Assembly (NCBI RefSeq): GCF_016464365.1
Contig: NZ_JADCUC010000008.1
Coordinates: 1 to 64,000 of the forward strand
Length of the DNA stretch: 64,000 bases
Origin: Sandaracinobacteroides hominis
Lineage (GTDB): Bacteria; Pseudomonadota; Alphaproteobacteria; Sphingomonadales; Sphingomonadaceae
Direction of reading: 5' to 3'
How positions within the stretch are numbered: the first letter of the stretch is position 1; every line of letters starts with the position of its first letter. Positions 1 through 64,000 of the stretch are shown one piece after another. A program made the position numbers and the translations under genes. The notes beneath the pieces were generated by a model that was not told where the DNA came from, ran no database searches, and was given only the letters and a program-made list of their open reading frames with translations.

Positions 1-171
1 GCGCTCAGGCAGGTCGCACCAATGCGCTCCAGATCTCAGAACCCACAAACATCCGTTCACAAACAATCGGTTATCCGACCCCGTCCGTCCAGGATCCCCC
101 GCCTTGCCCGGCAGCAGCAGCGCGATCCTCGCCCACTGCGCATCGTTCAACTCGTACCGCTTGATCCCCAT
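1..171 (-). CDS. IS5-family transposase, N-terminal fragment (cut by window edge)
   Basis: Reading leftward from the ATG at 171 gives 57 residues in an open frame to the window edge, beginning [20 protein letters not shown] and ending [13 protein letters not shown]. The pattern 'YELxDxxWxxIxxLLP ... [24 protein letters not shown]' is the N-terminal DUF4096-type domain of IS5-family DDE transposases. The catalytic DDE region would lie to the left of base 1. Many elements of this group encode the transposase in two overlapping frames, so the full protein may need frameshifting; that cannot be seen here. Confidence 0.85.
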
Positions 172-230
172 CGTCCGCTCCGCGTTCAACACGGAGCCCT
201 ATGAATCAGCGATCAACACGTTTGGAAATC
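1..230 (-). mobile_element. IS5-type insertion sequence, left part outside window
   Basis: The first ~230 bases carry the 5' end of a transposase gene and its short upstream region, read leftward out of the window. The inner boundary is not proven. It should lie between the transposase start at 171 and the Anbu stop codon at 248, and the stretch near 190-215 (TGATTCATAGGGCTCC on the minus strand) is the likeliest terminal repeat region. The other terminal repeat and any target duplication are outside the window. The element sits immediately downstream of the Anbu gene. Confidence 0.7.
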
Positions 231-247
231 CTGAATGTCGATCCCGC

Positions 248-997
248 CTAGGCTCCAGGGATCGGGTAGCTCGGCTCGGGGATGCCGTCGATTGCCTGGG
301 ACAGCGCCTTCGTCCAGCGGGCGCCGAGATCGTGGTAATATTCATCGTCCTCGTCGATCCGGGTCAGGGTGACGCTGGACTGGCCCGGACGCATCACCAG
401 CATGTCGATGGGCAGGCCTACGCCCAGATTCGAACGCATGGTGCTGTTCATGCTTACCAGCGCCACCTTGATCGCCTTTGGCAGTGGCGTGCGATAGTTC
501 AGCATGCGGTCTAGGATCGGCTTGCCGTACTTCAGTTCGCCGATCTGGAAATAGGGCGTGTCCATCCCGCACTCGATGAAATTGCCCTCGCCATAGATCA
601 TGAACAGGCGCGGGGCGCGGCCGTCTATCGAGCCACCGACCAGCAGCGTGACATCAAGGCTGACATCCTCCTGCTGCTGCACCACGGACTCAATGTCGCG
701 TTTGGCGCCGACAAGCGCCTCGCCGACGATCTGGGCGACCCGGAACATGGTGGGCGCGGTTTCCACGAACTCGGGCTCTTCCTTCCCCGGCATGAGCACG
801 CCTTCGTTGAGACGGTTGACCAGCGACTGGGTTGTGCTGAGCGAGCCTGCCGCCGTCAGGGCGATGATGCGCTTACCTTCTTCGCCGAAGACGCGGAGCT
901 TTCGGTAGATGGATATGTTGTCGATGCCGGCGTTCGTGCGGGTGTCGGCCAGCATCACCAGCCCTTCCTTCACCAGCAACCCGACGCAATAGGTCAT
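248..997 (-). CDS. anbu: Anbu, bacterial proteasome-related protease subunit
   Basis: A 249-residue protein of the Anbu ('ancestral beta subunit', COG3484) Ntn-hydrolase family, related to the proteasome beta subunit and HslV. It begins MTYCVG, so removal of Met exposes Thr as the N-terminal nucleophile; Asp18 (ADTRTNAG) and Lys33 (IYRKL) match the expected Thr1/Asp17/Lys32-33 catalytic set. A longer frame opens upstream to 1153, but the ATG at 997 is chosen because only it places Thr second. Family members form open helical or ring assemblies without an ATPase partner; substrates are unknown. It is the last gene of a minus-strand cluster, 28 bases after the transglutaminase-like gene, and an insertion sequence abuts its stop. 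Confidence 0.93.
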   Translation of the reverse strand: MTYCVGLLVKEGLVMLADTRTNAGIDNISIYRKLRVFGEEGKRIIALTAAGSLSTTQSLVNRLNEGVLMPGKEEPEFVETAPTMFRVAQIVGEALVGAKRDIESVVQQQEDVSLDVTLLVGGSIDGRAPRLFMIYGEGNFIECGMDTPYFQIGELKYGKPILDRMLNYRTPLPKAIKVALVSMNSTMRSNLGVGLPIDMLVMRPGQSSVTLTRIDEDDEYYHDLGARWTKALSQAIDGIPEPSYPIPGA

Positions 998-1025
998 TCG
1001 GCTCCCTTTGGCCCTTCTGCGCGCG

Positions 1026-1859
1026 TCAGGATTGGCTCTGAATCTGCGACTGGCCCTGACTGCCGGATTGCCGCCCGAAGACGCCAACCGCAAGCGATTC
1101 TGTACCCCCGCCGCGCCGGGAGCCGCGCACGGGCGCGGCATCGAGGCTGTCAAGGCCGACGGCGACGCGGATATGCGCCTCGGAACCCGAAATTCCGTGC
1201 GTGGGATCGAAGGTTACCCAGCCGAGATCGGGAATATAGGCCTCCGCCCAGGCGTGCGCCGCCTCCTGCTCCGGATGCTCGGAAGCTGCGAAATGGCCCG
1301 AGACATAGCGCGCCGGATGCTGGAGGTGGCGGGCGGCAGCGATGAAAATCTGCGAGAGGTCCTGGCAAACGCCGCGCCCGAGTTGCAGCGCGGAATCGGC
1401 ATTGGTCACCACGTTGGTGATCCCGGGTTCGAACTGCATGCGGTCCTTTACCCCCAGCATCAGCGCATGGAGGGTTTCCAGAGGGTCTGCATGGCGGAAC
1501 GGCTCGGCGAAGGCGGCGATTGCCGGGGTGATTTCCGTCAGGTCTGTTGAGCGGCGATAGATGATCGGCACCAGCGGCTCGTCGGTGCCACGCACGACGC
1601 CATGCGAATCCGAGGTGATGACGGTGCCGTTGACATGCAGAGTCAGCGCTTCGACAGGGCCATCTGCATAGAAGAGGTGGCAGTGGTTGCCATGCGGATC
1701 CTGCGCCATCACCAGCCGGCCGTCGGCGTCGACATCGATCCGCCAGTTCACCACCTGCTGATGGTCGTTGTCGCGGGGTGTAAGCCGCAGTTTCTGGACG
1801 ATGCCGGTGGCCGGCTCGGTGTAGCGGTAGGTGGTGATGTGATCGATACTGATCTGCAT
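1026..1859 (-). CDS. Transglutaminase-like cysteine protease/amidase
   Basis: A 277-residue protein of the bacterial transglutaminase-like family (COG1305). The N-terminal ~90 residues form the beta-rich bacterial transglutaminase N domain (MQISIDHITTYRY). The papain-like core carries the triad Cys165 (GRGVCQDLSQ), His202 (AAHAWAEAY) and Asp218 (FDPTHG). The last ~45 residues are Ser/Gln/Gly-rich and probably disordered. In this cluster context the enzyme is predicted to cleave or transfer peptide or isopeptide bonds made by the neighbouring ATP-grasp protein. It lies 14 bases downstream of the alpha-E gene and 28 upstream of Anbu, consistent with one transcript. No signal peptide is visible, so it is probably cytoplasmic. 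Confidence 0.92.
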   Translation of the reverse strand: MQISIDHITTYRYTEPATGIVQKLRLTPRDNDHQQVVNWRIDVDADGRLVMAQDPHGNHCHLFYADGPVEALTLHVNGTVITSDSHGVVRGTDEPLVPIIYRRSTDLTEITPAIAAFAEPFRHADPLETLHALMLGVKDRMQFEPGITNVVTNADSALQLGRGVCQDLSQIFIAAARHLQHPARYVSGHFAASEHPEQEAAHAWAEAYIPDLGWVTFDPTHGISGSEAHIRVAVGLDSLDAAPVRGSRRGGGTESLAVGVFGRQSGSQGQSQIQSQS

Positions 1860-1873
1860 GTGCCCTCTCCCGC

Positions 1874-2815
1874 TCAGAACAGATATTGCTCGGCGATAGC
1901 GTCGCCCAGCCTGTTGTTGTCAGCAATGAAGGCCAGCAGGAATTCGTGCAGCCCGGACTGAAACAGCGTGTCGATATCGGTCGCGGCAAGCTTGCGCAGC
2001 GATGTGGCTGCAACCCGGTTGGCCGGCCCGCGCCGTCCGCGCGAGGCCGCAAGTTGATCAAGCAGCCAGACGGCATCCTCAAGGCAGGCGATCAGCGACC
2101 GCGGCATGGCGCGATTGAAGACCAACAGGTCGGCCACCAGCCAGGGCTTCACGGATTCGCGATAGACCCAGCGATAGGCGGTGAGCGCGGAGACCGTGCG
2201 CAGCAGCGTCGTCCACTGGAAATAGTCGAGGCTGCCGCCCACCGGCTCGCTGCGCGGCAGCAGCAGATGGTATTTCACGTCGAGCAGGCGTGCGGTGTTG
2301 TCGGCGCGTTCGACGGTGGTACCGAGGCGCAGGAACCAGTAGGTCGCCTCGCGCAGCTGGGTACGGTGGGCGGCGCCGTCGAAACTGAGCAGCGCGCTCT
2401 TGATGCTGTCGGCAAGCCTGACCAGCGTGGTGCTGTCGATCGGCCCCTGCCCATAGCGCTGGATTTCATGCCAGGCGTCGTTGACGGCCTCCCACGTCTC
2501 CAGCGTGAGGGCAGTTCGGACGGCGCGGCCATTTGAGCGCGCAGCCTCCAGGCACCGACGGATGGAGCTGGAATTTTCCGTTTCCACGGTAAGATAATGG
2601 CCGACATTCAGCTCGTCGAAGGGCAGGTTCCGCTCGGTAAAGCCAATGTCGACCGCCGCCGATCGGATGGCGCTTTCCCAGGCCGGCTGCGCGCCGCCGT
2701 GCGAGGCAGGGAGCGAGGCGAGGCGAACAGTGGCGTCGATCAGGCGGCAGAGATAGTCGGCCCGCTCCAGGTAGCGGCCCATCCAGTAGAGATTTGCAGC
2801 AGACCGCGACAGCAT
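1874..2815 (-). CDS. Alpha-E domain protein
   Basis: A 313-residue all-helical protein of the alpha-E family (COG2307), recognised from the start MLSRSAANLYWMGRYLERAD, the 'W..R..ERADNTARLLD' segment and the C-terminal 'LHxFLxxIxxxNxxLGxAIxxQYLF' end. The function is unknown; it is almost always encoded next to the circularly permuted ATP-grasp and transglutaminase-like proteins and is predicted to act with them in synthesis of a small peptide. The ATG at 2815 is chosen over upstream codons because it begins the conserved block and lies one base after the stop of the ATP-grasp gene, which suggests translational coupling. Confidence 0.92.
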   Translation of the reverse strand: MLSRSAANLYWMGRYLERADYLCRLIDATVRLASLPASHGGAQPAWESAIRSAAVDIGFTERNLPFDELNVGHYLTVETENSSSIRRCLEAARSNGRAVRTALTLETWEAVNDAWHEIQRYGQGPIDSTTLVRLADSIKSALLSFDGAAHRTQLREATYWFLRLGTTVERADNTARLLDVKYHLLLPRSEPVGGSLDYFQWTTLLRTVSALTAYRWVYRESVKPWLVADLLVFNRAMPRSLIACLEDAVWLLDQLAASRGRRGPANRVAATSLRKLAATDIDTLFQSGLHEFLLAFIADNNRLGDAIAEQYLF

Positions 2816-2816
2816 C

Positions 2817-4331
2817 TCAGACGAGACTCGCCGGGGTTTCGGTATCGTAGGGACCACGGCTTTCGCCACCGAAGTCGCCCACCGCCGGGCTGTCGACCAC
2901 CCAGGTATCCTTGGTGCCGCCACCCTGGCTGGAGTTCACCACCAGCGAGCCTTCCTTCAGCGCTACTCGCGTCAGCCCGCCGGGGATGATCTTCACGCCG
3001 TTCGCGCCGGTAAGGACAAAGGGGCGGAGATCGACGTGGCGAGGAGCGAGGCCGGAAGCGGTGAGCGTGGGGCAGGTGCTGAGCGCCAGTGTCGGCTGGG
3101 CGATATAATGCTGCGGATTGGCCTTCAGCCGGGCGGCGAAGACCTGGCGCTCCGCCTGCGTGGCGTGTGGGCCGACCAGCATGCCATAACCGCCGGAACC
3201 GTCGGTTTCCTTGACGACCAGCTCGTGCAGATTGTCGAGCACATAGCCGAGCGAATCCGGCTCGCGGCAGCGCCAGGTGGGCACATTGTGCAGAAGAGGA
3301 TCGCGGCCGGTGAAAAAGCGCACGATTTCCGGCATGTAGCTATAGATCGCCTTGTCGTCGGCAATACCGGTGCCGATGGCGTTGGCGAGCGTCAGGTTGC
3401 CGGCATGGATGGCGCTGACGAGGCCCGGCACCCCCAGAGCGGAGTCGCTGCGGAACTGCAGCGGGTCGATGAAATCATCATCGACCCGGCGATAGAGGAC
3501 GTCGACCCGCTTCGGCCCTTCGGTGGTGCGCATGTAGAGCACATCGCTGTGGACGAAGAGGTCAGAGCCCTCGACCAGCTCGACGCCCAGCTTATCGGCG
3601 AGGAAACTATGTTCGTAATAGGCGCTGTTGTGGATGCCCGGCGTCAGCAGCGCGAGGCTCGGCTCTCCGGAACAGGTTGCCGGCGCCACCGAGGTCAGCG
3701 TCTCCAGCAGGGTTTCAGGGTAGGTTTCGACAGGGCGCAGGCCGCCGGTGGAGGCGAGGGCATGGATCATTTCCGGCACGAGGCGGAGCATCACCTCTCG
3801 GTTTTCCATCATATAGGAAACGCCGGAGGGCGTGCGTGCATTGTCTTCCAGCACGAAGAATTCGTCGGGGCCGGTGCGGACCAGGTCGATGCCGGCGATG
3901 TGCACCCAGACATCCTTGGCCGGGCGTCGGCCCACCTGCGGCAGGCAGAACTGGGGGTTGAGGAGGATCAGTTCCTCCGGGACGATTCCGGCCTTTATGC
4001 ACTCGCGCGGGCCGTAGACATCGGCAAGGAACATGTTGAGCGCCTGCACGCGCTGGGTGAGGCCTTCCTCCAGGCCCTTCCATTCGGTGCCGGAAATCAC
4101 CCTTGGGACGATATCGAAGGGGATCAGTCGTTCCTGTGCGTCCGGGTCTCCGTAGACGGCGAAGGTGATGCCGATGCGGCGGAAGAAAAGCTCTGCCTGC
4201 CGGCGCCGGGTTTCCAGCAGCTCGGGCGGGGCCGACTTCAGCCAGCGGGCGACTTCACCGTAGGCAGCGCGAACATCGTCTCCGCCAAAGGGCGCAAATC
4301 CAAATGTCTCGTCGAAGGCGCGTGCTGTCAC
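2817..4331 (-). CDS. Circularly permuted type 2 ATP-grasp protein
   Basis: A 504-residue member of the circularly permuted ATP-grasp family (COG2308). Recognisable blocks are the N-terminal 'IPFDIVPRVI' region (about residues 69-80), 'LEDNARTPSG' (161-170) and the glycine-rich 'VKETDGSGGYGM' (373-384), thought to bind ATP and Mg2+. The family is predicted to ligate amino acids or add them to a carboxylate. With alpha-E, transglutaminase-like and Anbu genes it forms the operon type described bioinformatically as a predicted peptide-synthesis and processing system. No product is known. The start ATG at 4331 lies 49 bases after the upstream lipoprotein gene on the same strand. Confidence 0.93.
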   Translation of the reverse strand: MTARAFDETFGFAPFGGDDVRAAYGEVARWLKSAPPELLETRRRQAELFFRRIGITFAVYGDPDAQERLIPFDIVPRVISGTEWKGLEEGLTQRVQALNMFLADVYGPRECIKAGIVPEELILLNPQFCLPQVGRRPAKDVWVHIAGIDLVRTGPDEFFVLEDNARTPSGVSYMMENREVMLRLVPEMIHALASTGGLRPVETYPETLLETLTSVAPATCSGEPSLALLTPGIHNSAYYEHSFLADKLGVELVEGSDLFVHSDVLYMRTTEGPKRVDVLYRRVDDDFIDPLQFRSDSALGVPGLVSAIHAGNLTLANAIGTGIADDKAIYSYMPEIVRFFTGRDPLLHNVPTWRCREPDSLGYVLDNLHELVVKETDGSGGYGMLVGPHATQAERQVFAARLKANPQHYIAQPTLALSTCPTLTASGLAPRHVDLRPFVLTGANGVKIIPGGLTRVALKEGSLVVNSSQGGGTKDTWVVDSPAVGDFGGESRGPYDTETPASLV

Positions 4332-4380
4332 ATCCGCATACTGTGCGGTGCAGCAAAGTCGTGCAACTGCTTTCTTCTCG

Positions 4381-5310
4381 CTATTGGTCGTTCACTACCG
4401 AACGCCCCTGCGAACGGACCTCGCGCTGGGTGCTGCGCGAGGGCTGGCTTGCCTGAGGCTGGCGTTGCGGACGGGCGACCTCTTGCCGGGGCCGGGATTG
4501 TTCCGGCTGGGCCTGTGGGGGCCTTGCCGGCGGCGGTTGCCGGTTCAGGCCGGGACGTTGGCCGCCCTGCCATCCCTGCGGCGGTTGGCGGTTGCCGCCC
4601 TGCCATGCCTGCTGGCCCGGCTGACGCTCTCCGCGCTGCCATTGGGGGCGGGGCGGGCGCTGGCCGTTGCCGGCCGACTGGTCGACCTGTGCGGGACGTT
4701 CGCCGCCCTGCCATTCGGGCGGGGTGCGGGGATGGGAATTCGGCGGGATGCGGAACGGCGGTCGTGGCGTTGCGACCTGATCGCCGGGACGGGGCCGGCC
4801 TGCGTCGGGTTTTTCCGGACGCGGCTTGCCGATCCACGGGTTGCGGCCGCGATAGCCATAGGGGGCGCTGGGCGACCACATGCCATCGGAGCGCCAATCG
4901 ACCCAGGAGCCGCCGAAGCGGGTATCGGGCACCCAGTACCAGCCGAGCCGGGGGTCCTGGCCCCAGCGGCCATAATGGTAGGTCGCCCAGCCGAACGGCT
5001 CCTGCGAGACCCAGCGGCGGCCATAGCGGCTGTCGGTTCGCCAGTAGCCGCGGCTGTACGGGCTCCAGCCGGAGCCGACGTTGCCGGGCCAGAACACCTG
5101 ACCATAGCCGGGGTAGCTGCCCCAGCGGCCATATTGCGAGAGCGGGCCATAGAAGAGGTCAATGGAGGCGGCATTCTGCCCCCACCAGCCCACCGGGGCG
5201 GGATAATCATAGCCGTAGCGATCAGAGCCGGGCGCCTCTGACCAATCGTCGAGTGTCATGCATCCGGCGAGGGAGAGGCCGGCGAGAATCGGGACCAGAA
5301 GGCGTTTCAT
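4381..5310 (-). CDS. YXWGXW-type lipoprotein with Pro/Gln-rich tail
   Basis: A 309-residue predicted lipoprotein. MKRLL begins a signal peptide with a lipobox ending LAGC, so Cys17 would be acylated. Residues ~25-150 are rich in Trp, Tyr and Gly with recurring blocks (YGRWG, GYWRTD, YHYGRWG, LGWYWVPD) typical of the DUF6600/YXWGXW envelope family. From about residue 165 to the end it is Pro/Gln/Arg-rich, with repeated 'WQGG' motifs, and probably disordered. The start at 5310 is set by the signal peptide. It lies 49 bases upstream of the ATP-grasp gene in the same direction, so it may be the first gene of the Anbu operon; that link is inference. The function is unknown. Confidence 0.8.
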   Translation of the reverse strand: MKRLLVPILAGLSLAGCMTLDDWSEAPGSDRYGYDYPAPVGWWGQNAASIDLFYGPLSQYGRWGSYPGYGQVFWPGNVGSGWSPYSRGYWRTDSRYGRRWVSQEPFGWATYHYGRWGQDPRLGWYWVPDTRFGGSWVDWRSDGMWSPSAPYGYRGRNPWIGKPRPEKPDAGRPRPGDQVATPRPPFRIPPNSHPRTPPEWQGGERPAQVDQSAGNGQRPPRPQWQRGERQPGQQAWQGGNRQPPQGWQGGQRPGLNRQPPPARPPQAQPEQSRPRQEVARPQRQPQASQPSRSTQREVRSQGRSVVNDQ

Positions 5311-5393
5311 GGCGGAAATGTTGCGACTTCGCTGTTGAATGGCGGCTGACCAAATGCGTATCGAAGGGGCAAGGCAAGGGATTGGGGATCGCG

Positions 5394-7172
5394 ATGATTG
5401 CAACACGACTGTTGGCCGCTGCCGGAACGATGCTGTTGCTGTCATCGGCGCCCGTGGCCCTTGCGGCACCGACCGGCGGCGCAGCCGCCGAGGCAGGGAC
5501 AGCCGATTCGCGGCTGAAGGCGCTGTATGCGGCGGAGTTTGCCTGGCGGCGGGCGGAGGAAGGGCGGCTGCCCGGGTTCGGTCCGGAGTCGATGGGCGAC
5601 CGGCTGCCGCGGGTGGATCCGAAATCGCAGGCGGCACGGCTGGCCTATTGGCAGGATGTGCTGAAACAGCTGGACGCCATTCCGCTGGACCAGCTGTCTC
5701 CGGAAGAGCGGGTGAATGCGCAGGTTTTCCGCTCCATGGTGGAAACCAGCGCTTCGGAAATCCGCTGGAAACAATATGAGATCCCGTTCAACGCCGACAG
5801 CTTCTTCTGGGCCGATATCGCGCCCTATTCGGGCGAAGGCTTTGCCGATGCCGACCAGTATCGCCGCTATATCGCCCGGATCCGCGATGTGCCGCGCTAT
5901 TTCGACGAGAATATCGCCAACATGCGCGCCGGGCTGAAGCGCGGCTTCAGCAATCCGAAACAGACGCTGGTGGGGCGCGAGAAGACCATAGACCCCTATC
6001 TGAAGGCGGATGCGAGCAACCCGCTCCTTGCACCGTTCAGGTCGATGCCGACGACAATCCCGGCTGCCGAGCAGGCGGCGCTGCGGGCCGATGGCGAGGC
6101 GGCGATCCGCGAAGCTGCGGTGCCTGCCTTCACGCGGCTGAGCGACTTCATCCGCAACGACTATATTCCCAACGCGCGGAAAAGCATCGGCGCGTCGGAC
6201 ATGCCGGATGGCCGGGCCTTTTATGCGGCTCAGGTGAAGGCCTTTACCACGACCGACATGACGCCGCGCGAAATCCACGAGCTGGGCCTGAAGGAAGTGG
6301 CGCGCATCCAGGCCGACATGGAAAAGACCAAGGCCGCCGCCGGCTTCGACGGCAGCCTGAAGGACTTCATCGCCTTTCTGAAGAGCGACCCGCAATTCTA
6401 TGCGAAGACCCCGCACGAGCTGCTGGCGGAGACCGCCTATGTGGTGATGGAAGTGAATGGTCAGCTGAAGGACTATTTCGGCACCCTGCCCCGCTTTCGG
6501 CATGGAATCGTGCCGGTGCCGGATGCCATTGCCCCCATCTATACCAGCGGCCGCGGCGGGCTCGAGAACTGCATGATGAACACATACAAGCTGGACTCGC
6601 GGCCTATGTATTCGCTGCCGGCGCTGACGCTGCACGAATGCACGCCGGGGCACAGCTTCCAGGCGGCGCTGGCGCTGGAGGCGCCGGAGCGGCCCGACTT
6701 CCGAAAGGAGCTGTATTTCTCGGGCTATGGCGAGGGCTGGGGGCTCTATACCGAGTGGCTGGGGACTTTGATGGGGGTGTATGACACGCCCTATAAGGAG
6801 TTCGGGCGGCAGAGCTATGAGATGTGGCGCGCGGTGCGGCTGGTGGTGGATACCGGCATGCACGAATATGGCTGGAGCCGCGAGAAGGCGCTGCACTATA
6901 TGAAGGATCATCTGGCGCTTTCCGATCTGGAAATCACCAATGAGGTCGATCGCTATATCAGCTGGCCGGGGCAGGCCCTGGCCTACAAGCTGGGGGAGCT
7001 GACGATCCGCCGGCTGCGGGCCGAGGCGGAGGCGAAGCTGGGGCCGAAGTTCGACCAGCGGGCGTTCCATGACCGGATACTGGGGATGGGCGCGGTGCCC
7101 TTGCCGGTGCTGGAGAGGGAGATGCGGACGTGGATGGCGGCGGAGGTGGCGAAACCCGGCGCGCAACGCTGA
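5394..7172 (+). CDS. Secreted DUF885 family protein, putative metallohydrolase
   Basis: A 592-residue protein of the DUF885 family. The N-terminus has a Sec signal peptide with probable cleavage after VALA at residue 24. The family's HExxPGH-like metal motif is present as HECTPGH (residues 414-420), followed by the 'GYGEGWGLYTE' helix (Glu447) as the likely third ligand region. Relatives are uncharacterised or act as carboxypeptidase-like or ester hydrolases in the periplasm; the substrate here is unknown. The frame is open for 2.3 kb upstream, but that extension is antisense to real genes; the ATG at 5394 starts the signal peptide. It is divergent from the lipoprotein gene across 83 bases. 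Confidence 0.88.
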   Translation: MIATRLLAAAGTMLLLSSAPVALAAPTGGAAAEAGTADSRLKALYAAEFAWRRAEEGRLPGFGPESMGDRLPRVDPKSQAARLAYWQDVLKQLDAIPLDQLSPEERVNAQVFRSMVETSASEIRWKQYEIPFNADSFFWADIAPYSGEGFADADQYRRYIARIRDVPRYFDENIANMRAGLKRGFSNPKQTLVGREKTIDPYLKADASNPLLAPFRSMPTTIPAAEQAALRADGEAAIREAAVPAFTRLSDFIRNDYIPNARKSIGASDMPDGRAFYAAQVKAFTTTDMTPREIHELGLKEVARIQADMEKTKAAAGFDGSLKDFIAFLKSDPQFYAKTPHELLAETAYVVMEVNGQLKDYFGTLPRFRHGIVPVPDAIAPIYTSGRGGLENCMMNTYKLDSRPMYSLPALTLHECTPGHSFQAALALEAPERPDFRKELYFSGYGEGWGLYTEWLGTLMGVYDTPYKEFGRQSYEMWRAVRLVVDTGMHEYGWSREKALHYMKDHLALSDLEITNEVDRYISWPGQALAYKLGELTIRRLRAEAEAKLGPKFDQRAFHDRILGMGAVPLPVLEREMRTWMAAEVAKPGAQR

Positions 7173-7394
7173 GGTCAGGCCTTTTAGGGATTTGCCCTGG
7201 CAAAGTTCCCAAACTTCCCACCGACTCGTGCGTACGTGCGCCGGCGCGTGCGGGTGCGCGCGTAGCGAAGCGGACTTGTGTAGGACAGGGGAGTTTCGTG
7301 CGTGCCGTAGCTGCCGCATTGCCCATCCATGGCAGGAACCTCGCCTGTAGGACAGGGCGGGCGCGGCCTCGGTTGGCGGAGGCCGCGCCTTCCT
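7173..7394. other. Intergenic region between convergent genes, repeat-like
   Basis: This 222-base spacer separates two convergent genes and holds no convincing gene. It contains an alternating CG/TG/CA-rich tract (7227-7265) and two copies of the 12-mer TGTAGGACAGGG (7279-7290 and 7346-7357) 67 bases apart. It ends in a perfect hairpin (7361-7388). The composition looks like a dispersed intergenic element, which cannot be tested without the genome. Confidence 0.5.
7361..7388. terminator. Bidirectional hairpin between convergent genes
   Basis: A perfect 10-base-pair stem, GCGCGGCCTC with GAGGCCGCGC, encloses an 8-base loop. It sits between the ends of the DUF885 gene and the acyl-CoA dehydrogenase gene. 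There is no strong U-run (CTTCCTTC follows on the plus strand), so it may act as a weak or Rho-assisted terminator in both directions. Confidence 0.6.
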
Positions 7395-8519
7395 TCAGAT
7401 CAGCGCTTCGAGGCGGCCCATGTGATAGTCGTAGTCGCCATATTGCGTCTCCAGGATGGAGAGCCGCTTGAAATAGTGGCCGGCTGCGAGTTCGGTGGTG
7501 ATGCCGATGCCGCCATGGGTTTGCACGGCCGCCTGGCCCAGCAGGCGGGCGCCCTTGTTGACCTTGGCCTTGGCCTGGCTCACCCACTTCGTGCGTTCCG
7601 GATCGTCGAGGCGCAGCGTGCCCATCAGGGTCATCGAGGTCGCCTGTTCGGCCTCCATGAACATGTCGACGAGGCGGTGCTGGATCACCTGGAACTCGCC
7701 GATGGCCTTGCCGAACTGCTTGCGCTGCTTGGCGTAATCCAGCGTCAGTTCGTGCAGCTTGCGCATGGCGCCGGTGGCCTCGGCGCAGGCGGCCATGGTG
7801 GCGTGGTCGATCAGTTGCTCGACAAGCGGCAGGGCGCCGCCTTCGGCGCCCAGCAGGGCGTGCGGGCCGACATTGGCGTTTTCGAAATAGACTTCCGAGG
7901 CCATGTTGCCGTCGACCGTGGGGTAGTCGCGGCGGACGACGCCCTTGGTGTTGGCTTCGACCAGGAACAGGGAGACGCCCCTGGCTTCGCGCTGGCTGCC
8001 TGCCGTGCGGGCCGTGACCAGCAGGTGCGTGGCGTAGGGCGCGGCGAGGACGACGGCCTTGTGGCCGTTCAGCGTCCAGCCGGAGCCGTCGGCCTTTGCC
8101 GTGGTCTTCAGGTCGGCGAGGTTGTAGCGGCCCTGCGGCTCGTAGAAGCCGGCGCCGATGATGGCTTCGCCGCCGATGATGGCGGGGACGAGCGTTTCGG
8201 CATGTTCGCCGCCGGTGGCGACGAGGGCGCCGGCGCCGATGACGACGGTAGGGATATAGGGCTCGACGGCGATGGCGCGGCCGAGTTCTTCCATCAGCAC
8301 CATGCTGTCGATCGGGCCGCCGCCGAAGCCGCCATATTGTTCCGGGAGCGCAGCACCGAGGATGCCGAGCTCGGTGGCGAGCGCCTTCCACTGGCCGGGA
8401 TCGCGGCCGCCGTCGCGGGCAAGCATCGCCTGCCGCTTGTCGAAGTCGTAGTTGTCGGCGAGGTAACGGCCGAGCGTGTCGCGCAGCATCGACTGCGTTT
8501 CGGTGAAGTTGAAGTCCAA
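7395..8519 (-). CDS. Acyl-CoA dehydrogenase, second subunit-like
   Basis: A 374-residue acyl-CoA dehydrogenase. It has the N-terminal helical domain (MDFNFTETQSMLRDTLGRYL), the middle beta domain with 'GWTLNGHKAVVLAAPYA' and 'GVSLFLVEAN', and the C-terminal helical domain with 'QRKQFGKAIGEFQVIQHRL'. The usual C-terminal 'YEGT.EI' catalytic segment is absent (the end reads LETQYGDYDYHMGRLEAL). This is typical of the PimD-like partner in paired dehydrogenases. It follows another dehydrogenase gene by 62 bases on the same strand. The pair probably oxidises a branched, dicarboxylic or steroid-type acyl-CoA; the substrate is not deducible. Confidence 0.88.
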   Translation of the reverse strand: MDFNFTETQSMLRDTLGRYLADNYDFDKRQAMLARDGGRDPGQWKALATELGILGAALPEQYGGFGGGPIDSMVLMEELGRAIAVEPYIPTVVIGAGALVATGGEHAETLVPAIIGGEAIIGAGFYEPQGRYNLADLKTTAKADGSGWTLNGHKAVVLAAPYATHLLVTARTAGSQREARGVSLFLVEANTKGVVRRDYPTVDGNMASEVYFENANVGPHALLGAEGGALPLVEQLIDHATMAACAEATGAMRKLHELTLDYAKQRKQFGKAIGEFQVIQHRLVDMFMEAEQATSMTLMGTLRLDDPERTKWVSQAKAKVNKGARLLGQAAVQTHGGIGITTELAAGHYFKRLSILETQYGDYDYHMGRLEALI

Positions 8520-8581
8520 ACTATCCTCCCGGAATATCTTGAATCAGGCGGCCCCGGATCGCGCCCGGGGCGACGAGTTGG

Positions 8582-9790
8582 TCAGAGCCCCAGCACCATC
8601 TTGGCGATGATGTTGCGCTGGATCTCGTTCGAGCCGCCGTAGATCGATGTCTTGCGCATGTTGAAATAGGTGGGCGCCGCGCGGTGCGCGAATTCCGGGC
8701 CGATCGGATATTCGTTGGAGCCTTCGGGGAATTCGCGGAAATAGGGCGCGGCGTAGTTGCCGGCACATTCCAGCACCAGCTCGGTGATGCGTTGCTGGAT
8801 TTCCGTGCCCTTCACCTTGAGGAGCGAGGATTCAGGCCCCGGGCCCTTGCCCGAGGCTTCGCCGGCGAGCGTGCGCAGTTCGGTGAACTCGAGCGCGGTG
8901 AGATCGGTTTCGAGATCGGCGACCTTGCGGCGGAAGAAGGGGTTGGCGAGCAGCGAGCTGCCCTGCCCGTCCTGCTCTGTCTTCGCGATTTCCTTCAGCT
9001 TTTCGATGCCGCGCTTGGAGCGGGCGACGCCGGCGATGCCGGTCCGCTCGTGGGCGAGCAGGAACTTGGCGCAGGTCCAGCCCTTGTTTTCCTCGTAGAC
9101 GCGGTTTTCGACCGGCACCTTCACATTGTCGAGCCAGACTTCGTTGACTTCATGCTCGCCGCCCAGCGTGATGATCGGCTTTATCGTGATGCCCGGCGTT
9201 TTCATGTCGATGAGGAGGAAGCTTATCCCCTCCTGCTGCTTTGCCGTGGCGTCGGTGCGGACGAGGAAGAAGCCCCAGTCGGCGTGCTGCGCGAGCGTGG
9301 TCCAGGTCTTCTGGCCGTTGACGATGTAATAGTCCTTGCCGTCCTCGGTGATACGTTCCGCCCTGGTGCGGAGCGAGGCGAGATCGGAGCCGGCGCCGGG
9401 CTCGGAATAACCCTGGCACCACCAGGTGGTGCCGGCGAGGATGCCGGGGAGATGCTGGGCCTTCTGCTCGGGGGTGCCGAAGGTGTAGATGACGGGGCCG
9501 ACCATGGCGATGCCGAAGGGCAGCGGCGGGATGGTCTCGGCGCGGGCGGATTCCTCGGAGAAGATGTAGCGCTGCGTCGCCGTCCAGCCGGTGCCGCCAT
9601 ATTGGACGGGCCATGCCGGCGCCGCCCAGCCCTTTTTGCCGAGGATCTGGTGCCAGGCGAGGAAGTCCTCCTTGCTGAGCTCTTCGCCCTCTTCCTGCAG
9701 GCCGCGCAGGCGTGCCGGATAGTTTTCGGCGATGAACGTCCGGACTTCGTCGCGGAACGCGTTGTCTTCGGGGCTGAACGCCAGATCCAT
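8582..9790 (-). CDS. Acyl-CoA dehydrogenase, first subunit-like
   Basis: A 402-residue acyl-CoA dehydrogenase of the PimC/FadE17-like type. Seen are 'GWAAPAWPVQYGGTGW', the FAD-binding '[19 protein letters not shown]', 'YYIVNGQKTWTTLA' and the C-terminal 'SIYGGSNEIQRNIIAK'. The residue aligned with the catalytic Glu of medium-chain dehydrogenase (YEGT) is Gly here, as is common in this subgroup. The ATG at 9790 begins the conserved N-terminal helix; in-frame codons further up have no supporting motif. It forms a two-gene unit with the next dehydrogenase and is divergent from the GST gene across a region with two inverted repeats. Confidence 0.9.
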   Translation of the reverse strand: MDLAFSPEDNAFRDEVRTFIAENYPARLRGLQEEGEELSKEDFLAWHQILGKKGWAAPAWPVQYGGTGWTATQRYIFSEESARAETIPPLPFGIAMVGPVIYTFGTPEQKAQHLPGILAGTTWWCQGYSEPGAGSDLASLRTRAERITEDGKDYYIVNGQKTWTTLAQHADWGFFLVRTDATAKQQEGISFLLIDMKTPGITIKPIITLGGEHEVNEVWLDNVKVPVENRVYEENKGWTCAKFLLAHERTGIAGVARSKRGIEKLKEIAKTEQDGQGSSLLANPFFRRKVADLETDLTALEFTELRTLAGEASGKGPGPESSLLKVKGTEIQQRITELVLECAGNYAAPYFREFPEGSNEYPIGPEFAHRAAPTYFNMRKTSIYGGSNEIQRNIIAKMVLGL

Positions 9791-9828
9791 ATGCTCTCTC
9801 CTTGGGCGCGAGGGGTAGCAAAGGCAGG

Positions 9829-9875
9829 TTGCCATTCCAAGCTGGCAAAAGGGCGGAAGCCCTTCCGTAACGGAA
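9829..9875. promoter_or_regulatory. Two inverted repeats in a divergent promoter region
   Basis: The 136-base divergent spacer between the acyl-CoA dehydrogenase pair and the GST gene has two dyads. One is TTGCCA-N8-TGGCAA (9829-9848). The other is the perfect 13-base palindrome TTCCGTAACGGAA (9863-9875). Such sites often bind dimeric repressors of TetR type that control fatty acid catabolism genes. No regulator gene is nearby, so the factor is unknown. Confidence 0.45.
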
Positions 9876-9926
9876 AGCAATGTTGGTGCTGGCGCTTGGC
9901 AACGCCTGCGCTAATAGACGGACAGA

Positions 9927-10592
9927 ATGTGGCGCCTGCATCAGTTTCCTCTTTGTCCCTTCAGCCGCGCCGTTCGCTTTGCGATGGCAGAGAAGGGTGT
10001 GCCTGCCGAGCTGGTGCTGGCCTATCCGTGGGAGCGCGGGGAGACGCTGTCGCGGTTGAACCCTGCGATCCAGACCCCTGTGCTGGAAAATGGCACCGCC
10101 GTGCTGTGCGACAGCAACGCGATCCTGGAGTGGCTGGACGAGACGGTGGAGCGGCCGCCGCTGCTGGGGGCCGGCGCGCTGGAACGGGCGGAAGCGCGGC
10201 GGCTGGCCTTCTGGTTTGCGCAGCGCTTCTATGCCGAGGTGACGGCGCCTTTGCTGGCGGAGCGGATGTACAAGCGGGTGATCAGCCGGGAGATGCCCGA
10301 CGGGATTGCCATTCGGAATGCGAACCGGGGCGCGGAACTGCACCTGCAATATGTGGACGACCTGCTGGACGAGAACCGCTGGCTGGCGGGGCCGACCTTT
10401 GGCATCGCCGATATCCATGCCGCGGCGCAGATTTCGGTGGCGGATTATCTGGGCGGGATCGACTGGGGCGGGCATCAGGCGGCGAAAATCTGGTATTCGG
10501 CGCTGAAGTCGCGGCCGAGCTTCCGGGCGCTGCTGGCCGATCGGATGGAGGGTGTTCGCCCGCCGCCGGACTATGACAAGCTCGACTTCTGA
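9927..10592 (+). CDS. Glutathione S-transferase family protein
   Basis: A 221-residue protein with an N-terminal thioredoxin-like GST domain ([19 protein letters not shown]; Cys10 and Ser13 at the glutathione site, 'TPVLENG' as the cis-Pro strand, '[11 protein letters not shown]' as the gamma-glutamyl-binding segment). An all-helical C-terminal domain follows, with '[15 protein letters not shown]' as the usual capping-box Asp motif. The physiological substrate cannot be inferred. Its last 20 bases overlap the start of queG, so the two are translationally linked. Confidence 0.87.
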
Positions 10593-11607
10593 CCTCAGGG
10601 CCGAGGCGGAGCGGCTTGGCTTTGTGGCGTTTGGGGTGGCGCGGGCGGATGCGGCGCCGGAAAGCGCGGCGCGGCTGAACCAGTGGATTGCGGACGGCTG
10701 CCACGGCGAGATGCTGTGGATGGAAGCGCGCGCGGCGGAGCGCGGATCGCCGGCGGGGTTGTGGCCCGGGGTTCGCTCGGTGGTGATGCTGGGGCTGCCC
10801 TATACGCCGGCGCTGGACCCGGCGCGCAATCTGGAGCGGCCGGAGCTTGCCACCATTTCCGTCTATGCGCTGGGGCGGGACTATCATGATGTGGTGAAAT
10901 CGAAGCTGAAGGCGCTGGCGCGCTGGATGGTGGAGCGCTGGCCGGCTGAGCTGAAGGTTTTCGTGGATACCGCGCCGGTGATGGAGAAGCCGCTGGCGGC
11001 GGCTGCCGGGCTGGGGTGGCAGGGGAAGCATTCGAACCTGTTGTCGCGCAAACATGGCAACTGGTTGTTTCTGGGCGCGATCTATACCAGCGTGGAGCTG
11101 GAGGAGGCGCGCGAGGAGGCGGCGGTTGCGACCTGCGGGAGCTGCACGGCGTGCATCGATGCCTGCCCGACGGGGGCCATTGTGGCGCCTTACCGGGTGG
11201 ATGCGCGGCGCTGCATTTCCTATCTGACGATCGAGGCCAAGGGGCCGATACCGCTGGAGTTTCGCGAGAGACTGGGGAACCGCATCTATGGCTGCGACGA
11301 TTGCCTGAACGCCTGCCCGTGGAACAGCCTGGCGACGTCTGCTGCCGATCCGGCGCTGCTGCCGCGTGCGGAACTGGCGGCACCCCGGCTTGCCGATCTG
11401 CTTGCGCTGGACGATGCGGCCTTTCGCGCGGTCTTCTCGGGCTCTCCCGTCAAGCGGATCGGGCGCAATCGCCTTGTGCGCAACTGCCTCTATGCGGCCG
11501 GCAACAGCGGACTTGCGGGCCTGAGGCCCGCCGTGGCGGCCCTGCTTGCGGATGCGGATCCCGTCGTTTCCGAAGCCGCCGAATGGGCGCTTGCGCGACT
11601 GGGTTAA
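10573..11607 (+). CDS. queG: Epoxyqueuosine reductase
   Basis: A 344-residue QueG, the cobalamin- and Fe-S-dependent enzyme that reduces epoxyqueuosine to queuosine in tRNA. Two [4Fe-4S] motifs are visible: [14 protein letters not shown] (Cys188, 191, 194, 198) and [10 protein letters not shown] (Cys241, 244, 248), with Cys214 between them. 'VDTAPVMEK' near residue 131 supplies the conserved active-site Asp, and the C-terminus resembles a HEAT-like repeat. The ATG at 10573 ([17 protein letters not shown]) is preferred to the one at 10552 because the conserved region begins right after it. It overlaps the GST gene by 20 bases and ends 3 bases from the convergent DUF3422 gene. Confidence 0.95.
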
Positions 11608-11610
11608 ACC

Positions 11611-12879
11611 TTAGTCCTCGCCTTCCTGCTCGATGCGCCTGACCTTGCCGCGCAGGTAGATCCAGACGACCAGCAGGACGGGAATGACGGCCGCAGCGGC
11701 AAGAATCTCCGCGTGGGTGCCCAAAGCGGCGGAAACGCCCTTTGCCAGATAGGAGAGCAGGCCGACGGCATAGTAGCTGACCGCCATCACCGAGAGTCCT
11801 TCGACGAGCTTCTGGATGCGCACCTGTCGGACGGCGGTGCGGTTCATCGACTGGAGCAGCGCGACATTCTGCTCCTCTACCGACATTTCCACGCGCGTGC
11901 GCAGCAGCGAGGTCGCGCGCTCGATCCGTCCGGACAGGCTTTCCAGCCTCAGCACGAACGAGGAGCAGGTGCGTGCAGCTGGCAGCAGGCGGCGCTCGGT
12001 GAACTCGTCGAGCGTGAGGCAGCCTTCTACCGGGGTGCAGTCGAGCTGCTGCAGCCGATCCGTTGCGATCGCCGCATAGGCGGCGGTCGCGCTCATGCGA
12101 TAGGCCGTGGCTGCTGTCAGCGAAGTTACCCGGGACGCCAAGGCCGAGAGCTCGTCCAGCAAGGCGCGGTCGTCCTCGCCTGCGGCCATGCGGCCGGCCA
12201 GATCGACGATCGCGGCTTCCGCCTCTGCAACCTCGCGGGCCTTTTCCTGAGCGAGCGGGAGCCCCATCAGCGCCATGTTGCGATAGTTTCCCAGCTCCTG
12301 AACCCGCTGCACCAGTCGGCCGAGATCATTGGGGGGGACGCCGTTGGCGGCGACGAGCAGGCGGCCAAAACCGTCGCCGCGGGTGTGAAAGTCCGTCCAG
12401 ATCCGGGCCTTGCCGAGATAGCAGGAGACCAGATCGCTTTCGGCAAAACTGCAGGTCGCCGCAACGGCCTCTGCTTCGCGACCGGTTGCGACGATGCCGA
12501 TGCGGACTGCCCTGATCACGCTGCCCGGGGCATCGCTGAGCCAGCGCATCGCCTCTGCATCATTCTGCTCGTCGGCGAACACGCCGGCCGCGGCCCGGCG
12601 CGGCAGAACAACCGTGGACGTCGTCGCTTCGCTGTGCCGTTCCCACATATAGGCGATGCCGCCCGCAGCGACGCCGGAGATGTGGCTGACACCGGACTGC
12701 GCCTCTGACCGGACAACGCCCGGCATGGCAGCGGCATGTGCGCGTTCGCGCCCATGGTCGGCGGCTTCGACGATCCGCACCACCTGCAGCATCTGGCATG
12801 GCGCCTGCAGCGCAGCCATCCGGCGCATGTGGATCTCTGCCCCAATACGGCTGCGAAGCGGATGGTTCTTCAGTGCCAT
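11611..12879 (-). CDS. DUF3422 family membrane protein
   Basis: A 422-residue protein of the DUF3422 family, recognised from the start 'NHPLRSRIGAEIHMRRMAALQAP', the middle 'TDFHTRGDGFGRLLV' region, a helical coiled-coil segment, and two C-terminal transmembrane helices separated by a short loop, followed by the basic tail 'LRGKVRRIEQEGED'. The topology suggests a large cytoplasmic domain anchored by its C-terminus, like CorA-type or LETM-like proteins, but no function is established. The start at 12879 is chosen because the family begins within a few residues of 'LKNHPLR'; an ATG at 12894 is possible. It appears monocistronic. Confidence 0.85.
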   Translation of the reverse strand: MALKNHPLRSRIGAEIHMRRMAALQAPCQMLQVVRIVEAADHGRERAHAAAMPGVVRSEAQSGVSHISGVAAGGIAYMWERHSEATTSTVVLPRRAAAGVFADEQNDAEAMRWLSDAPGSVIRAVRIGIVATGREAEAVAATCSFAESDLVSCYLGKARIWTDFHTRGDGFGRLLVAANGVPPNDLGRLVQRVQELGNYRNMALMGLPLAQEKAREVAEAEAAIVDLAGRMAAGEDDRALLDELSALASRVTSLTAATAYRMSATAAYAAIATDRLQQLDCTPVEGCLTLDEFTERRLLPAARTCSSFVLRLESLSGRIERATSLLRTRVEMSVEEQNVALLQSMNRTAVRQVRIQKLVEGLSVMAVSYYAVGLLSYLAKGVSAALGTHAEILAAAAVIPVLLVVWIYLRGKVRRIEQEGED

Positions 12880-12936
12880 CTGACATCCCCCCATTCGAGG
12901 ACCGCAATGTGACCCAGAACGTGCCGCCGTGCAAAA

Positions 12937-14229
12937 TTATTGCCGGGCGGCATCCGAGGCCAGCGCGCGATTGAGCCGTTCCTCGGTGGGGCCTTTCTCG
13001 TTGCCGAGCGACTGCAGCATCAGCACGACGGCCTGCTGGCGGACGGGATCGACGTGGAACAGCGTGCTGGCGGCGCCGCCCCAGCCCCAGACCTGCACAT
13101 TGTAGCTTTCCGGATTGGGGCCGATGCTTTGATAGAGGACGGAGCGGCCACCTGCGCCGTTGCCCTGCGTTTCGGCGAAATAGACGCCGGGCTCCATCAG
13201 ATTGGCCATGGCGAGGCGGGCCGTGCCGCGCGGGAGCAGCATCCTGCCTTCGAACAGGCCTTCGTTGAGCATCAGTTGGGCGAAGCGGGCGAAGTTTTCG
13301 GCGGAAGACACCAGCCCCGCGCCGCCGGCCAGCATGACGGGGCGCGTGGCGTAATCGCTCTTTTCGGCGCTGTCGATCAGGCGGGGTTTGTCCAGCATCT
13401 TCCAGGCGGAATCGCGCCAGAGATACAGGCCTGCCAGCCGCTTTTGCTGGGCGGGGCTTACCCAGAAGCCGGTGTCCTTCATGCCGAGCGGCTCGAACAG
13501 CTGTTCGGCGAAGACGCGGTCCAGCGTCTTGCCGGTGAGGCGTTCGAGCAGAGCGCCGGCGACGTCGAGCGAGATGGAATATTGCCATTTCGAGCCGGGC
13601 TCGGCGGCCAATGGCAGCGTTGCGAGGCGCTGCATGTAGCCGGTGAGGTCGGGCGCCGGGGCGCCTTGCTGCAGCAGGGCGCCGCTGGACATCGGCTGCA
13701 GACCGACGCGCTTGTATTCGTCTTCGAGCAGGCCCTGATTGAAGGCGTAGGTGAAGCCTGCCGTGTGGGTGAGGAGATGGCGGACGAGGATCGGTTTGGT
13801 TGCCGGGCGGCTGTCGAGGCCTTTCCTGGGGTCGACCAGGACCCGCATCTGGCGGAATTCCGGCATGACGTCGGCGATGGGGGTGTCGATGGAGAGCTTG
13901 CCGGCGGCAACCTGCTGCATCACCGCGATGCCGGTGACGAGCTTGGTCATCGAATAGACCCGCCACAGGGTTTCGGGATCGACGGGCACGCCGCCTTCGA
14001 ACAGGGTCTTGCCGGAGCGGATCCAGACGGGCTGGAAGCGGCCCGGCCTGACGATGCCGACGACGGCGCCGGGGACCAGCCCTTCTGCCACATAGGCATC
14101 GAGCAGGGCCTGCACGGCCGGGTGGGTGCTGCCGCGACCGAAGGCCGGCGCCGACGCCGACGCGGCGCCGGCGGCGATTGCGGCCAGAAGCGATCGACGA
14201 TCCAGGCTTATGGCGTTTTGCTGCCCCAT
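12937..14229 (-). CDS. Serine hydrolase, beta-lactamase / class C-like
   Basis: A 430-residue protein of the beta-lactamase/esterase (COG1680) family. A twin-arginine-like leader (LDRRSLLAAIAAGAASASA) suggests Tat or Sec export. The catalytic SxxK is S93-M-T-K96 and the second motif is Tyr217-Ser-Ile; the third (HxG/KTG) appears as 'WGWGGAAST' near residue 375. Relatives include esterases, D-aminopeptidases and lipid-modifying transesterases rather than true beta-lactamases. The gene overlaps the end of the patatin gene by 22 bases and is third in an operon with it and a hydroxyacid dehydrogenase. Confidence 0.88.
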   Translation of the reverse strand: MGQQNAISLDRRSLLAAIAAGAASASAPAFGRGSTHPAVQALLDAYVAEGLVPGAVVGIVRPGRFQPVWIRSGKTLFEGGVPVDPETLWRVYSMTKLVTGIAVMQQVAAGKLSIDTPIADVMPEFRQMRVLVDPRKGLDSRPATKPILVRHLLTHTAGFTYAFNQGLLEDEYKRVGLQPMSSGALLQQGAPAPDLTGYMQRLATLPLAAEPGSKWQYSISLDVAGALLERLTGKTLDRVFAEQLFEPLGMKDTGFWVSPAQQKRLAGLYLWRDSAWKMLDKPRLIDSAEKSDYATRPVMLAGGAGLVSSAENFARFAQLMLNEGLFEGRMLLPRGTARLAMANLMEPGVYFAETQGNGAGGRSVLYQSIGPNPESYNVQVWGWGGAASTLFHVDPVRQQAVVLMLQSLGNEKGPTEERLNRALASDAARQ

Positions 14230-16598
14230 CTCTGCATTTCCCCCTCAAGTTCGGCGATCAGCGGTTGCACCTGCCTTAGCCGGGTCTTTTCCGCCGACAA
14301 TATGGCATTGAAAAGCAAGCCCTTCCAATGGTCGGCGTCGAATGACGTTTCCGGTGCAGCGCTGATGACGATATCGACCAGCCGTTCCGCCGCGTGCAGG
14401 CGGCCCCAGAGATAGTCGTTCTCGCGGTAGGCGCGGCTGAAGAAGCCGGCGAAGGCGTTCAGCTGCCACCCCTTCAGCGTGGCACGGGCGCCGCCCTTGC
14501 GCAGGGCGAAGGCATCGTCGGGGGAGATGCGATCCACCTTCATCTCGTCTAAGCTGTCGGCAGCTTCGTCCTGCATCAGCGGCAGGATGGCGATGTCGTA
14601 GAAGGGGAAGCCGAGCCAGGCGCGGATCAGGCTGCGGCGCATGTCGCGGCTGAAACCGGGGTTGTTGACGGCATCCACCAGCACGCGGTCGGCTTCGGCA
14701 TCGAGCGACGACAGGCCGAGCGCGATTCCGAGCCGGTCTATGGCGTAGCCGGCAGCCTCGGCGCGTTCGACCGGGGTGGCGGCGGCGAGAATGGCGCGGG
14801 CGGCGATGGCGAGTGCCTCGGCTTCCGGCGGATCGGAGGGGGCGCGGCGGTTCTGGAAGGGAGCGGCGACGGCGTGCAGCGTTGCCTTCAGCGTTTCGCA
14901 GGCGGCGCGTTCCTCGGGATCGGTGGTTTCGATGATGGCGAGCGACAGGCGGCGGATGAAGAAGCTGAGGCGGCGGACGCGGAAGCCGATGTCGAGCTGC
15001 TTCAGGACCCGGACATAGCCCGATGCGTCTGCCCCGCGCTCGACCGCGGCATCGTGCGCGAAGGCGCCGCGCGCGGCGGCTTCCTCGAGGATGGCGATTT
15101 GCAGCCGGGCGGCGTCGGCCTTGCCCAGCCGGGCGGCGCGGACCAGAAGGCCGACGGCTTCCTCCAGGACGACGCGGAGCTTCAGCTGGGCATAGGCGGC
15201 GAAGGCGAAGCCGGCCTCTGCGGCGGCGAGCGACTGGATGCGCGAGCGGGCCTTTGACAGGCGTTCGGGGGTGACCTTCAGCAGGAAGAAGCGGGCGCCG
15301 ACGGCGCGGACGATGGCGGCGTCGACGGCAGGTGTCATCGAATCGATCACATGCTTTACCCGGCGGATGCGGGTGGACAGGGCGTTGATCGCCTCCAGGC
15401 TGTCGCGGATCGGCTGTTCGCGCGGGATGCCGGCCATCGAGCGGAAGATGACATTGAAGAAGCCGGGGGCCTTGCCGTTGCCGTTCTGCTCCTGCCCGGA
15501 GCCGGGGTTGGGATCGACATAGACGAAGCGGCGGTCGGTTTCGCGGTGGGCGGCGCGCAGGCGGACGGCGTTGATGGCCGGGCCGAAGGGGGCGTTGTTG
15601 AGGACGCTGCCGTCTATCAGCGCGATGTCTTCGGGGGCGCGGTCGCCGGCGAGCTGGGTGCGGACGAATTCGGCGCGGCCGGGCCATGCGGCGCAGGTCT
15701 GTTCGAGCCGGCGATCGACTTCTGATATGGTAGCCGGGGGGAAGGCGCCGGGGAAGCAGGAGGTGGCGCGGGCGGCGAGGAGCAGCGCGGGGCGTTCTGC
15801 AGCCGGGAGGCGCTCGCCGAAGACCGGTTCATGCGCGACGCCGCGGCGGCGGGTGACGGCTGGCGAATAGAAGGCGAACAGGCGGCGGTGTTCGCGCTCG
15901 GTGACGATGGGGGGCGAGTGGATGGCAAGTTCGCCCTCCATCCCCCAATAGTCGGTGACGGTGACGTAGAGATCGAGCGGCAAGGTTGGCGGCAGCAGCG
16001 GCGGCCCCTTTGGGGCGCTTGCCATGGCGTCCATGGCGCGATCGATCATGGCGGTGAGGACTTCGCCCGAAAAGGGCGGCTGGAACCAGCGGCTGCGGAC
16101 GAAGCCGGCGAGCTTGGCGGCGATTTCGGCGCGGACCTCCGGCACATCGACCGAGGCGAGCGTGGCCGAGCGGCGGGCGGCGAACCAGGCGACCGGCTCC
16201 TTGTAGAAATGTGCGAACCGCTGGGCGAGCGGGGATCTGGAGCGCGCGGCCGGATCGAGCAACCTGTCGACGTCGGCCTCTTCCAGCCACATATCGGTGA
16301 GCGGCTCCAGCGTCTCGCCCACGGTGATGGCATTGGAGAGGAGGACGGTGTTGATGCCGCCGGCGGAAGCGCCGGCGAGGATGTCGCACATGACGGTGAG
16401 ATCGACGGTGTCGGCCATGGCGTTTAGCATGTCGCGCCAGACGGGCTCGGTGTCGCCGGGGAGCTCCCGGCCGCATTTGCGGCCTTCGCTCGCCTTCAGC
16501 AGCTTCCACAGTTCTTTCGTGACGCCGTGCATGTAGACGGCGAGGCTGACGCCGCCGTAGCAGACGAGCGCGAGGCGAAGTTCCTTTTCGCGGATCAC
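14208..16598 (-). CDS. Patatin-like phospholipase with C-terminal DUF3376-type region
   Basis: A ~796-residue patatin-like lipid acyl hydrolase. The oxyanion loop is at residues ~14-25 (YGGVSLAVYMHG), the nucleophile Ser78 lies in GASAGG, and the dyad Asp329 in IDGSVLNNAPFGP. The remaining ~450 residues are helical, as in DUF3376 patatin proteins. The start is taken as the GTG at 16598, 7 bases after the hydroxyacid dehydrogenase stop and just ahead of the conserved 'EKELRLALVCYGG'; the upstream open frame overlaps that gene. No signal peptide is seen, so it acts in the cytoplasm or at the membrane surface. Its 3' end overlaps the serine hydrolase gene. Confidence 0.9.
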   Translation of the reverse strand: MIREKELRLALVCYGGVSLAVYMHGVTKELWKLLKASEGRKCGRELPGDTEPVWRDMLNAMADTVDLTVMCDILAGASAGGINTVLLSNAITVGETLEPLTDMWLEEADVDRLLDPAARSRSPLAQRFAHFYKEPVAWFAARRSATLASVDVPEVRAEIAAKLAGFVRSRWFQPPFSGEVLTAMIDRAMDAMASAPKGPPLLPPTLPLDLYVTVTDYWGMEGELAIHSPPIVTEREHRRLFAFYSPAVTRRRGVAHEPVFGERLPAAERPALLLAARATSCFPGAFPPATISEVDRRLEQTCAAWPGRAEFVRTQLAGDRAPEDIALIDGSVLNNAPFGPAINAVRLRAAHRETDRRFVYVDPNPGSGQEQNGNGKAPGFFNVIFRSMAGIPREQPIRDSLEAINALSTRIRRVKHVIDSMTPAVDAAIVRAVGARFFLLKVTPERLSKARSRIQSLAAAEAGFAFAAYAQLKLRVVLEEAVGLLVRAARLGKADAARLQIAILEEAAARGAFAHDAAVERGADASGYVRVLKQLDIGFRVRRLSFFIRRLSLAIIETTDPEERAACETLKATLHAVAAPFQNRRAPSDPPEAEALAIAARAILAAATPVERAEAAGYAIDRLGIALGLSSLDAEADRVLVDAVNNPGFSRDMRRSLIRAWLGFPFYDIAILPLMQDEAADSLDEMKVDRISPDDAFALRKGGARATLKGWQLNAFAGFFSRAYRENDYLWGRLHAAERLVDIVISAAPETSFDADHWKGLLFNAILSAEKTRLRQVQPLIAELEGEMQRWGSKTP

Positions 16599-16605
16599 GG
16601 GTGGA

Positions 16606-17610
16606 TCAGAACTCTGCCAGTACCTGATCGGGCGGGCGGTGCCCGTCTGCGAAGACGCGGATGTTGGTGATGACCTTTTCCCCCATCGCCTGCCGGCCTT
16701 CGAAGGTGGACGAGCCCATGTGCGGCAGCAGCACGACATTGGGCAGCTTGAGCAATTTGGGCGAGACGGCGGGTTCGTGCTCGAAAACGTCGAGGCCCGC
16801 CCCGGCGATGCCGCCGGTGCCAAGCGCGGCGATCAGCGCCTCTTCGTCTACGAGGCCGCCGCGCGCCACGTTGATGAGGTAGCTGTGGCTGGGCATCAGG
16901 CGGAGGCGCTCGGCGTTGATCATGTGCCGGGTTTCGGGGGTTTCCGGGCAGTTGAGGCTGACGAAATCGACGCGCTCGAGCATGGCGTCCAGCGTGGGCC
17001 ACCAGGTGGCCTCCAGCGTGGATTCGACGGCCTTCGGCAGGCGGTGGCGGTTGTGGTAGTGGATGGCGAGGCCGAAGGCGCGGGCGCGGGCGGCGACGGC
17101 CTGGCCGATGCGGCCCATGCCGACGATGCCGAGGCGCTTGCCGGTGATGCGGTGGCCGAGCATGCCTGTGGGCGTCCAGCCGGCCCATTTGCCGGCGCGG
17201 ACGAGCTTCTCACCCTCGGACAGGCGGCGGGGCACCGAGAGGATGAGAGCCATCACCAGATCGGCGGTATCTTCGGTGAGGACGCCCGGCGTGTTGGTGA
17301 CGGCGATTGCGCGGGTGCGGGCGGCGGCGAGATCGATATGATCGACGCCGGTGCCGAAATTGGCGATGAGCTTCAGCTGCTCGCCGGCGCCTTGGATGAG
17401 GGCGGCGTCGATCTCGTCGGTGACGGTGGGGACGAAGACATCGGTATCCGCCATGGCGGCGGCGAGTTCGGCGCGGGAGAGCGCCTTGTCCTCGTAGTTG
17501 AGCTGGACGTCGAACAGCTCTGCCATCCGGGTTTCGACCGCTTGCGGCAGCCGGCGGGAGACGGTGACGCGGAGCTTGCGGTCATATTTGCGGAAGCGAC
17601 TGGCTGACAT
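16606..17610 (-). CDS. D-2-hydroxyacid dehydrogenase (glyoxylate/hydroxypyruvate reductase type)
   Basis: A 334-residue NAD(P)-dependent D-2-hydroxyacid dehydrogenase. The Rossmann motif GMGRIG is at residues 164-169, and the catalytic triad is Arg250 (NVARGG), Glu279 (DVFEHEP) and His297 (LLPHMGSST). Sequence style is closest to glyoxylate reductase/D-glycerate dehydrogenase (GyaR). 'NRHR' after the second strand of the Rossmann fold suggests NADPH preference. It is the first gene of a three-gene minus-strand operon with patatin and serine hydrolase genes, and is divergent from the SH3-domain gene. Confidence 0.9.
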   Translation of the reverse strand: MSASRFRKYDRKLRVTVSRRLPQAVETRMAELFDVQLNYEDKALSRAELAAAMADTDVFVPTVTDEIDAALIQGAGEQLKLIANFGTGVDHIDLAAARTRAIAVTNTPGVLTEDTADLVMALILSVPRRLSEGEKLVRAGKWAGWTPTGMLGHRITGKRLGIVGMGRIGQAVAARARAFGLAIHYHNRHRLPKAVESTLEATWWPTLDAMLERVDFVSLNCPETPETRHMINAERLRLMPSHSYLINVARGGLVDEEALIAALGTGGIAGAGLDVFEHEPAVSPKLLKLPNVVLLPHMGSSTFEGRQAMGEKVITNIRVFADGHRPPDQVLAEF

Positions 17611-17683
17611 GCTGCATGCTTATGCTGCACCGAGGGCCGGGCGCAAGGCTTGCAAGGGGAGCGCCGGCTTGGCAGGGAGCATT

Positions 17684-18214
17684 ATGCGTTTCGCTCTTGC
17701 CCTTATCCCCTTGCTGCTGGCGGGAAATGCCCTGGCGCAAGAGGCTGCGCCGGCGCCTGCTGCCGTGCAGCCCACGAACAAGGATGCGATGAAGAACCGA
17801 TCCGGCCTGCCGGTGCCGCGCTTTGCGTCGCTGAGGGCCGGCAAGGCCTATATGCGGGCCGGGCCGGGCAAGGAATATCCCGTCACCTGGGTGTATGTGC
17901 GCCCCGGCACGCCGCTGGAAGTGGTGAGCGAGTGGAATGTGTGGCGCAAGGTGAAGGACGCCGACGGCACCGAGGGCTGGATGGACCGGGCGATGCTGTC
18001 GACCGACCGCACGGTGCAGATCACGAAGCAGACGCGGGAACTGCGGGCGCGGCCTGATCTTTCCTCGCCGATCGTGCTGCGGGCCGAGCCGGGCGTGGTG
18101 ATGCGGGTGACGATGTGTGCCGACCGCTGGTGCCGGGTGGAGGGCCAGGGGCGGTCCGGCTATCTGCTGCGCGAGCAGGCCTTTGGCGTCTATCCGACCG
18201 AAACGATCGGCTGA
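17684..18214 (+). CDS. Secreted SH3-domain protein
   Basis: A 176-residue exported protein. MRFALALIPLLLAGNALA is a typical Sec signal peptide, and GGGAG just upstream of the ATG at 17684 fixes the start. The mature part contains two bacterial SH3-like (SH3_3/SH3_4) repeats: 'YMRAGPGKEYPVTWVYVRPG' and 'ELRARPDLSSPIVLRAEPG'. These domains usually bind peptidoglycan or other cell-wall targets; no catalytic domain is present. The GGDEF gene follows after 6 bases on the same strand. Confidence 0.88.
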   Translation: MRFALALIPLLLAGNALAQEAAPAPAAVQPTNKDAMKNRSGLPVPRFASLRAGKAYMRAGPGKEYPVTWVYVRPGTPLEVVSEWNVWRKVKDADGTEGWMDRAMLSTDRTVQITKQTRELRARPDLSSPIVLRAEPGVVMRVTMCADRWCRVEGQGRSGYLLREQAFGVYPTETIG

Positions 18215-18220
18215 GGGCGG

Positions 18221-18778
18221 ATGATCCCGGTTTCGGTGCTGGTGCTGGCTACGCTGTCGCCGATCCTGGGATTGCTGGTGCTGGGCTTGCTGTTCGGGCT
18301 GGTGCAGATGCGGCGGCAGGCGAAAATGTGGCGGCAGGTGGCGATGACCGACGTGCTGACCGGGCTGCCGAACCGGCGCGGGCTGGAGCTGCACTGGGAC
18401 GCGATGGAGGGCGAGAAGGCGTTGATCCTGATCGATCTGGTCGGCTTCAAGGCGGTGAACGATTGCCATGGGCATATCGTTGGCGATGCCCTGCTGCGGC
18501 AGGTGGCCGGGCGGCTGGCGGCTGCCGTGGCGCCGCCGGGGATGCTGGCGCGCTGGGGCGGCGACGAGTTTGCGGCGCTGATCCCCGCCGGGCAGGTGGA
18601 CGCGCAGCAGGCGCTGATCGCGAACGCCAAGGTGATGGCCTATGATCTGTCGGCGAGCGGCGGGCCGGGCGAGGTGCGGATCGGCGCGCGGACAGGCGTG
18701 GCCGATGGTGGCGCCGGACTGGAGGCGGCGCTGCTGACGGCGACGCGTGGGCTGATGCTGGAGAAGTCTGCGGGTTAA
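18221..18778 (+). CDS. Short membrane-anchored GGDEF protein
   Basis: A 185-residue putative diguanylate cyclase. One N-terminal transmembrane helix (about residues 4-28) is followed directly by a GGDEF domain with 'DVLTGLPNRRG' (44-54), 'IDLVGFKAVNDCHGHIVGD' (71-89) and RWGGDEF (111-117). The second Asp of the usual DxD-type segment is Val, but the metal-binding Asp72 and the GGDEF signature are intact, so activity is plausible. There is no RxxD inhibitory site five residues before GGDEF and no sensor domain. Its TAA stop overlaps the stop of the convergent NAD(P)HX repair gene. Confidence 0.85.
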   Translation: MIPVSVLVLATLSPILGLLVLGLLFGLVQMRRQAKMWRQVAMTDVLTGLPNRRGLELHWDAMEGEKALILIDLVGFKAVNDCHGHIVGDALLRQVAGRLAAAVAPPGMLARWGGDEFAALIPAGQVDAQQALIANAKVMAYDLSASGGPGEVRIGARTGVADGGAGLEAALLTATRGLMLEKSAG

Positions 18779-20205
18779 AGACCGGCGAGGATGGGGCGGA
18801 TTTCCGGGCCTGCGAGGTCTTCGGCGATGAGGCCTGCGCCCAGCCGGTTGCCGAGTTCGGCGTGGATCCAGCTGGCGGCAGAGGCGGCTTCGAAGGCGGG
18901 CATTCCTTGCGCGAGGAGGCCGGTGATGAAGCCGGCGAGGACGTCCCCCGAGCCGGCGGTTGCAAGCCATGCTGGCGCGTTGGTGGCGATGCTGGCGCGG
19001 CCTTCGGGGGAGGCGATGACGCCGTCTGAGCCCTTGAAGACGATCGTGGCGCCGGATTGGCTGGCGGCTTCGGCGGCGCGTTCGAGGCGGCTGCCCGTGA
19101 GGCCCGGGAAGAGGCGGCTGAATTCGCCTTCGTGCGGGGTGAGGACGACGTCGCGCGGGTGGCGGCGGATCAGGCGGAAGAGATGGGCGGGATCGGCTTC
19201 GAAGGCGGTCAGCGCGTCGGCATCGAGGACGAGAGGCTTGCCGGATTGCAGGGCTGCGCCCGCCACGCAGCGTGCGTTGCTGCCTGCGCCCGGCCCGACG
19301 CAGGCGGCGCGCAGTTTCGGGTTGTCCAGCAGGCGGGCGAAGTCTTGCGGGCCGGCTTCGGCGAGCATGATGGCGGTGACATGGGCGGCGTGGACGAGGA
19401 GGGCGTCGCGGGGGCCGGCCAGCGTGACGGCGCCTGCGCCGATCCGGAGCGCTGCCTGTGCGGCAAGACGGGAAGCGCCGGTGGCAAGCGCCGGGCCGGA
19501 CCAGACCAGGGCAGCGCCGCGGGCATATTTATGGGTGTTGGGTTGCGGGCGGGGCAGCGACCAGAGCGCCGGGCTGTTTTCGAAGAGGGTGGCGCCGGTG
19601 GGGGCAGGAAGGCCGATGTCGGCGATGTGCAGGCGGCCGGTGTGCAGCCGGCCGGGAAGGAGGAGGTGGCCGGGCTTTGCCGTGTGGAAGCTGAGTGTCG
19701 CTGTTGCTTCGATCGCCGGGCCGGCGGCGGCGCCGGTGTCGGCATCGAGACCGCTGGCGATGTCGACGGAGAGGATGGGGCGGCCGCTGGCGTTGGCAGC
19801 CGTGACCAGGGCGGCGGCGTCGCCTGCGAGCGGGCGCTTGGGGCCGATGCCGAACAGGGCGTCGACGATCAGGTCGAAGCCGGCCGGGTCTGCCGGGCCG
19901 GTTGCGCCCGTCCATTCGGCGGCGGCGCGGCGGCTATCCGGGGTGGAGGGGGCGCCGAGGCGCTGAACATGCACGTGGAAGCCACGGGCGGCGAGCGCGA
20001 CGGCGGCGAGGTGGCCGTCTCCGCCATTGTTGCCGGGGCCTGCGAGGATGAGGAGTCTCGCCGCTGGACCGGCCATCGTCCCTGCCCTTTCGGCGACGGC
20101 GGCGGCCGCGGTCTGCATCAGGGCGTAGCTGTCGTGGCCGGCGGCGAACCAGCTTTCCTCTGCGGCGCGCATGTCGGCTGCGCGCAGCAGCGGCACAGGC
20201 CGCAT
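18775..20205 (-). CDS. nnr: Bifunctional NAD(P)HX epimerase / ADP-dependent dehydratase
   Basis: A 476-residue fusion that repairs hydrated NADH and NADPH. The N-terminal YjeF_N domain (residues ~1-200) has GPGNNGGDG at 56-64 for the epimerase. The C-terminal carbohydrate-kinase-like domain (~215-476) has 'YARGAALVWSG', 'LDADALTAF', 'LTPHEGEFSRLFPG' and 'ATAGSGDVLAG' for the ADP-dependent dehydratase. The start ATG at 20205 shares one base with the upstream gene's TGA (TGATG), indicating coupling. Its stop overlaps the stop of the GGDEF gene coming from the other side. Confidence 0.95.
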   Translation of the reverse strand: MRPVPLLRAADMRAAEESWFAAGHDSYALMQTAAAAVAERAGTMAGPAARLLILAGPGNNGGDGHLAAVALAARGFHVHVQRLGAPSTPDSRRAAAEWTGATGPADPAGFDLIVDALFGIGPKRPLAGDAAALVTAANASGRPILSVDIASGLDADTGAAAGPAIEATATLSFHTAKPGHLLLPGRLHTGRLHIADIGLPAPTGATLFENSPALWSLPRPQPNTHKYARGAALVWSGPALATGASRLAAQAALRIGAGAVTLAGPRDALLVHAAHVTAIMLAEAGPQDFARLLDNPKLRAACVGPGAGSNARCVAGAALQSGKPLVLDADALTAFEADPAHLFRLIRRHPRDVVLTPHEGEFSRLFPGLTGSRLERAAEAASQSGATIVFKGSDGVIASPEGRASIATNAPAWLATAGSGDVLAGFITGLLAQGMPAFEAASAASWIHAELGNRLGAGLIAEDLAGPEIRPILAGL

Positions 20206-20702
20206 CAGGCGGCTTTCTTCAGCTTGTCGTCCTCCGCCCGCCAGTCGCGCGTTACCAGTTTTTCCTCGATTGCGGTGCGGGTTTCCAGCTCGCCGTTGCG
20301 GATCCAGTGCCAGGTGCGGCAGCGCTTCTTGCCGTCGTCCGAGAGCTGGACCATTTCGTAGAGGTAGAGATCCGGGTCGGCGACATGCTGCCAGTAGAGC
20401 ACGAGGGAGCGGCCCTTTTCGTCGAGCGGCAGTTCGCAGGCCCATCCGCGGATGACGTCGCCTTCCCACCAGATGCGGCCGTCGCGATAGTTGGCGGGAA
20501 CGTGCTGCGAGACGGTGCGGCCGTCTGGCCAGCTGTAATTGTTGGTCTGCAGGTAGGAATAGGGGCCGTCATCCGGGAAGCGGCAGACGACTCGCGAGCT
20601 GTGCTCGTCCACCAGTTTTCCGGCGGCGTCGTAGATTCTGTAGGTGCCGGCCCATACGCCTTCGTGGCGCGCGAGCAGCGGCATGTCGTCCTTCAGGCCC
20701 AT
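20205..20702 (-). CDS. Lipocalin/FABP-like protein (DUF3598-like), function unknown
   Basis: A 165-residue soluble protein starting MGLKDDMPLLARHEGVWAGT. The pattern 'HEGVWxGTYRxYDAxGxLxDEHxSRVxCRFP' followed by alternating beta-strand-like segments (GPYSYLQTNNYSWPDG, DGRIWWEGDVIRGWACEL, SLVLYWQHVADPDLYLYEMV) suggests a small beta-barrel of the DUF3598/lipocalin-like kind. No signal peptide and no catalytic motif are seen. The ATG at 20702 is used because the upstream frame lacks conservation-like sequence. It overlaps the NAD(P)HX repair gene by one base, so the two products are made together. Confidence 0.7.
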   Translation of the reverse strand: MGLKDDMPLLARHEGVWAGTYRIYDAAGKLVDEHSSRVVCRFPDDGPYSYLQTNNYSWPDGRTVSQHVPANYRDGRIWWEGDVIRGWACELPLDEKGRSLVLYWQHVADPDLYLYEMVQLSDDGKKRCRTWHWIRNGELETRTAIEEKLVTRDWRAEDDKLKKAA

Positions 20703-20779
20703 GTTCCGATCTCCTGTTGGGGTGGAGTTTCGGCCCCCGACGGGCTTGCCGTCAAGGTAGGGAAAACGCGAGTGCGAAG

Positions 20780-20802
20780 GCGGGGCGGATGAACCGCCCC
20801 GC
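20780..20802 (-). terminator. Hairpin terminator downstream of rpmE
   Basis: A perfect 9-base-pair stem (GCGGGGCGG / CCGCCCCGC) with a 5-base loop begins 8 bases beyond the rpmE stop codon on the minus strand. No long U-run follows, but position and strength suit termination of the L31 transcript. Confidence 0.65.
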
Positions 20803-20810
20803 AAATCGGC

Positions 20811-21044
20811 TTATTTCTTGCCCATCGCCGACAAGCCGCCGAAGCGCTTGTTGAACTTGGCGACGCGGCCGCCATCCTGCAGCTTGGCAGCGCCACCGGT
20901 CCAGGCCGGGTGGCTCTTGGGATCGATGTCGAGCGCCAGCGTGTCGCCTTCCTTGCCCCAGGTGGAGCGGGTTTCGAAGACGGTGCCGTCGGTCATCTGC
21001 ACCTTGATGGTGTGGTATTCGGGATGGATGCCTTGCTTGGCCAT
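20811..21044 (-). CDS. rpmE: 50S ribosomal protein L31
   Basis: A 77-residue ribosomal protein L31 ([20 protein letters not shown]...). It has the alphaproteobacterial form without the zinc-binding cysteines, and '[12 protein letters not shown]' is diagnostic of the family. The start at 21044 matches the family N-terminus. It is followed by a strong hairpin and is divergent from the mccB gene across 143 bases. Confidence 0.97.
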
Positions 21045-21187
21045 GTTCGGGGTTCCTTGGGGTTTGGCTGGTTCCGACCAGCCCGGAAAGAGGGGGCGCA
21101 TAGCGACCGGGCGGCGAAAAGGCAAGCTTGGCCGCAGATTGGGTCAAGGCTCTTGCCATAAGTGCAAACAGTCTTAGGAGTGCGTGC

Positions 21188-22768
21188 ATGGCTGTCATCG
21201 GAACGGGGATCCTCGCGGGCGAGGAGACGGATGCCAACCGCGCGGCAATGGCGGCGCTTGTGGCAGAATTGAAAGCGCGCGCGGCAACGGTTGCGCTGGG
21301 GGGGCCTGAGGCTTCGCGGCAGCGCCATGTGGCGCGCGGCAAGCTGCTGCCGCGAGAGCGGGTGGAGCGTCTGCTGGACCCGGGGACGGCCTTTCTGGAG
21401 ATCGGCCAGTTCGTGGCGCATGACGTCTATGGCGAGGACGTGCCGGCGGGCGGATTGATTGCCGGCGTGGGGCAGGTGGCCGGGCGGCTGTGCATGGTGG
21501 TGGCGAACGACCCGACCGTGAAGGGCGGAAGCTATTACCCTTTGACGGTGAAGAAGCATCTGCGGGCCCAGGAGATTGCCGCCGAAAACCGGCTGCCGTG
21601 CATCTATCTGGTGGATTCGGGTGGCGCGAACCTGCCCCGGCAGGATGAGGTTTTTCCCGATCGCGAGCATTTCGGGCGGATTTTCTTCAACCAGGCGAAC
21701 ATGAGCGCAAAGGGCATTGCGCAGATCGCCGCCGTGCTGGGAAGCTGCACCGCGGGCGGCGCCTATGTGCCGGCGATGGCCGATCAATCGATCATCGTGA
21801 AGGAGCAGGGGACGATCTTTCTGGGCGGGCCGCCGCTGGTGAAGGCGGCAACCGGCGAGGATGTGAGCGCCGAGGATCTGGGCGGCGGCGATGTGCATGC
21901 GCGGATTTCGGGCGTGGTGGACCATCTGGCCGAGGATGATGCGCACGCGCTGGCGCTGGCGCGGGCGGCGATTTCGACGGTGCCTGCGGGGGACGTGCCT
22001 GTGCGGGCCGCCGTGGAGCAGCCGCGCTTTCCGGCGGAGGAGCTGCACGCGCTGGCTCCGGTGGATACGCGCCACCCGACCGACGTGCATGAGATCATTG
22101 CCCGGATTGTCGACGGCAGCCGCTTTGACGAGTTCAAGCCGCTGTACGGCGCGACGCTGGTGACCGGCTTTGCCCATATCGAGGGGCTGCAGGTGGGCAT
22201 CATCGCCAACAACGGCATCCTGTTTTCGGAAAGCGCGCTGAAGGGGGCGCATTTCATCGAACTGTGCTGCCAGCGTAAGATACCGCTGCTGTTCCTGCAG
22301 AATATCTCCGGCTTCATGGTGGGCCGGGCGTATGAGAATGAGGGCATTGCCAAGCACGGCGCCAAGCTGGTGACTGCGGTGGCGACGGCCGGGGTGCCGA
22401 AGATCACCGTGGTGATCGGGGGAAGTTTCGGGGCCGGCAATTATGGCATGTGCGGGCGGGCCTATTCGCCGCGCTTCCTGTGGATGTGGCCGAATGCGCG
22501 GATCAGCGTGATGGGCGGTGAGCAGGCAGCCAGCGTGCTGGCGACGGTGAAATCCGGTGGATTCAGGAATGCCGCTGAGGAGGAAGCGTTCAAGGCGCCT
22601 ATCCGCGAGACCTATGAGCGGCAGGGGAATCCCTATTATGCGTCGGCGCGGCTGTGGGACGACGGGATTATCGCGCCGGAGGATACGCGGCGGGTGGTGG
22701 CGCTGAGTTTGGCGGTGGCGTTGAACCAGCCTGTTGCTGAAACCCGTTTTGGCCTGTTCCGGATGTGA
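21188..22768 (+). CDS. mccB: Methylcrotonoyl-CoA carboxylase, carboxyltransferase (beta) subunit
   Basis: A 526-residue carboxyltransferase. The sequence follows 3-methylcrotonyl-CoA carboxylase beta rather than propionyl-CoA carboxylase: '[32 protein letters not shown]', '[16 protein letters not shown]', '[17 protein letters not shown]' and '[21 protein letters not shown]' are typical. AGGAG is placed correctly before the ATG at 21188. It acts with MccA in leucine degradation, converting 3-methylcrotonyl-CoA to 3-methylglutaconyl-CoA. Its TGA stop overlaps the start of mccA (TGATG). A loose dyad TTGC-N7-GCAA (21153-21167) upstream might be a regulator site. Confidence 0.95.
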
Positions 22769-24684
22769 TGATGAAAAAGCTGTTGATTGCCAATCGGGGC
22801 GAGATTGCCTGTCGGATCATCCGCACGGCGCGGCGGATGGGGATATCGACTGTTGCCGTTTATTCGGATGCCGATGCGGGGGCTCCGCATGTGCGGCAGG
22901 CCGACGAGGCCGTGCATATCGGGCCGGCGCCGGCGCGGGAATCCTATCTGCTGGCGGAGAAGATTCTGGCGGCGGCGAAGGCGACCGGGGCTGACGCCAT
23001 TCATCCGGGCTATGGGTTTCTTTCGGAGAATGCCGATTTTGCCGAGGCGGTTCGCAAGGCCGGGCTGATCTTCGTGGGGCCTTCGGATCAGGCGATCCGG
23101 GTGATGGGACTGAAGGATTCGGCCAAGACCAAGATGAAGGTGGCCGGCGTGCCGGTGACGCCCGGCTATATGGGCGAGGATCAGTCTCTGGCGCGGCTGG
23201 AGCGGATGGCGGAGCTGGTTGGCTATCCGCTGCTGATCAAGGCGGTGGCGGGCGGCGGCGGCAAGGGCATGCGGCCGGTGGCCGACAAGGCGGGCTTTAC
23301 CGAGGCACTGCTGGCGGCAAAGCGCGAGGCGGCGGCTGCATTTGGCAATGACAGCGTGATGCTGGAGAAGCTGATCGGGCGGCCGCGCCATGTGGAAGTG
23401 CAGATCTTCGGCGACAGCCATGGCAATGTGGTGCACCTGTTCGAGCGGGATTGTTCGCTGCAGCGGCGACACCAGAAGGTGATCGAGGAAGCGCCGGCGC
23501 CCGGGCTTTCCGGGCAGCTGCGGCATGTGCTGGGGATTGCGGCGGCGACTGCCGGGCACGCCATCGGGTATGAGAATGCGGGAACCGTCGAGTTTATCCT
23601 GGATATGGATGATCTGGACGAGGCGGGCGATCCGAAATTCTACTTCATGGAGATGAACACCCGGCTGCAGGTGGAGCATCCGGTGACGGAAGCGATCACC
23701 GGCCAGGATCTGGTGGAGTGGCAGATCCGGGTGGCGCGCGGCGAGATGCTGCCGCTGATGCAGGATGCGCTGGGCGTGAGCGGCCACGCGGTGGAAGCGC
23801 GGCTGTATGCGGAGAACCCGGACAAGGGGTTCCTGCCCTCTGTGGGGACGTTGAACCGGCTGCGGTTTCCGGCGGAGGCGCGGATCGATACCGGCGTTGT
23901 CGAGGGCAGCGAGGTGACGGTTCATTACGACCCGATGATCGCCAAGGTGATCACCCATGCCCCCACGCGCGAGCAGGCGCTGGCGAAGCTGGTGGCGGCG
24001 CTGGATGCCATCGAGGTGGAAGGGGTGACGACCAATCGCGGCTTCCTGGCACGGCTGGCGGCGCATCCGGCCTTTGTGGCGGGGGAAGTGGATACCGGCT
24101 TTATCGGGCGGCATGAGGCGGAGCTGTTTGAAGTGACGCCGCCCTCCCCTGCCGTGGTGGCGGCGGCTGCCGGGCATTGGCTGCGCTCTCTGGCGGCTGG
24201 CAGTTCGGGATTTTCCGCGCCGTTTCGGGTGAACCTGCCGGCGCTGACGCATTCGGCGCTGTGGACGGCCGAGGGCGAGGAGCAGCGCTTTACCGTGGCG
24301 GCAGACGGTGTTCGCGTGGGGGGAGAGCTGGTGGCGGCCGAGCCTTCTGCCATTGTCGTCGACATCGACGGCGGGATCGAAGCGCGGCGCAAGGGGCGGA
24401 GCTGGCGCTTCTTCACCGCCAATCCGGGGTGGGAGGGGCATAGCGCCGCCGGACCTTCGGATGGCAGCATCACGGCGCCGATGCCGGGCAAGGTGATCGG
24501 CCTGCATGTGAACCCGGGCGACCAGGTGGCGGCGGGCGACCGGCTGCTGGTTCTGGAAGCGATGAAGATGGAGCACCGGCTGACGGCGCCGTTCGATGCG
24601 CGGGTCGAATCGGTTTCGGTGGCGGTGGGCGGTCAGGTGGCGGAGGGAACGCTGCTGGTGACGCTGGTGAAGGCGGATCAGTAG
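22768..24684 (+). CDS. mccA: Methylcrotonoyl-CoA carboxylase, biotin carboxylase/carrier (alpha) subunit
   Basis: A 638-residue biotin-dependent subunit. The biotin carboxylase domain spans residues ~1-445 (KLLIANRGEIACRIIRTARR at the start, the ATP-grasp loop AVAGGGGKGM, 'FMEMNTRLQVEHPVTE'). A linker/BT region follows, and the C-terminal biotinyl domain carries the acceptor Lys600 in EAMKMEH. The start is ambiguous: GTG 22765, ATG 22768 or ATG 22771 lie in a row; 22768 gives the usual TGATG coupling with mccB. It carboxylates biotin with ATP and bicarbonate for MccB. Confidence 0.95.
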   Translation: MMKKLLIANRGEIACRIIRTARRMGISTVAVYSDADAGAPHVRQADEAVHIGPAPARESYLLAEKILAAAKATGADAIHPGYGFLSENADFAEAVRKAGLIFVGPSDQAIRVMGLKDSAKTKMKVAGVPVTPGYMGEDQSLARLERMAELVGYPLLIKAVAGGGGKGMRPVADKAGFTEALLAAKREAAAAFGNDSVMLEKLIGRPRHVEVQIFGDSHGNVVHLFERDCSLQRRHQKVIEEAPAPGLSGQLRHVLGIAAATAGHAIGYENAGTVEFILDMDDLDEAGDPKFYFMEMNTRLQVEHPVTEAITGQDLVEWQIRVARGEMLPLMQDALGVSGHAVEARLYAENPDKGFLPSVGTLNRLRFPAEARIDTGVVEGSEVTVHYDPMIAKVITHAPTREQALAKLVAALDAIEVEGVTTNRGFLARLAAHPAFVAGEVDTGFIGRHEAELFEVTPPSPAVVAAAAGHWLRSLAAGSSGFSAPFRVNLPALTHSALWTAEGEEQRFTVAADGVRVGGELVAAEPSAIVVDIDGGIEARRKGRSWRFFTANPGWEGHSAAGPSDGSITAPMPGKVIGLHVNPGDQVAAGDRLLVLEAMKMEHRLTAPFDARVESVSVAVGGQVAEGTLLVTLVKADQ

Positions 24685-24824
24685 AGCAGCGGCATCGGGC
24701 GCTGCGCCGGACATTCGCGCTTGCAGGGCTCCTGCGGGCGATCGTCGTCTGTGCAGGAAAACAGCAGCAGCGCGGGCAGCAGGCGCAACAATATATGCCT
24801 GCACGTGCGTCTTCCCTGCCGCAT
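24678..24824 (-). CDS. Putative 48-residue lipoprotein
   Basis: An open frame of 48 codons on the minus strand, running into the end of mccA by 7 bases. The product begins MRQGRRTCRHILLRLLPALL and continues LFSC, a basic N-region, a Leu-rich core and a lipobox-like LFSC with Cys24. A short Asp/Pro/Cys tail (TDDDRPQEPCKRECPAQRP) has two further cysteines. A purine-rich AGCGGGGGA lies about 6 bases before the ATG. The features together suit a small outer-membrane lipoprotein of the entericidin-like kind, but no family is recognised. The alternative is a chance frame in the 279-base mccA-ivd gap. Confidence 0.5.
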   Translation of the reverse strand: MRQGRRTCRHILLRLLPALLLFSCTDDDRPQEPCKRECPAQRPMPLLY

Positions 24825-24963
24825 CTGTCGTTCCCCCGCTGAAGCAGCGGATTGCTATCGGGTAAAATCCGAATGGCGGGTGAACGGGAAGATGGCTCGC
24901 CCCCTTTTCGCCGGGAGCGGCAGCGAATAGGGCTGTCTGCACAGACCAAGGGAAGGGCCGGCC

Positions 24964-26124
24964 ATGCTTTCGGGGCTTAGATTCAACCACGGCGAGACGA
25001 TCGACATGCTGCGCGACAGCGTGCGCGCCTTTGCCGAAGCCGAAATCGCGCCGCGCGCCGACGAGATCGACCGCACCAATACGTTTCCGCGCGACCTTTG
25101 GGTGAAGCTGGGCGAGCTGGGGCTGCACGGCATTACCGTGAAGGAAGAGGATGGCGGCTCGGGCCTTGGCTATCTGGCGCATGTGGTGGCGGTGGAGGAG
25201 ATTTCCCGCGCCAGCGCCTCGGTGGGGCTGAGCTATGGGGCGCATTCGAACCTGTGCATCAACCAGATCGCGCGCTGGGGCACGGCGGAGCAGCGGGCGA
25301 GATATCTGCCGAAGCTGATTTCCGGCGAGCATGTGGGCAGCCTGGCGATGTCGGAGCCGGGCGCCGGTTCGGATGTGGTTTCGATGCGGCTGAAGGCGGA
25401 GAAGCGGAACGACCGCTATGTGCTGAACGGCAACAAGTTCTGGATCACCAACGGGCCGCATGCCGATACGCTGGTGGTGTATGGCAAGACCGATCCCGAG
25501 GCGGGGCCGCGCGGCATTACCGCCTTCCTGATCGAAAAGGGAATGGCCGGATTTTCAACGGCGCAGAAGCTGGACAAGCTGGGGATGCGCGGCAGCGATA
25601 CCTGCGAGCTGCTGTTCGAGGATTGCGAGGTGCCGTTCGAGAATGTGCTGGGCGAGGAAGGGCGCGGCGCGCAGGTGCTGATGTCCGGGCTGGACTATGA
25701 GCGCGTGGTGCTGTGCGGCGGGCCGCTGGGGATCATGCAGGCGTGCCTGGACGTGGTGGTGCCCTATGTGCACGACCGGAAGCAGTTCGGGCAGGCGATC
25801 GGCCAGTTCCAGCTGATGCAGGGCAAGCTCGCCGACATGTATGTGGGGCTGAGCACGTCACGCGCCTATGTCTATGCGGTGGCGGAAGCCTGCGACCGGG
25901 GCGAGACGGCGCGCAAGGATGCGGCCGGCGCCATTCTCTATTCGGCGGAGAAGGCGACCTGGATGGCGCTGGAGGCGATCCAGACGCTGGGCGGGAACGG
26001 CTATATCAACGACTATCCGACCGGGCGGCTGCTGCGGGATGCGAAGCTGTATGAGATCGGCGCGGGAACTTCGGAGATCCGCCGCTATCTGATCGGGCGC
26101 GAGATGTTCGAAGAGAGCGCTTGA
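24964..26124 (+). CDS. ivd: Isovaleryl-CoA dehydrogenase
   Basis: A 386-residue acyl-CoA dehydrogenase for isovaleryl-CoA in leucine catabolism. The distinguishing point is the catalytic Glu246 in '[16 protein letters not shown]', the position used by isovaleryl-CoA dehydrogenases, instead of the C-terminal 'YEGT' site (here '[12 protein letters not shown]'). '[14 protein letters not shown]' and '[19 protein letters not shown]' are the FAD/substrate blocks. A good GGGAAGGG lies before the ATG. It is separated from mccA by 279 bases but in the same direction, and it is coupled to mobA. Confidence 0.94.
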
Positions 26125-26633
26125 GGCTGCTGGGGGCGATACTGGCCGGGGGGGAATCCAGGCGATTTGGCAGCGACAAGGCGCTGGCGCTGCACACCGG
26201 GAAGCCCTTGATCGCGCATGTGGCAGGAGCGCTGAAGGCGCAGTGCGAGGCTGTTGTGGTATGTGGTCGGGCGTGGGGCGGGATGGTTTCACTGGCCGAT
26301 GCACCTGCGCCTGGGCTGGGGCCGTTGGGCGGCCTTTGTGCTGCATTGCAGCATGGACAGACGAACGACTTTGATGCGGTGCTGTGCGCGCCGTGCGATC
26401 TGCTGGGACTGCCGGTGGATGCGGCGCTGACGTTGACACCGGGGCCTGCGGTTGCCGAAGATATGTGGCTGGTCGGGCTGTGGCCTGCGATATTGGCAGA
26501 CATACTGTCTCTAACGCTTTCCGCTGAAGGGGCAATCCCGGCGCGGCGGTGGGTGGAACTGGCTGGCGCCTCGGTCGTGCCCCTGGCCGGCTTGCGGAAC
26601 ATCAACCGTCCCGAAGATCTGGCTGGGCAATAA
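26121..26633 (+). CDS. mobA: Molybdenum cofactor guanylyltransferase
   Basis: A 170-residue MobA-like nucleotidyltransferase. The signature '[15 protein letters not shown]' (residues 8-22) binds GTP, and '[13 protein letters not shown]' and '[11 protein letters not shown]' are the next conserved blocks. It attaches GMP to molybdopterin. The start is a TTG at 26121 that overlaps the ivd stop in TTGA, so it depends on coupling. It is shorter than the usual ~190-200 residues, mainly in the C-terminal half. Its place after ivd has no obvious metabolic link. Confidence 0.85.
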
Positions 26634-26726
26634 CGCCGCACCCCGGTTTCTGTCGCATTCCTACAATCGACTTGTCACGCGCCCGCGCTATTGTTGCACT
26701 GCAACAGAGGCAGAAAGGATCGAGTC

Positions 26727-26861
26727 GTGCTGGACGTAGTCGATACGCTGATCGCCTATACTGCGACACCGCAAGGGCTGGCGACGGCCGGTATGGCGTT
26801 CCTGGTGATGATCATGGTTCGCCGCGCGGGCAATCGGGGCGGTTCGCGTCACACCGATTGA
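26727..26861 (+). CDS. Putative 44-residue single-span membrane protein
   Basis: A GTG-initiated frame of 44 codons in the mobA-fabZ gap. The product starts VLDVVDTLIAYTATPQGLAT, then has a hydrophobic stretch AGMAFLVMIMV and a basic tail RRAGNRGGSRHTD, which fits a one-helix inner-membrane miniprotein with a cytoplasmic C-terminus. AAAGGA lies about 9 bases before the GTG. No family is recognised. The stop codon falls within the first unit of a 17-base tandem duplication. It may be a real small gene or a chance frame. Confidence 0.4.
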   Translation: MLDVVDTLIAYTATPQGLATAGMAFLVMIMVRRAGNRGGSRHTD

Positions 26862-26892
26862 GACGGGGCGACTGATGAGACGGGGCGACTGA
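26859..26892. repeat. Perfect 17-base tandem duplication
   Basis: The unit TGAGACGGGGCGACTGA occurs twice without a gap (26859-26875 and 26876-26892). The first copy supplies the stop codon of the putative 44-residue frame. It looks like a recent slippage event in the spacer upstream of the fabZ 3' end. Confidence 0.95.
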
Positions 26893-26923
26893 CCAGAAGC
26901 GCCGGCCTGGGTGACCTGCCTGG

Positions 26924-27364
26924 TCAGGCGGGCGGGTCGGCGATCATGGCGGTGAAGTTGGCGGTGGCCGCAACTTCGCCATTGAGGAGCGCCTTGCCCT
27001 CGAACTTGCAGACAGTTGCGCGGCGTTGAAGGAAGCGTACTTCGAGGCGCAGCAGACAGCCCGGTTCCACCGGCTTGCGGAACTTCGCTTCCTCGATCGC
27101 CATGAAATAGACGAGCTTGCCTGAGCCCGTGAGGCCCAGCGTTTCGACCGCGAGCACGCCGGCTGCCTGCGCCAGCGCCTCTACGATGAGGACGCCTGGC
27201 ATGATCGGGCGGCCGGGGAAATGGCCCTGGAAGAAGGGTTCGTTGAAGGTCACCGCCTTGATGGCGGCGATGCTTTCCCCTTCCACCAGCTCCTCGACGC
27301 GATCGACGAGGAGCATGGGGAAGCGGTGCGGAAGGCGCGCCAGAACGGCCTGAATGTCCATCAT
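26924..27364 (-). CDS. fabZ: 3-hydroxyacyl-[acyl-carrier-protein] dehydratase FabZ
   Basis: A 146-residue hot-dog-fold dehydratase of fatty acid synthesis. The catalytic His48 and Glu62 are in '[22 protein letters not shown]', with '[13 protein letters not shown]' at the N-terminus. It follows skp by 24 bases on the minus strand and closes the envelope cluster. In many proteobacteria fabZ sits between lpxD and lpxA; neither is here. A GU-containing 7-base-pair stem just past the stop (near 26904-26921) may help terminate transcription. Confidence 0.96.
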
Positions 27365-27388
27365 GTGCGCGCCCTCTTCGCGAGCCGA

Positions 27389-27976
27389 TTACTGACGCGG
27401 AGCGGCCGCAGCCGGGGCAGGCTGTGCCGGCGGAGTCGTCGAAACGCGCGGCGTGCTGGTGTTGAGGCGGGTGATGACGTCGTTCGTCACTTCCAGCGAA
27501 GCGGAATGCTGCAGCGTGGCTTCCTTCTGCAGGGCGATCGAGGCGTTCCGCTCCCGCATCACCTGGGTGATGATCGGGCTGGCGGCGGTGCTGATCTGCT
27601 GGATCACATACTGGCGCGAACGGGCGATGTCCTGCTCCAGACGAGCGATTTCCTGCTGGGCTTGCTGCTGTTTCTGGCCGAAGGCCTGGGCGCGCTGCTC
27701 GAGAGCCGGGCCGACCAGCGTCTTGTTCGCCTGCCCTGCCTGGATCGAATCGGCGTCGGTCTTCAGCTGCGTCTGCAGCGTGGCGGCGCGCGATTGCAGA
27801 TTGGTGATCTTGGTCTGGATTTCCGTGCCCGCCGTCTTGCCGGCGGCGCTTTCGTTCACGACGCGGTCCATATCCACGATCACGATCACGGCGGGGCTCA
27901 GCTGCTGGGCCAGCACCGGGGCGGAAGCAGCCGCAAGAAGAACGGCTGCAGTCACAGTCTTGAAAAAGGTCTTCAT
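27389..27976 (-). CDS. skp: Periplasmic chaperone Skp/OmpH
   Basis: A 195-residue OmpH/Skp family chaperone that guides outer membrane proteins to BamA. It has a signal peptide (cleavage near APVLA, residue 23), a short beta segment 'AVIVIVDMDRVVNES', a long Gln/Ala/Arg-rich coiled-coil (residues ~50-150) and a Pro/Ala-rich tail. The ATG at 27976 shares its A with the bamA stop (TGATG), showing tight coupling with the assembly machine it serves. Confidence 0.92.
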   Translation of the reverse strand: MKTFFKTVTAAVLLAAASAPVLAQQLSPAVIVIVDMDRVVNESAAGKTAGTEIQTKITNLQSRAATLQTQLKTDADSIQAGQANKTLVGPALEQRAQAFGQKQQQAQQEIARLEQDIARSRQYVIQQISTAASPIITQVMRERNASIALQKEATLQHSASLEVTNDVITRLNTSTPRVSTTPPAQPAPAAAAPRQ

Positions 27977-30609
27977 CAGAATTGGGTTCCTACGTTGAAC
28001 TGGAATACTTGCGTGTCGTCGCCATCGACTTTCTTCAGCGCTTTCGCAAGGTCGAAGCGGAAGGGCCCGAAGGGGGAATTCCACGAAACGCCGACGCCGA
28101 CGGAGATACGCGGGCTGGGGCTGTCGCCGACGAAGGTTTCGACGAAGCCGGGCGAGGTGTTGCAGATCGGAGAGGGATTCGGAACTACCTCGGTCGGAGC
28201 CGGCGTGATGCAGGTGAGGGTATTGTCGTCCTCGTTGATCAGGTCGGGCTTGGGCACGCCCCAGAGTGCGCCGACGTCCATGAAGATCGACGGCCGGAGG
28301 CCGAGCTCCCGGCCACCGGAACCGAGCGGCACTTCGACTTCGACGCGGCCGAGATAATAGTTGCGGCCGCCGATGGAATCGTCGGCAGATTTATCGTCGA
28401 CGCTGCCCGTGGTGTCGGTCTGCTTATTATACGGCAGGCGGATGATGCGGGGGCCGACGCCGCGGATACCGAAGCCGCGCATCCGCGGTTCGCCGAGGTA
28501 GAAGCGATCGGTCAGGCGGACTTCCTCGCCGCCCCAGCCGAAGATGTTGCCCGCTTCGCCGCCCACATTCAGGATGAAGCCATAGGGAAGACGCCAGTAG
28601 CGGTCGTAGTTGACGCGTGTGCGCAGATATTTGACCGAACCGCCGAGGCCGGCGAAATCCTGGTTGAAGATCAGGCGTTGGCCGCGCGTCGGCCGCAGGC
28701 GGTTGTCGAGCGTATCGTTGACGAGGCTGTAGCCGATGGACGAGGTGGTGTTCTTGCCCACGGCGTCGCAGAGGTAGCGGCCGGCCTTCAGCGGGTCGCA
28801 GACGCCGTTGGTATAGAAGGTCGATTCATCCAGCGAGACATCGTCGAGCGACAGGCCATAGCGGACCTGCGCCGACCAGAATTCCGTGATGGCCGTGCCG
28901 GCGCGGATCTGGAAGCCGGTGGTCGTCTGTTCGTAGGTGGTCTGGCGGTCGCCGTTGTTGAGGTAGCCGAAGCTGTTGTAATCGCGGCGGAAGATGTCGA
29001 AGCCGAGCGCCAGGTTGCGATCGAACAGATAGGGTTCGGTAAAGCCAGCCTCGATCGAGCGCGAATAGGAGCTGATGTTGGCCGACAGGCGCAGCTGCTG
29101 GGCGCGGCCGCGGAAGTTCCGCTCCTCGATGGAGAAGCTGAAGATGAAGCGCTCGAGGCTGGAGAAGCCGGCCGAGAGCTGCAGCGAGCCGGTGGGGCGC
29201 TCTTCGACGTCGACCTGCAGCGCCACCTTGTCGGGCGCGGTGCCGGGCGATTGCTTGACCTCCAGTTTTTCCTGGAAGAAGCCGAGCGACTGGATGCGGT
29301 CGCGCGAGCGCTTGACCTTGATCGAGTTGAAGGCGTCGCCTTCGGCCAGGCGGAATTCGCGGCGGATCACTTCATCGCGGGTACGGGTGTTGCCGTTGAT
29401 GGTGACGCTTTCGACATAGACGCGCGGAGCTTCGTTCACCACGAAGGTGAGGTTCATCTCCAGCTTTTCCTTGTCGCGGTCGAAGTTCGGGCGAACATCC
29501 GCGAAGGCGTAGCCGAGGAGGCCGACTGCTTCGGTCAGGCCGTCGACCGTGTCTTCGACCTGCTTGGCGTTGTACCAGTCGCCCTGCTTCATGGGCAGCA
29601 GAGCCTTGAAGCCGTCTGCCTTCACGTCGCGAATCTGGCTTTCCAGATCGACCTTGCCGAACTTGTAGCGCTCCCCTTCCTCGATCACGTAGGTGACGAT
29701 GAAGTCGCGGCGATCCGGCGTGAGCTCGGCGATGGAGGAGACGACGCGGAAGTCCGCATAGCCCTGCGTCAGGTAGAACTGGCGCAGCTTCTGCTGATCG
29801 TAGGCGAGGCGATCGGGATCGTAGGTGTCGTTCGAGGTGAACAGGCGGAGCGGGCGGGCCTGGCGGGTTGCCATTTCCTTGCGCAGATCGCCGTCGGAAA
29901 ACTGCTCGTTGCCGATGATGTTGATCTGGCGGACCTTGGATTTCGGCCCTTCGGAAATTTCGAAGATGAGGTCGACGCGATTCTGCTCGAGCTGGACGAT
30001 CTTCGGCTCAACCTTGGCGGCGAAGCGGCCGCCGCGGCGGTAGAGTTCGAGGATGCGGCCGACGTCGGCGCGGGCGCGCGAGCGGGTGAAGATCTGGCGC
30101 GGGGCGACCTTGATCTCTTCGCGGATCTTGTCTTCCTTGATCCGCTTGGCGCCCTCGATCAGCACCCGGTTGATGACCGGGTTTTCGCGGACGTCGATGG
30201 TGATGTTGCCGTCGCCGTCATCGCGAATCTGCACGTCGGCGAAGAGCTCGGTTTCGAACAGGTCCTTCAGCGCACGATCGAGACGGACGCGGTCATAGGC
30301 TTCGCCGGGCTTCAGATCGATGTAGGAGCGGACGGTATCCGCCTCCAGACGCTCGTTTCCGACCACGTTCAGCGAGCGGATGGTGCGCGAGGGCTGCGGA
30401 GCGGACGTCGCAGCCGCGGTGGCCGCGGGCGCTTGCTGTGCAGGAGCGGGCGCGGCAGGCACCCGCGCGGCCGGAGGCGGCGCCGTCTGCGCGGCAACGG
30501 GGGAAAGAGCCACCGGTGCCACTCCGAACAGGAGAGGCAAAAGGATGGAGCGGCGAATATTGGTCAACCGTGCCGGGCCAGAACCCGGACCCACCTGAAA
30601 ACTCGTCAC
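27976..30609 (-). CDS. bamA: Outer membrane protein assembly factor BamA
   Basis: An 877-residue Omp85 protein. After a signal region and a Pro/Ala linker, five POTRA domains (about residues 80-430) precede the beta-barrel, which ends in the aromatic C-terminus 'FQFNVGTQF'. The barrel contains the conserved 'MRGFGIRGVGPR' loop motif (the RGF of lid loop 6). The start is taken as the GTG at 30609, preceded by AGG seven bases upstream; an ATG at 30666 would lie inside rseP. It inserts beta-barrel proteins into the outer membrane together with BamD, also in this window. Confidence 0.95.
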   Translation of the reverse strand: MTSFQVGPGSGPARLTNIRRSILLPLLFGVAPVALSPVAAQTAPPPAARVPAAPAPAQQAPAATAAATSAPQPSRTIRSLNVVGNERLEADTVRSYIDLKPGEAYDRVRLDRALKDLFETELFADVQIRDDGDGNITIDVRENPVINRVLIEGAKRIKEDKIREEIKVAPRQIFTRSRARADVGRILELYRRGGRFAAKVEPKIVQLEQNRVDLIFEISEGPKSKVRQINIIGNEQFSDGDLRKEMATRQARPLRLFTSNDTYDPDRLAYDQQKLRQFYLTQGYADFRVVSSIAELTPDRRDFIVTYVIEEGERYKFGKVDLESQIRDVKADGFKALLPMKQGDWYNAKQVEDTVDGLTEAVGLLGYAFADVRPNFDRDKEKLEMNLTFVVNEAPRVYVESVTINGNTRTRDEVIRREFRLAEGDAFNSIKVKRSRDRIQSLGFFQEKLEVKQSPGTAPDKVALQVDVEERPTGSLQLSAGFSSLERFIFSFSIEERNFRGRAQQLRLSANISSYSRSIEAGFTEPYLFDRNLALGFDIFRRDYNSFGYLNNGDRQTTYEQTTTGFQIRAGTAITEFWSAQVRYGLSLDDVSLDESTFYTNGVCDPLKAGRYLCDAVGKNTTSSIGYSLVNDTLDNRLRPTRGQRLIFNQDFAGLGGSVKYLRTRVNYDRYWRLPYGFILNVGGEAGNIFGWGGEEVRLTDRFYLGEPRMRGFGIRGVGPRIIRLPYNKQTDTTGSVDDKSADDSIGGRNYYLGRVEVEVPLGSGGRELGLRPSIFMDVGALWGVPKPDLINEDDNTLTCITPAPTEVVPNPSPICNTSPGFVETFVGDSPSPRISVGVGVSWNSPFGPFRFDLAKALKKVDGDDTQVFQFNVGTQF

Positions 30610-30635
30610 GTTAAAACCTGGTATCCTGCTGAGTG

Positions 30636-31778
30636 TCAGCCGACGACGCTGGCGAGTGTATCCCACAGTCCGACCGATTGCAGGTCATTCCAGGTGAGGA
30701 CAAGCATGAGCGACATCAGCAGCGCGAATCCAGACATGAACGCCCATTCCTGAATCTTCGGGTTGAGCGGCCGACGCCGGACACCCTCGATCGCGTATAG
30801 GAACAGGTGCCCTCCGTCCAGCATCGGGATTGGCAGCAGGTTGATGAACCCGAGGTTTATCGAGACGAGTGCAATGAAGCTGACGAGCGCCGGAAGGCCC
30901 AAAACGGCGCTTTGCCCCGAATATTGGGCGATTTTGACAGGGCCGCCCAGATCCTGGATGTCGCGGCGGCCGGTGGCGACCTGGACGATGGTTTCCCACA
31001 TCATCCGCACGGTGGACCAGGTTTCGATGACTGCCCAGCGCAAGGCCTGCACCGGGCCGTGGCGCACCACCACCAGTTCGCCCGAGGCGATGCCGAGCAT
31101 CCCGCGCGTATACTGGTTGCCGAAATTATCGGTCTGCGACACCAGTTTCGGGGTGACGGTGAGGGTCTTTTCCTGACCATCCCGCTCGACCACGAGGTCG
31201 ATCGGCGTGCCGGGATTGATCGCCACCAGCGTGGTAATATCCTCGAAACGCTGCAGGGAATGCCCGTCTGCGGAAACCATCCGGTCGCCCGGCCGAAGCC
31301 CGGCCATCGCCGCCGGCGAACCTTCCTGCACGCCGCCAATGGTGGCGGGCGTGATCTGGTGGCCATAGGTCATGAAGAAGATGGCGAAGATCAGGATGGC
31401 AAAGATGAAGTTGATGACCGGGCCTGCGGCGACCACCAGCGAGCGCTGCCAGAGCGGCCGGTTGTGGAACAGGTTGGCGCGATCTTCGGCGGAAAGCGTG
31501 GCATCCAGCGCATGATCGGGCTGGCTTGCGGCATTGGCGTCTCCGGCGAACTTGGCGTAGCCGCCCATCGGGATCCAGCCCAGCTTCCAGCGGGTGCCGT
31601 GCCTGTCGGTCCAGCCGACGATCTCGCGGCCAAAGCCTACGGCAAATGCCTCGACCTTGATTCCGAACATCCGGGCGACGCCATAGTGTCCGAACTCGTG
31701 CACGAACACCAGGATTCCGATGACCAGCGCGAAGACCGCGAACGTGAAGAAGAATCCGGGTGAGGCCAGTGTTTCCAT
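30636..31778 (-). CDS. rseP: Site-2 membrane protease RseP
   Basis: A 380-residue intramembrane zinc metalloprotease. HEFGH at residues 27-31 in the first transmembrane helix and 'LLPIPMLDGGHL' near residue 325 form the active site; one PDZ domain lies between (about residues 115-195, 'IGGVQEGSPAAMAGLRPGDRM'). It cleaves anti-sigma factors and leftover signal peptides. Gammaproteobacterial RseP has two PDZ domains; this shorter form with one is usual in alphaproteobacteria. It sits between dxr and bamA with 9- and 26-base gaps. Confidence 0.95.
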   Translation of the reverse strand: METLASPGFFFTFAVFALVIGILVFVHEFGHYGVARMFGIKVEAFAVGFGREIVGWTDRHGTRWKLGWIPMGGYAKFAGDANAASQPDHALDATLSAEDRANLFHNRPLWQRSLVVAAGPVINFIFAILIFAIFFMTYGHQITPATIGGVQEGSPAAMAGLRPGDRMVSADGHSLQRFEDITTLVAINPGTPIDLVVERDGQEKTLTVTPKLVSQTDNFGNQYTRGMLGIASGELVVVRHGPVQALRWAVIETWSTVRMMWETIVQVATGRRDIQDLGGPVKIAQYSGQSAVLGLPALVSFIALVSINLGFINLLPIPMLDGGHLFLYAIEGVRRRPLNPKIQEWAFMSGFALLMSLMLVLTWNDLQSVGLWDTLASVVG

Positions 31779-31787
31779 TGGATTTGC

Positions 31788-32969
31788 TTAACCCCTGGCC
31801 CGCTGAACGGCAAATGACCTGTTGCGGCTGATCTTTACGAAGTGTTGCGCCCTGTCGCGCGCCCTGCGATCGGCCTCGTCGACATCTTCGAGGTTTTCCG
31901 GGCATCGTGACGGGAGTGCCTCAAGCGTTTCGGCGACGATGGAGGCGATATCCAGAAAGCCGATGCGACCCTCGAGGAAGGCTGCCACGGCTATTTCGTT
32001 GGCGGCGTTCAGCACGCAGGGGCGGCAATCGCCGGCGCGCATCGCGGCTTCGGCCAGCGCCAGTGCCGGGAAGCGCTGGCGGTCGGCCTCCTCGAAGTCC
32101 AGCCGGCCGATGGCGGCGAGGTTCAGGCGCTCGACCGGGGTGGCGATGCGTTCCGGCCAGGCGAGTGCGTGGGCGATGGGAACGCGCATGTCGGCCGGGC
32201 CGAGCTGGGCGAGTACCGAGCCGTCGATATATTCGATGAGGCCGTGGACGAGGCTCTGCGGGTGGACGATGGCGCCGAGCTGATCGGGGCGGACGCCGAA
32301 CAGGTGCCAGGCCTCGATCAGTTCCAGCCCCTTGTTCATCAGTGTCGCCGAATCGACGGAGATCTTCGCGCCCATCGACCAGGTGGGATGCTTCACGGCC
32401 TGCGCCGGCGTTACCGCCGCCATCGCTTCCGAGGTCCAGGTGCGGAACGGGCCGCCCGACGCCGTGAGCAGGATGCGGGATATGCGGTCGCGGTCTTCCA
32501 GCACCTGGAAGATGGCGTTGTGCTCGCTGTCCACCGGCAGCAGCTCGGCGCCGGTGCGGCGGGCCGTGGCTGTCATCAGCTGGCCGGCACAGACCAGCGA
32601 TTCCTTGTTGGCGAGCGCAACCGAGGTTCCGGCCTGAAGCGCGGCAAGGGTGGGCGGAAGGCCGGCGGCGCCGACGATTGCCGCAACCACCAGATCGACG
32701 GGCTGGCGGGCGATATCGACCAGCGCCTGCTCGCCGGCTGCGACGTCGATGCCGGTGTCTGCCAGCGCTTCCTTCAGCGGGGCATAGGCGCCTTCGTCGG
32801 CGATGACGGCTGCCCGGGCGGCGTGCGCCACGGCGAGATCCGCGAGCTTGCGCCAGTCCTTTCCGGCGGTCAGCGCCTGAATCTGGAAACGCTCGGGGTT
32901 GCGGGCGACGAGATCGAGGGTGGAGGCGCCGACCGAGCCGGTGGCACCGAGGATGGTGAGGCGCTTCAT
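31788..32969 (-). CDS. dxr: 1-deoxy-D-xylulose 5-phosphate reductoisomerase
   Basis: A 393-residue enzyme of the non-mevalonate isoprenoid pathway. The NADPH-binding GATGSVG is at residues 8-14. The metal and substrate motifs 'LLPVDSEHNAIFQ', 'TASGGPFR', 'HPTWSMGAKISVDSATLMNKGLE' and 'LNAANEIAVAAF' are all intact. ATG at 32969 overlaps the cdsA stop by four bases (ATGA). Its product ultimately feeds UppS, encoded two genes upstream. Confidence 0.97.
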   Translation of the reverse strand: MKRLTILGATGSVGASTLDLVARNPERFQIQALTAGKDWRKLADLAVAHAARAAVIADEGAYAPLKEALADTGIDVAAGEQALVDIARQPVDLVVAAIVGAAGLPPTLAALQAGTSVALANKESLVCAGQLMTATARRTGAELLPVDSEHNAIFQVLEDRDRISRILLTASGGPFRTWTSEAMAAVTPAQAVKHPTWSMGAKISVDSATLMNKGLELIEAWHLFGVRPDQLGAIVHPQSLVHGLIEYIDGSVLAQLGPADMRVPIAHALAWPERIATPVERLNLAAIGRLDFEEADRQRFPALALAEAAMRAGDCRPCVLNAANEIAVAAFLEGRIGFLDIASIVAETLEALPSRCPENLEDVDEADRRARDRAQHFVKISRNRSFAVQRARG

Positions 32970-33775
32970 GCGACGGCTCCGTTGGTCAGCGCGACAAAGA
33001 GGGCGACGGCGCAGACGACCGGGATCAGGCCATCGACCCGGTCCATCACGCCGCCGTGGCCGGGGAGCAGGGAACCTGAGTCCTTCACGCCGGCGCGGCG
33101 CTTCAGCCAGCTTTCGAAGAAGTCGCCCGATTGCGCCAGTACGGCAAGCGCCGCACCCAGCAGGGCGTAGAGCAGCGGATGTGTCGGCCAGCCGGCCAGC
33201 CAGGCATAAAATCCGGCGAAGATCGCGGCCGCCTTCATGCCGCCGATGAGGCCGGCCCAGGTCTTGTTGGGGCTGATCGCCGTCCAGATCTTTGGCCCGC
33301 CGACTGCGCGGCCGACGAAATAGGCAAAGATGTCGGTCGCCCAGACCACGCCCATCGTCCACATCACGAGGGCAAAGCCTTCGGGCTGCTGGCGCAGCCA
33401 GATGAGGGAGATGGCCGGCAGTCCCGCGTAGAGGAGGCCGCTGGTGAGCCAGTGGCTGCCGGGAAGCCCGGTTGCGAGGGCGAAGGCGGGAAGAACCAAT
33501 GCGCCGCCAGCGAGTACGGCGAGCGCGGCGGGGGCCTGGCCGATCTGAGCGAGGAATGCGCTGACCGCGATGACGGCGATGGCGGCGATCTGCCAGCGGA
33601 GCGGCACGGCATGCATCGCGCTCCATTCGTGGAATATGAGGCTGACGCCCACGGCGACGAGAAGGGCGAACGGCCAGCTGCCCAGCCAGATGAGGGCGAC
33701 GGCCGACACGGCGAGAAGAAGCCCGACAACGACCCGAGCGGCGAGGCCCGAGCCTGCCGACTGCGATGCGGCCAC
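32966..33775 (-). CDS. cdsA: Phosphatidate cytidylyltransferase
   Basis: A 269-residue polytopic membrane enzyme making CDP-diacylglycerol. The C-terminal signature 'RAGVKDSGSLLPGHGGVMDRVDG' is present, along with 'SPNKTWAG' and about eight hydrophobic helices. The start is taken as the GTG at 33775, one base after the uppS stop; the longer frame lies within uppS. The end overlaps dxr in ATGA. Confidence 0.94.
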   Translation of the reverse strand: MAASQSAGSGLAARVVVGLLLAVSAVALIWLGSWPFALLVAVGVSLIFHEWSAMHAVPLRWQIAAIAVIAVSAFLAQIGQAPAALAVLAGGALVLPAFALATGLPGSHWLTSGLLYAGLPAISLIWLRQQPEGFALVMWTMGVVWATDIFAYFVGRAVGGPKIWTAISPNKTWAGLIGGMKAAAIFAGFYAWLAGWPTHPLLYALLGAALAVLAQSGDFFESWLKRRAGVKDSGSLLPGHGGVMDRVDGLIPVVCAVALFVALTNGAVA

Positions 33776-33776
33776 T

Positions 33777-34550
33777 TCAGCGCCCGCCAAAGCGGCGCTC
33801 GCGCTGCGCATAGGCTTCCACCGCTTCGCGCAGGCTGTTCTCGTCGAAATCGGGCCAGAGCGTCGGCGTGAACCAAAGCTCTGCATAGGCGGCCTGCCAC
33901 AGCAGGAAGTTCGACAGCCGCTGTTCGCCTGACGAGCGGATGATGAGATCGACCGGCGGCAGGTCTGCCGTGTCGAGGCCGGCCTCGATCATCTGCGGCG
34001 TGATGGCGGCTGGAGAGATGGCGCCGGACGCGACCTTCTGCGCGATGCCCTGGACGGTGCGGACCAGCTCGTCCTGCCCGCCATAGTTGAGGGCGACGAC
34101 AAGGCGGAAACGCTCGTTGTGGCGGGTCGATTCCATGGCGTTTTCCAGCCGCTCGACGACGTCGGGCTTCAGCCCGCGCCAGTCGCCGATGAGGGACAGG
34201 CGCGCACCGTTGGAATCCAGCTCCTCGAGTTCCGCCAGCAGATGGTGGCGGAGCAGGCTCATCAGGTCGGAAACTTCGTCGGCCGGGCGGCGCCAGTTTT
34301 CCGACGAGAAGGCATAGAGCGTCAGGGTTTCGATGCCGAGCTTCGGCGCGGCGCGGACGATGCGGCGGACGGCATCGACGCCGGCCTTGTGCCCTGCCAC
34401 GCGCGGCAGCATCCGCGACGAGGCCCAGCGCCCATTGCCGTCCATGATGATGGCAACATGGCGCGGCCCGCCCGGGATTGGCGGCAGGCCGCTGGTCGGC
34501 ATGGCAGCCTCAGCCTCTGAAGCCGGGCGCACGGAGCTGAACCATTTCAC
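33777..34550 (-). CDS. uppS: Isoprenyl transferase (undecaprenyl diphosphate synthase)
   Basis: A 257-residue cis-prenyltransferase supplying the lipid carrier for cell wall synthesis. Conserved blocks are 'HVAIIMDGNGRWA' (catalytic Asp37), 'LTLYAFSSENWRRP' and 'DLIIRSSGEQRLSNFLLWQ'. The start is a GTG at 34550 overlapping the frr stop in GTGA; the ATG 16 codons later (MPTSGLPP) is an alternative. Confidence 0.95.
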   Translation of the reverse strand: MKWFSSVRPASEAEAAMPTSGLPPIPGGPRHVAIIMDGNGRWASSRMLPRVAGHKAGVDAVRRIVRAAPKLGIETLTLYAFSSENWRRPADEVSDLMSLLRHHLLAELEELDSNGARLSLIGDWRGLKPDVVERLENAMESTRHNERFRLVVALNYGGQDELVRTVQGIAQKVASGAISPAAITPQMIEAGLDTADLPPVDLIIRSSGEQRLSNFLLWQAAYAELWFTPTLWPDFDENSLREAVEAYAQRERRFGGR

Positions 34551-35116
34551 TTGCCAAGGATTTCCTTCTCCTTGGCCTGTGCCGCCGCGTCGACTTCGGC
34601 GATCGCCTTGTCGGTCAGCTTTTGCACATCGCCTTCAAGGCGCTTCAGTTCGTCCTGGCTGATCTGGCCCTTCTTTTCGGCCGCCTTCAGCACGTCGTTG
34701 CCGTCGCGGCGGACGTTGCGGATGGCGATGCGGGCCTTTTCGCCATATTGCGTACCCAGCTTCGCCAGTTCCTTGCGCCGTTCCTCGGTGAGATCCGGGA
34801 TGGGGAGGCGCAAGGTCTGGCCTTCGGAGATCGGGTTGAGGCCGAGACCGGCCGAACGGATCGCCTTTTCGACGGGCTGGACGTTGGAGCGATCCCAGAC
34901 CTGCACGGCCAGCATGCGCGGCTCCGGAGCGGTGACGGTTGCCACCTGGTTGAGCGGCATGTTGGCGCCATAGACCTCGACCTGCACCGGATCGAGCAGC
35001 GAGGTGTTGGCGCGGCCGGTGCGAAGGCCTGCGAGATCGTTTTTCAAAGTCTCGACGGCGCCCTTCATGCGGCGATCGAGATCGGCCTTGTGGGCGTTGG
35101 AATCGAAATCTGCCAT
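34547..35116 (-). CDS. frr: Ribosome recycling factor
   Basis: A 189-residue factor that splits post-termination ribosomes. It has 'DLDRRMKGAVETLKNDLAGLRTGRAN', 'ISEGQTLRLPIPDLTEERR', and 'RIAIRNVRRDGND', the family core. The start at 35116 (MADFDSNAHK) matches the expected N-terminus. It lies 37 bases after pyrH and its TGA overlaps uppS. Confidence 0.97.
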   Translation of the reverse strand: MADFDSNAHKADLDRRMKGAVETLKNDLAGLRTGRANTSLLDPVQVEVYGANMPLNQVATVTAPEPRMLAVQVWDRSNVQPVEKAIRSAGLGLNPISEGQTLRLPIPDLTEERRKELAKLGTQYGEKARIAIRNVRRDGNDVLKAAEKKGQISQDELKRLEGDVQKLTDKAIAEVDAAAQAKEKEILGK

Positions 35117-35153
35117 GTTCAGTCCTTGGATTTCATGTGCTCGCTTGTCGTTC

Positions 35154-35870
35154 TTATCCGCCAACAACCGTGGAAACGCCACTGCCGGAGAGAACGCGCG
35201 CAAGATTGCCCTGCTCGCGGATGTTGAAGACGACGATCGGAATGTCGTTGTCGCGGCAAAGTGCGATTGCCGCGGCGTCCATCACCTTCAGATTGTCGCT
35301 GAGCACCTTGTCGAAGCTGATGCGGTCGTAGCGGACAGCCCCGGGGTTGGTCTTGGGGTCGCTGTCGTAGACGCCGTCGACCGAGGTGCCCTTTACCAGC
35401 GCGTCGCACTTCAGCTCGGCAGCGCGGAGGGCGGCCCCGGAATCGGTGGTGAAATAGGGGCTGCCGGTGCCGGCGGCGAAGATCACGACGCGGCCCTTTT
35501 CCAGATGCCGTTCGGCGCGGCGGCGGATGTAGGGCTCGCAGACGGCCGCCATCGGAATGGCCGACATCACCCGCGTTTCGACGCCCTGCTGCTCCAGCGC
35601 GTCCTGCATGGCGAGCGCGTTCATCACCGTGGCAAGCATGCCCATATAGTCGGCAGTGGCGCGGTCCATGCCCTTGGCGGCGCCGGCCATGCCGCGGAAG
35701 ATGTTGCCGCCGCCGATGACGAGGCAGAGTTCGAGGCCGCTGTCCTTGGCGGCCTTCACCTCGCCGGCGACACGGGCGACGGTGGCAGGATCGATCCCGA
35801 ACGCCTGGTCGCCCATTGCGGCCTCGCCCGACAGCTTCAACAGGATTCGCTTGAAGGTCGGTAGGGCCAT
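35154..35870 (-). CDS. pyrH: Uridylate kinase
   Basis: A 238-residue bacterial UMP kinase of the amino acid kinase fold. It has '[10 protein letters not shown]' for phosphate binding, '[12 protein letters not shown]', '[17 protein letters not shown]' and '[12 protein letters not shown]'. It supplies UDP for nucleotide pools and cell wall precursors. A 170-base spacer with two hairpins separates it from tsf. Confidence 0.97.
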
Positions 35871-35901
35871 TGGTCGCCTGTTTTTGCTGGAGGTCAGCCG
35901 G

Positions 35902-35958
35902 GCTTAGCGAGAGGCGCGCGCGCTCTCAAGTGCTAAGGCTCGATGCAGAGGCATCGAG
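35902..35958 (-). other. Two stem-loops in the tsf-pyrH spacer
   Basis: The 170-base spacer contains a compound hairpin at 35902-35937 (CTTAGC with GCTAAG outside, GAGAG with CTCTC inside). Next to it is a perfect 8-base-pair stem CTCGATGC/GCATCGAG with loop AGAG at 35939-35958. No U-run follows, so these may be an attenuator, an RNase processing site between tsf and pyrH messages, or a weak terminator. Confidence 0.5.
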
Positions 35959-36040
35959 TTCGGCCTGACGGCCGGCGCGCGGTTGCGCTTACGGCGTTCC
36001 GCCGATTGCGCTGCGACCGCTGCCGGCCGGAGGTTTGGCT

Positions 36041-36967
36041 TCAGGCGCCGGCAGCGGCCGCGACTTCGGCTGCGAAGTCGCTTTCCTTCTTCTCGATGCC
36101 TTCGCCCAGCTGGAAGCGGACGAACTTGGCGACGAGAATGTTGCCCGACAGGCGCTTGGCTTCGCTGCCGATGAAGTCGGCGACCTTGGACTTGCCGTCG
36201 ATCACGAACACCTGGCTGAGCAGGGCCTGCTCGCCGGCGAACTTCTTCACCGCGCCATCGACCATGCGCTCGATGATGTCGGCGGGCTTGCCCGAGCCGG
36301 CGGCCTTTTCGACGGCAATCGCGCGCTCGCGCTCCAGCAGGGCCGGATCGATGTGCTCGATCGAAATGGCGAGCGGGTTGGCGGCGGCCACGTGCATGGC
36401 GACCTGCTTGCCGATCGCCATCAGCGCGTACTTGTCGGCGATGTCGCTGTCGATGGCGACGAGCACGCCGATCTTGCCGAGGCCGGCACCGGCCGCGTTG
36501 TGCACATAGGAGGCAACCACGCCGGTCGCTTCGACGACGGCGGCGCGGCGTACCGACTGGTGCTCGCCGATGGTGGCGATGTTGTTGGTCAGCACGTCCT
36601 GGACGCTGCCGCCGCCGGCCGGATAGTCGGCTGCGAGAAGCGTTTCCACGGCTTCGCCCTTGGCGAGCGCGACCTGCGTCACTTCGCGGACGAATTCCTG
36701 GAACTGGGCGTTCTTGGCAACGAAGTCGGTTTCCGAGTTCACTTCGACGACCGCGCCGCGGTTACCCGAGACGGCGACGCCGACGAGGCCTTCGGCCGCG
36801 GTGCGGCCGGACTTCTTGGCAGCAGAGGCGAGACCCTTGGCGCGCAGCCAGTCGATGGCCTTTTCCATTTCGCCTTCGACTTCGACGAGCGCCTTCTTCG
36901 CGTCCATCATGCCTGCGCCGGTCAGGTCGCGCAGTTCCTTGACGAGGGCGGCGGTGATGTTGGCCAT
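36041..36967 (-). CDS. tsf: Elongation factor Ts
   Basis: A 308-residue EF-Ts, the nucleotide exchange factor for EF-Tu. The N-terminal UBA-like '[22 protein letters not shown]' and the '[18 protein letters not shown]' core are diagnostic. It lies downstream of rpsB after a 101-base spacer, the usual order. Confidence 0.98.
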
Positions 36968-37068
36968 GGCTGGCTCCTTCTCTCTCTAAGTTTGTGGGCG
37001 CTGCACGGTGACCCGTGCAACGCCCGAATGTCATGCCGATGACAGGCCAGCCCGGAGGCCGGCCGATA

Positions 37069-37824
37069 TCAGGCGATAGCCGCTTCTGCTTCCGGCTCGA
37101 CCGCAGCGCCGAGATCGACGCCTTGCGATTGGGCGCGGCCCTGCTTGCCGGCGAGGACCGCGTCAGCAACCGCGTTGCAGTAGAGCTGGATGGCGCGGGC
37201 GGCGTCGTCGTTGCCGGGCACCGGGAATGCAATATTGGCGGGGTCGGTGTTGGAATCAAGGATCGCGATCACCGGGATGCCAAGGACATTGGCTTCCTTG
37301 ATGGCGAGGTCTTCCTTGTTCACGTCGACCACGAACATCAGATCCGGCAGGCCGTTCATGTCGCGGATGCCGCCCAGCGAGGCTTCGAACTTGTCGCGCT
37401 CGCGGGTCATCTTCAGCACTTCCTTCTTGGTGAAGCCGTGCGTGTCGCCCGAAAGCTGCTCTTCCAGCGTCTTGAACTTCTTGATCGAAGCCGAGATCGT
37501 CTTCCAGTTGGTGAGCATGCCGCCCAGCCAGCGGTGGTTGACATAGTGCTGGCCCGACCGGCGGGCTGCCTCTGCCATCGGATCCTGGGCCTGGCGCTTG
37601 GTGCCGACGAACAGCACCTTGCCGCCGGCGGCCGAGGTGGCGCGGACGAAATCGAGGGCGCGCGCGAAAAGCGGCACCGACTGCGACAGATCGAGGATGT
37701 GGATGCCGTTACGCTCGCCGAAGATGTAAGGCTTCATCTTCGGGTTCCAGCGATGGGTCTGGTGGCCGAAATGGGCGCCTGCTTCCAGCAGCGCCTGCAT
37801 CGACACCTGCGGGGTGTCCGTCAT
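37069..37824 (-). CDS. rpsB: 30S ribosomal protein S2
   Basis: A 251-residue S2 protein. Recognised from '[35 protein letters not shown]', '[15 protein letters not shown]' and 'DANKE...[19 protein letters not shown]'-type blocks. The C-terminal tail is Ala/Glu-rich. It is the first gene of the translation block; a folded leader candidate lies just upstream. Confidence 0.98.
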
Positions 37825-37853
37825 GTGTAGTCTCCTAACCGGTTGGTTCCGCC

Positions 37854-37900
37854 GCGAAGGTAAGCCCGACTGTGGCCGGGCACCGGAGGTTTCCCTTCGC
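37854..37900 (-). promoter_or_regulatory. Hairpin in the rpsB 5' region
   Basis: In the 96 bases before rpsB, GCGAAGG (37854-37860) can pair with CCTTCGC (37894-37900), enclosing an inner CCCG/CGGG stem. It may be a ribosomal leader for S2 autoregulation, or the terminator of the lysoplasmalogenase transcript running in the same direction. The sequence does not decide between these. Confidence 0.4.
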
Positions 37901-37920
37901 GTGTGGGATGGGCGGGGCAG

Positions 37921-38583
37921 CTAGTGGCGCGCGCGGGAAATGTCAAGTTTGGAGGAGATGCCCCCCAGCCGCGAGGCGACGCCCCACGCGATCATTGCCT
38001 GACCGCCGAAATAGGTGAGCCAGATGGCGTAGGAGGCCCAGCCGATGCTGGCGAGGATTTCCATGCGGGCGAAGATCAGCAGATCGGACAGCAGGAACAG
38101 CAAGGCGCCTGCGAAAGCGAGCGGGAAGCGGGAGAGGCTGGCGGTGGCCGCCATGGCGGCGAGGAACAGCGTGTAGAAGGCGATGGCGAGCTTCCAGCCT
38201 GCCGGGGCGAGGGTTGCAGCGAGGGCGATGGAGCCGGCGAAGAGGATCAGGGCGAAGGCGAATTGCGCCTGTCTGGCGCCGGCCCGGCGGTTTCGCAGAT
38301 AGAGGGTGATGGCGACGACGTGGCCGAGCGCGAAAACCGCTGCGCCGCCGATGAAGTTCAGTTCCAGCACCATGTCGGCGATTGCGCCCAGCGCGAGGAC
38401 GCTGGCGAGCAGGCGGTGGTTGGTCGAGCGGCCCTGAGACGACGCCCAGACGGCCAGCAGACCTACGCCCGCGCCCTTCCAGGCGATGGCGGCGGCGGGC
38501 GGCAGATTCCAGCCCCTGCTCGCCATGTAGCTGAGGCCGGCTGCGATTGCGGCGAGGAATATCCAGTTGTGGCGCAAGATCAC
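37921..38583 (-). CDS. Lysoplasmalogenase / YhhN-TMEM86 family membrane protein
   Basis: A 220-residue polytopic protein with about eight hydrophobic helices. 'VLALGAIADMVLELNFIGGAAVFALGHVVAITLYLR' and 'FLLSDLLIFARM', with buried acidic residues, match the TMEM86/YhhN family, whose studied members cleave the vinyl ether bond of lysoplasmalogens. The bacterial role is unclear. The start is a GTG at 38583 that overlaps the DUF1993 stop (GTGA). Confidence 0.82.
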   Translation of the reverse strand: MILRHNWIFLAAIAAGLSYMASRGWNLPPAAAIAWKGAGVGLLAVWASSQGRSTNHRLLASVLALGAIADMVLELNFIGGAAVFALGHVVAITLYLRNRRAGARQAQFAFALILFAGSIALAATLAPAGWKLAIAFYTLFLAAMAATASLSRFPLAFAGALLFLLSDLLIFARMEILASIGWASYAIWLTYFGGQAMIAWGVASRLGGISSKLDISRARH

Positions 38584-39101
38584 AACTTCAGGCGGGGGCG
38601 GCCCATGAAATCCCGCTTGCCCAGCGCCACGCCCTTGCTGCGCAGGATGTCGTAGAAAGTGGTGGCGTGGAAATAGAAGTTGGGCGTGGAGAAGGAGAGG
38701 AGGAAGTTGGCGCCCGTGAAGGGCATCCGCGTTTCGCCGAAGACGAAGGCTGTTTCCTGATCCTGCAGGGCTTCCAGATCGGCAGCTGTCAACGCCGCGA
38801 GCTTCTCGTCGGCTCCCTGCAGCAGGGCCTTCAGCCCGGCGAAATCGGTGGGCCAGGGCTTCATGTCGGGGCTGAATTGGCCGGCGCGCACGCCGTCGAT
38901 GCCGCCGATGCTGTGATGCGGAAGGCATTTCACCTGATAGCCCAGCGGCAGCATGTCCGGCGCGAGGCTATAGCCGATCACTTCCTCGGCCGACTTGCCC
39001 TGTTCGCTTGCCCATGCCTCTGCCTTGCCAAGGATGTGGATGGCGGCGCCGATGGTCTGACGGAAATTGGGAACTACGGCGTCATAGAGAGAGAATGTCA
39101 T
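38580..39101 (-). CDS. DUF1993 family protein
   Basis: A 173-residue protein starting MTFSLYDAVVPNFRQTIGAA. The family is helical and DinB-like; 'MLPLGYQVKCLPHHSIGGIDG', 'ETAFVFGETRMPFTGANFLLSFSTPNFYFHATTFYDILRSKGV' and 'GKRDFMG' are its hallmark blocks. Conserved His residues could bind metal. The function is unknown. The ATG at 39101 begins the family's N-terminus. It is coupled to the downstream lysoplasmalogenase-like gene. Confidence 0.88.
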   Translation of the reverse strand: MTFSLYDAVVPNFRQTIGAAIHILGKAEAWASEQGKSAEEVIGYSLAPDMLPLGYQVKCLPHHSIGGIDGVRAGQFSPDMKPWPTDFAGLKALLQGADEKLAALTAADLEALQDQETAFVFGETRMPFTGANFLLSFSTPNFYFHATTFYDILRSKGVALGKRDFMGRPRLKL

Positions 39102-39138
39102 CTTCCTTACCCCTGTCATTTTCTGCATCGTCGTCGCT

Positions 39139-42100
39139 TCAGGCTACTGCCCGCAGCATGGAACCTATCGCCTTGATGCTCGCGCCGGCGATGCCCGGCA
39201 ACTGGCGGATTTCGGCGTCTGCGCCGGCCGGCAGGGCGAAATCGCGGCCGAGCCGGATGACGGCCGGCGGGCCATCCCTGCGCGGAACGCTGACCTGCAC
39301 TTCGCTGCGGCCGCCGCGCGGCAGCCAGGCGGCGAGCGACGGCAAAAGGTCGGGCCCGGCATCGGCGGCGAATTCGATTTCGAGCAGCGCGCGGGCGCTT
39401 TTCACCAGTGCGTTCAACGGGCTGGCGTTCTGGATGGTGAGGCGCGGGCTTTCGTCGCCTTCGCGCCATTGCAGTTCGACATCGAGCAGCAGGGTTTCGC
39501 CAGCGGCCATGGCGGCTGCCACCTGTTCCTGCGCTTCGGCGTTGAAGACGGTGGCGCCCCATTTGCCGCTCTGGTCGGTGAGGTCGGCCATCATGTAGCG
39601 CTTGTCCGGCCCCTTGCCCTGCGGCACGCGCCAGCGGCTGTCCTCGACGAGGCCGGCCATCTTCACGGTGAAGCGGGTGCCGGCGCTGGAGCGTCGGGCG
39701 AGCGCTTCGGTGGCCGTGGTGACGTTCATGGCGGCGAGGACCGCGGCGTGGGCTTCGACCGGGTGGCCGGAGAACCAGAAGCCGTAGGCGTCCTTTTCGC
39801 GGGAGAGGCGTTCGCCGAGCGGCCATGGCTTTGCGTCGGGCAGAGGCACCGATTCGGCGGCGGCGTCGCCGCCGAAGAGGCCACCCTGCCCTGTCACCCG
39901 CTGGTCGGCGGCGCGGGTGGCCGCCGCCATCAGCAGCTCGGCGCCGGCATAGATGCGCGCGCGATCGATGCCGAAGCAATCGAAGGCGCCGGCCGATGCA
40001 AGCGATTCCATCTGGCGGCGGTTGAGGGCGCGCGGATCGATGCGGTTGACGAAATCGTCCATCGAACGGAACGGGCCATTGGCGTCGCGTTCCCGGACGA
40101 TGTCGGCCATGGCGCCTTCGCCGACGCCCTTCAGCGCGCCGAGCGCGTAGCGGACGGCGATGCGGCCTTCGTGATCTTCGAGGGTGAAGTCTGCCCCGGA
40201 GGCGTTGATGCAGGGGCCGAGCATCGGCTGTTCCAGCCGGCGCATGTCGTCCACGAACACCGCCAGCTTGTCGGTGAGGTGGATATCATAGGCCATCGAG
40301 GCAGCGAAGAAGGCGGCCGGGTGGTGGGTTTTCAGCCAGGCGGTCTGCCAGGCGACGAGGGCATAGGCGGCAGCGTGGCTCTTGTTGAAACCGTAGCCGG
40401 CGAACTTGTCGACGAGATTGAAGATGAATTCGGCCTGGGTTTCCGGCACGCCCCTGGCCTTGGCGCCGTCGACGAAGCGGGCGCGCTGGGCGTCCATTTC
40501 CGCCTTGATCTTCTTGCCCATGGCGCGCCGCAGCAGGTCGGCGTCTCCGAGCGAATAGCCGGCGAGCACCTGCGCGATCTGCATCACCTGTTCCTGGTAG
40601 ATGATGACGCCGTAGGTCGGCTTCAGCAGCGGCTCCAGCATCGGGTGCAGATAGTCGGGCTGTTCGCGGCCCCATTTCCGCGCGGCGAAGCTGGGGATAT
40701 TGTCCATCGGGCCGGGACGATAGAGGGCGCCGAGGGCGATGATGTCCTCGAAGACGCTGGGTTTCACGAGGGCGAGGGCGCGGCGCATGCCTTCGGATTC
40801 GAACTGGAAGACGCCGACGGTGTCGCCGCGGGTCATCAGCGCATAGACGGCCGGATCGTCCCACGGGAGGGTGTCGAGGTCTATTTCGGTGCCGCGCGCC
40901 TGCAGCAACTGGGTGGCGCGGGCGAGGACGGAGAGGGTTTTGAGGCCGAGGAAGTCGAACTTCACGAGGCCGGCTTCTTCGGCCCATTTCAAGTCGAACT
41001 GGGTGACGGGGAAATCCGAGCGCGGATCGCGGTAGAGCGGGACGAGTTCGGAGAGGTCGCGATCGCCGATGACGACGCCGGCCGCGTGGGTGGAAGCGTG
41101 GCGGGGGCGGTTTTCCAGTTGCAGGCCGACCTTGATGAGCTCGGCGACCTTTGGGTCGGCCTTCATCTCGGCCCTGAGTTCGGGGACGCCATTGAGGGTG
41201 CGGTTCAGATCCCACGGGTCGGCGGGGTTGGCCGGGATCAGGTTGGAGAGACGGTTCACCTGCCCATAGGGGAGCTGCATCACCCGCCCGACATCCTTGA
41301 CGACGGCGCGGGCCTTCAGCGTTCCGAAGGTGATGATCTGCGCTACCTGCGCGCGGCCGTATTTCTGCTGAACGTAACGGATGACTTCCTCGCGCCGGGT
41401 TTCGCAGAAATCGATGTCGAAGTCGGGCATCGACTTGCGTTCCGGATTCAGGAATCGTTCGAACAGCAGCCCGAGTGCGAGTGGATCGAGATCGGTGATG
41501 GAGAGCGCCCAGGCGACCGCCGAGCCGGCGCCGGAGCCGCGGCCGGGGCCCACGGGGATCCCCTGCCCTTTTGCCCACTGGATGAAGTCGGCGACGATCA
41601 GGAAGTAGCCGGAAAAGCCCATGTCGCCGATGATCTTCAGCTCGAAATCGAGGCGCTCGCGATAGGGTTGTTCGTCGACGGAAAGGCTGGCGAGGCGCTT
41701 GTTCAGGCCTTCGATCGCGAGTTCGGTGAGGGCTGCCTTTTCCGCCTCGGCGTCGGGCACCAGCTTGGGAAGGACGGGGTCGCGTTTCTTCAGCGCGAAG
41801 GCGCTGCGGCGGGCGACATGCTCGGTCATGGCCAGCGCTTCGGGGAGATCGGCGAAGCGTTCGGCCATTTCCGCCTGTGTCGGCAGATAGTGGCGGGCAT
41901 TAGAGCGCTGGCGTTCGGCGGATTCGAGATAGGCGCCTTCGGAAATGCAGAGCATGACATCGTGGGCGCCGTGGCCGGAGGCTTCGAGGAATTGTGCCGG
42001 GTTGGTGGCGACGATGGGGATGCCATCGGCATGGGCGAGAGATAGCAGGCCGTTTTCGCTCGCCTTTTCGACTGGATCGCCGGTGCGGGAGATTTCGACG

Positions 42101-42600
42101 AACAGGCGATCGCCGAAGAGCTGGCGCAGGCGGAGCGCCAGCGCCTGCGCTTCGCCGGCCTGCCCGTCTGCGAACAGCCGGGCGAGCGCGCCGTCTGCGC
42201 CGCCGGTAAGTGCCAGCAGGCCTTCGGTGCGGCCGAAGAGGGTGTCGAGCTCGGCTTCGCCCTGCATGTGGGTTTCGGAGACGAGGGAGAGCAAGTTCTG
42301 CCAGCCGACGGCGTTCTGGGCGTAGAGCGGGAGATAGTCCACCGGCGGCTTGCTGCCGGGGCGGAGAACGCCGGGTGGCAGGGTGCGGACGATCGGCAGC
42401 AGCGTGCCGATGATGGGCTGCACGCCTTCGTCCATGCAGGCCTTGGAAAAGGCCATTGCCGCGAACAGGTTGCCGCGATCCGCAAGACCGACGGCGGGCG
42501 TGCCGGCCTTGGCGCAGGCCTTGGCAAGCGCCTTCACCTCGATGGTCGACTCGAGCATCGAGAAGCAGGACTGGACCCGGAGGGGGATGAACATATTCAA
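39139..42600 (-). CDS. dnaE: DNA polymerase III alpha subunit
   Basis: A 1153-residue replicative polymerase subunit. The N-terminal PHP domain (residues ~1-250) begins 'FIPLRVQSCFSMLESTIEVKAL'. The catalytic palm carries 'MPDFDIDFCETRREEVIRY' near residue 390. Finger motifs such as 'GAKISV'-independent 'YQEQVMQIAQVLAGYSLGDADLLRRAMGKK' and 'FAGYGFNKSHAAAYALVAWQTAWLK' follow, and an OB-fold region lies near 970-1070. Length and the normal motifs indicate the replicative enzyme, not the shorter mutagenesis-linked DnaE2. It is 60 bases after lolD on the same strand. Confidence 0.96.
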   Translation of the reverse strand: MNMFIPLRVQSCFSMLESTIEVKALAKACAKAGTPAVGLADRGNLFAAMAFSKACMDEGVQPIIGTLLPIVRTLPPGVLRPGSKPPVDYLPLYAQNAVGWQNLLSLVSETHMQGEAELDTLFGRTEGLLALTGGADGALARLFADGQAGEAQALALRLRQLFGDRLFVEISRTGDPVEKASENGLLSLAHADGIPIVATNPAQFLEASGHGAHDVMLCISEGAYLESAERQRSNARHYLPTQAEMAERFADLPEALAMTEHVARRSAFALKKRDPVLPKLVPDAEAEKAALTELAIEGLNKRLASLSVDEQPYRERLDFELKIIGDMGFSGYFLIVADFIQWAKGQGIPVGPGRGSGAGSAVAWALSITDLDPLALGLLFERFLNPERKSMPDFDIDFCETRREEVIRYVQQKYGRAQVAQIITFGTLKARAVVKDVGRVMQLPYGQVNRLSNLIPANPADPWDLNRTLNGVPELRAEMKADPKVAELIKVGLQLENRPRHASTHAAGVVIGDRDLSELVPLYRDPRSDFPVTQFDLKWAEEAGLVKFDFLGLKTLSVLARATQLLQARGTEIDLDTLPWDDPAVYALMTRGDTVGVFQFESEGMRRALALVKPSVFEDIIALGALYRPGPMDNIPSFAARKWGREQPDYLHPMLEPLLKPTYGVIIYQEQVMQIAQVLAGYSLGDADLLRRAMGKKIKAEMDAQRARFVDGAKARGVPETQAEFIFNLVDKFAGYGFNKSHAAAYALVAWQTAWLKTHHPAAFFAASMAYDIHLTDKLAVFVDDMRRLEQPMLGPCINASGADFTLEDHEGRIAVRYALGALKGVGEGAMADIVRERDANGPFRSMDDFVNRIDPRALNRRQMESLASAGAFDCFGIDRARIYAGAELLMAAATRAADQRVTGQGGLFGGDAAAESVPLPDAKPWPLGERLSREKDAYGFWFSGHPVEAHAAVLAAMNVTTATEALARRSSAGTRFTVKMAGLVEDSRWRVPQGKGPDKRYMMADLTDQSGKWGATVFNAEAQEQVAAAMAAGETLLLDVELQWREGDESPRLTIQNASPLNALVKSARALLEIEFAADAGPDLLPSLAAWLPRGGRSEVQVSVPRRDGPPAVIRLGRDFALPAGADAEIRQLPGIAGASIKAIGSMLRAVA

Positions 42601-42660
42601 ACCTAGTGGGTTTGGCGCATCGGCCTCAAGCGTCGGAGCCGAGATAGTTGGGGAAAATCC

Positions 42661-43341
42661 TCACCCGGCGACGAGCTTGCCGTGATCCAGCCTGACGACC
42701 CGGTCCATCTTTGCGGCGAGGGCGCGGTTGTGGGTGGCGATGAGGGCTGCCGAGCCTTGCGAGCGGACGAGGGTGAGGAATTCTTCGAGGACGCGGGCGG
42801 CCGTGTCTTCGTCCAGGTTGCCGGTGGGTTCGTCGGCTAAAACGAGGACTGGCTTGTTGGCCAGCGCGCGGGCGACGGCGACGCGTTGCTGTTCGCCGCC
42901 GGATAGCTGGGCCGGGCGGTGGTGGAGGCGGGCTGAGAGGCCGAGGACGGTGAGCAGGTCGCGGGCGCGGGTTTCTGCGGCGGCGCGGGCGGTGCCGTGA
43001 ACGAGTTGCGGAAGCACCACATTTTCCTCGGCCGAGAAATCGGGGAGGAGGTGGTGGAACTGGTAGACGAAGCCCAGCTTGTCCCGTCGTAGCGCGGTGC
43101 GTTCGCGGTCCGACATGTGGACGGCGGCCTTGCCGTCGATGGCGATGGCGCCGCCGAAGCCGCCTTCGAGGAGGCCGGCGGCCTGCAGAAGGGTGGATTT
43201 TCCCGAACCGGACGGACCCAGGAGAGCGACGATCTCGCCCTTCTCCAGCCGGAAGTCGACGCCGCGCAGGACCTCGATCGTGACGTCGCCCTGCTGGAAG
43301 CTGCGGGTGAGTGCTGTGAGCTGGAGCGCGGCCTCATTCAT
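42661..43341 (-). CDS. lolD: Lipoprotein-releasing ABC transporter ATP-binding protein
   Basis: A 226-residue ABC ATPase. Walker A is GPSGSGKST near residue 40, the signature is [15 protein letters not shown], and Walker B is '[13 protein letters not shown]'. It powers extraction of lipoproteins from the inner membrane with its LolC/E partner, whose gene overlaps its start by 8 bases. Confidence 0.95.
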
Positions 43342-44581
43342 AGCGGAGCACCGTGACGGGATCGGTGCTGGCGGCCTTCCAGGCGGGATAGAGCGTGGCG
43401 AGGAAGCTGAGCACGAGGGTGAGGACGACGATGCCGATCACCTCGACCGGGTCGGTCTTGGACGGCAGTTCGGTGAGGTAGCGGACGCTCGGATCCCAGA
43501 TGTTGGTGCCGGAGAGGCGCGAGACGACGGCGATGATCTGCTCGCGGAAGCGCAGCACCAGGAAACCGAGCGCCAGCCCCAGCAGCACGCCAAGCGCGCC
43601 GATGGTGGTGCCGACGATGACGAAGATGCGCATCAGCGCCGAGCGGCTGGCGCCCATGGTGCGCAGGATGGCGATGTCGCGGGTTTTTGCGCGGACCAGC
43701 ATGATGAGCGAGGAAAGGATGTTGAAGACGGCGACGAGGATGATGATCGACAACACCCAGAACATCACCACCTGCTCCACCACCAGCGCTTCGAACAGGG
43801 CGCTGTTCATTTGTCGCCAGTCGGTGATCTGGGCGGACATGGTGATCTTTTCGGCGAGCGGCTGCAGGTAGCGTTCGACCTTGTCCGGGTCGACGGTGGT
43901 CATCATTACCATGCCTACCTCGTCGCCCATGTTGAACAGGGTCTGTGCCTGATCGAGCGGCAGGACGACGAAGGCCTTGTCGAAATCGTAGATGCCGATC
44001 TCGAAGATGGCGCCGATTTCATAGGAGACGATGCGCGGGACGGTGCCGAAGGGGGTGACGTTGCCGTCGGGCGAGATGAGGGCGATCTGGTCGCCGACGC
44101 GGACGCCCAGATTCTCGGCGAGGCGCGCGCCGATGGCGACCACCGGTTCGCCTGCCTTCAGGCGGTTGATGTCCCCGGATTGCACCGTCTTGGCAATGAC
44201 ATCGGTGTGCTTGATGTCCTCGATGCGCATGCCGCGCACGAGGACGCCTTCGACCCGGCCCTTGGCCGAGCCCATCAGCGGCTGTTCGATGAGCGGGATG
44301 GCGGTGACGACGCCGGGCGTCTTCTTCGCTTCCTCGACGACCATCTTCCAGTCCGGCAGGCGGCCGCCATAGCCCTGCGCCACGGCGTGGCCGTTCAGGC
44401 CCTGGAAGCGGTCGAACAGTTCGGCGCGGAAGCCGTTCATCACGCTCATGACCGCGATGAGGGCGGCGACGCCGAGGGCTACGGCGACCAGCGAAATGCC
44501 GGCGACGAGGACGATGAAGCCCTCGCCGCGTCCGGGGAGGAGATAGCGCCGGGCGATCATGCGTTCGTAGGAGCTGATCAC
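43334..44581 (-). CDS. lolC: Lipoprotein-releasing ABC transporter permease
   Basis: A 415-residue LolC/LolE-type permease with one N-terminal helix ([23 protein letters not shown]), a large periplasmic domain and three C-terminal helices. A single permease gene is present, so the transporter probably works as a homodimer, as in many alphaproteobacteria. The ATG overlaps the proS stop in ATGA, so proS, lolC and lolD form one unit. Confidence 0.93.
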
Positions 44582-45867
44582 TTCAGCAGACCGGCCAGCA
44601 CGCTTTCGATGGAGGCCTCGTGCTTCTCGCCGGTGGCGCGGCGCTTGATCTCGACCGTGCCGGCGGCGACGCCCTTGGGGCCGATGGTGATCTGCCAGGG
44701 GAGGCCGATCAGGTCCATCGTGGCGAACTTCTCTCCGCCGCGGGCTTCGCGGTCGTCGTGCAGGACGGTGCGGCCGGCTGCCTCCAGCTTTGCCTGGAGA
44801 TCGTGGGCTGCGGCGGCGCAGGCGGAGTCGTCCGGGCGGAGGTTGATGAGGCCGATATCGAAGGGCGCGACCGAATCCGGCCAGATGATGCCGGCTGCAT
44901 CATGGCTCGCCTCGATGATGGCGCCGATCAGCCGCGAGACGCCGATGCCGTAGCTGCCCATCAGCGGGGTGACGAGCGTGCCGTCGCGGTCCTGCACCTG
45001 CATGCCCATGGCGGCGGAATATTTGGTGCCGAAGAAGAAGATGTGGCCGACTTCGATGCCGCGGCGACGGGCGAGCCGCTCGGGCGGCACCGGGCAATTG
45101 TCGACCTTTTCATGCTCTTCGGCCTCCATCGCGTAGAGGCTGCGCAGCCTGGCGGGGGCTTCGGGGTCGGCGAGGTCCACTTCGTCCAGCGCCGAGTCGT
45201 AGAAGACTTCGCTTTCGCCGGTATCGGCGAGGATGTGGAATTCGTGGCTGAGGTCGCCGCCGATGGGGCCGGTGGGGGCGCGGACGGGGACGGCGCGCAG
45301 GCCGAGGGCGGCGAAGGTCTTCAGGTAGGCGGTGAACTGCGCGTCATAGCTTTCGCGGCCGCCCTCTTCGGTCATGTCGAAGCTGTAGGCGTCCTTCATC
45401 AGGAACTCGCGGCCACGCATGACGCCGAAGCGGGGGCGGACTTCGTCGCGGAACTTCCACTGGATGTGGTAGAGCGTGCGGGGCAGATCGCGGTAGCTGC
45501 GGACGCAGTCGCGGAAGATCGAGGTGATCATTTCCTCGTTGGTGGGGCCATAGAGCATTTCCCGCCCGCCGCGATCCTGAAAGCGGAGCATTTCAGGGCC
45601 ATAGGCGTCGTAGCGGCCCGACTGACGCCAGAGATCGGCCGACTGGATGGTTGGCATCAGCAGCTCTACCGCGCCCGCCTTCGCCTGCTCGCGGCGGACG
45701 ATGTTGGCGATATTGTCCAGCACACGCAGGCCCAGCGGCAGCCAGGCATAGATGCCGGCGGCAGTCTGGCGGATCAGGCCGGCCCGCAGCATCAGCTGAT
45801 GCGAGACGATCTGCGCGTCGGAGGGCGTCTCTTTCATGACGGGCAGGAGATAACGGGAAAAGAGCAT
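44578..45867 (-). CDS. proS: Prolyl-tRNA synthetase
   Basis: A 429-residue class II synthetase. Motifs seen: '[25 protein letters not shown]', '[22 protein letters not shown]', '[36 protein letters not shown]' and '[16 protein letters not shown]'. It lacks the ~180-residue editing insertion of the E. coli type, which is the short alphaproteobacterial form. The ATG at 45867 starts the conserved [15 protein letters not shown]; a longer frame upstream has no support. Confidence 0.96.
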
Positions 45868-46019
45868 GGGACCTCGTTTGCGTGGCCGTGCTTCACGCCG
45901 GCTGGGGCGCTCGGCGCCGGGGGCGGCGGAGCGCACGCCCTAGCCGAAGCTGTGGCGCGGCTGCAACAGCCGCCGAGCGAATCGTTCGGGACTGTTCCAG
46001 TTTGATGACAGTCGCTCAG

Positions 46020-46190
46020 ACACTATCTAGGGTCGCGTCACCAAGGCAGCATGGCTGGCCAGGGTTCGGGGTTGGTCCGGTGATACTTAGCCCCATGAAG
46101 AGGGCGGCGCACCAAGGCAGGACCAATCAAAAAGGGTGTCTACGGGATACACGGCCGTCCGGCGAAAGCCGGGCGGCCTAGTTTTTCTGC
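46020..46190 (+). ncRNA. Candidate small RNA or attenuated leader
   Basis: A plus-strand intrinsic terminator lies in a region where no gene on that strand is upstream. Any transcript it ends must therefore begin inside the region, giving an RNA of roughly 150-200 bases, or else it attenuates the gene at 46321. A small hairpin GTGT-N9-ACAC (46136-46152) precedes the terminator stem. The promoter and 5' end are guesses. No known RNA family is confidently matched. Confidence 0.35.
46153..46186 (+). terminator. Intrinsic terminator with GAAA tetraloop
   Basis: GGCCGTCCGGC (46153-46163) pairs with GCCGGGCGGCC (46168-46178) over 11 positions with one G-U pair, closed by a GAAA loop and followed within four bases by TTTTT (46182-46186). 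A third hairpin (CCCCTG/CAGGGG, about 46190-46210) follows. The U-run polarity fits termination on the plus strand. Confidence 0.7.
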
Positions 46191-46320
46191 CCCTGACTTT
46201 AGGCAGGGGGCGACATGTTGCGCCCTTCTCAAATCCGCATGACCCCGGCATTAACAGCGCACGTATGGGGCCGTTACAGGGAACGGCTCTGGCGTTCATT
46301 CAACCGCTTGAGGGGGGCTC

Positions 46321-46944
46321 ATGCGCGGTATCCTGTTGTGTATTCTAAGTTTTTCGTTGGTTTCGGCACAGGTCAAGGCGGCTGCGTGCTGGGAGGCCGA
46401 GGAATATGAGGCTGCGCGGATGCGCGACCTGCAGACGGTGCTGATGGTGAGCGCGCTGAAATGCGGGCGCTCGATGCCGGACATGCCGGCTGCCTATAAC
46501 CGATGGGTCGGCCGGGCGAAGGCGTCGCTGATCGAGGGGGAGAAGAAGCTGCTGGCGCATTTCGTGCGGGAGGGCGACCGGCTGAAGTACGACAAGTTCA
46601 CGACCGCGCTTGCCAACAAATATTCGGAATATGCCGAGCACAGCCGATTCTGTGAGCGGGCGAAGCTGCTGATGGATGCCGACGAGAAGCATAATGGCGT
46701 GCTGGCGGAGGTGGCGCTGCTGCTGAATTCGCGGCCGAACGGGGTGGAAGACATGTGCCCGGCGAAGAAGCCTGCCGGTTCGCAGATCATCGTTTCGCCG
46801 TTCGATCCGATTCCCGAGGGCGGCGCCGCGCAGGATGCGCCCGGCCAGCCGGTGGTTGCCGGAGAACCGGCAGCGGTGGCGGCGCCGGCGACGGAAACCG
46901 CAGCCGCTATACCAGCCGGGACTGTTTCAGCGCCGCCTCAATGA
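46321..46944 (+). CDS. Secreted four-cysteine protein of unknown function
   Basis: A 207-residue exported protein. It has a short signal peptide ([21 protein letters not shown]), then a helical domain with four mature cysteines ([29 protein letters not shown]) that could form two disulphides, and a Pro/Ala-rich tail from about residue 155. GAGGGGGG lies just before the ATG. I recognise no family. Its 3' end overlaps the 3' end of the convergent pyrG gene by 38 bases. The structured leader upstream suggests conditional expression. Confidence 0.75.
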
Positions 46945-48541
46945 AGCTTGCGAACAGCGGGTGCGGTTCGAACGGCTTGGACTTCAGCTCCGGGTGGAAC
47001 TGCACGCCGACGAACCAGGGGTGATCCGGACGCTCGACGATCTCGGGCAGCCGGCCATCCGGTGACATGCCGGTGAAGGCGAGGCCCGTTGCTTCCAGCC
47101 GGTCGCGGTAGGCGGTGTTCACTTCGTAGCGGTGGCGGTGCCGCTCGGAGATTTCGGTGGCGCCATAGATGGCGTTGGCGTGGCTGTTGCCCGCCAGCAC
47201 GGCCGGGTAGGCGCCAAGCCGCATGGTGCCGCCAAGGTCGCCTCCGGCCTCGCGCTGTTGCAGGCCTTCTTCCGACATCCATTCGGTGATCATGCCGACT
47301 ATGGGTTCGCTGGTGGCGCCGAATTCGGTGGAGGAGGCGTCGGGGATGCCGGCGAGGTTCCGTGCGGCCTCTACGCAGGCCATCTGCATGCCGAAGCAGA
47401 TGCCGAGATAGGGCACCTGCCGTTCGCGGGCGAAGCGGATGGCGGCAATCTTGCCCTCTGCGCCGCGTTCCCCGAAGGCGCCGGGCACCAGGATGGCATG
47501 CAGCGGCTCGAGGCTGGCGGCAATGTCGCTTTCGGATTGTTCGAACAGCTCGGCATCGATCCAGCGGATGTCCACCCTGGCGCGGTTGGCGATGCCGCCG
47601 TGCACCAGCGCTTCGTTCAGCGACTTGTAGGCATCCGGCAGGCCGACATATTTGCCGACGACGCCGACGGTGACGCGGCCTTCTGCATTGGTGATGCGGT
47701 CCATGATGTCGGTCCAGCGACCGAGATTCGGCTCGCGGCCTGGCGGCAGGCCGAAGGCGTGGATCACCTGCGCATCCAGCCCCTCGGCATGATATTGCAG
47801 CGGCACGCCGTAGATGGAGGAGGCGTCCAGCGCCGGGATCACGGCTTCCTTGGGGACGTTGCAGAAGAGCGCGATCTTGGCCCGGTCGCTTTCCGGCAGC
47901 GGCTTTTCGCAGCGGCAGACCAGCACGTCGGGCTGCACGCCGAGCGAGGCGAGTTCGCGGACGCTGTGCTGGGTGGGCTTGGTCTTCAGTTCGCCGGCGG
48001 CGGCGATATAGGGCACCAGCGTGACGTGGACGGAAATGCTGTTGCCGCGCCCCAGGTCGTTTCGCAGCTGGCGAATCGCTTCGATGAAGGGGAGCGATTC
48101 GATATCGCCGACGGTGCCGCCGATTTCGCAGAGAACGAAATCGACATCGTCGACGTCGGCGGTGGCGAAGGCCTTGATGGCGTCGGTGACGTGGGGAATC
48201 ACCTGCACGGTGGCGCCCAGATAGTCGCCGCGGCGTTCGCGGTTGATGATCGTCTGGTAGATGCGGCCCGAGGTGATGTTGTCGGTCTTGCGCGAGGCGA
48301 CTCCGGTGAAGCGCTCGTAATGGCCGAGGTCGAGGTCGGTTTCGGCGCCGTCGTCGGTCACATAGACCTCGCCGTGCTGATACGGGCTCATCGTACCCGG
48401 ATCGACGTTCAGATAGGGATCGAACTTGCGGATGCGCACGCGATAGCCGCGTGCCTGAAGCAGTGCGCCCAGAGAGGCGGCCATGAGGCCTTTGCCAAGG
48501 GAGGACACCACGCCGCCGGTGATGAAAATGAACCGCGCCAT
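46907..48541 (-). CDS. pyrG: CTP synthase
   Basis: A 544-residue glutamine-dependent CTP synthase. The synthetase domain (residues ~1-270) begins '[27 protein letters not shown]' with '[27 protein letters not shown]'. The class I amidotransferase domain has the nucleophile Cys in '[11 protein letters not shown]' and the His/Glu pair in '[13 protein letters not shown]'. It follows secG by 84 bases, the usual secG-pyrG order. Confidence 0.98.
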
Positions 48542-48625
48542 GGGAGAACAGACCTAACGAAAGGCGCGCCCGCTGTCACGCGGGCGCGGCCGGTTTTCAA
48601 CAGAAGTTTGGGTTAAAGTTCGAAG

Positions 48626-49039
48626 TTACCTGGCGACCGGTACGGTCTGATCGGCTGCCGGCGCCGTTGCCGGAGCAGCGGGCACGCCCGGAGCGGCAGC
48701 GCCCGGAAGCACCGGAGCGATCGGCGGCGCGTTGCTGGGGGGCGCGGCGGGCATGGAGCCGAGCGGGCCGACCGGCGCCGATTCGCGGGCGAGCGAGGTG
48801 TCGATCGTCTGCGGCCGATTGCTGTGGCCGGCGAGCCAGGCGAGGCCAAGCGAGGAAATGATGAAGAGCGTCGCGAGGACCGCCGTGGTGCGGCTGAGCA
48901 GGTCTGCGGCGCCGCGTGCCGAGACGAGGCCGCCGGCAGAACCGCCGCCCGTGAGGCCGCCGCCTTCTGACTTCTGCAGCAGGATCACACCCACCAGCGC
49001 GAGCGCCAGCAGGCCATGGACTACGAGAAGGAAGGTCAT
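48626..49039 (-). CDS. secG: Preprotein translocase subunit SecG
   Basis: A 137-residue SecG. Two transmembrane helices (MTFLLVVHGLLALALVGVIL and 'TAVLATLFIISSLGLAWLAG') flank the conserved 'LLQKSEGGGLTGGGSAGGLVSARGAADLLSR' loop, quoted here in part: residues ~20-50. The C-terminal ~60 residues are a Pro/Ala-rich extension typical of alphaproteobacterial SecG. The start at 49039 is set by the first helix. Confidence 0.93.
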   Translation of the reverse strand: MTFLLVVHGLLALALVGVILLQKSEGGGLTGGGSAGGLVSARGAADLLSRTTAVLATLFIISSLGLAWLAGHSNRPQTIDTSLARESAPVGPLGSMPAAPPSNAPPIAPVLPGAAAPGVPAAPATAPAADQTVPVAR

Positions 49040-49117
49040 CAGCACGTGGTTGGGTCTCGCCAGCTCTGGTTCGGGGAAGCCGGGCACATAGGGACGACGG
49101 CGCGTTTAGGCAAGGTT

Positions 49118-49144
49118 GGCGGCCGGGCGCGAGGCGCGGCCGCC
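49118..49144 (-). terminator. Hairpin terminator downstream of an acyl-CoA dehydrogenase gene
   Basis: GGCGGCCG (49118-49125) and CGGCCGCC (49137-49144) form a perfect 8-base-pair stem starting 8 bases past the stop at 49152 on the minus strand. No clear U-run is present. It separates the dehydrogenase transcript from secG. Confidence 0.55.
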
Positions 49145-49151
49145 ACCGTCG

Positions 49152-50384
49152 TCAATTGTATCTGCGCAGTTCGTCCTTCGCGATTGCCTGGCGGTGCACT
49201 TCGTCCGGGCCGTCGGCGAGACGCAGGGTGCGCTGGTGCGCATAGCCCGAGGCGAGGCCGTAATCCTGGCAGACGCCACCGCCGCCGTGCGCCTGGATCG
49301 CCATGTCGAGCACCTTGGTCGACATGTTGGGGGCCACCACCTTGATCATGGCGATCAGGGTCTTGGCTTCCTTGTTGCCGACGGTGTCCATCATGTAGGC
49401 GGCCTTCAGGCAGAGAAGGCGGGTCTGCTCGATCTCGATGCGGGCATTGGCGATGCGTTCGTGCCAGACGCCCTGATCGGCGACCGGCTTGCCGAAGGCG
49501 ACGCGGCTTTTCAGGCGCTTCACCATCTTTTCGAGCGCCCGTTCGGCGGTGCCGATGGAGCGCATGCAGTGGTGGATGCGGCCCGGCCCGAGGCGTCCCT
49601 GCGCGATTTCGAAGCCGCGGCCTTCGCCCAGGACGATGTTTTCGACCGGCACGCGAACATTTTCCAGCAGCACTTCGAAGTGGCCGTGCGGCGCGTCGTC
49701 GTAGCCGAAGACCTGCAGCGGACGCAGCTTGGTGAGGCCCGGCGCGTCCATCGGCACCAGGATCTGCGACTGCTGCAGGTGCTTGGGTGCGGACGGGTCG
49801 GTCTTGCCCATGACGATGTTCACGGCGCAGCGGGGATCGCCGACGCCGGACGACCACCATTTGCGGCCGTTGATCACATATTCATCGCCGTCGCGGACGA
49901 TCGAGGTTTCGATGTTGGTGGCGTCGGAGCTGGCGACGGCGGGCTCCGTCATCAGGAAGGCCGAGCGGATTTCGCCGTTGGCGAGCGGCTTCAGCCATTT
50001 ATCCTGCTGTTCCTTCGTGCCGTAGCGGGCCAGCACTTCCATGTTGCCGGTGTCGGGCGCGGAGCAGTTGAACACTTCGCTGGACCAGCCGACCTTGCCC
50101 ATCTCTTCGGCGAGGGGGGCATATTCGAGGTTCGTGAGCGGCGTTCCGTCGAAGTGGAACGCGTGCACCGGGGTGCCGCCGTGCGTGGGAGGAACGAACA
50201 TGTTCCAGAGGCCGGCGGCGCGGGCCTTGGGCTTCAGCTCCTCGATGACGTCGATCACTTTCCAACGCTCGCCGCTGTAGGCCTCTTTCTCGTAGCGGGC
50301 TTCGTTGGGATAGATGTGCTCGTCCATGAACGCCTTCAGGCGATCCTGCATCTCGCGCATGCGCGGCGTATAATCGAAAATCAT
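49152..50384 (-). CDS. Acyl-CoA dehydrogenase (ACAD10/11-like)
   Basis: A 410-residue acyl-CoA dehydrogenase starting [20 protein letters not shown]. '[16 protein letters not shown]' replaces the usual 'TEPxAGSD', and '[21 protein letters not shown]' is typical of the ACAD10/11-like and FadE-type long-chain subgroup. '[17 protein letters not shown]' and '[15 protein letters not shown]' complete the C-terminal domain. Substrate unknown. It appears to be a single-gene unit ended by the hairpin at 49118-49144. Confidence 0.9.
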
Positions 50385-50501
50385 CTGTTTCTCCCCATCC
50401 CGGCAACCGGGTCCATCATAACTGGTGCGGAAGCCTTGGCGCAGTTGGAGGGGGGCGGCAACCTGTGGGAAGGGGCGGGGTGCAAGGGCGCCTGTTGGGC
50501 G

Positions 50502-51554
50502 TCAGAGTCTGCCCAGTTCGCCCGGCTTCAGCTGCAGCCGCATCCGCGCCGCGCTGGACGGCGGATCGATGGCGCTGGTTTCGAAGTCAGCCGTGCCGCC
50601 GGGCGCCAGAGTCTCGATCTCGGGGCGCACCATCCAGCGGCCGACGGTTCTGCCCTGGGCATCCAGCAGCAGGATTTCCACCGGAGGAACGGGAAGCCTT
50701 TCCCTTGTCGGGTTGCGGATGACGCCCTTCACCTCCCAGATCTGCCGGTTGTCCGAAAGGCGGCGCTTCCCGGCGTCGGCTTCGATGGTGAGCGGCGGCG
50801 GGGGGGTTCTGGGCAGGGCTATGGCAGGAAGCTGCACCTGATCGAGGCCGATGACGGACGGATCGTAGGGCGGCAGGCCATAATCTTCCGGCTGGACGCG
50901 GCCCGCTGCAACCAGCGCGGCCCATGTGACGGCAAGGGCCAGCAGCAGGGCCAGCAGCCACGGCCAGATTCGGCGGCGGGGCTTCTCGTCTTCGTCGGGC
51001 CACTCTTCCCCGGTCCACTCGCTGGCGGGCAGTTCCTCGTCTGCTTCCGATGGCGGGAGCTCGTCGGCTTCCTCGTCCTGATAGGCACCCGGGCCGAGCA
51101 GGCGGGGCCGGATGGCGCGACGCTCCGGAGGCGTGGGAAGTGGAACCGGGGGCGCTTCGAAATGGATCGAGGGCCGGGCGGGCGCTGCGTAGATGGGGGC
51201 GCTGGGGTCCTTTGGCGGCGTGAAGCCGGGCGCCGAGAAAACGGGCGGCGGACGATCGAGCGGGGGGGAGAAATCGGGCTTTGGCGCCGGCGGGGCCGGC
51301 AGTGGCCTGGGATCGGGCCAGCCGGCGACCGAGGCCCATGCGGCATCGGCCAGCCTTGGCGGCTCGTCGGGCGGCATGGGATCGTCCAGCTCGAGGACTT
51401 CTTCCTCGGGCAGGGCCTCCCAGATGGTGCGGCAGACCTTGCAGCGGGCACGCCGGGGACGGTGCACGGCTTCGCCGTCCGGGCCGGGCTCGGTAGGCCA
51501 ACTGGTGGCATCGATACGGTAACGCGCCCCACAGCCAGGGCATGTGAGCTGCAT
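50502..51554 (-). CDS. MJ0042-type zinc-ribbon membrane protein with DUF3426-like domain
   Basis: A 350-residue protein. An N-terminal zinc ribbon (Cys5, Cys8, Cys38, Cys41; CPGCG...CKVC) is followed by a long Pro-rich acidic linker (residues ~50-190), one transmembrane helix (~196-218) and a C-terminal beta-rich DUF3426-like domain ('WEVKGVIRNPTRERLPVPPVEILLLDAQGRTVG', quoted in part, about residues 255-350). The N-terminus should face the cytoplasm and the C-terminal domain the periplasm. No function is known. The start at 51554 is fixed by the ribbon. It is divergent from the YdcF gene. Confidence 0.85.
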   Translation of the reverse strand: MQLTCPGCGARYRIDATSWPTEPGPDGEAVHRPRRARCKVCRTIWEALPEEEVLELDDPMPPDEPPRLADAAWASVAGWPDPRPLPAPPAPKPDFSPPLDRPPPVFSAPGFTPPKDPSAPIYAAPARPSIHFEAPPVPLPTPPERRAIRPRLLGPGAYQDEEADELPPSEADEELPASEWTGEEWPDEDEKPRRRIWPWLLALLLALAVTWAALVAAGRVQPEDYGLPPYDPSVIGLDQVQLPAIALPRTPPPPLTIEADAGKRRLSDNRQIWEVKGVIRNPTRERLPVPPVEILLLDAQGRTVGRWMVRPEIETLAPGGTADFETSAIDPPSSAARMRLQLKPGELGRL

Positions 51555-51659
51555 GATCGGTCTTTTCCACAAGAACGGCGCCTTGCACAAGTATTTGCGG
51601 CAGAATGCCGGCCACAGCGTTTGCAAAGTGTCGTGGCAGGCGGCTATGTCCGCCATCCA

Positions 51660-52271
51660 ATGGCCAGAAGGCGAACGACAAGCAGGCGGCAGAGCCCTCG
51701 GAATGGTCCCGGCCCGCTTGGCTGGCTGGCGCGTGCCATGGCCTTGCTTTTTCTCGTCTGGATCGGCGGTTTTGCCGTTTTCGTTCTCAACCAGGCGGGC
51801 CCTGCGCCGGAGGGCACCGTTACCGACGCGGTTGCGGTGCTGACCGGCGGGCCGGGCAGGCTGGCGCGGGGCAAGGATGTGCTGAACGCGGGGCTTGCGA
51901 AGCGGATGCTGGTGTCGGGCGTCGACCCCAGCGTGCGTCCGAACGAACTGGCGGAATCAGCCGGGTTTCCATCGGCGATGTTCACATGCTGCGTGGACCT
52001 GGGCTTTGAAGCCGACAGCACGCGTTCCAACGGCGATGAAGTCGCGCGCTGGGTGGAGCGGCATGGATTTCGCTCGGTGCGGCTGGTGACGGCCGGATAT
52101 CATATGCCGCGGGCGCAGGCGGAGCTGGAAGCGCGGCTGCCTCCGGGTGTTGTGGTGGTGCCCGACGGCGTGCGGGCCGGGCTGCCGCTGTGGTCGATGC
52201 TGATCGAATATGGCAAGTTCCAGGCTTCCTGGGCAATGCTGCGGGTTCGCCCTGTGAATTGGGGGCAATGA
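51660..52271 (+). CDS. YdcF family (DUF218) membrane protein
   Basis: A 203-residue protein with a basic N-terminus, one transmembrane helix (~27-44) and a DUF218 domain ('DAVAVLTGGPGRLARGKDVLNAGLAKRMLVSG' and 'VRLVTAGYHMPRAQAELEARLP', quoted in part). The family includes SanA/ElyC, linked to envelope integrity and undecaprenyl carrier metabolism. The ATG at 51660 is used; the frame stays open far upstream but that stretch is antisense to other genes. Its stop overlaps plsC. Confidence 0.85.
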   Translation: MARRRTTSRRQSPRNGPGPLGWLARAMALLFLVWIGGFAVFVLNQAGPAPEGTVTDAVAVLTGGPGRLARGKDVLNAGLAKRMLVSGVDPSVRPNELAESAGFPSAMFTCCVDLGFEADSTRSNGDEVARWVERHGFRSVRLVTAGYHMPRAQAELEARLPPGVVVVPDGVRAGLPLWSMLIEYGKFQASWAMLRVRPVNWGQ

Positions 52272-52972
52272 TGCGATTTCTGGGGTCCGTGCTGTTTTCG
52301 GTGGTGATGGTGCTGGGCACGATCGGGATCGCCGGAGCTACGGCGCTGGTCTCGCCCTTCTCGCATGACCTTGTGCGCCGCGGTGCGCATCTGTGGTCGG
52401 CCTGGTGTATCGGCTGCGCGCGCATCCTGCTGGGCCTGAAGCTGGAGGTTCGCGGCAGCGTTCCGCAGGAGGGGGTCATCGTCGCCTCGAAGCACACCTC
52501 TGCCTATGAGACCATCCTGACGCTGTACCTGTTCCATCACCCGGCGGTGGTGATGAAGTCGGAGCTGCGGAAAATTCCGATCTGGGGATTTGTGTCCTTC
52601 AAGCATGGCAGCATTTTCGTGGAGCGGGGCAAGGGCGCCTCGGCGTTGAAATCGATGTTGCGGCAGGCGAAGGCGCGGGTGGCGGAAGGCCGGCCGATCT
52701 TCATCTTTCCCGAAGGCACGCGGGTGAAGGTGGGGACTGCGCCGCCGCTGAAGCCGGGCCTGTTCGGCGTCTATTCGGGGCTGAAGCTGCCGGTTGTTCC
52801 GGTGACGCACAATGCCGGGGAGTTCTGGGTTCGCGGCTTTGTGAAACGGCCGGGGACCATCACCATCACCTTCATGCCGGAAATACCGGCCGGGCTGCCA
52901 CGCGAGGAGCTGGAGGGGCGGGTGCATGCAGCGATCAACCGCGATCCGCTGACCGCCGAGGCACGGGCGTGA
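52268..52972 (+). CDS. plsC: 1-acyl-sn-glycerol-3-phosphate acyltransferase family protein
   Basis: A 234-residue PlsC-type acyltransferase with an N-terminal membrane helix. The catalytic box reads SKHTSAYET, that is HX4E instead of the textbook HX4D, and the acceptor-binding motif is 'FIFPEGTR'. It probably acylates lysophosphatidic acid or a related lipid. The ATG at 52268 overlaps the YdcF stop (ATGA); the adjacent ATG at 52271 is an alternative. Its own stop overlaps the DUF2125 gene (GTGA). Confidence 0.9.
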   Translation: MMRFLGSVLFSVVMVLGTIGIAGATALVSPFSHDLVRRGAHLWSAWCIGCARILLGLKLEVRGSVPQEGVIVASKHTSAYETILTLYLFHHPAVVMKSELRKIPIWGFVSFKHGSIFVERGKGASALKSMLRQAKARVAEGRPIFIFPEGTRVKVGTAPPLKPGLFGVYSGLKLPVVPVTHNAGEFWVRGFVKRPGTITITFMPEIPAGLPREELEGRVHAAINRDPLTAEARA

Positions 52973-53943
52973 TCGGGCGCCTGCCGCTGTGGATGATGCT
53001 GCTGCCGCTGGTGGCCGGCGTGGCGATATGGGCCTATGTCTGGCGTGGGCAGGCCGCCGGGTTTGAAGCGGATCTGGCGCGCGTGTTGCCGCCCAACAGC
53101 GAGATCGAGGCCGGCGGTTTTCCCTATCGGCTGGAGGTGCATGTGCAGCCGGTGGACCTGCTGGCGCAGGACGTGGCGCTGAAGGCCAGCCTGAAGGCGA
53201 GTGAAGCGACGATCAACCGTGTGCCGTGGCAGCCGGAACGGCAGGTGATCAATCTGGGCGAATCGGTGGCCGAGATTTCGCTGGCGCCGATCCAGGGGGC
53301 TATTGCGCGCATCGCCTCGCCCGAAGCGCAGGCCTCGCTGCGGCTGGATGGCGGCAAGATTGCCCGGCTTTCGATCCTGTGGGAGGGGGCCGACATCCAG
53401 ACCGGGCTGTTCGCGACGCCGGCGACCGCAAAGCATTTCGAAGTGCATCTGCGGGAGACGCCTTCGTCTGCCGCTGCGGCCGACACGGATAATCCGCGGC
53501 CTCCGACACAGGCGCAGCTGGTGCTGGCGGGGGAAAGCGTGCGGTTCGGGCACGGCGACCCGCTGAAGCTGGAGCTGCAGGCGGAGCTGACGGCGACCTC
53601 GGCAATCCGGAGCCTTGCGGCCTGGACGGATGGAGGGACGGCGGAAGTGCGCCAGGCAAGCATCCACGACGCGACCGGTGAAGTTGCCAGCCTGAAGGCG
53701 ACCATCGTTTCCGATGGTCTGCGCGGCCTGATGGTGGCGGGAACGATCGAGACGGTTTGCCCGGCCAGCGTCCGCGCGGCGATGGCGGGCCTGCCGCCGA
53801 TTTCTGAATCGCGGACGCGAAAGGCCGAGACGATCGCGTTTCAGGGATCGCTGCCGGGGAAGCTGGTGGCGGCGGAGCGAGACCCGAAGAAGCCGCCGGC
53901 GCCGGTGAGAGGCCAGGAACCACCCTGCCCGCGGCTGAGATAG
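52969..53943 (+). CDS. DUF2125 domain protein
   Basis: A 324-residue protein with an N-terminal anchor or signal helix (LPLWMMLLPLVAGVAIWAYVW) and a periplasmic beta-rich domain of the DUF2125 type ('ADLARVLPPNSEIEAGGFPYRLEVHV' near residues 33-60, quoted in part). The function is unknown; the fold may resemble AsmA-like lipid-handling proteins, which is inference. It starts with GTG in GTGA overlap with plsC, so YdcF, PlsC and DUF2125 are made from one coupled operon. The stop is followed by TTTTTT and then the 80-base repeat array. Confidence 0.82.
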   Translation: MIGRLPLWMMLLPLVAGVAIWAYVWRGQAAGFEADLARVLPPNSEIEAGGFPYRLEVHVQPVDLLAQDVALKASLKASEATINRVPWQPERQVINLGESVAEISLAPIQGAIARIASPEAQASLRLDGGKIARLSILWEGADIQTGLFATPATAKHFEVHLRETPSSAAAADTDNPRPPTQAQLVLAGESVRFGHGDPLKLELQAELTATSAIRSLAAWTDGGTAEVRQASIHDATGEVASLKATIVSDGLRGLMVAGTIETVCPASVRAAMAGLPPISESRTRKAETIAFQGSLPGKLVAAERDPKKPPAPVRGQEPPCPRLR

Positions 53944-53950
53944 TTTTTTG

Positions 53951-54190
53951 TTGGCCGGCCTGCGGCCGGTTCCGCGCACTGGCGCGGGCGCGCAGTCGCG
54001 CTTGCGGGCTGCGCCCGTATTTCGTCCGAGTTGGCCGGCCTGCGGCCGGTTCCGCGCACTGGCGCGGGCGCGCAGTCGCGCTTGCGGGCTGCGCCCGTAT
54101 TTCGTCCGAGTTGACCGGCCTGCGGCCGGTTCCGCGCACTGGCGCGGGCGCGCAGTCGCGCTTGCGGGCTGCGCCCGTATTTCGTCCAAG
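53951..54190. repeat. Three tandem copies of an 80-base repeat
   Basis: Units at 53951-54030, 54031-54110 and 54111-54190 are 80 bases each with no spacer. Copies 1 and 2 are identical and copy 3 differs at a few positions near its ends (TTGACC start, CCAAG end). Each unit has GGCCGGCC...GGCCGG dyads and a GGGCGC...GCGCCC stem. Because 80 is not a multiple of three, reading frames shift between copies, so it is not coding. It lies between the DUF2125 gene and the 3' end of ffs. Confidence 0.97.
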
Positions 54191-54223
54191 CTCCCCGGCC
54201 GAAGGCCGCAAGGCCGACCGGCC

Positions 54224-54249
54224 GCCCGCGCCAGTGCGCGGAACCGGCC
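54224..54249. repeat. Partial inverted copy of the 80-base unit
   Basis: These 26 bases are the exact reverse complement of the segment GGCCGGTTCCGCGCACTGGC plus the next six bases found in each of the three direct units. Together with the array they can form long hairpins in RNA or DNA. The surrounding 54191-54260 is rich in further GGCCG dyads and ends at the A-run that is the U-tract of ffs on the other strand. Confidence 0.9.
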
Positions 54250-54277
54250 AAAGGCCGGACCAAAAAAACAGAACAGT

Positions 54278-54367
54278 GGGAACCGAGGCGACCCGCGCCG
54301 TATTCGTTACGGCTGCTTCCTTCCGGATCTGACCGGGTTGGCGAGCGGCACGCCCGCCCCGGTTCCC
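54278..54367 (-). ncRNA. ffs: Signal recognition particle 4.5S RNA
   Basis: The minus strand contains the universally conserved SRP domain IV core GGTCAGATCCGGAAGGAAGC followed by AGCC (about 54312-54335). The ends GGGAACCG and CGGTTCCC pair to close the stem, giving an RNA of about 90 bases, the small bacterial form. Ffh binds it to target membrane proteins. A run of seven T (54262-54268 as A on the plus strand) ends the transcript. It is divergent from dnaX, a usual neighbour. Confidence 0.93.
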
Positions 54368-54374
54368 GGCGCGG

Positions 54375-54403
54375 CATATGGCGATTGAGCGCCGGAAAGG
54401 CAA
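54375..54403 (-). promoter_or_regulatory. Sigma70-type promoter for ffs
   Basis: On the minus strand TTGCCT (54403-54398) and CATATG (54380-54375) are separated by exactly 17 bases. The RNA's predicted 5' G at 54367 lies 8 bases after the -10 element, the expected distance. Confidence 0.5.
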
Positions 54404-54487
54404 CCTGCGTCTGTGCACTGGCTTCGGGCCGGCTTTCGGGCGCCCTTCCCGCTTGATTATGCGGCTGCGAAGCGTCACTTCAGGGGC

Positions 54488-56146
54488 ATGAGTCTGTTCC
54501 CCGAAGATGCGCCCTATCGCGTGCTCGCCCGCAAGTACCGGCCGGGGGATTTCGATGCCCTGATCGGGCAGGATGCCGTGGTGACGACGCTGGGGAATGC
54601 GATTTCCAGCAACCGGTTGGCGCAGGCCTGGCTGCTGACCGGGGTGCGTGGCGTCGGCAAGACCTCCACTGCGCGAATCATTGCCAAGGCGCTGAACTGC
54701 ATCGGCCCGGACGGCAGTGGCGGGCCGACGATCCATCCTTGTGGCGTGTGCTCCAACTGCACGGCCATTACGGCGGGCCAGCATATCGACGTGGTGGAGA
54801 TCGACGGCGCCTCGAACAATGGTGTCGACGATGTGCGCGAGATCATCGAGGCGGTGCGCTATTCGGCGTCGCAGGCGCGCTACAAGATCTATATCATCGA
54901 TGAAGTGCATATGGTCTCCAAGGCGGCGTTCAACGCGCTGCTGAAGACGCTGGAGGAGCCGCCGCCGCACGTTAAGTTCATCTTTGCGACGACCGAGGCG
55001 AACAAGGTTCCGGCGACGATCCTGAGCCGCTGCCAGCGTTTCGACCTGAAGCGGGTGCCCGCGGATACGCTGGCGGCGCATTTTGCCAGGGTGAGCGAAG
55101 CCGAGGGCGTGACGGCCGAGCCGGAGGCGCTGGCGCTGATCGCGCGGGCGGCCGAGGGCAGCGTGCGCGACGGGCTTTCCATTCTGGACCAGTCGATTGC
55201 GCTGGCGGGACAGGGGCCGGTGACGGCGGGCGCCGTGCGCGACATGCTGGGGCTGGCCGATCGCGGGCGGGTTGCCGGGTTGCTGGATGCGGTGCTGAAG
55301 GCGGATGTGCACGGGGCGATGGCGGCGATGGATTCGGCGCATTCGGCGGGTGTGGAGCCGCAGGCGCTGGTATCCGGTCTGTTGGATCTGTCGCACGCAG
55401 TGGCGCGCGCCAAGCTGGCCGGAAGCGCCGATCCGGCGCTGGCAGAAGGCGACCGGGCGCTGGTGACGCAATGGGCGGGGCAGCTGTCCTTCCCGCAGAT
55501 TCACCGGTTGTGGCAGTTGCTGCTGAAGGCCCACGCGGATGTGGCGCAGGCGCCGATCCCGCAGCAGGCGGCCGAGATGGCGGTGCTGCGCTGCGTGCAC
55601 GCATCCGGCCTGCCCGATCCGGAGAAGCTGGCGAAGCTGCTGGCGGAAGGCGGCGCTTCCTTGCCTGCGACGCGCAGCGAAGCGCCTGTGCCGCGACGCG
55701 AGACGGCGCCGGTTGCGTCTGCCGTGCGGCAGCTTGAGGCGATCGAGATTCGCGATGCGGCGGCGCTGGTTGCGTTGTTCGAGCAGAAGCTGGAGCCGAT
55801 GCTGGCAAAGCAGCTGCGCGACGATGTCGCCGTGGTTTCCGTGCAGCCGGGCCAGCTGGCATTGGCGCCGGTGGGCAAGCTGCCCGGCACCTTTGCCGCC
55901 GATGTCCGCCGGCATCTGGACGACTGGACCGGGGCAAAATGGAATGTCGAGATTGGCGCGTCGGCAGAAGGGGTTGAAAGCCTGCGCCAGACGGCCGATC
56001 GCCGGACCGCCGATGCGCATGAGGCAGCACTTGCCGAGCCGATGGTGCAGGCGCTGACACAGGAATTTCCGGGTGCAGAGTTGATCTTTCCGCCACCGCC
56101 GCGCGAAAGCCTCTCACCCCCACGGCTGAGGAGCGCCACATCATGA
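54488..56146 (+). CDS. dnaX: DNA polymerase III subunits gamma/tau
   Basis: A 552-residue clamp-loader ATPase. Walker A is TGVRGVGKTS at residues 51-60, the zinc module uses Cys71, 85, 88 and 91, Walker B is 'IIDEVHMVS', and the SRC motif is in 'ILSRCQRFDLKR'. The C-terminal third holds the tau-type polymerase-binding domain. I see no A-rich slippery sequence, so a frameshifted gamma form is not indicated. The ATG at 54488 begins the conserved 'YRVLARKYRP' lead. The stop overlaps ybaB (ATGA). Confidence 0.95.
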   Translation: MSLFPEDAPYRVLARKYRPGDFDALIGQDAVVTTLGNAISSNRLAQAWLLTGVRGVGKTSTARIIAKALNCIGPDGSGGPTIHPCGVCSNCTAITAGQHIDVVEIDGASNNGVDDVREIIEAVRYSASQARYKIYIIDEVHMVSKAAFNALLKTLEEPPPHVKFIFATTEANKVPATILSRCQRFDLKRVPADTLAAHFARVSEAEGVTAEPEALALIARAAEGSVRDGLSILDQSIALAGQGPVTAGAVRDMLGLADRGRVAGLLDAVLKADVHGAMAAMDSAHSAGVEPQALVSGLLDLSHAVARAKLAGSADPALAEGDRALVTQWAGQLSFPQIHRLWQLLLKAHADVAQAPIPQQAAEMAVLRCVHASGLPDPEKLAKLLAEGGASLPATRSEAPVPRRETAPVASAVRQLEAIEIRDAAALVALFEQKLEPMLAKQLRDDVAVVSVQPGQLALAPVGKLPGTFAADVRRHLDDWTGAKWNVEIGASAEGVESLRQTADRRTADAHEAALAEPMVQALTQEFPGAELIFPPPPRESLSPPRLRSATS

Positions 56147-56460
56147 AGAGTCTCGACGACATCCTGAAAATGGCCGGCAATGTGCAGGCGCAGCTGGCGC
56201 AGGCGCAGGAGGGGCTGGACAAGATCGAGGTGAGCGGCGTGTCTGGCGGCGGGCTGGTGAAGGTGACCGCCAGCGCCAAGGGGCGGATCATTTCGCTGGA
56301 TATCGATCCGTCGCTGTTGTCGCCCGATTCCAAGGAGATGACGGAGGATCTGATCGTTGCCGCGCTGAACGACACGCGGGCGCGGGCGGATCAGGCGGCA
56401 CATGCGGAAATGCAGAAGATGACGGCGGGGCTGCCCTTGCCGCCCGGATTCAAGCTCTAG
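56143..56460 (+). CDS. ybaB: YbaB/EbfC family nucleoid-associated protein
   Basis: A 105-residue DNA-binding protein (MKSLDDILKMAGNVQAQLAQ...) with the 'GLVKVTASAKGRIISLDIDPSLL' core and the C-terminal 'MTAGLPLPPGFKL'. It forms small dimers that bind DNA. It is coupled to dnaX through a four-base overlap, as in most proteobacteria. Confidence 0.95.
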   Translation: MKSLDDILKMAGNVQAQLAQAQEGLDKIEVSGVSGGGLVKVTASAKGRIISLDIDPSLLSPDSKEMTEDLIVAALNDTRARADQAAHAEMQKMTAGLPLPPGFKL

Positions 56461-56473
56461 CCGCCTTCCAACT

Positions 56474-58117
56474 TCAGCCTGCGAGCAGGCGCTCCGCCTG
56501 GGCGCGGGCTTCTGCCGTTACTTCCGCGCCTGAGAGCATGCGCGCGATCTCGTCGCGGCGGTCTTCGGGCTGCAGGGCGAAGATTTCGGTGCGCCCTGCC
56601 GCCTTGCTGATGCGGAAATGGTGGGCGCCTGCGGCCGCCACCTGCGGGCTGTGCGTGACCACCAGCACCTGAGCGGATTCGGCGACGCGGGCGAGGCGGG
56701 CGCCGATGGCGTTTGCGGTGGCGCCGCCGACGCCCCGGTCGATCTCGTCGAAGATGAGCGTGCCCGCCGTGCCGGTGCGCGCCAGCGAGACTTTCAATGC
56801 CAGCGTGAAGCGGCTCATTTCGCCGCCGGACGCGATCTTTGTCAGCGGGCCGAAATCGGTGCCGGCGTTGGTGGCGATCTCGAACCGCACCTGATCAGCG
56901 CCGACGGCGCTGGCGGGTGCGGGCTGGATGGCGGTGCGGAAGCGGGCAGCCTCCAGCTTCAGGGCGGGCAGCTCTGCGTTGACGGCGGCATCCAGTTTGC
57001 TGGCGGCGGCCTGGCGCGCGGCGGTCAGTTCCCTTGCACGGACGGCGAATGCGTCTGCGGCTGCTTTTTCGCTGGCCTTCAGCGCCGCCAGTCCGTGCCC
57101 GGCGTTTTCCACCGCAAGCAGGCGGCCAGCCAGATTCTCGGCCAGTTCCGGCAGTGCCTCCACCTCGACGCGGTGCTTGCGCGCCATTGCTCTCAGCTCG
57201 AACAGCCGCGATTCGGCGGCCTCCAGCGAGTCCGGCGAAATGCGGAAGCGGGCGCGGACGCTTGCGAGCGCCTGTTCTACCGCGTCGCCTTCGGTCAGCG
57301 CGCGGTCCACCGCATCGAGCGCAGCCTGCAGATCGGGATCGGCATCGGCCATGCGCTCCAGCCGCCGGGCGGCTTGCCTCAGCTGCGAGAGGGCGCCGTC
57401 GGCGGAGGACAGATGTGTGTCCACGGCATCCAGGCTCTCGGCCAGTCGCGCGCCCTTTTGCATGTTGGAGCGGGCTTCGGAGAGTTCGGCCTCTTCGCCG
57501 GGGAGCGGCTTCAGCGCGGCGAGCTCGGACGCGGCATGTTCCAGCCAGTCGCGGTCGCGGGCATCGGCCTCGGCGCGGGCTTCGGCTTCCTCGCGGGCGG
57601 TGGCTGCCGCCGCCCATGCGGCATGGGCTGCAGAGACATCGCCGACCAGCACGCCGTGCCCGGCGAAGGCATCGAGCAAGGCGAGATGGCCGCGCGGGTT
57701 CAGCAGGCCGCGTTCGTCGTTCTGACCGTGGATTTCCACCAGCATTGCGCCGAGCTGGCGGATGAGACCGGCGGAGACCGACACGTCGTTCACGTGGGCG
57801 CGGCTGCCGCCGTCTGCCTTCAGGGTGCGGCGCAGGATTATGGCGCCGGGTTCCTCCTCGGGGAGGCCGTTTTCCGCCAGCAGGGCAAGCGCCGGGTGGC
57901 CGGGGGCGACGCGGAATTCGGCGGAGGCGCTGGCTTGCGCGGCGCCCTTGCGCACCATCGCGGCGTCGGCGCGTTCACCCAGCGCGAGGCCGAGACCGTC
58001 GAGCAGGATCGATTTCCCGGCGCCGGTTTCGCCGGTAAGGACGGTCAGGCCGCGTTCGAAATCGAGCTCGACCCGCTCGATGAGGACGAGGTCCCGGATT
58101 GCGAGCTGGACCAGCAA
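56474..58117 (-). CDS. recN: DNA repair protein RecN
   Basis: A 547-residue SMC-like ATPase for double-strand break repair. The N-terminal Walker A is GETGAGKSI near residue 32 and 'DNVSVSAGLIRQLGAMLVEIHGQNDERGLLNPRGHLALLD' (quoted in part) is typical. A long coiled-coil occupies residues ~150-380, and the C-terminal signature and Walker B are 'IASGGEMSRFTLALK' and 'TLIFDEIDRGVGG'. It follows bamD by 19 bases. Confidence 0.96.
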   Translation of the reverse strand: MLVQLAIRDLVLIERVELDFERGLTVLTGETGAGKSILLDGLGLALGERADAAMVRKGAAQASASAEFRVAPGHPALALLAENGLPEEEPGAIILRRTLKADGGSRAHVNDVSVSAGLIRQLGAMLVEIHGQNDERGLLNPRGHLALLDAFAGHGVLVGDVSAAHAAWAAAATAREEAEARAEADARDRDWLEHAASELAALKPLPGEEAELSEARSNMQKGARLAESLDAVDTHLSSADGALSQLRQAARRLERMADADPDLQAALDAVDRALTEGDAVEQALASVRARFRISPDSLEAAESRLFELRAMARKHRVEVEALPELAENLAGRLLAVENAGHGLAALKASEKAAADAFAVRARELTAARQAAASKLDAAVNAELPALKLEAARFRTAIQPAPASAVGADQVRFEIATNAGTDFGPLTKIASGGEMSRFTLALKVSLARTGTAGTLIFDEIDRGVGGATANAIGARLARVAESAQVLVVTHSPQVAAAGAHHFRISKAAGRTEIFALQPEDRRDEIARMLSGAEVTAEARAQAERLLAG

Positions 58118-58136
58118 GCCGGAAGCCGTGCCGGAA

Positions 58137-59060
58137 TCAGGCGGCCGGCTTGGGCGGCGCGGCTGGCGCTGCTGCGGGCGCGGGCGGCGCGGCGGCAGGC
58201 GCAGGCGCCGCGACCGGGGTGATGGTCGTCGCGACCGGCGGCACCCTGGCGCCCGGCGCGTATTTTTCCATCAGCTGATAGGCCCGCTCATACCATTTGG
58301 AGCCGGGGAAGTTGGAGCCCAGCACGGAGGCATAGCGCATCGCCTCCTCGGGGATGCCGAGCGCGAGATTGGCTTCGACCAGCCGGTACAGCGCTTCCGG
58401 CGTGTGGCTGGTGGTCTGATACTCTTCTACCACGGTGCGATAGCGGACCATGGAGGCGATCCACTGGCGGTTGCGGGCGTAGAAGCGGCCGATGTCCAGC
58501 TCCTTGCCGGCCAGATGGTCGTTGACGAGGTCGATCTTCAGCCGGGCGTCGGCGGCGTAGCTGGTATCGGGGTAGCGGCGCACCAGTTCCTGCAGGGCGG
58601 TCAGCGCCTGCTGGGTGATCTTCTGGTCGCGGGCGACATCGGCGATCTGCTCGTAGTAGCTGAGCGCGATGATGTAATAGGCGTAGGCGGCGTCCTTGTT
58701 GCCGGGGTGCAAGCTGAGGAAGCGCTGCCCGGAGAGGATCGCCTCGTTATACTGGCGCGAGGCATAGTAGCTGAAGGCCGACATCAGCTGGGCGCGGCGG
58801 GCCCAGACCGAATAGGGATGCTGGCGCTCCACCTCGTCGAACATGGCGGCGGCCAGACGATAGTCGCCCTTTTCCAGCGTGTCCTTGGCGATGGTGTAGA
58901 GCGTCTCCACGTCGCGGGCGATATAGGCCTGGTCGGTCTTCGCCTTGTTGCGGTTGCGGGCGCAGCCGGCTGTCAGAATCAACGAGGTGGCCAGCACGGC
59001 CGACGCAACGAGACGGGCATTCGGCAGGCGCACACCGGCCGGGAATGGGCGGAAGTTCAT
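58137..59060 (-). CDS. bamD: Outer membrane assembly lipoprotein BamD
   Basis: A 307-residue lipoprotein with lipobox LTAGC (Cys33), five TPR-like repeats (residues ~45-260; e.g. 'YRLAAAMFDEVERQHPYSVWARRAQLM') and an Ala/Pro-rich tail. It partners BamA, encoded elsewhere in this window. The ATG at 59060 gives a short basic N-region before the signal helix. In many alphaproteobacteria lpxC precedes bamD; here a 2'-5' RNA ligase-like gene does. Confidence 0.93.
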   Translation of the reverse strand: MNFRPFPAGVRLPNARLVASAVLATSLILTAGCARNRNKAKTDQAYIARDVETLYTIAKDTLEKGDYRLAAAMFDEVERQHPYSVWARRAQLMSAFSYYASRQYNEAILSGQRFLSLHPGNKDAAYAYYIIALSYYEQIADVARDQKITQQALTALQELVRRYPDTSYAADARLKIDLVNDHLAGKELDIGRFYARNRQWIASMVRYRTVVEEYQTTSHTPEALYRLVEANLALGIPEEAMRYASVLGSNFPGSKWYERAYQLMEKYAPGARVPPVATTITPVAAPAPAAAPPAPAAAPAAPPKPAA

Positions 59061-59070
59061 GCGCAGCGTC

Positions 59071-59589
59071 TTACCGACGGAAGTTGAGCGCCACAAGCGG
59101 CGTCCAGCACGCTTCGCCGTATTGCCAGAATAGCAGCCCCGGGAGCCGCCACGGGCCTTCGGCAAGTGCCGGCGGCGGATCGGCACGGCGGCCAAGGCTG
59201 ATGTGGAGCCGGGCGGGCGCCTTGTCTCCGGGGGCGAGCAGGCCCTGCCAGCATTCCGCGAGCCGCTCGCGCAGCTCGTCGAGGGCGGGCGCCTCGATGG
59301 GGGCCAGCCAGAGCCGCTCGCGGTGGAGCGGCGGCAGCAGCCGCGCCGTGGGCGCCCCGATATCGCGCAGCAGCCGCCGGGCATCGTTCAGCAGGGCGGG
59401 AAACCGGGCGCCGGGGAGGTGGCGGAACAAGGTGAGATGGGACGGCGCGTGCGCGAGCGCCGCCGCATCGCGCCGTGCATCCAGCGCTGCCTGCAGGGCG
59501 GGCGGCAGGGCGGCCGTCAGGATCAGGGGGGCGGGGGAAATCCGCTCGTCGTGCGCGCATTTCCAGCCTGCTGGCCAAAGCTCTGCCAT
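59071..59589 (-). CDS. 2'-5' RNA ligase / cyclic phosphodiesterase-like protein
   Basis: A 172-residue protein of the 2H phosphoesterase superfamily. The two catalytic HxT/S motifs are H51-L-T53 (SHLTLFRHLPG) and H129-I-S131 (RLHISLGRR). Members hydrolyse or ligate 2'-5' RNA linkages or cyclic phosphates; the cellular role is not settled. The ATG at 59589 is preferred; another lies 18 bases upstream. It is 10 bases upstream of bamD and divergent from ppiD. Confidence 0.82.
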   Translation of the reverse strand: MAELWPAGWKCAHDERISPAPLILTAALPPALQAALDARRDAAALAHAPSHLTLFRHLPGARFPALLNDARRLLRDIGAPTARLLPPLHRERLWLAPIEAPALDELRERLAECWQGLLAPGDKAPARLHISLGRRADPPPALAEGPWRLPGLLFWQYGEACWTPLVALNFRR

Positions 59590-59641
59590 GCCGCTAACAG
59601 GTGCCACAATCGGGCTTCACGGCCACCACCGAAAGAGACGA

Positions 59642-61576
59642 ATGTTCAAGGTTCTGCGCAAATCGATCACCTCCTGGGTCGGAATTCTCCTCCTCGCTCT
59701 TGCGCTTGGCGCCCTGGTGTTCACGCTGTTCCAGCCATCCGGCCCGGCGGGTGCTCCGGGGGCGACCGGCCCCGTGCTGGCGACGGTTGGCGGCAAGGCG
59801 ATCACCGAATCCGAATATATGCGCACGATCGACCGTGCGGTAGCGCGGGAGCGCGAGCGCGCGCCGCAGATGACCAACCCCGACTTCATCGCCGCCGGCG
59901 GTGGCGAGATGGTGCTGCAGCAGATGATCGGCGCCAAGGCGATCGACAGTTTCGGCGAAGCCAACGGCATGGTCATTTCCCGCAAGATGGTGGACGGCGA
60001 GATCGCCAGCATCCCGGCGCTGCAGGTGAATGGCAAGTTCGATGACGCGACGTTCCGCCGGCTGCTGCAGAACCAGCGCGTTACCGAAGCCGAGCTGCGG
60101 GAATCGATCGCCAGCGACCTGAAGCGGCGGCAGCTGCTGCAGCCGATCGTTTCGAGCAGCAGCGTGCCGCGCGGCATGGCCGAGCCGTTTGCCGCCCTGC
60201 TGCTGGAAGTGCGCCGCGGTGCCATCCTGCCGATCCCGTCGATCGCCATGCCGGAACCGGGCACGCCGAGCGATGCGCAGCTGCAGAAGTTCCATGACGA
60301 GAATCGCAAGGCCTATACGCTGCCGGAACGCCGCAGCTTCCGCTTTGCGGAGTTCGACAGTGCGTCGCTGCTGGCAAAGGCCAAGCCGACGGCTGCCGAC
60401 GTGCGGAAATATTATGACAGCCATCCCGAGGAATTCGGCGGGCTGGAATCGCGCCATGTGCGGCAGGTGGTGCTGCGCGACGAGGCGAAGGCAAAGGCGC
60501 TGGTTGCAGCCGTTCGTGGCGGCAAGCCCTTTGCCGAGGCTGCAGCTGCCGAAGGTTTCGCCGCGAGCGATACCGACCTTGGGCCGCAGACTGTCGAGGG
60601 GCTGAAGACGTCGATCAACGACAATGTTGCCAAGGCGGTGTTCGCGTTGAAGCCGGGTGCCGTTTCCGATCCCGTGCAATCGTCGCTGGGCTGGCATGTG
60701 CTGGATGTGACCCGCATCGTGCCGGCCGCGCCGCTGCCGTTCGCGGTTGCGAGCGCCGGCATCGAGAAGAAGCTGGCGGATGAGAAGCTTGCCGACCTGC
60801 TTTCCCAGACCGTTGCATCGGCCGAGGACCGGCTGAGCGGCGGCGAGTCTCTGGCCGATGTGGCTCGGTCGCTGGGCATTGCGGTGCAGACCTCGCCGGC
60901 GTTGACGGCCGATGGGCGCCTGTTCGATGCCGACTTCCGGGTTTCGCGCATCGAGCAGCCGCTGCTGCCGAAGGCCTTCGACGCCGACCAGTCGGAAGGG
61001 CCGCAGGTCGTCGATCTGGGCAACAACCGCTATGCGCTGCTGGAAGTGGTCGATGTGATCGCGCCGGAGCTGGTGCCGATGGCCAAGATCCGCAGCGACG
61101 TGGCGACCGCCTGGGCGATCAAGGCGCGTTCGGATGCTGCGAAGGCGGAAGCGGATCGCATTGCCGCCGCCGTTTCGAAGGGCCAGTCGCTGGCGGAAGC
61201 GACGGCGGGCAAGCGCCTGCCGCCGGCCCAGCAGCTGGCCATCCGCCGGCTGGAGCTGACGCAGATGGCGCAGCAGGGCCAGCAGGTGCCGCCGCCGGTG
61301 GTGATGCTGCTGAACACGCCGAAGGGCCAGGCGCGGGTTATCCCGGCGCCGGGTGGCCAGGGCTGGTTCGTGGTGAAGGTCGACGCGGTAGAGCCCGGCG
61401 ACATCGCGCAGGCACCGCAGCTGGTCGACGCCGTGCGGCGGAGCCTGGTTGCCGAGGCCGGCAATGAAATGGGCGAGACCTTCGTTCGCGCAATCGAGCG
61501 GGAAGTGGGCGTGGTGCGCAAGCCCGAGCAGTTGAAGGCGGTGAACCGGCGGCTGACCGGCGCTATCGTCGAATAG
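59642..61576 (+). CDS. ppiD: Peptidyl-prolyl isomerase/chaperone PpiD
   Basis: A 644-residue inner-membrane-anchored periplasmic chaperone. One transmembrane helix (residues ~12-30) follows the 'MFKVLRKSITSWVG' start. A SurA-like N-terminal domain (~45-200), a parvulin PPIC domain (~255-360, 'RHVRQVVLRDE...GWHVLDVTRI') and a long C-terminal domain come next. It helps fold secreted proteins at the translocon. It is divergent from the RNA ligase-like gene over 52 bases; trpE follows after 5 bases. Confidence 0.92.
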   Translation: MFKVLRKSITSWVGILLLALALGALVFTLFQPSGPAGAPGATGPVLATVGGKAITESEYMRTIDRAVARERERAPQMTNPDFIAAGGGEMVLQQMIGAKAIDSFGEANGMVISRKMVDGEIASIPALQVNGKFDDATFRRLLQNQRVTEAELRESIASDLKRRQLLQPIVSSSSVPRGMAEPFAALLLEVRRGAILPIPSIAMPEPGTPSDAQLQKFHDENRKAYTLPERRSFRFAEFDSASLLAKAKPTAADVRKYYDSHPEEFGGLESRHVRQVVLRDEAKAKALVAAVRGGKPFAEAAAAEGFAASDTDLGPQTVEGLKTSINDNVAKAVFALKPGAVSDPVQSSLGWHVLDVTRIVPAAPLPFAVASAGIEKKLADEKLADLLSQTVASAEDRLSGGESLADVARSLGIAVQTSPALTADGRLFDADFRVSRIEQPLLPKAFDADQSEGPQVVDLGNNRYALLEVVDVIAPELVPMAKIRSDVATAWAIKARSDAAKAEADRIAAAVSKGQSLAEATAGKRLPPAQQLAIRRLELTQMAQQGQQVPPPVVMLLNTPKGQARVIPAPGGQGWFVVKVDAVEPGDIAQAPQLVDAVRRSLVAEAGNEMGETFVRAIEREVGVVRKPEQLKAVNRRLTGAIVE

Positions 61577-61581
61577 CCGGC

Positions 61582-63096
61582 GTGCGCGACGCCGACGACC
61601 GGGCCACGGCCTGTAGCAAGCTCGCGGCCGGGCAGCATGCCTGCCTGCACATCGTTCTGGATGCCGATACCGAGACTCCGGTTTCGGCCTGGATGAAGCT
61701 GGCGAAGGAAGGCCGGGGCGATTTCCTGCTGGAATCGGTGGAAGGCGGGCGCACGCGCGGGCGCTACTCGCTGATCGGGCTGGATCCGGATCTTGCCTTT
61801 CGCGCTGAGGGGAACAGGGCCGAGATCAACAGCCGGTGGCGGAGCGATCCTGCGGCCTTTGTGGCCGTCGAGGCGCCTACGCTGGATGCCCTTCGACAGC
61901 TGGTCGGCTCGATCCGGATGGAGGTGCCGGCGAGCCTGCCCCCTGCCCTGCCCTTCCTGGTGGGATATTTCGGCTATGAGACGGCGAGCCTGGTCGAGAA
62001 ACTGCCGGTGCCCGATGCCAATCCGCTGTCTGTTCCGGACATGTTTTTCGTGCGGCCCGGGCTGTTGCTGGTGTTCGACCGTCTCGCCGATACGTTGATG
62101 GTTATCGCGCCGATCTATGCCGATGCGGAGAAAGATCCGCAGCGGCTGGTGGAAGCGGCGACGGAGCGGCTGGAGACGGCAGCTGCCCGGCTGGCGCAGC
62201 CGCTGCCGGCCCGTGCGACCGTTGCCGATGTCGCGGTTGAGGCGGCCCCGATTCCGGCCGTCGCGCCCGAACGGTATCGCGAGATGGTTGGGCGGGCGAA
62301 GGACTATATTGCCGCCGGCGATATCTTTCAGGTGGTGCTGGCGCAGCGCTTTCAGCTGCCGTTTCCGTTGCCGCCGTTTCAGCTCTATCGGTCGCTGCGG
62401 CGGGTGAACCCGTCGCCATTCCTGTATCATCTGGATTTTCCAGGCTTTGCCGTGATCGGTTCGTCGCCCGAGATTCTGGTGCGGGCACGCGACGGGCAGA
62501 TCACCATCCGGCCGATTGCAGGCACCCGCCCGCGCGGCAAGACCGATGCCGAGGACGAGGCGAACCGCGAGAGCCTGCTGGCCGATCCCAAGGAGCTGGC
62601 GGAGCATCTGATGCTGCTGGATCTTGGCCGCAACGATGTCGGGCGCGTGGCGGAGGCCGGCAGCGTGCAGGTGACCGAGCGCTTCACCATCGAGCGCTAT
62701 AGCCATGTGATGCACATCGTTTCCAACGTGATTGGCCGGCAAAGGCAAGGCAGCGATTCGATCGACGCCATACTTGCCGGCTTCCCTGCCGGGACGGTTT
62801 CGGGTGCGCCGAAGGTGCGGGCGATGGAGATCATCGCCGAGCTGGAGAGCGAGCGGCGGGGGCCTTATGCGGGGGGCGTCGGCTATTTCGCGCCGGATGG
62901 CGGAATGGACAGTTGCATCATCCTGCGCACCGCTGTGGTGAAGGACGGCGTGATGCATGTGACGGCAGGGGCGGGGATCGTCGCCGATTCAGACCCGGCC
63001 TCCGAGCAGCGCGAGTGCGAGGCGAAGGCGGGGGCGCTGATGGCGGCGGCGAAACTGGCGCTGGCGGCAGCGGGCGAGCCGCAGTTCGGGCAATAG
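61582..63096 (+). CDS. trpE: Anthranilate synthase component I
   Basis: A 504-residue chorismate-using enzyme for tryptophan synthesis. N-terminal 'FLLESVEGGRTRGRYSLIG' is the feedback-site region (LLES). The chorismate-binding domain includes 'DIFQVVLAQRF', 'PSPFLYHLDFPGFAVIGSSPE', 'RPIAGTRPRG', 'HLMLLDLGRNDVGRV' and 'FPAGTVSGAPKVRAMEI'. The start is a GTG at 61582, five bases after ppiD. The glutamine amidotransferase gene trpG does not follow directly. Confidence 0.95.
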   Translation: MRDADDRATACSKLAAGQHACLHIVLDADTETPVSAWMKLAKEGRGDFLLESVEGGRTRGRYSLIGLDPDLAFRAEGNRAEINSRWRSDPAAFVAVEAPTLDALRQLVGSIRMEVPASLPPALPFLVGYFGYETASLVEKLPVPDANPLSVPDMFFVRPGLLLVFDRLADTLMVIAPIYADAEKDPQRLVEAATERLETAAARLAQPLPARATVADVAVEAAPIPAVAPERYREMVGRAKDYIAAGDIFQVVLAQRFQLPFPLPPFQLYRSLRRVNPSPFLYHLDFPGFAVIGSSPEILVRARDGQITIRPIAGTRPRGKTDAEDEANRESLLADPKELAEHLMLLDLGRNDVGRVAEAGSVQVTERFTIERYSHVMHIVSNVIGRQRQGSDSIDAILAGFPAGTVSGAPKVRAMEIIAELESERRGPYAGGVGYFAPDGGMDSCIILRTAVVKDGVMHVTAGAGIVADSDPASEQRECEAKAGALMAAAKLALAAAGEPQFGQ

Positions 63097-63106
63097 GAAG
63101 GCAAGG

Positions 63107-64000
63107 ATGGACAGCGATATCCTGATCGTCGGAACCGGCCAGGCTGGTGCGCAGGCGGCAATATCGCTCCGCCAGGAAGGGTTTGAAGGCAGCATCACCA
63201 TGGTCGGCGAGGAAGCCGACCTGCCCTATGAGCGGCCGCCGCTGTCCAAGGAATATCTGGCGGGCGACAAGACGGCCGACCGGCTGCTGCTGCGTCCGCC
63301 GGCTTTCTGGGCCGAGCGGCATGTGCAGATCGTGACCGGCACCCGCATCGACCGGGTGGAGGGCCATTCGGCCTTCTCGGACGATGGGCGGGAGTTTCGT
63401 TTCGGCAAGCTGATCTGGGCGGCTGGCGGCCATGCGCGCCGGTTGAGCTGCGAGGGTGGCTCGCTGGGCGGCGTGCATGTGATCCGTACCCGGCAGGATG
63501 ACGACAATCTGCGCAGCGACCTGCTGACGGCCGAAAAGGTGGTCGTCATCGGTGGGGGTTTCGTCGGGCTGGAGGCTGCGGCGGTGCTTTCGAAGCATGG
63601 GAAATCGGTGACTGTGGTCGAAGCGCAGCCCCGGTTGCTGGCGCGGGTTGCGGCCGAGCCCGTGAGCGATTTCTACAAGGCGCAGCATGAGGCGCATGGA
63701 GTGGAAATCCTGCTGGATGCGCAGGTGGAAGCGTTGGAGGGGGTGGACCGGGTTTCGGCTGTGCGCCTGTCGGATGGGCGGGTGCTGCCGGCGGATGTGG
63801 TGATTGCCGGAATCGGACTGGTGCCTTCGGTGGCGCCGCTGGGGCTTTCGGGCAATGGCGTTGCTGTCGATGCGCACTGCTGCACCGAACTGCCCGATAT
63901 ATACGCCGTCGGCGATTGCGCGGCGCATGTGAACAGCTTTGCCAATGGCGCTACGATCCGGCTGGAATCGGTGCAGAATGCCGTCGACATGGCGAAGGCG
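63107..64000 (+). CDS. FAD-dependent NAD(P)H oxidoreductase, ferredoxin reductase type (3' end outside window)
   Basis: An open frame of 298 codons runs to the window edge. The N-terminus MDSDILIVGTGQAGAQAAIS is an FAD Rossmann motif; 'ERPPLSKEYLAG' is diagnostic of rubredoxin/putidaredoxin-type reductases. 'VVVIGGGFVGLEAAAVL' is the NAD-binding Rossmann motif (~residue 145) and 'IYAVGDCAAHVN' the second FAD site (~265). Such proteins feed electrons to ferredoxins for monooxygenases or P450s. The C-terminal ~100 residues are missing. AAGGA precedes the ATG; it is 10 bases after trpE. Confidence 0.88.
   Translation, partial: MDSDILIVGTGQAGAQAAISLRQEGFEGSITMVGEEADLPYERPPLSKEYLAGDKTADRLLLRPPAFWAERHVQIVTGTRIDRVEGHSAFSDDGREFRFGKLIWAAGGHARRLSCEGGSLGGVHVIRTRQDDDNLRSDLLTAEKVVVIGGGFVGLEAAAVLSKHGKSVTVVEAQPRLLARVAAEPVSDFYKAQHEAHGVEILLDAQVEALEGVDRVSAVRLSDGRVLPADVVIAGIGLVPSVAPLGLSGNGVAVDAHCCTELPDIYAVGDCAAHVNSFANGATIRLESVQNAVDMAKA

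Follow-up and report, generated by a model that had tools for sequence, protein, structure and literature searches.

The closest described system is the Anbu operon, whose gene set (ATP-grasp, Alpha-E, transglutaminase-like and Anbu genes) is given in the passages cited here from PMC6376114 and PMC5666114. According to the same passages, Anbu preparations had no detectable peptidase activity and Anbu has no AAA+ partner; PMC6376114 also reports high Anbu expression under nitrogen starvation, and as of 2021 the passage cited from PMC8665760 still described Anbu as being without any known function. In Burkholderia cenocepacia, a cluster composed of DUF404/407, DUF403 and two transglutaminase-like genes is NtrC- and sigma54-dependent (PMC5491218, passage cited). 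Anbu is not among the genes listed in that passage, which would fit a sister cluster. The cited part of a survey (PMC12316311) includes the proteasome-type protease COG3484 among the sigma54-enriched families.

The window, here meaning the whole stretch of 64,000 nucleotides of Sandaracinobacteroides hominis DNA that was analysed, begins at the start of its contig. It shares with the published Anbu operon the four families, the gene order, the single strand and the conserved Anbu residues, and differs from it in having a DUF6600 gene upstream of the cluster (Table 1). The window cluster is an intact member of an already described kind, in agreement with the original prediction of a known Anbu set whose product is not established (PMC6376114 and PMC5666114, passages cited). 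All four genes are complete and above the Pfam cut-offs, and the coordinates and Pfam matches agree with the predicted four intact genes separated by gaps of 28 (Anbu/transglutaminase-like), 14 (transglutaminase-like/Alpha-E) and 1 (Alpha-E/ATP-grasp) bases. A search of the window genome gave a single match each for Alpha-E, ATP-grasp and DUF6600. The order and strand of the four genes were kept in 64 of the 65 named relatives where all four were found; 15 of the 80 named loci were without at least one cluster gene, several of them lying at contig ends. None of the five proteins searched matched PADLOC anti-phage defence models at E up to 0.001. The start of a transposase gene, truncated by the contig end, is located just 3' of Anbu.

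Table 1. Features of the Anbu cluster and its surroundings in the window.
Feature	Coordinates	Strand	Match or score
IS4/5-family transposase gene, start	1-171	-	PF13340
Anbu, proteasome-like Ntn hydrolase, nucleophile Thr2	248-997	-	PF00227
Transglutaminase-like protein, Cys165-His202-Asp218	1026-1859	-	PF08379 + PF01841; residues checked
Alpha-E protein	1874-2815	-	PF04168, E 4e-87
Circularly permuted ATP-grasp ligase, GTG start	2817-4331	-	PF14403, E 1e-157; 3n6x_A, 628 bits
Promoter-like element, TTGCAC-N17-CAGTAT	4338-4366	-	Score 13/16, reached by 0/200 shuffles
DUF6600 lipoprotein gene	4381-5310	-	PF20245, E 5e-24, above cut-off
DUF885 gene, divergent from DUF6600	5394-7172	+	

Among the best five solved relatives of the window Anbu (E 2e-68 to 3e-53), three chains carry the label Anbu and two the label Peptidase; the passage cited from PMC8665760 names one of the latter, 5lox, as an Anbu structure. 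Proteasome chains were matched at E 2e-4 or worse only, and HslV was absent among the solved-structure matches at E up to 0.001. Judged by its sequence, the gene is of the Anbu type and not an HslV or proteasome gene. The published candidate catalytic residues of mature Anbu, Thr1, Asp17 and Lys32(33), have their counterparts in Thr2, Asp18 and Lys33 of the window protein (numbering with the Met), which were kept in all 66 relatives where the gene was found; these residues and those of the transglutaminase-like protein are present as claimed beforehand. The closest solved structure to the ATP-grasp protein is 3n6x, annotated as a putative glutathionylspermidine synthase, and that to the transglutaminase-like protein is one transglutaminase-like protein (E 2e-9). 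Alpha-E had no solved-structure match at E up to 0.1.

The upstream gene had been taken for a YXWGXW-type lipoprotein gene. Its position (49 bases from the ATP-grasp gene, on the same strand) and the LAGC lipobox of its product stood, but the family did not: the gene fits the DUF6600 model above the cut-off, with no other Pfam family and no NCBIfam family at E up to 0.001, and the YXWGXW identity was rejected. Pfam presumably holds models for YXWGXW or WXXGXW repeats. Inspection by eye indicated that an ordinary signal peptide apparently replaces the lipobox in five linked relatives, that is, loci with DUF6600 beside the cluster (L006, L012, L084, L088 and L089). The predicted structure of the DUF6600 protein had a mean pLDDT of 50 and matched no PDB entry at E up to 0.001, its sequence had no solved-structure match at E up to 1, and no mention of DUF6600 was found in the literature searched. 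The DUF6600 protein looks exported and the four cluster enzymes cytosolic, the latter having no signal peptide by eye from their translations.

Glutamine makes up 17% of the DUF6600 tail in the window, 1-4% in L002, L003, L014, L084 and L085, and 1-17% among the linked DUF6600 proteins. The range was 1-29% among 29 DUF6600 loci taken as unlinked, a set that counts the G113 copy (L093) as unlinked, includes four loci open at a contig end and has crudely trimmed starts. Since tail Gln content varies widely among DUF6600 proteins, the putative Gln donor is not a conserved feature. DUF6600 also occurs without the cluster, and the original prediction that the Gln-rich tail is the cluster's target was not upheld. 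Tail Lys is 0-1% in the linked proteins. The DUF6600 C-termini RPQ or RPD were considered as a ligase target and rejected; RPQ also ends the L090 and L092 proteins, which lie away from the cluster.

A DUF6600 gene was found in 10 of the 80 named ATP-grasp loci, every one upstream and on the same strand; this is a lower bound, as the upstream stretch is short in some of the other loci as well. An eleventh locus, L011, is cut by a contig end, but a tail resembling DUF6600 precedes the ATP-grasp gene there. In a sample of 149 genomes of the family Sphingomonadaceae, DUF6600 was present in 11 and ATP-grasp in 124, of which 114 had no DUF6600 match. DUF6600 was directly upstream of ATP-grasp in seven of the 11 (G000, the window genome; G063, the genome of L006; G101, G003, G038, G134 and G140). 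One gene, PEP-CTERM-like in appearance, intervened in two (G030 and G113, the latter with its DUF6600 split across two contigs), DUF6600 was elsewhere in the genome in one (G020), and one had no ATP-grasp match (G106). Both genes were therefore kept together in 9 of the 10 family genomes containing them. At about 7520-8330 in L084 and about 130-960 in L094, DUF6600 is separated from the ATP-grasp gene by a small gene that ends in what we take to be a PEP-CTERM-like motif.

Wider samples, of 385 genomes of the class and 398 of the phylum, added 31 genomes with DUF6600 from outside the family, the match in G409 being below the cut-off; 25 of the 31 had ATP-grasp. The window DUF6600 gene adjoins the Anbu cluster, whereas no adjacency was seen in these 25 genomes: the two genes were on the same contig at least 33 kb apart in seven (nearest in G790) and on different contigs in 18, including G293, where both are at contig ends and adjacency cannot be read off. 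The adjacency is lineage-specific, since it is kept within one lineage of the family and none was seen outside the family. The original expectation of adjacency beyond chance was borne out within one lineage by the family survey and the tree, and conservation was found within this lineage but not outside it.

In the tree of 52 ATP-grasp proteins, all 17 linked loci (including L084, with its gene in between) fell in one 26-row clade with support of 100/98, whose unlinked rows include L095, L096 and the L008/L009/L091 group. The tree reports seven linkage changes, perhaps too many, with L094 and L011 labelled unlinked despite their DUF6600 tails. The flank beyond DUF6600 varies, by labels assigned partly by eye: the window and L087 have a DUF885 gene there, L006, L012, L083 and L088 a transporter-like gene, and L007 and L010 a tRNA-like sequence, with different contents again in other loci. 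Comparison of loci by tblastn found the divergent DUF6600 and DUF885 pair elsewhere only in L087. L089 and L095, of the same genus, have a small left neighbour gene in common. DUF6600 comes next only in L089; in L095 this gene is directly followed by the element and the ATP-grasp gene, which makes a clean empty site. The genomes of L095 and L096 had no DUF6600 match, and their clusters are intact. The DUF6600 gene would have reached its upstream position in the lineage's ancestor; many descendants may then have retained it there, and in the rest it may have disappeared or changed place.

The promoter-like element fills most of the 49-base gap, with 6 bases between its end and the GTG start. 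Its general form in the clade is TTGCGC, usually 16 or 17 bases, and a CACTAT-like word, near the ATP-grasp start, often with TGCA just 5' of the second word. Each locus was scored against 200 dinucleotide shuffles, with a consensus read by eye from the scored loci, so that the shuffle test is partly circular and its figures favour the element. The score was at least 12/16 in 23 of the 26 clade loci and lower in L003, L085 and L087; it was no better than shuffles in L085 (10/16) and L087 (11/16), the latter being the nearest relative of the window, and borderline in L003, L009, L019 and L091 (matched by 4-8% of shuffles). Outside the clade, L081 scored 10, and the more distant family loci, scored without shuffles, reached 11 or below in 20 of 20 and at least 12 in none. 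L084 and L094, with their extra gene between DUF6600 and the element position, scored 12 with a spacing of 19. The candidate promoter is kept where no DUF6600 gene precedes the ATP-grasp gene (L004, 14/16; L095, 16/16; L096, 14/16), which is a stronger point than the shuffle figures.

A promoter scan with an E. coli-type consensus found none in 1-6500. The original prediction had named a separate promoter or a strong terminator between the two genes, together with a lack of conserved adjacency in related genomes, as evidence against itself; sequence analysis supplied a candidate promoter, and the adjacency is conserved within the lineage. No terminator was found on the genes' strand in the window gap, so that read-through from DUF6600 could occur. 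The only terminator-like match in the gap is on the opposite strand (4342-4365). Among the 17 linked loci, terminator hairpins between the genes were clearly beyond shuffles in just L007 and L019; a visible hairpin in L083 was rejected as a terminator, being not beyond shuffles (z -1.0). A regulon for the gap element was also rejected: its exact pattern occurs three times genome-wide, one being this site, and the ORFs near the other two suggest no partner. A PhaR-type operator within the element was a further idea considered.

A different promoter type was seen outside the order, where 41 of 64 loci have a sigma54-like -24/-12 site upstream of ATP-grasp (against about 0.7% of shuffles), many of these 41 being close Bradyrhizobium relatives and not independent. 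Such a site was found in none of the 26 clade loci and none of the 20 other family loci. The window has a sigma70-like element where many Rhizobiales-type Anbu relatives have a sigma54-like site, which suggests that the promoter type changed between the window lineage and the loci outside the order. Sigma54 sites before DUF6600 (three scattered 9/12 matches) or in the gap (none) were not convincing. Given the lack of sigma54-like sites in the 26 clade loci and of Anbu in the Burkholderia passage cited (PMC5491218), a nitrogen role may not apply to the window cluster.

The locus probably contains an ordinary Anbu cluster (248-4331) with its own promoter in the gap and a make-and-break role, DUF6600 being a separate unit. 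Transcription of the cluster would start at the gap promoter and, since the element ends so close to the GTG start, the message would be nearly leaderless. From the established properties of the enzyme families, the ATP-grasp ligase, probably with Alpha-E, would couple a carboxyl group with an amino acid or peptide in the cytosol, the transglutaminase-like protein would transfer or hydrolyse such an amide, and Anbu would cut the product or tag. The whole would be a make-and-break cycle, which in certain other bacteria would be linked with the supply of nitrogen, as the passages cited from PMC6376114 and PMC12316311 and the sigma54-like sites of the 41 loci outside the order support; our best guess for the cluster role is the making and breaking of a cytosolic peptide or isopeptide. 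The original prediction placed the lipoprotein gene at the head of the operon, co-transcribed with it, with the Gln-rich tail as transglutaminase substrate. The shared strand, the 49-base gap with no terminator on that strand in the window and the adjacency conserved in the lineage are consistent with this, but the predicted promoter intervenes and is kept in relatives without DUF6600 there, tail Gln falls to 1-4% in five linked loci and rises to 29% away from the cluster, and DUF6600 looks exported while the four enzymes appear to have no signal peptide. The operon-head arrangement was not supported by these comparisons, and we consider it the least probable of all. A true substrate of the widespread Anbu cluster would be a valuable find; DUF6600, a tempting candidate, is made unlikely as one, and the cluster's own transcript start in this lineage has probably been located.

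A functional tie keeps some room, since the adjacency survives changes in the outer flanks. DUF6600 could be a separately promoted accessory, such as an envelope protein whose abundance becomes important while the cluster is at work, as the 9 of 10 family genomes that keep the genes together despite differing outer flanks would suggest. This seems unlikely, as G106 has DUF6600 but no ATP-grasp match, G020 has the two apart, L095 and L096 lack DUF6600 despite an intact cluster, and no adjacency was seen in any of the 31 genomes with DUF6600 from outside the family. A single ancestral arrangement that was seldom broken would leave the same pattern. It is distinctly unlikely that the exported DUF6600 protein is a dedicated, separately promoted Anbu partner in this lineage, held adjacent by selection while the flanks changed. 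If true, DUF6600 would supply an Anbu system with an envelope component, and the literature searched gave no report of such a thing. We take COG3484 to be Anbu. Its place among the sigma54-enriched families (PMC12316311) and the raised Anbu expression under nitrogen starvation (PMC6376114), both from the passages cited, would fit a cluster that is a general aid to protein degradation under nitrogen shortage, with Anbu a true protease. That role is very improbable, because the passages cited from PMC6376114 and PMC5666114 report a lack of both peptidase activity and an AAA+ partner, and the ligase and Alpha-E would be left without explanation.

Upstream of DUF6600, an element resembling CATTCATCG, the sequence of one scored locus (L010) that was used as seed, recurs in L006, L007, L010, L014, L016, L018, L019, L083, L088 and L089. 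It is strong in these 10 of the 17 linked loci and not significant in the window, and may be DUF6600's own promoter or a regulator site.

In 16 of 77 relatives (L013, L015, L017, L020-L022, L024-L030, L049, L066 and L067), the position of window Cys165 in the transglutaminase-like protein holds Ala, Pro or Ser or falls in a gap, and His202 and Asp218 were kept in all 77. A tree of 50 of the 78 transglutaminase-like rows requires at least two changes, most simply two Cys losses. The 16 genomes contain 60 matches to the transglutaminase-like family; the 30 of these copies that were fetched as loci are all distinct from the cluster copies, and all keep the Cys. No report of Cys loss in the cluster protein was found in the literature searched. 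If this loss is upheld, Cys-based chemistry would not be essential to the system everywhere, which would narrow the models of its function.
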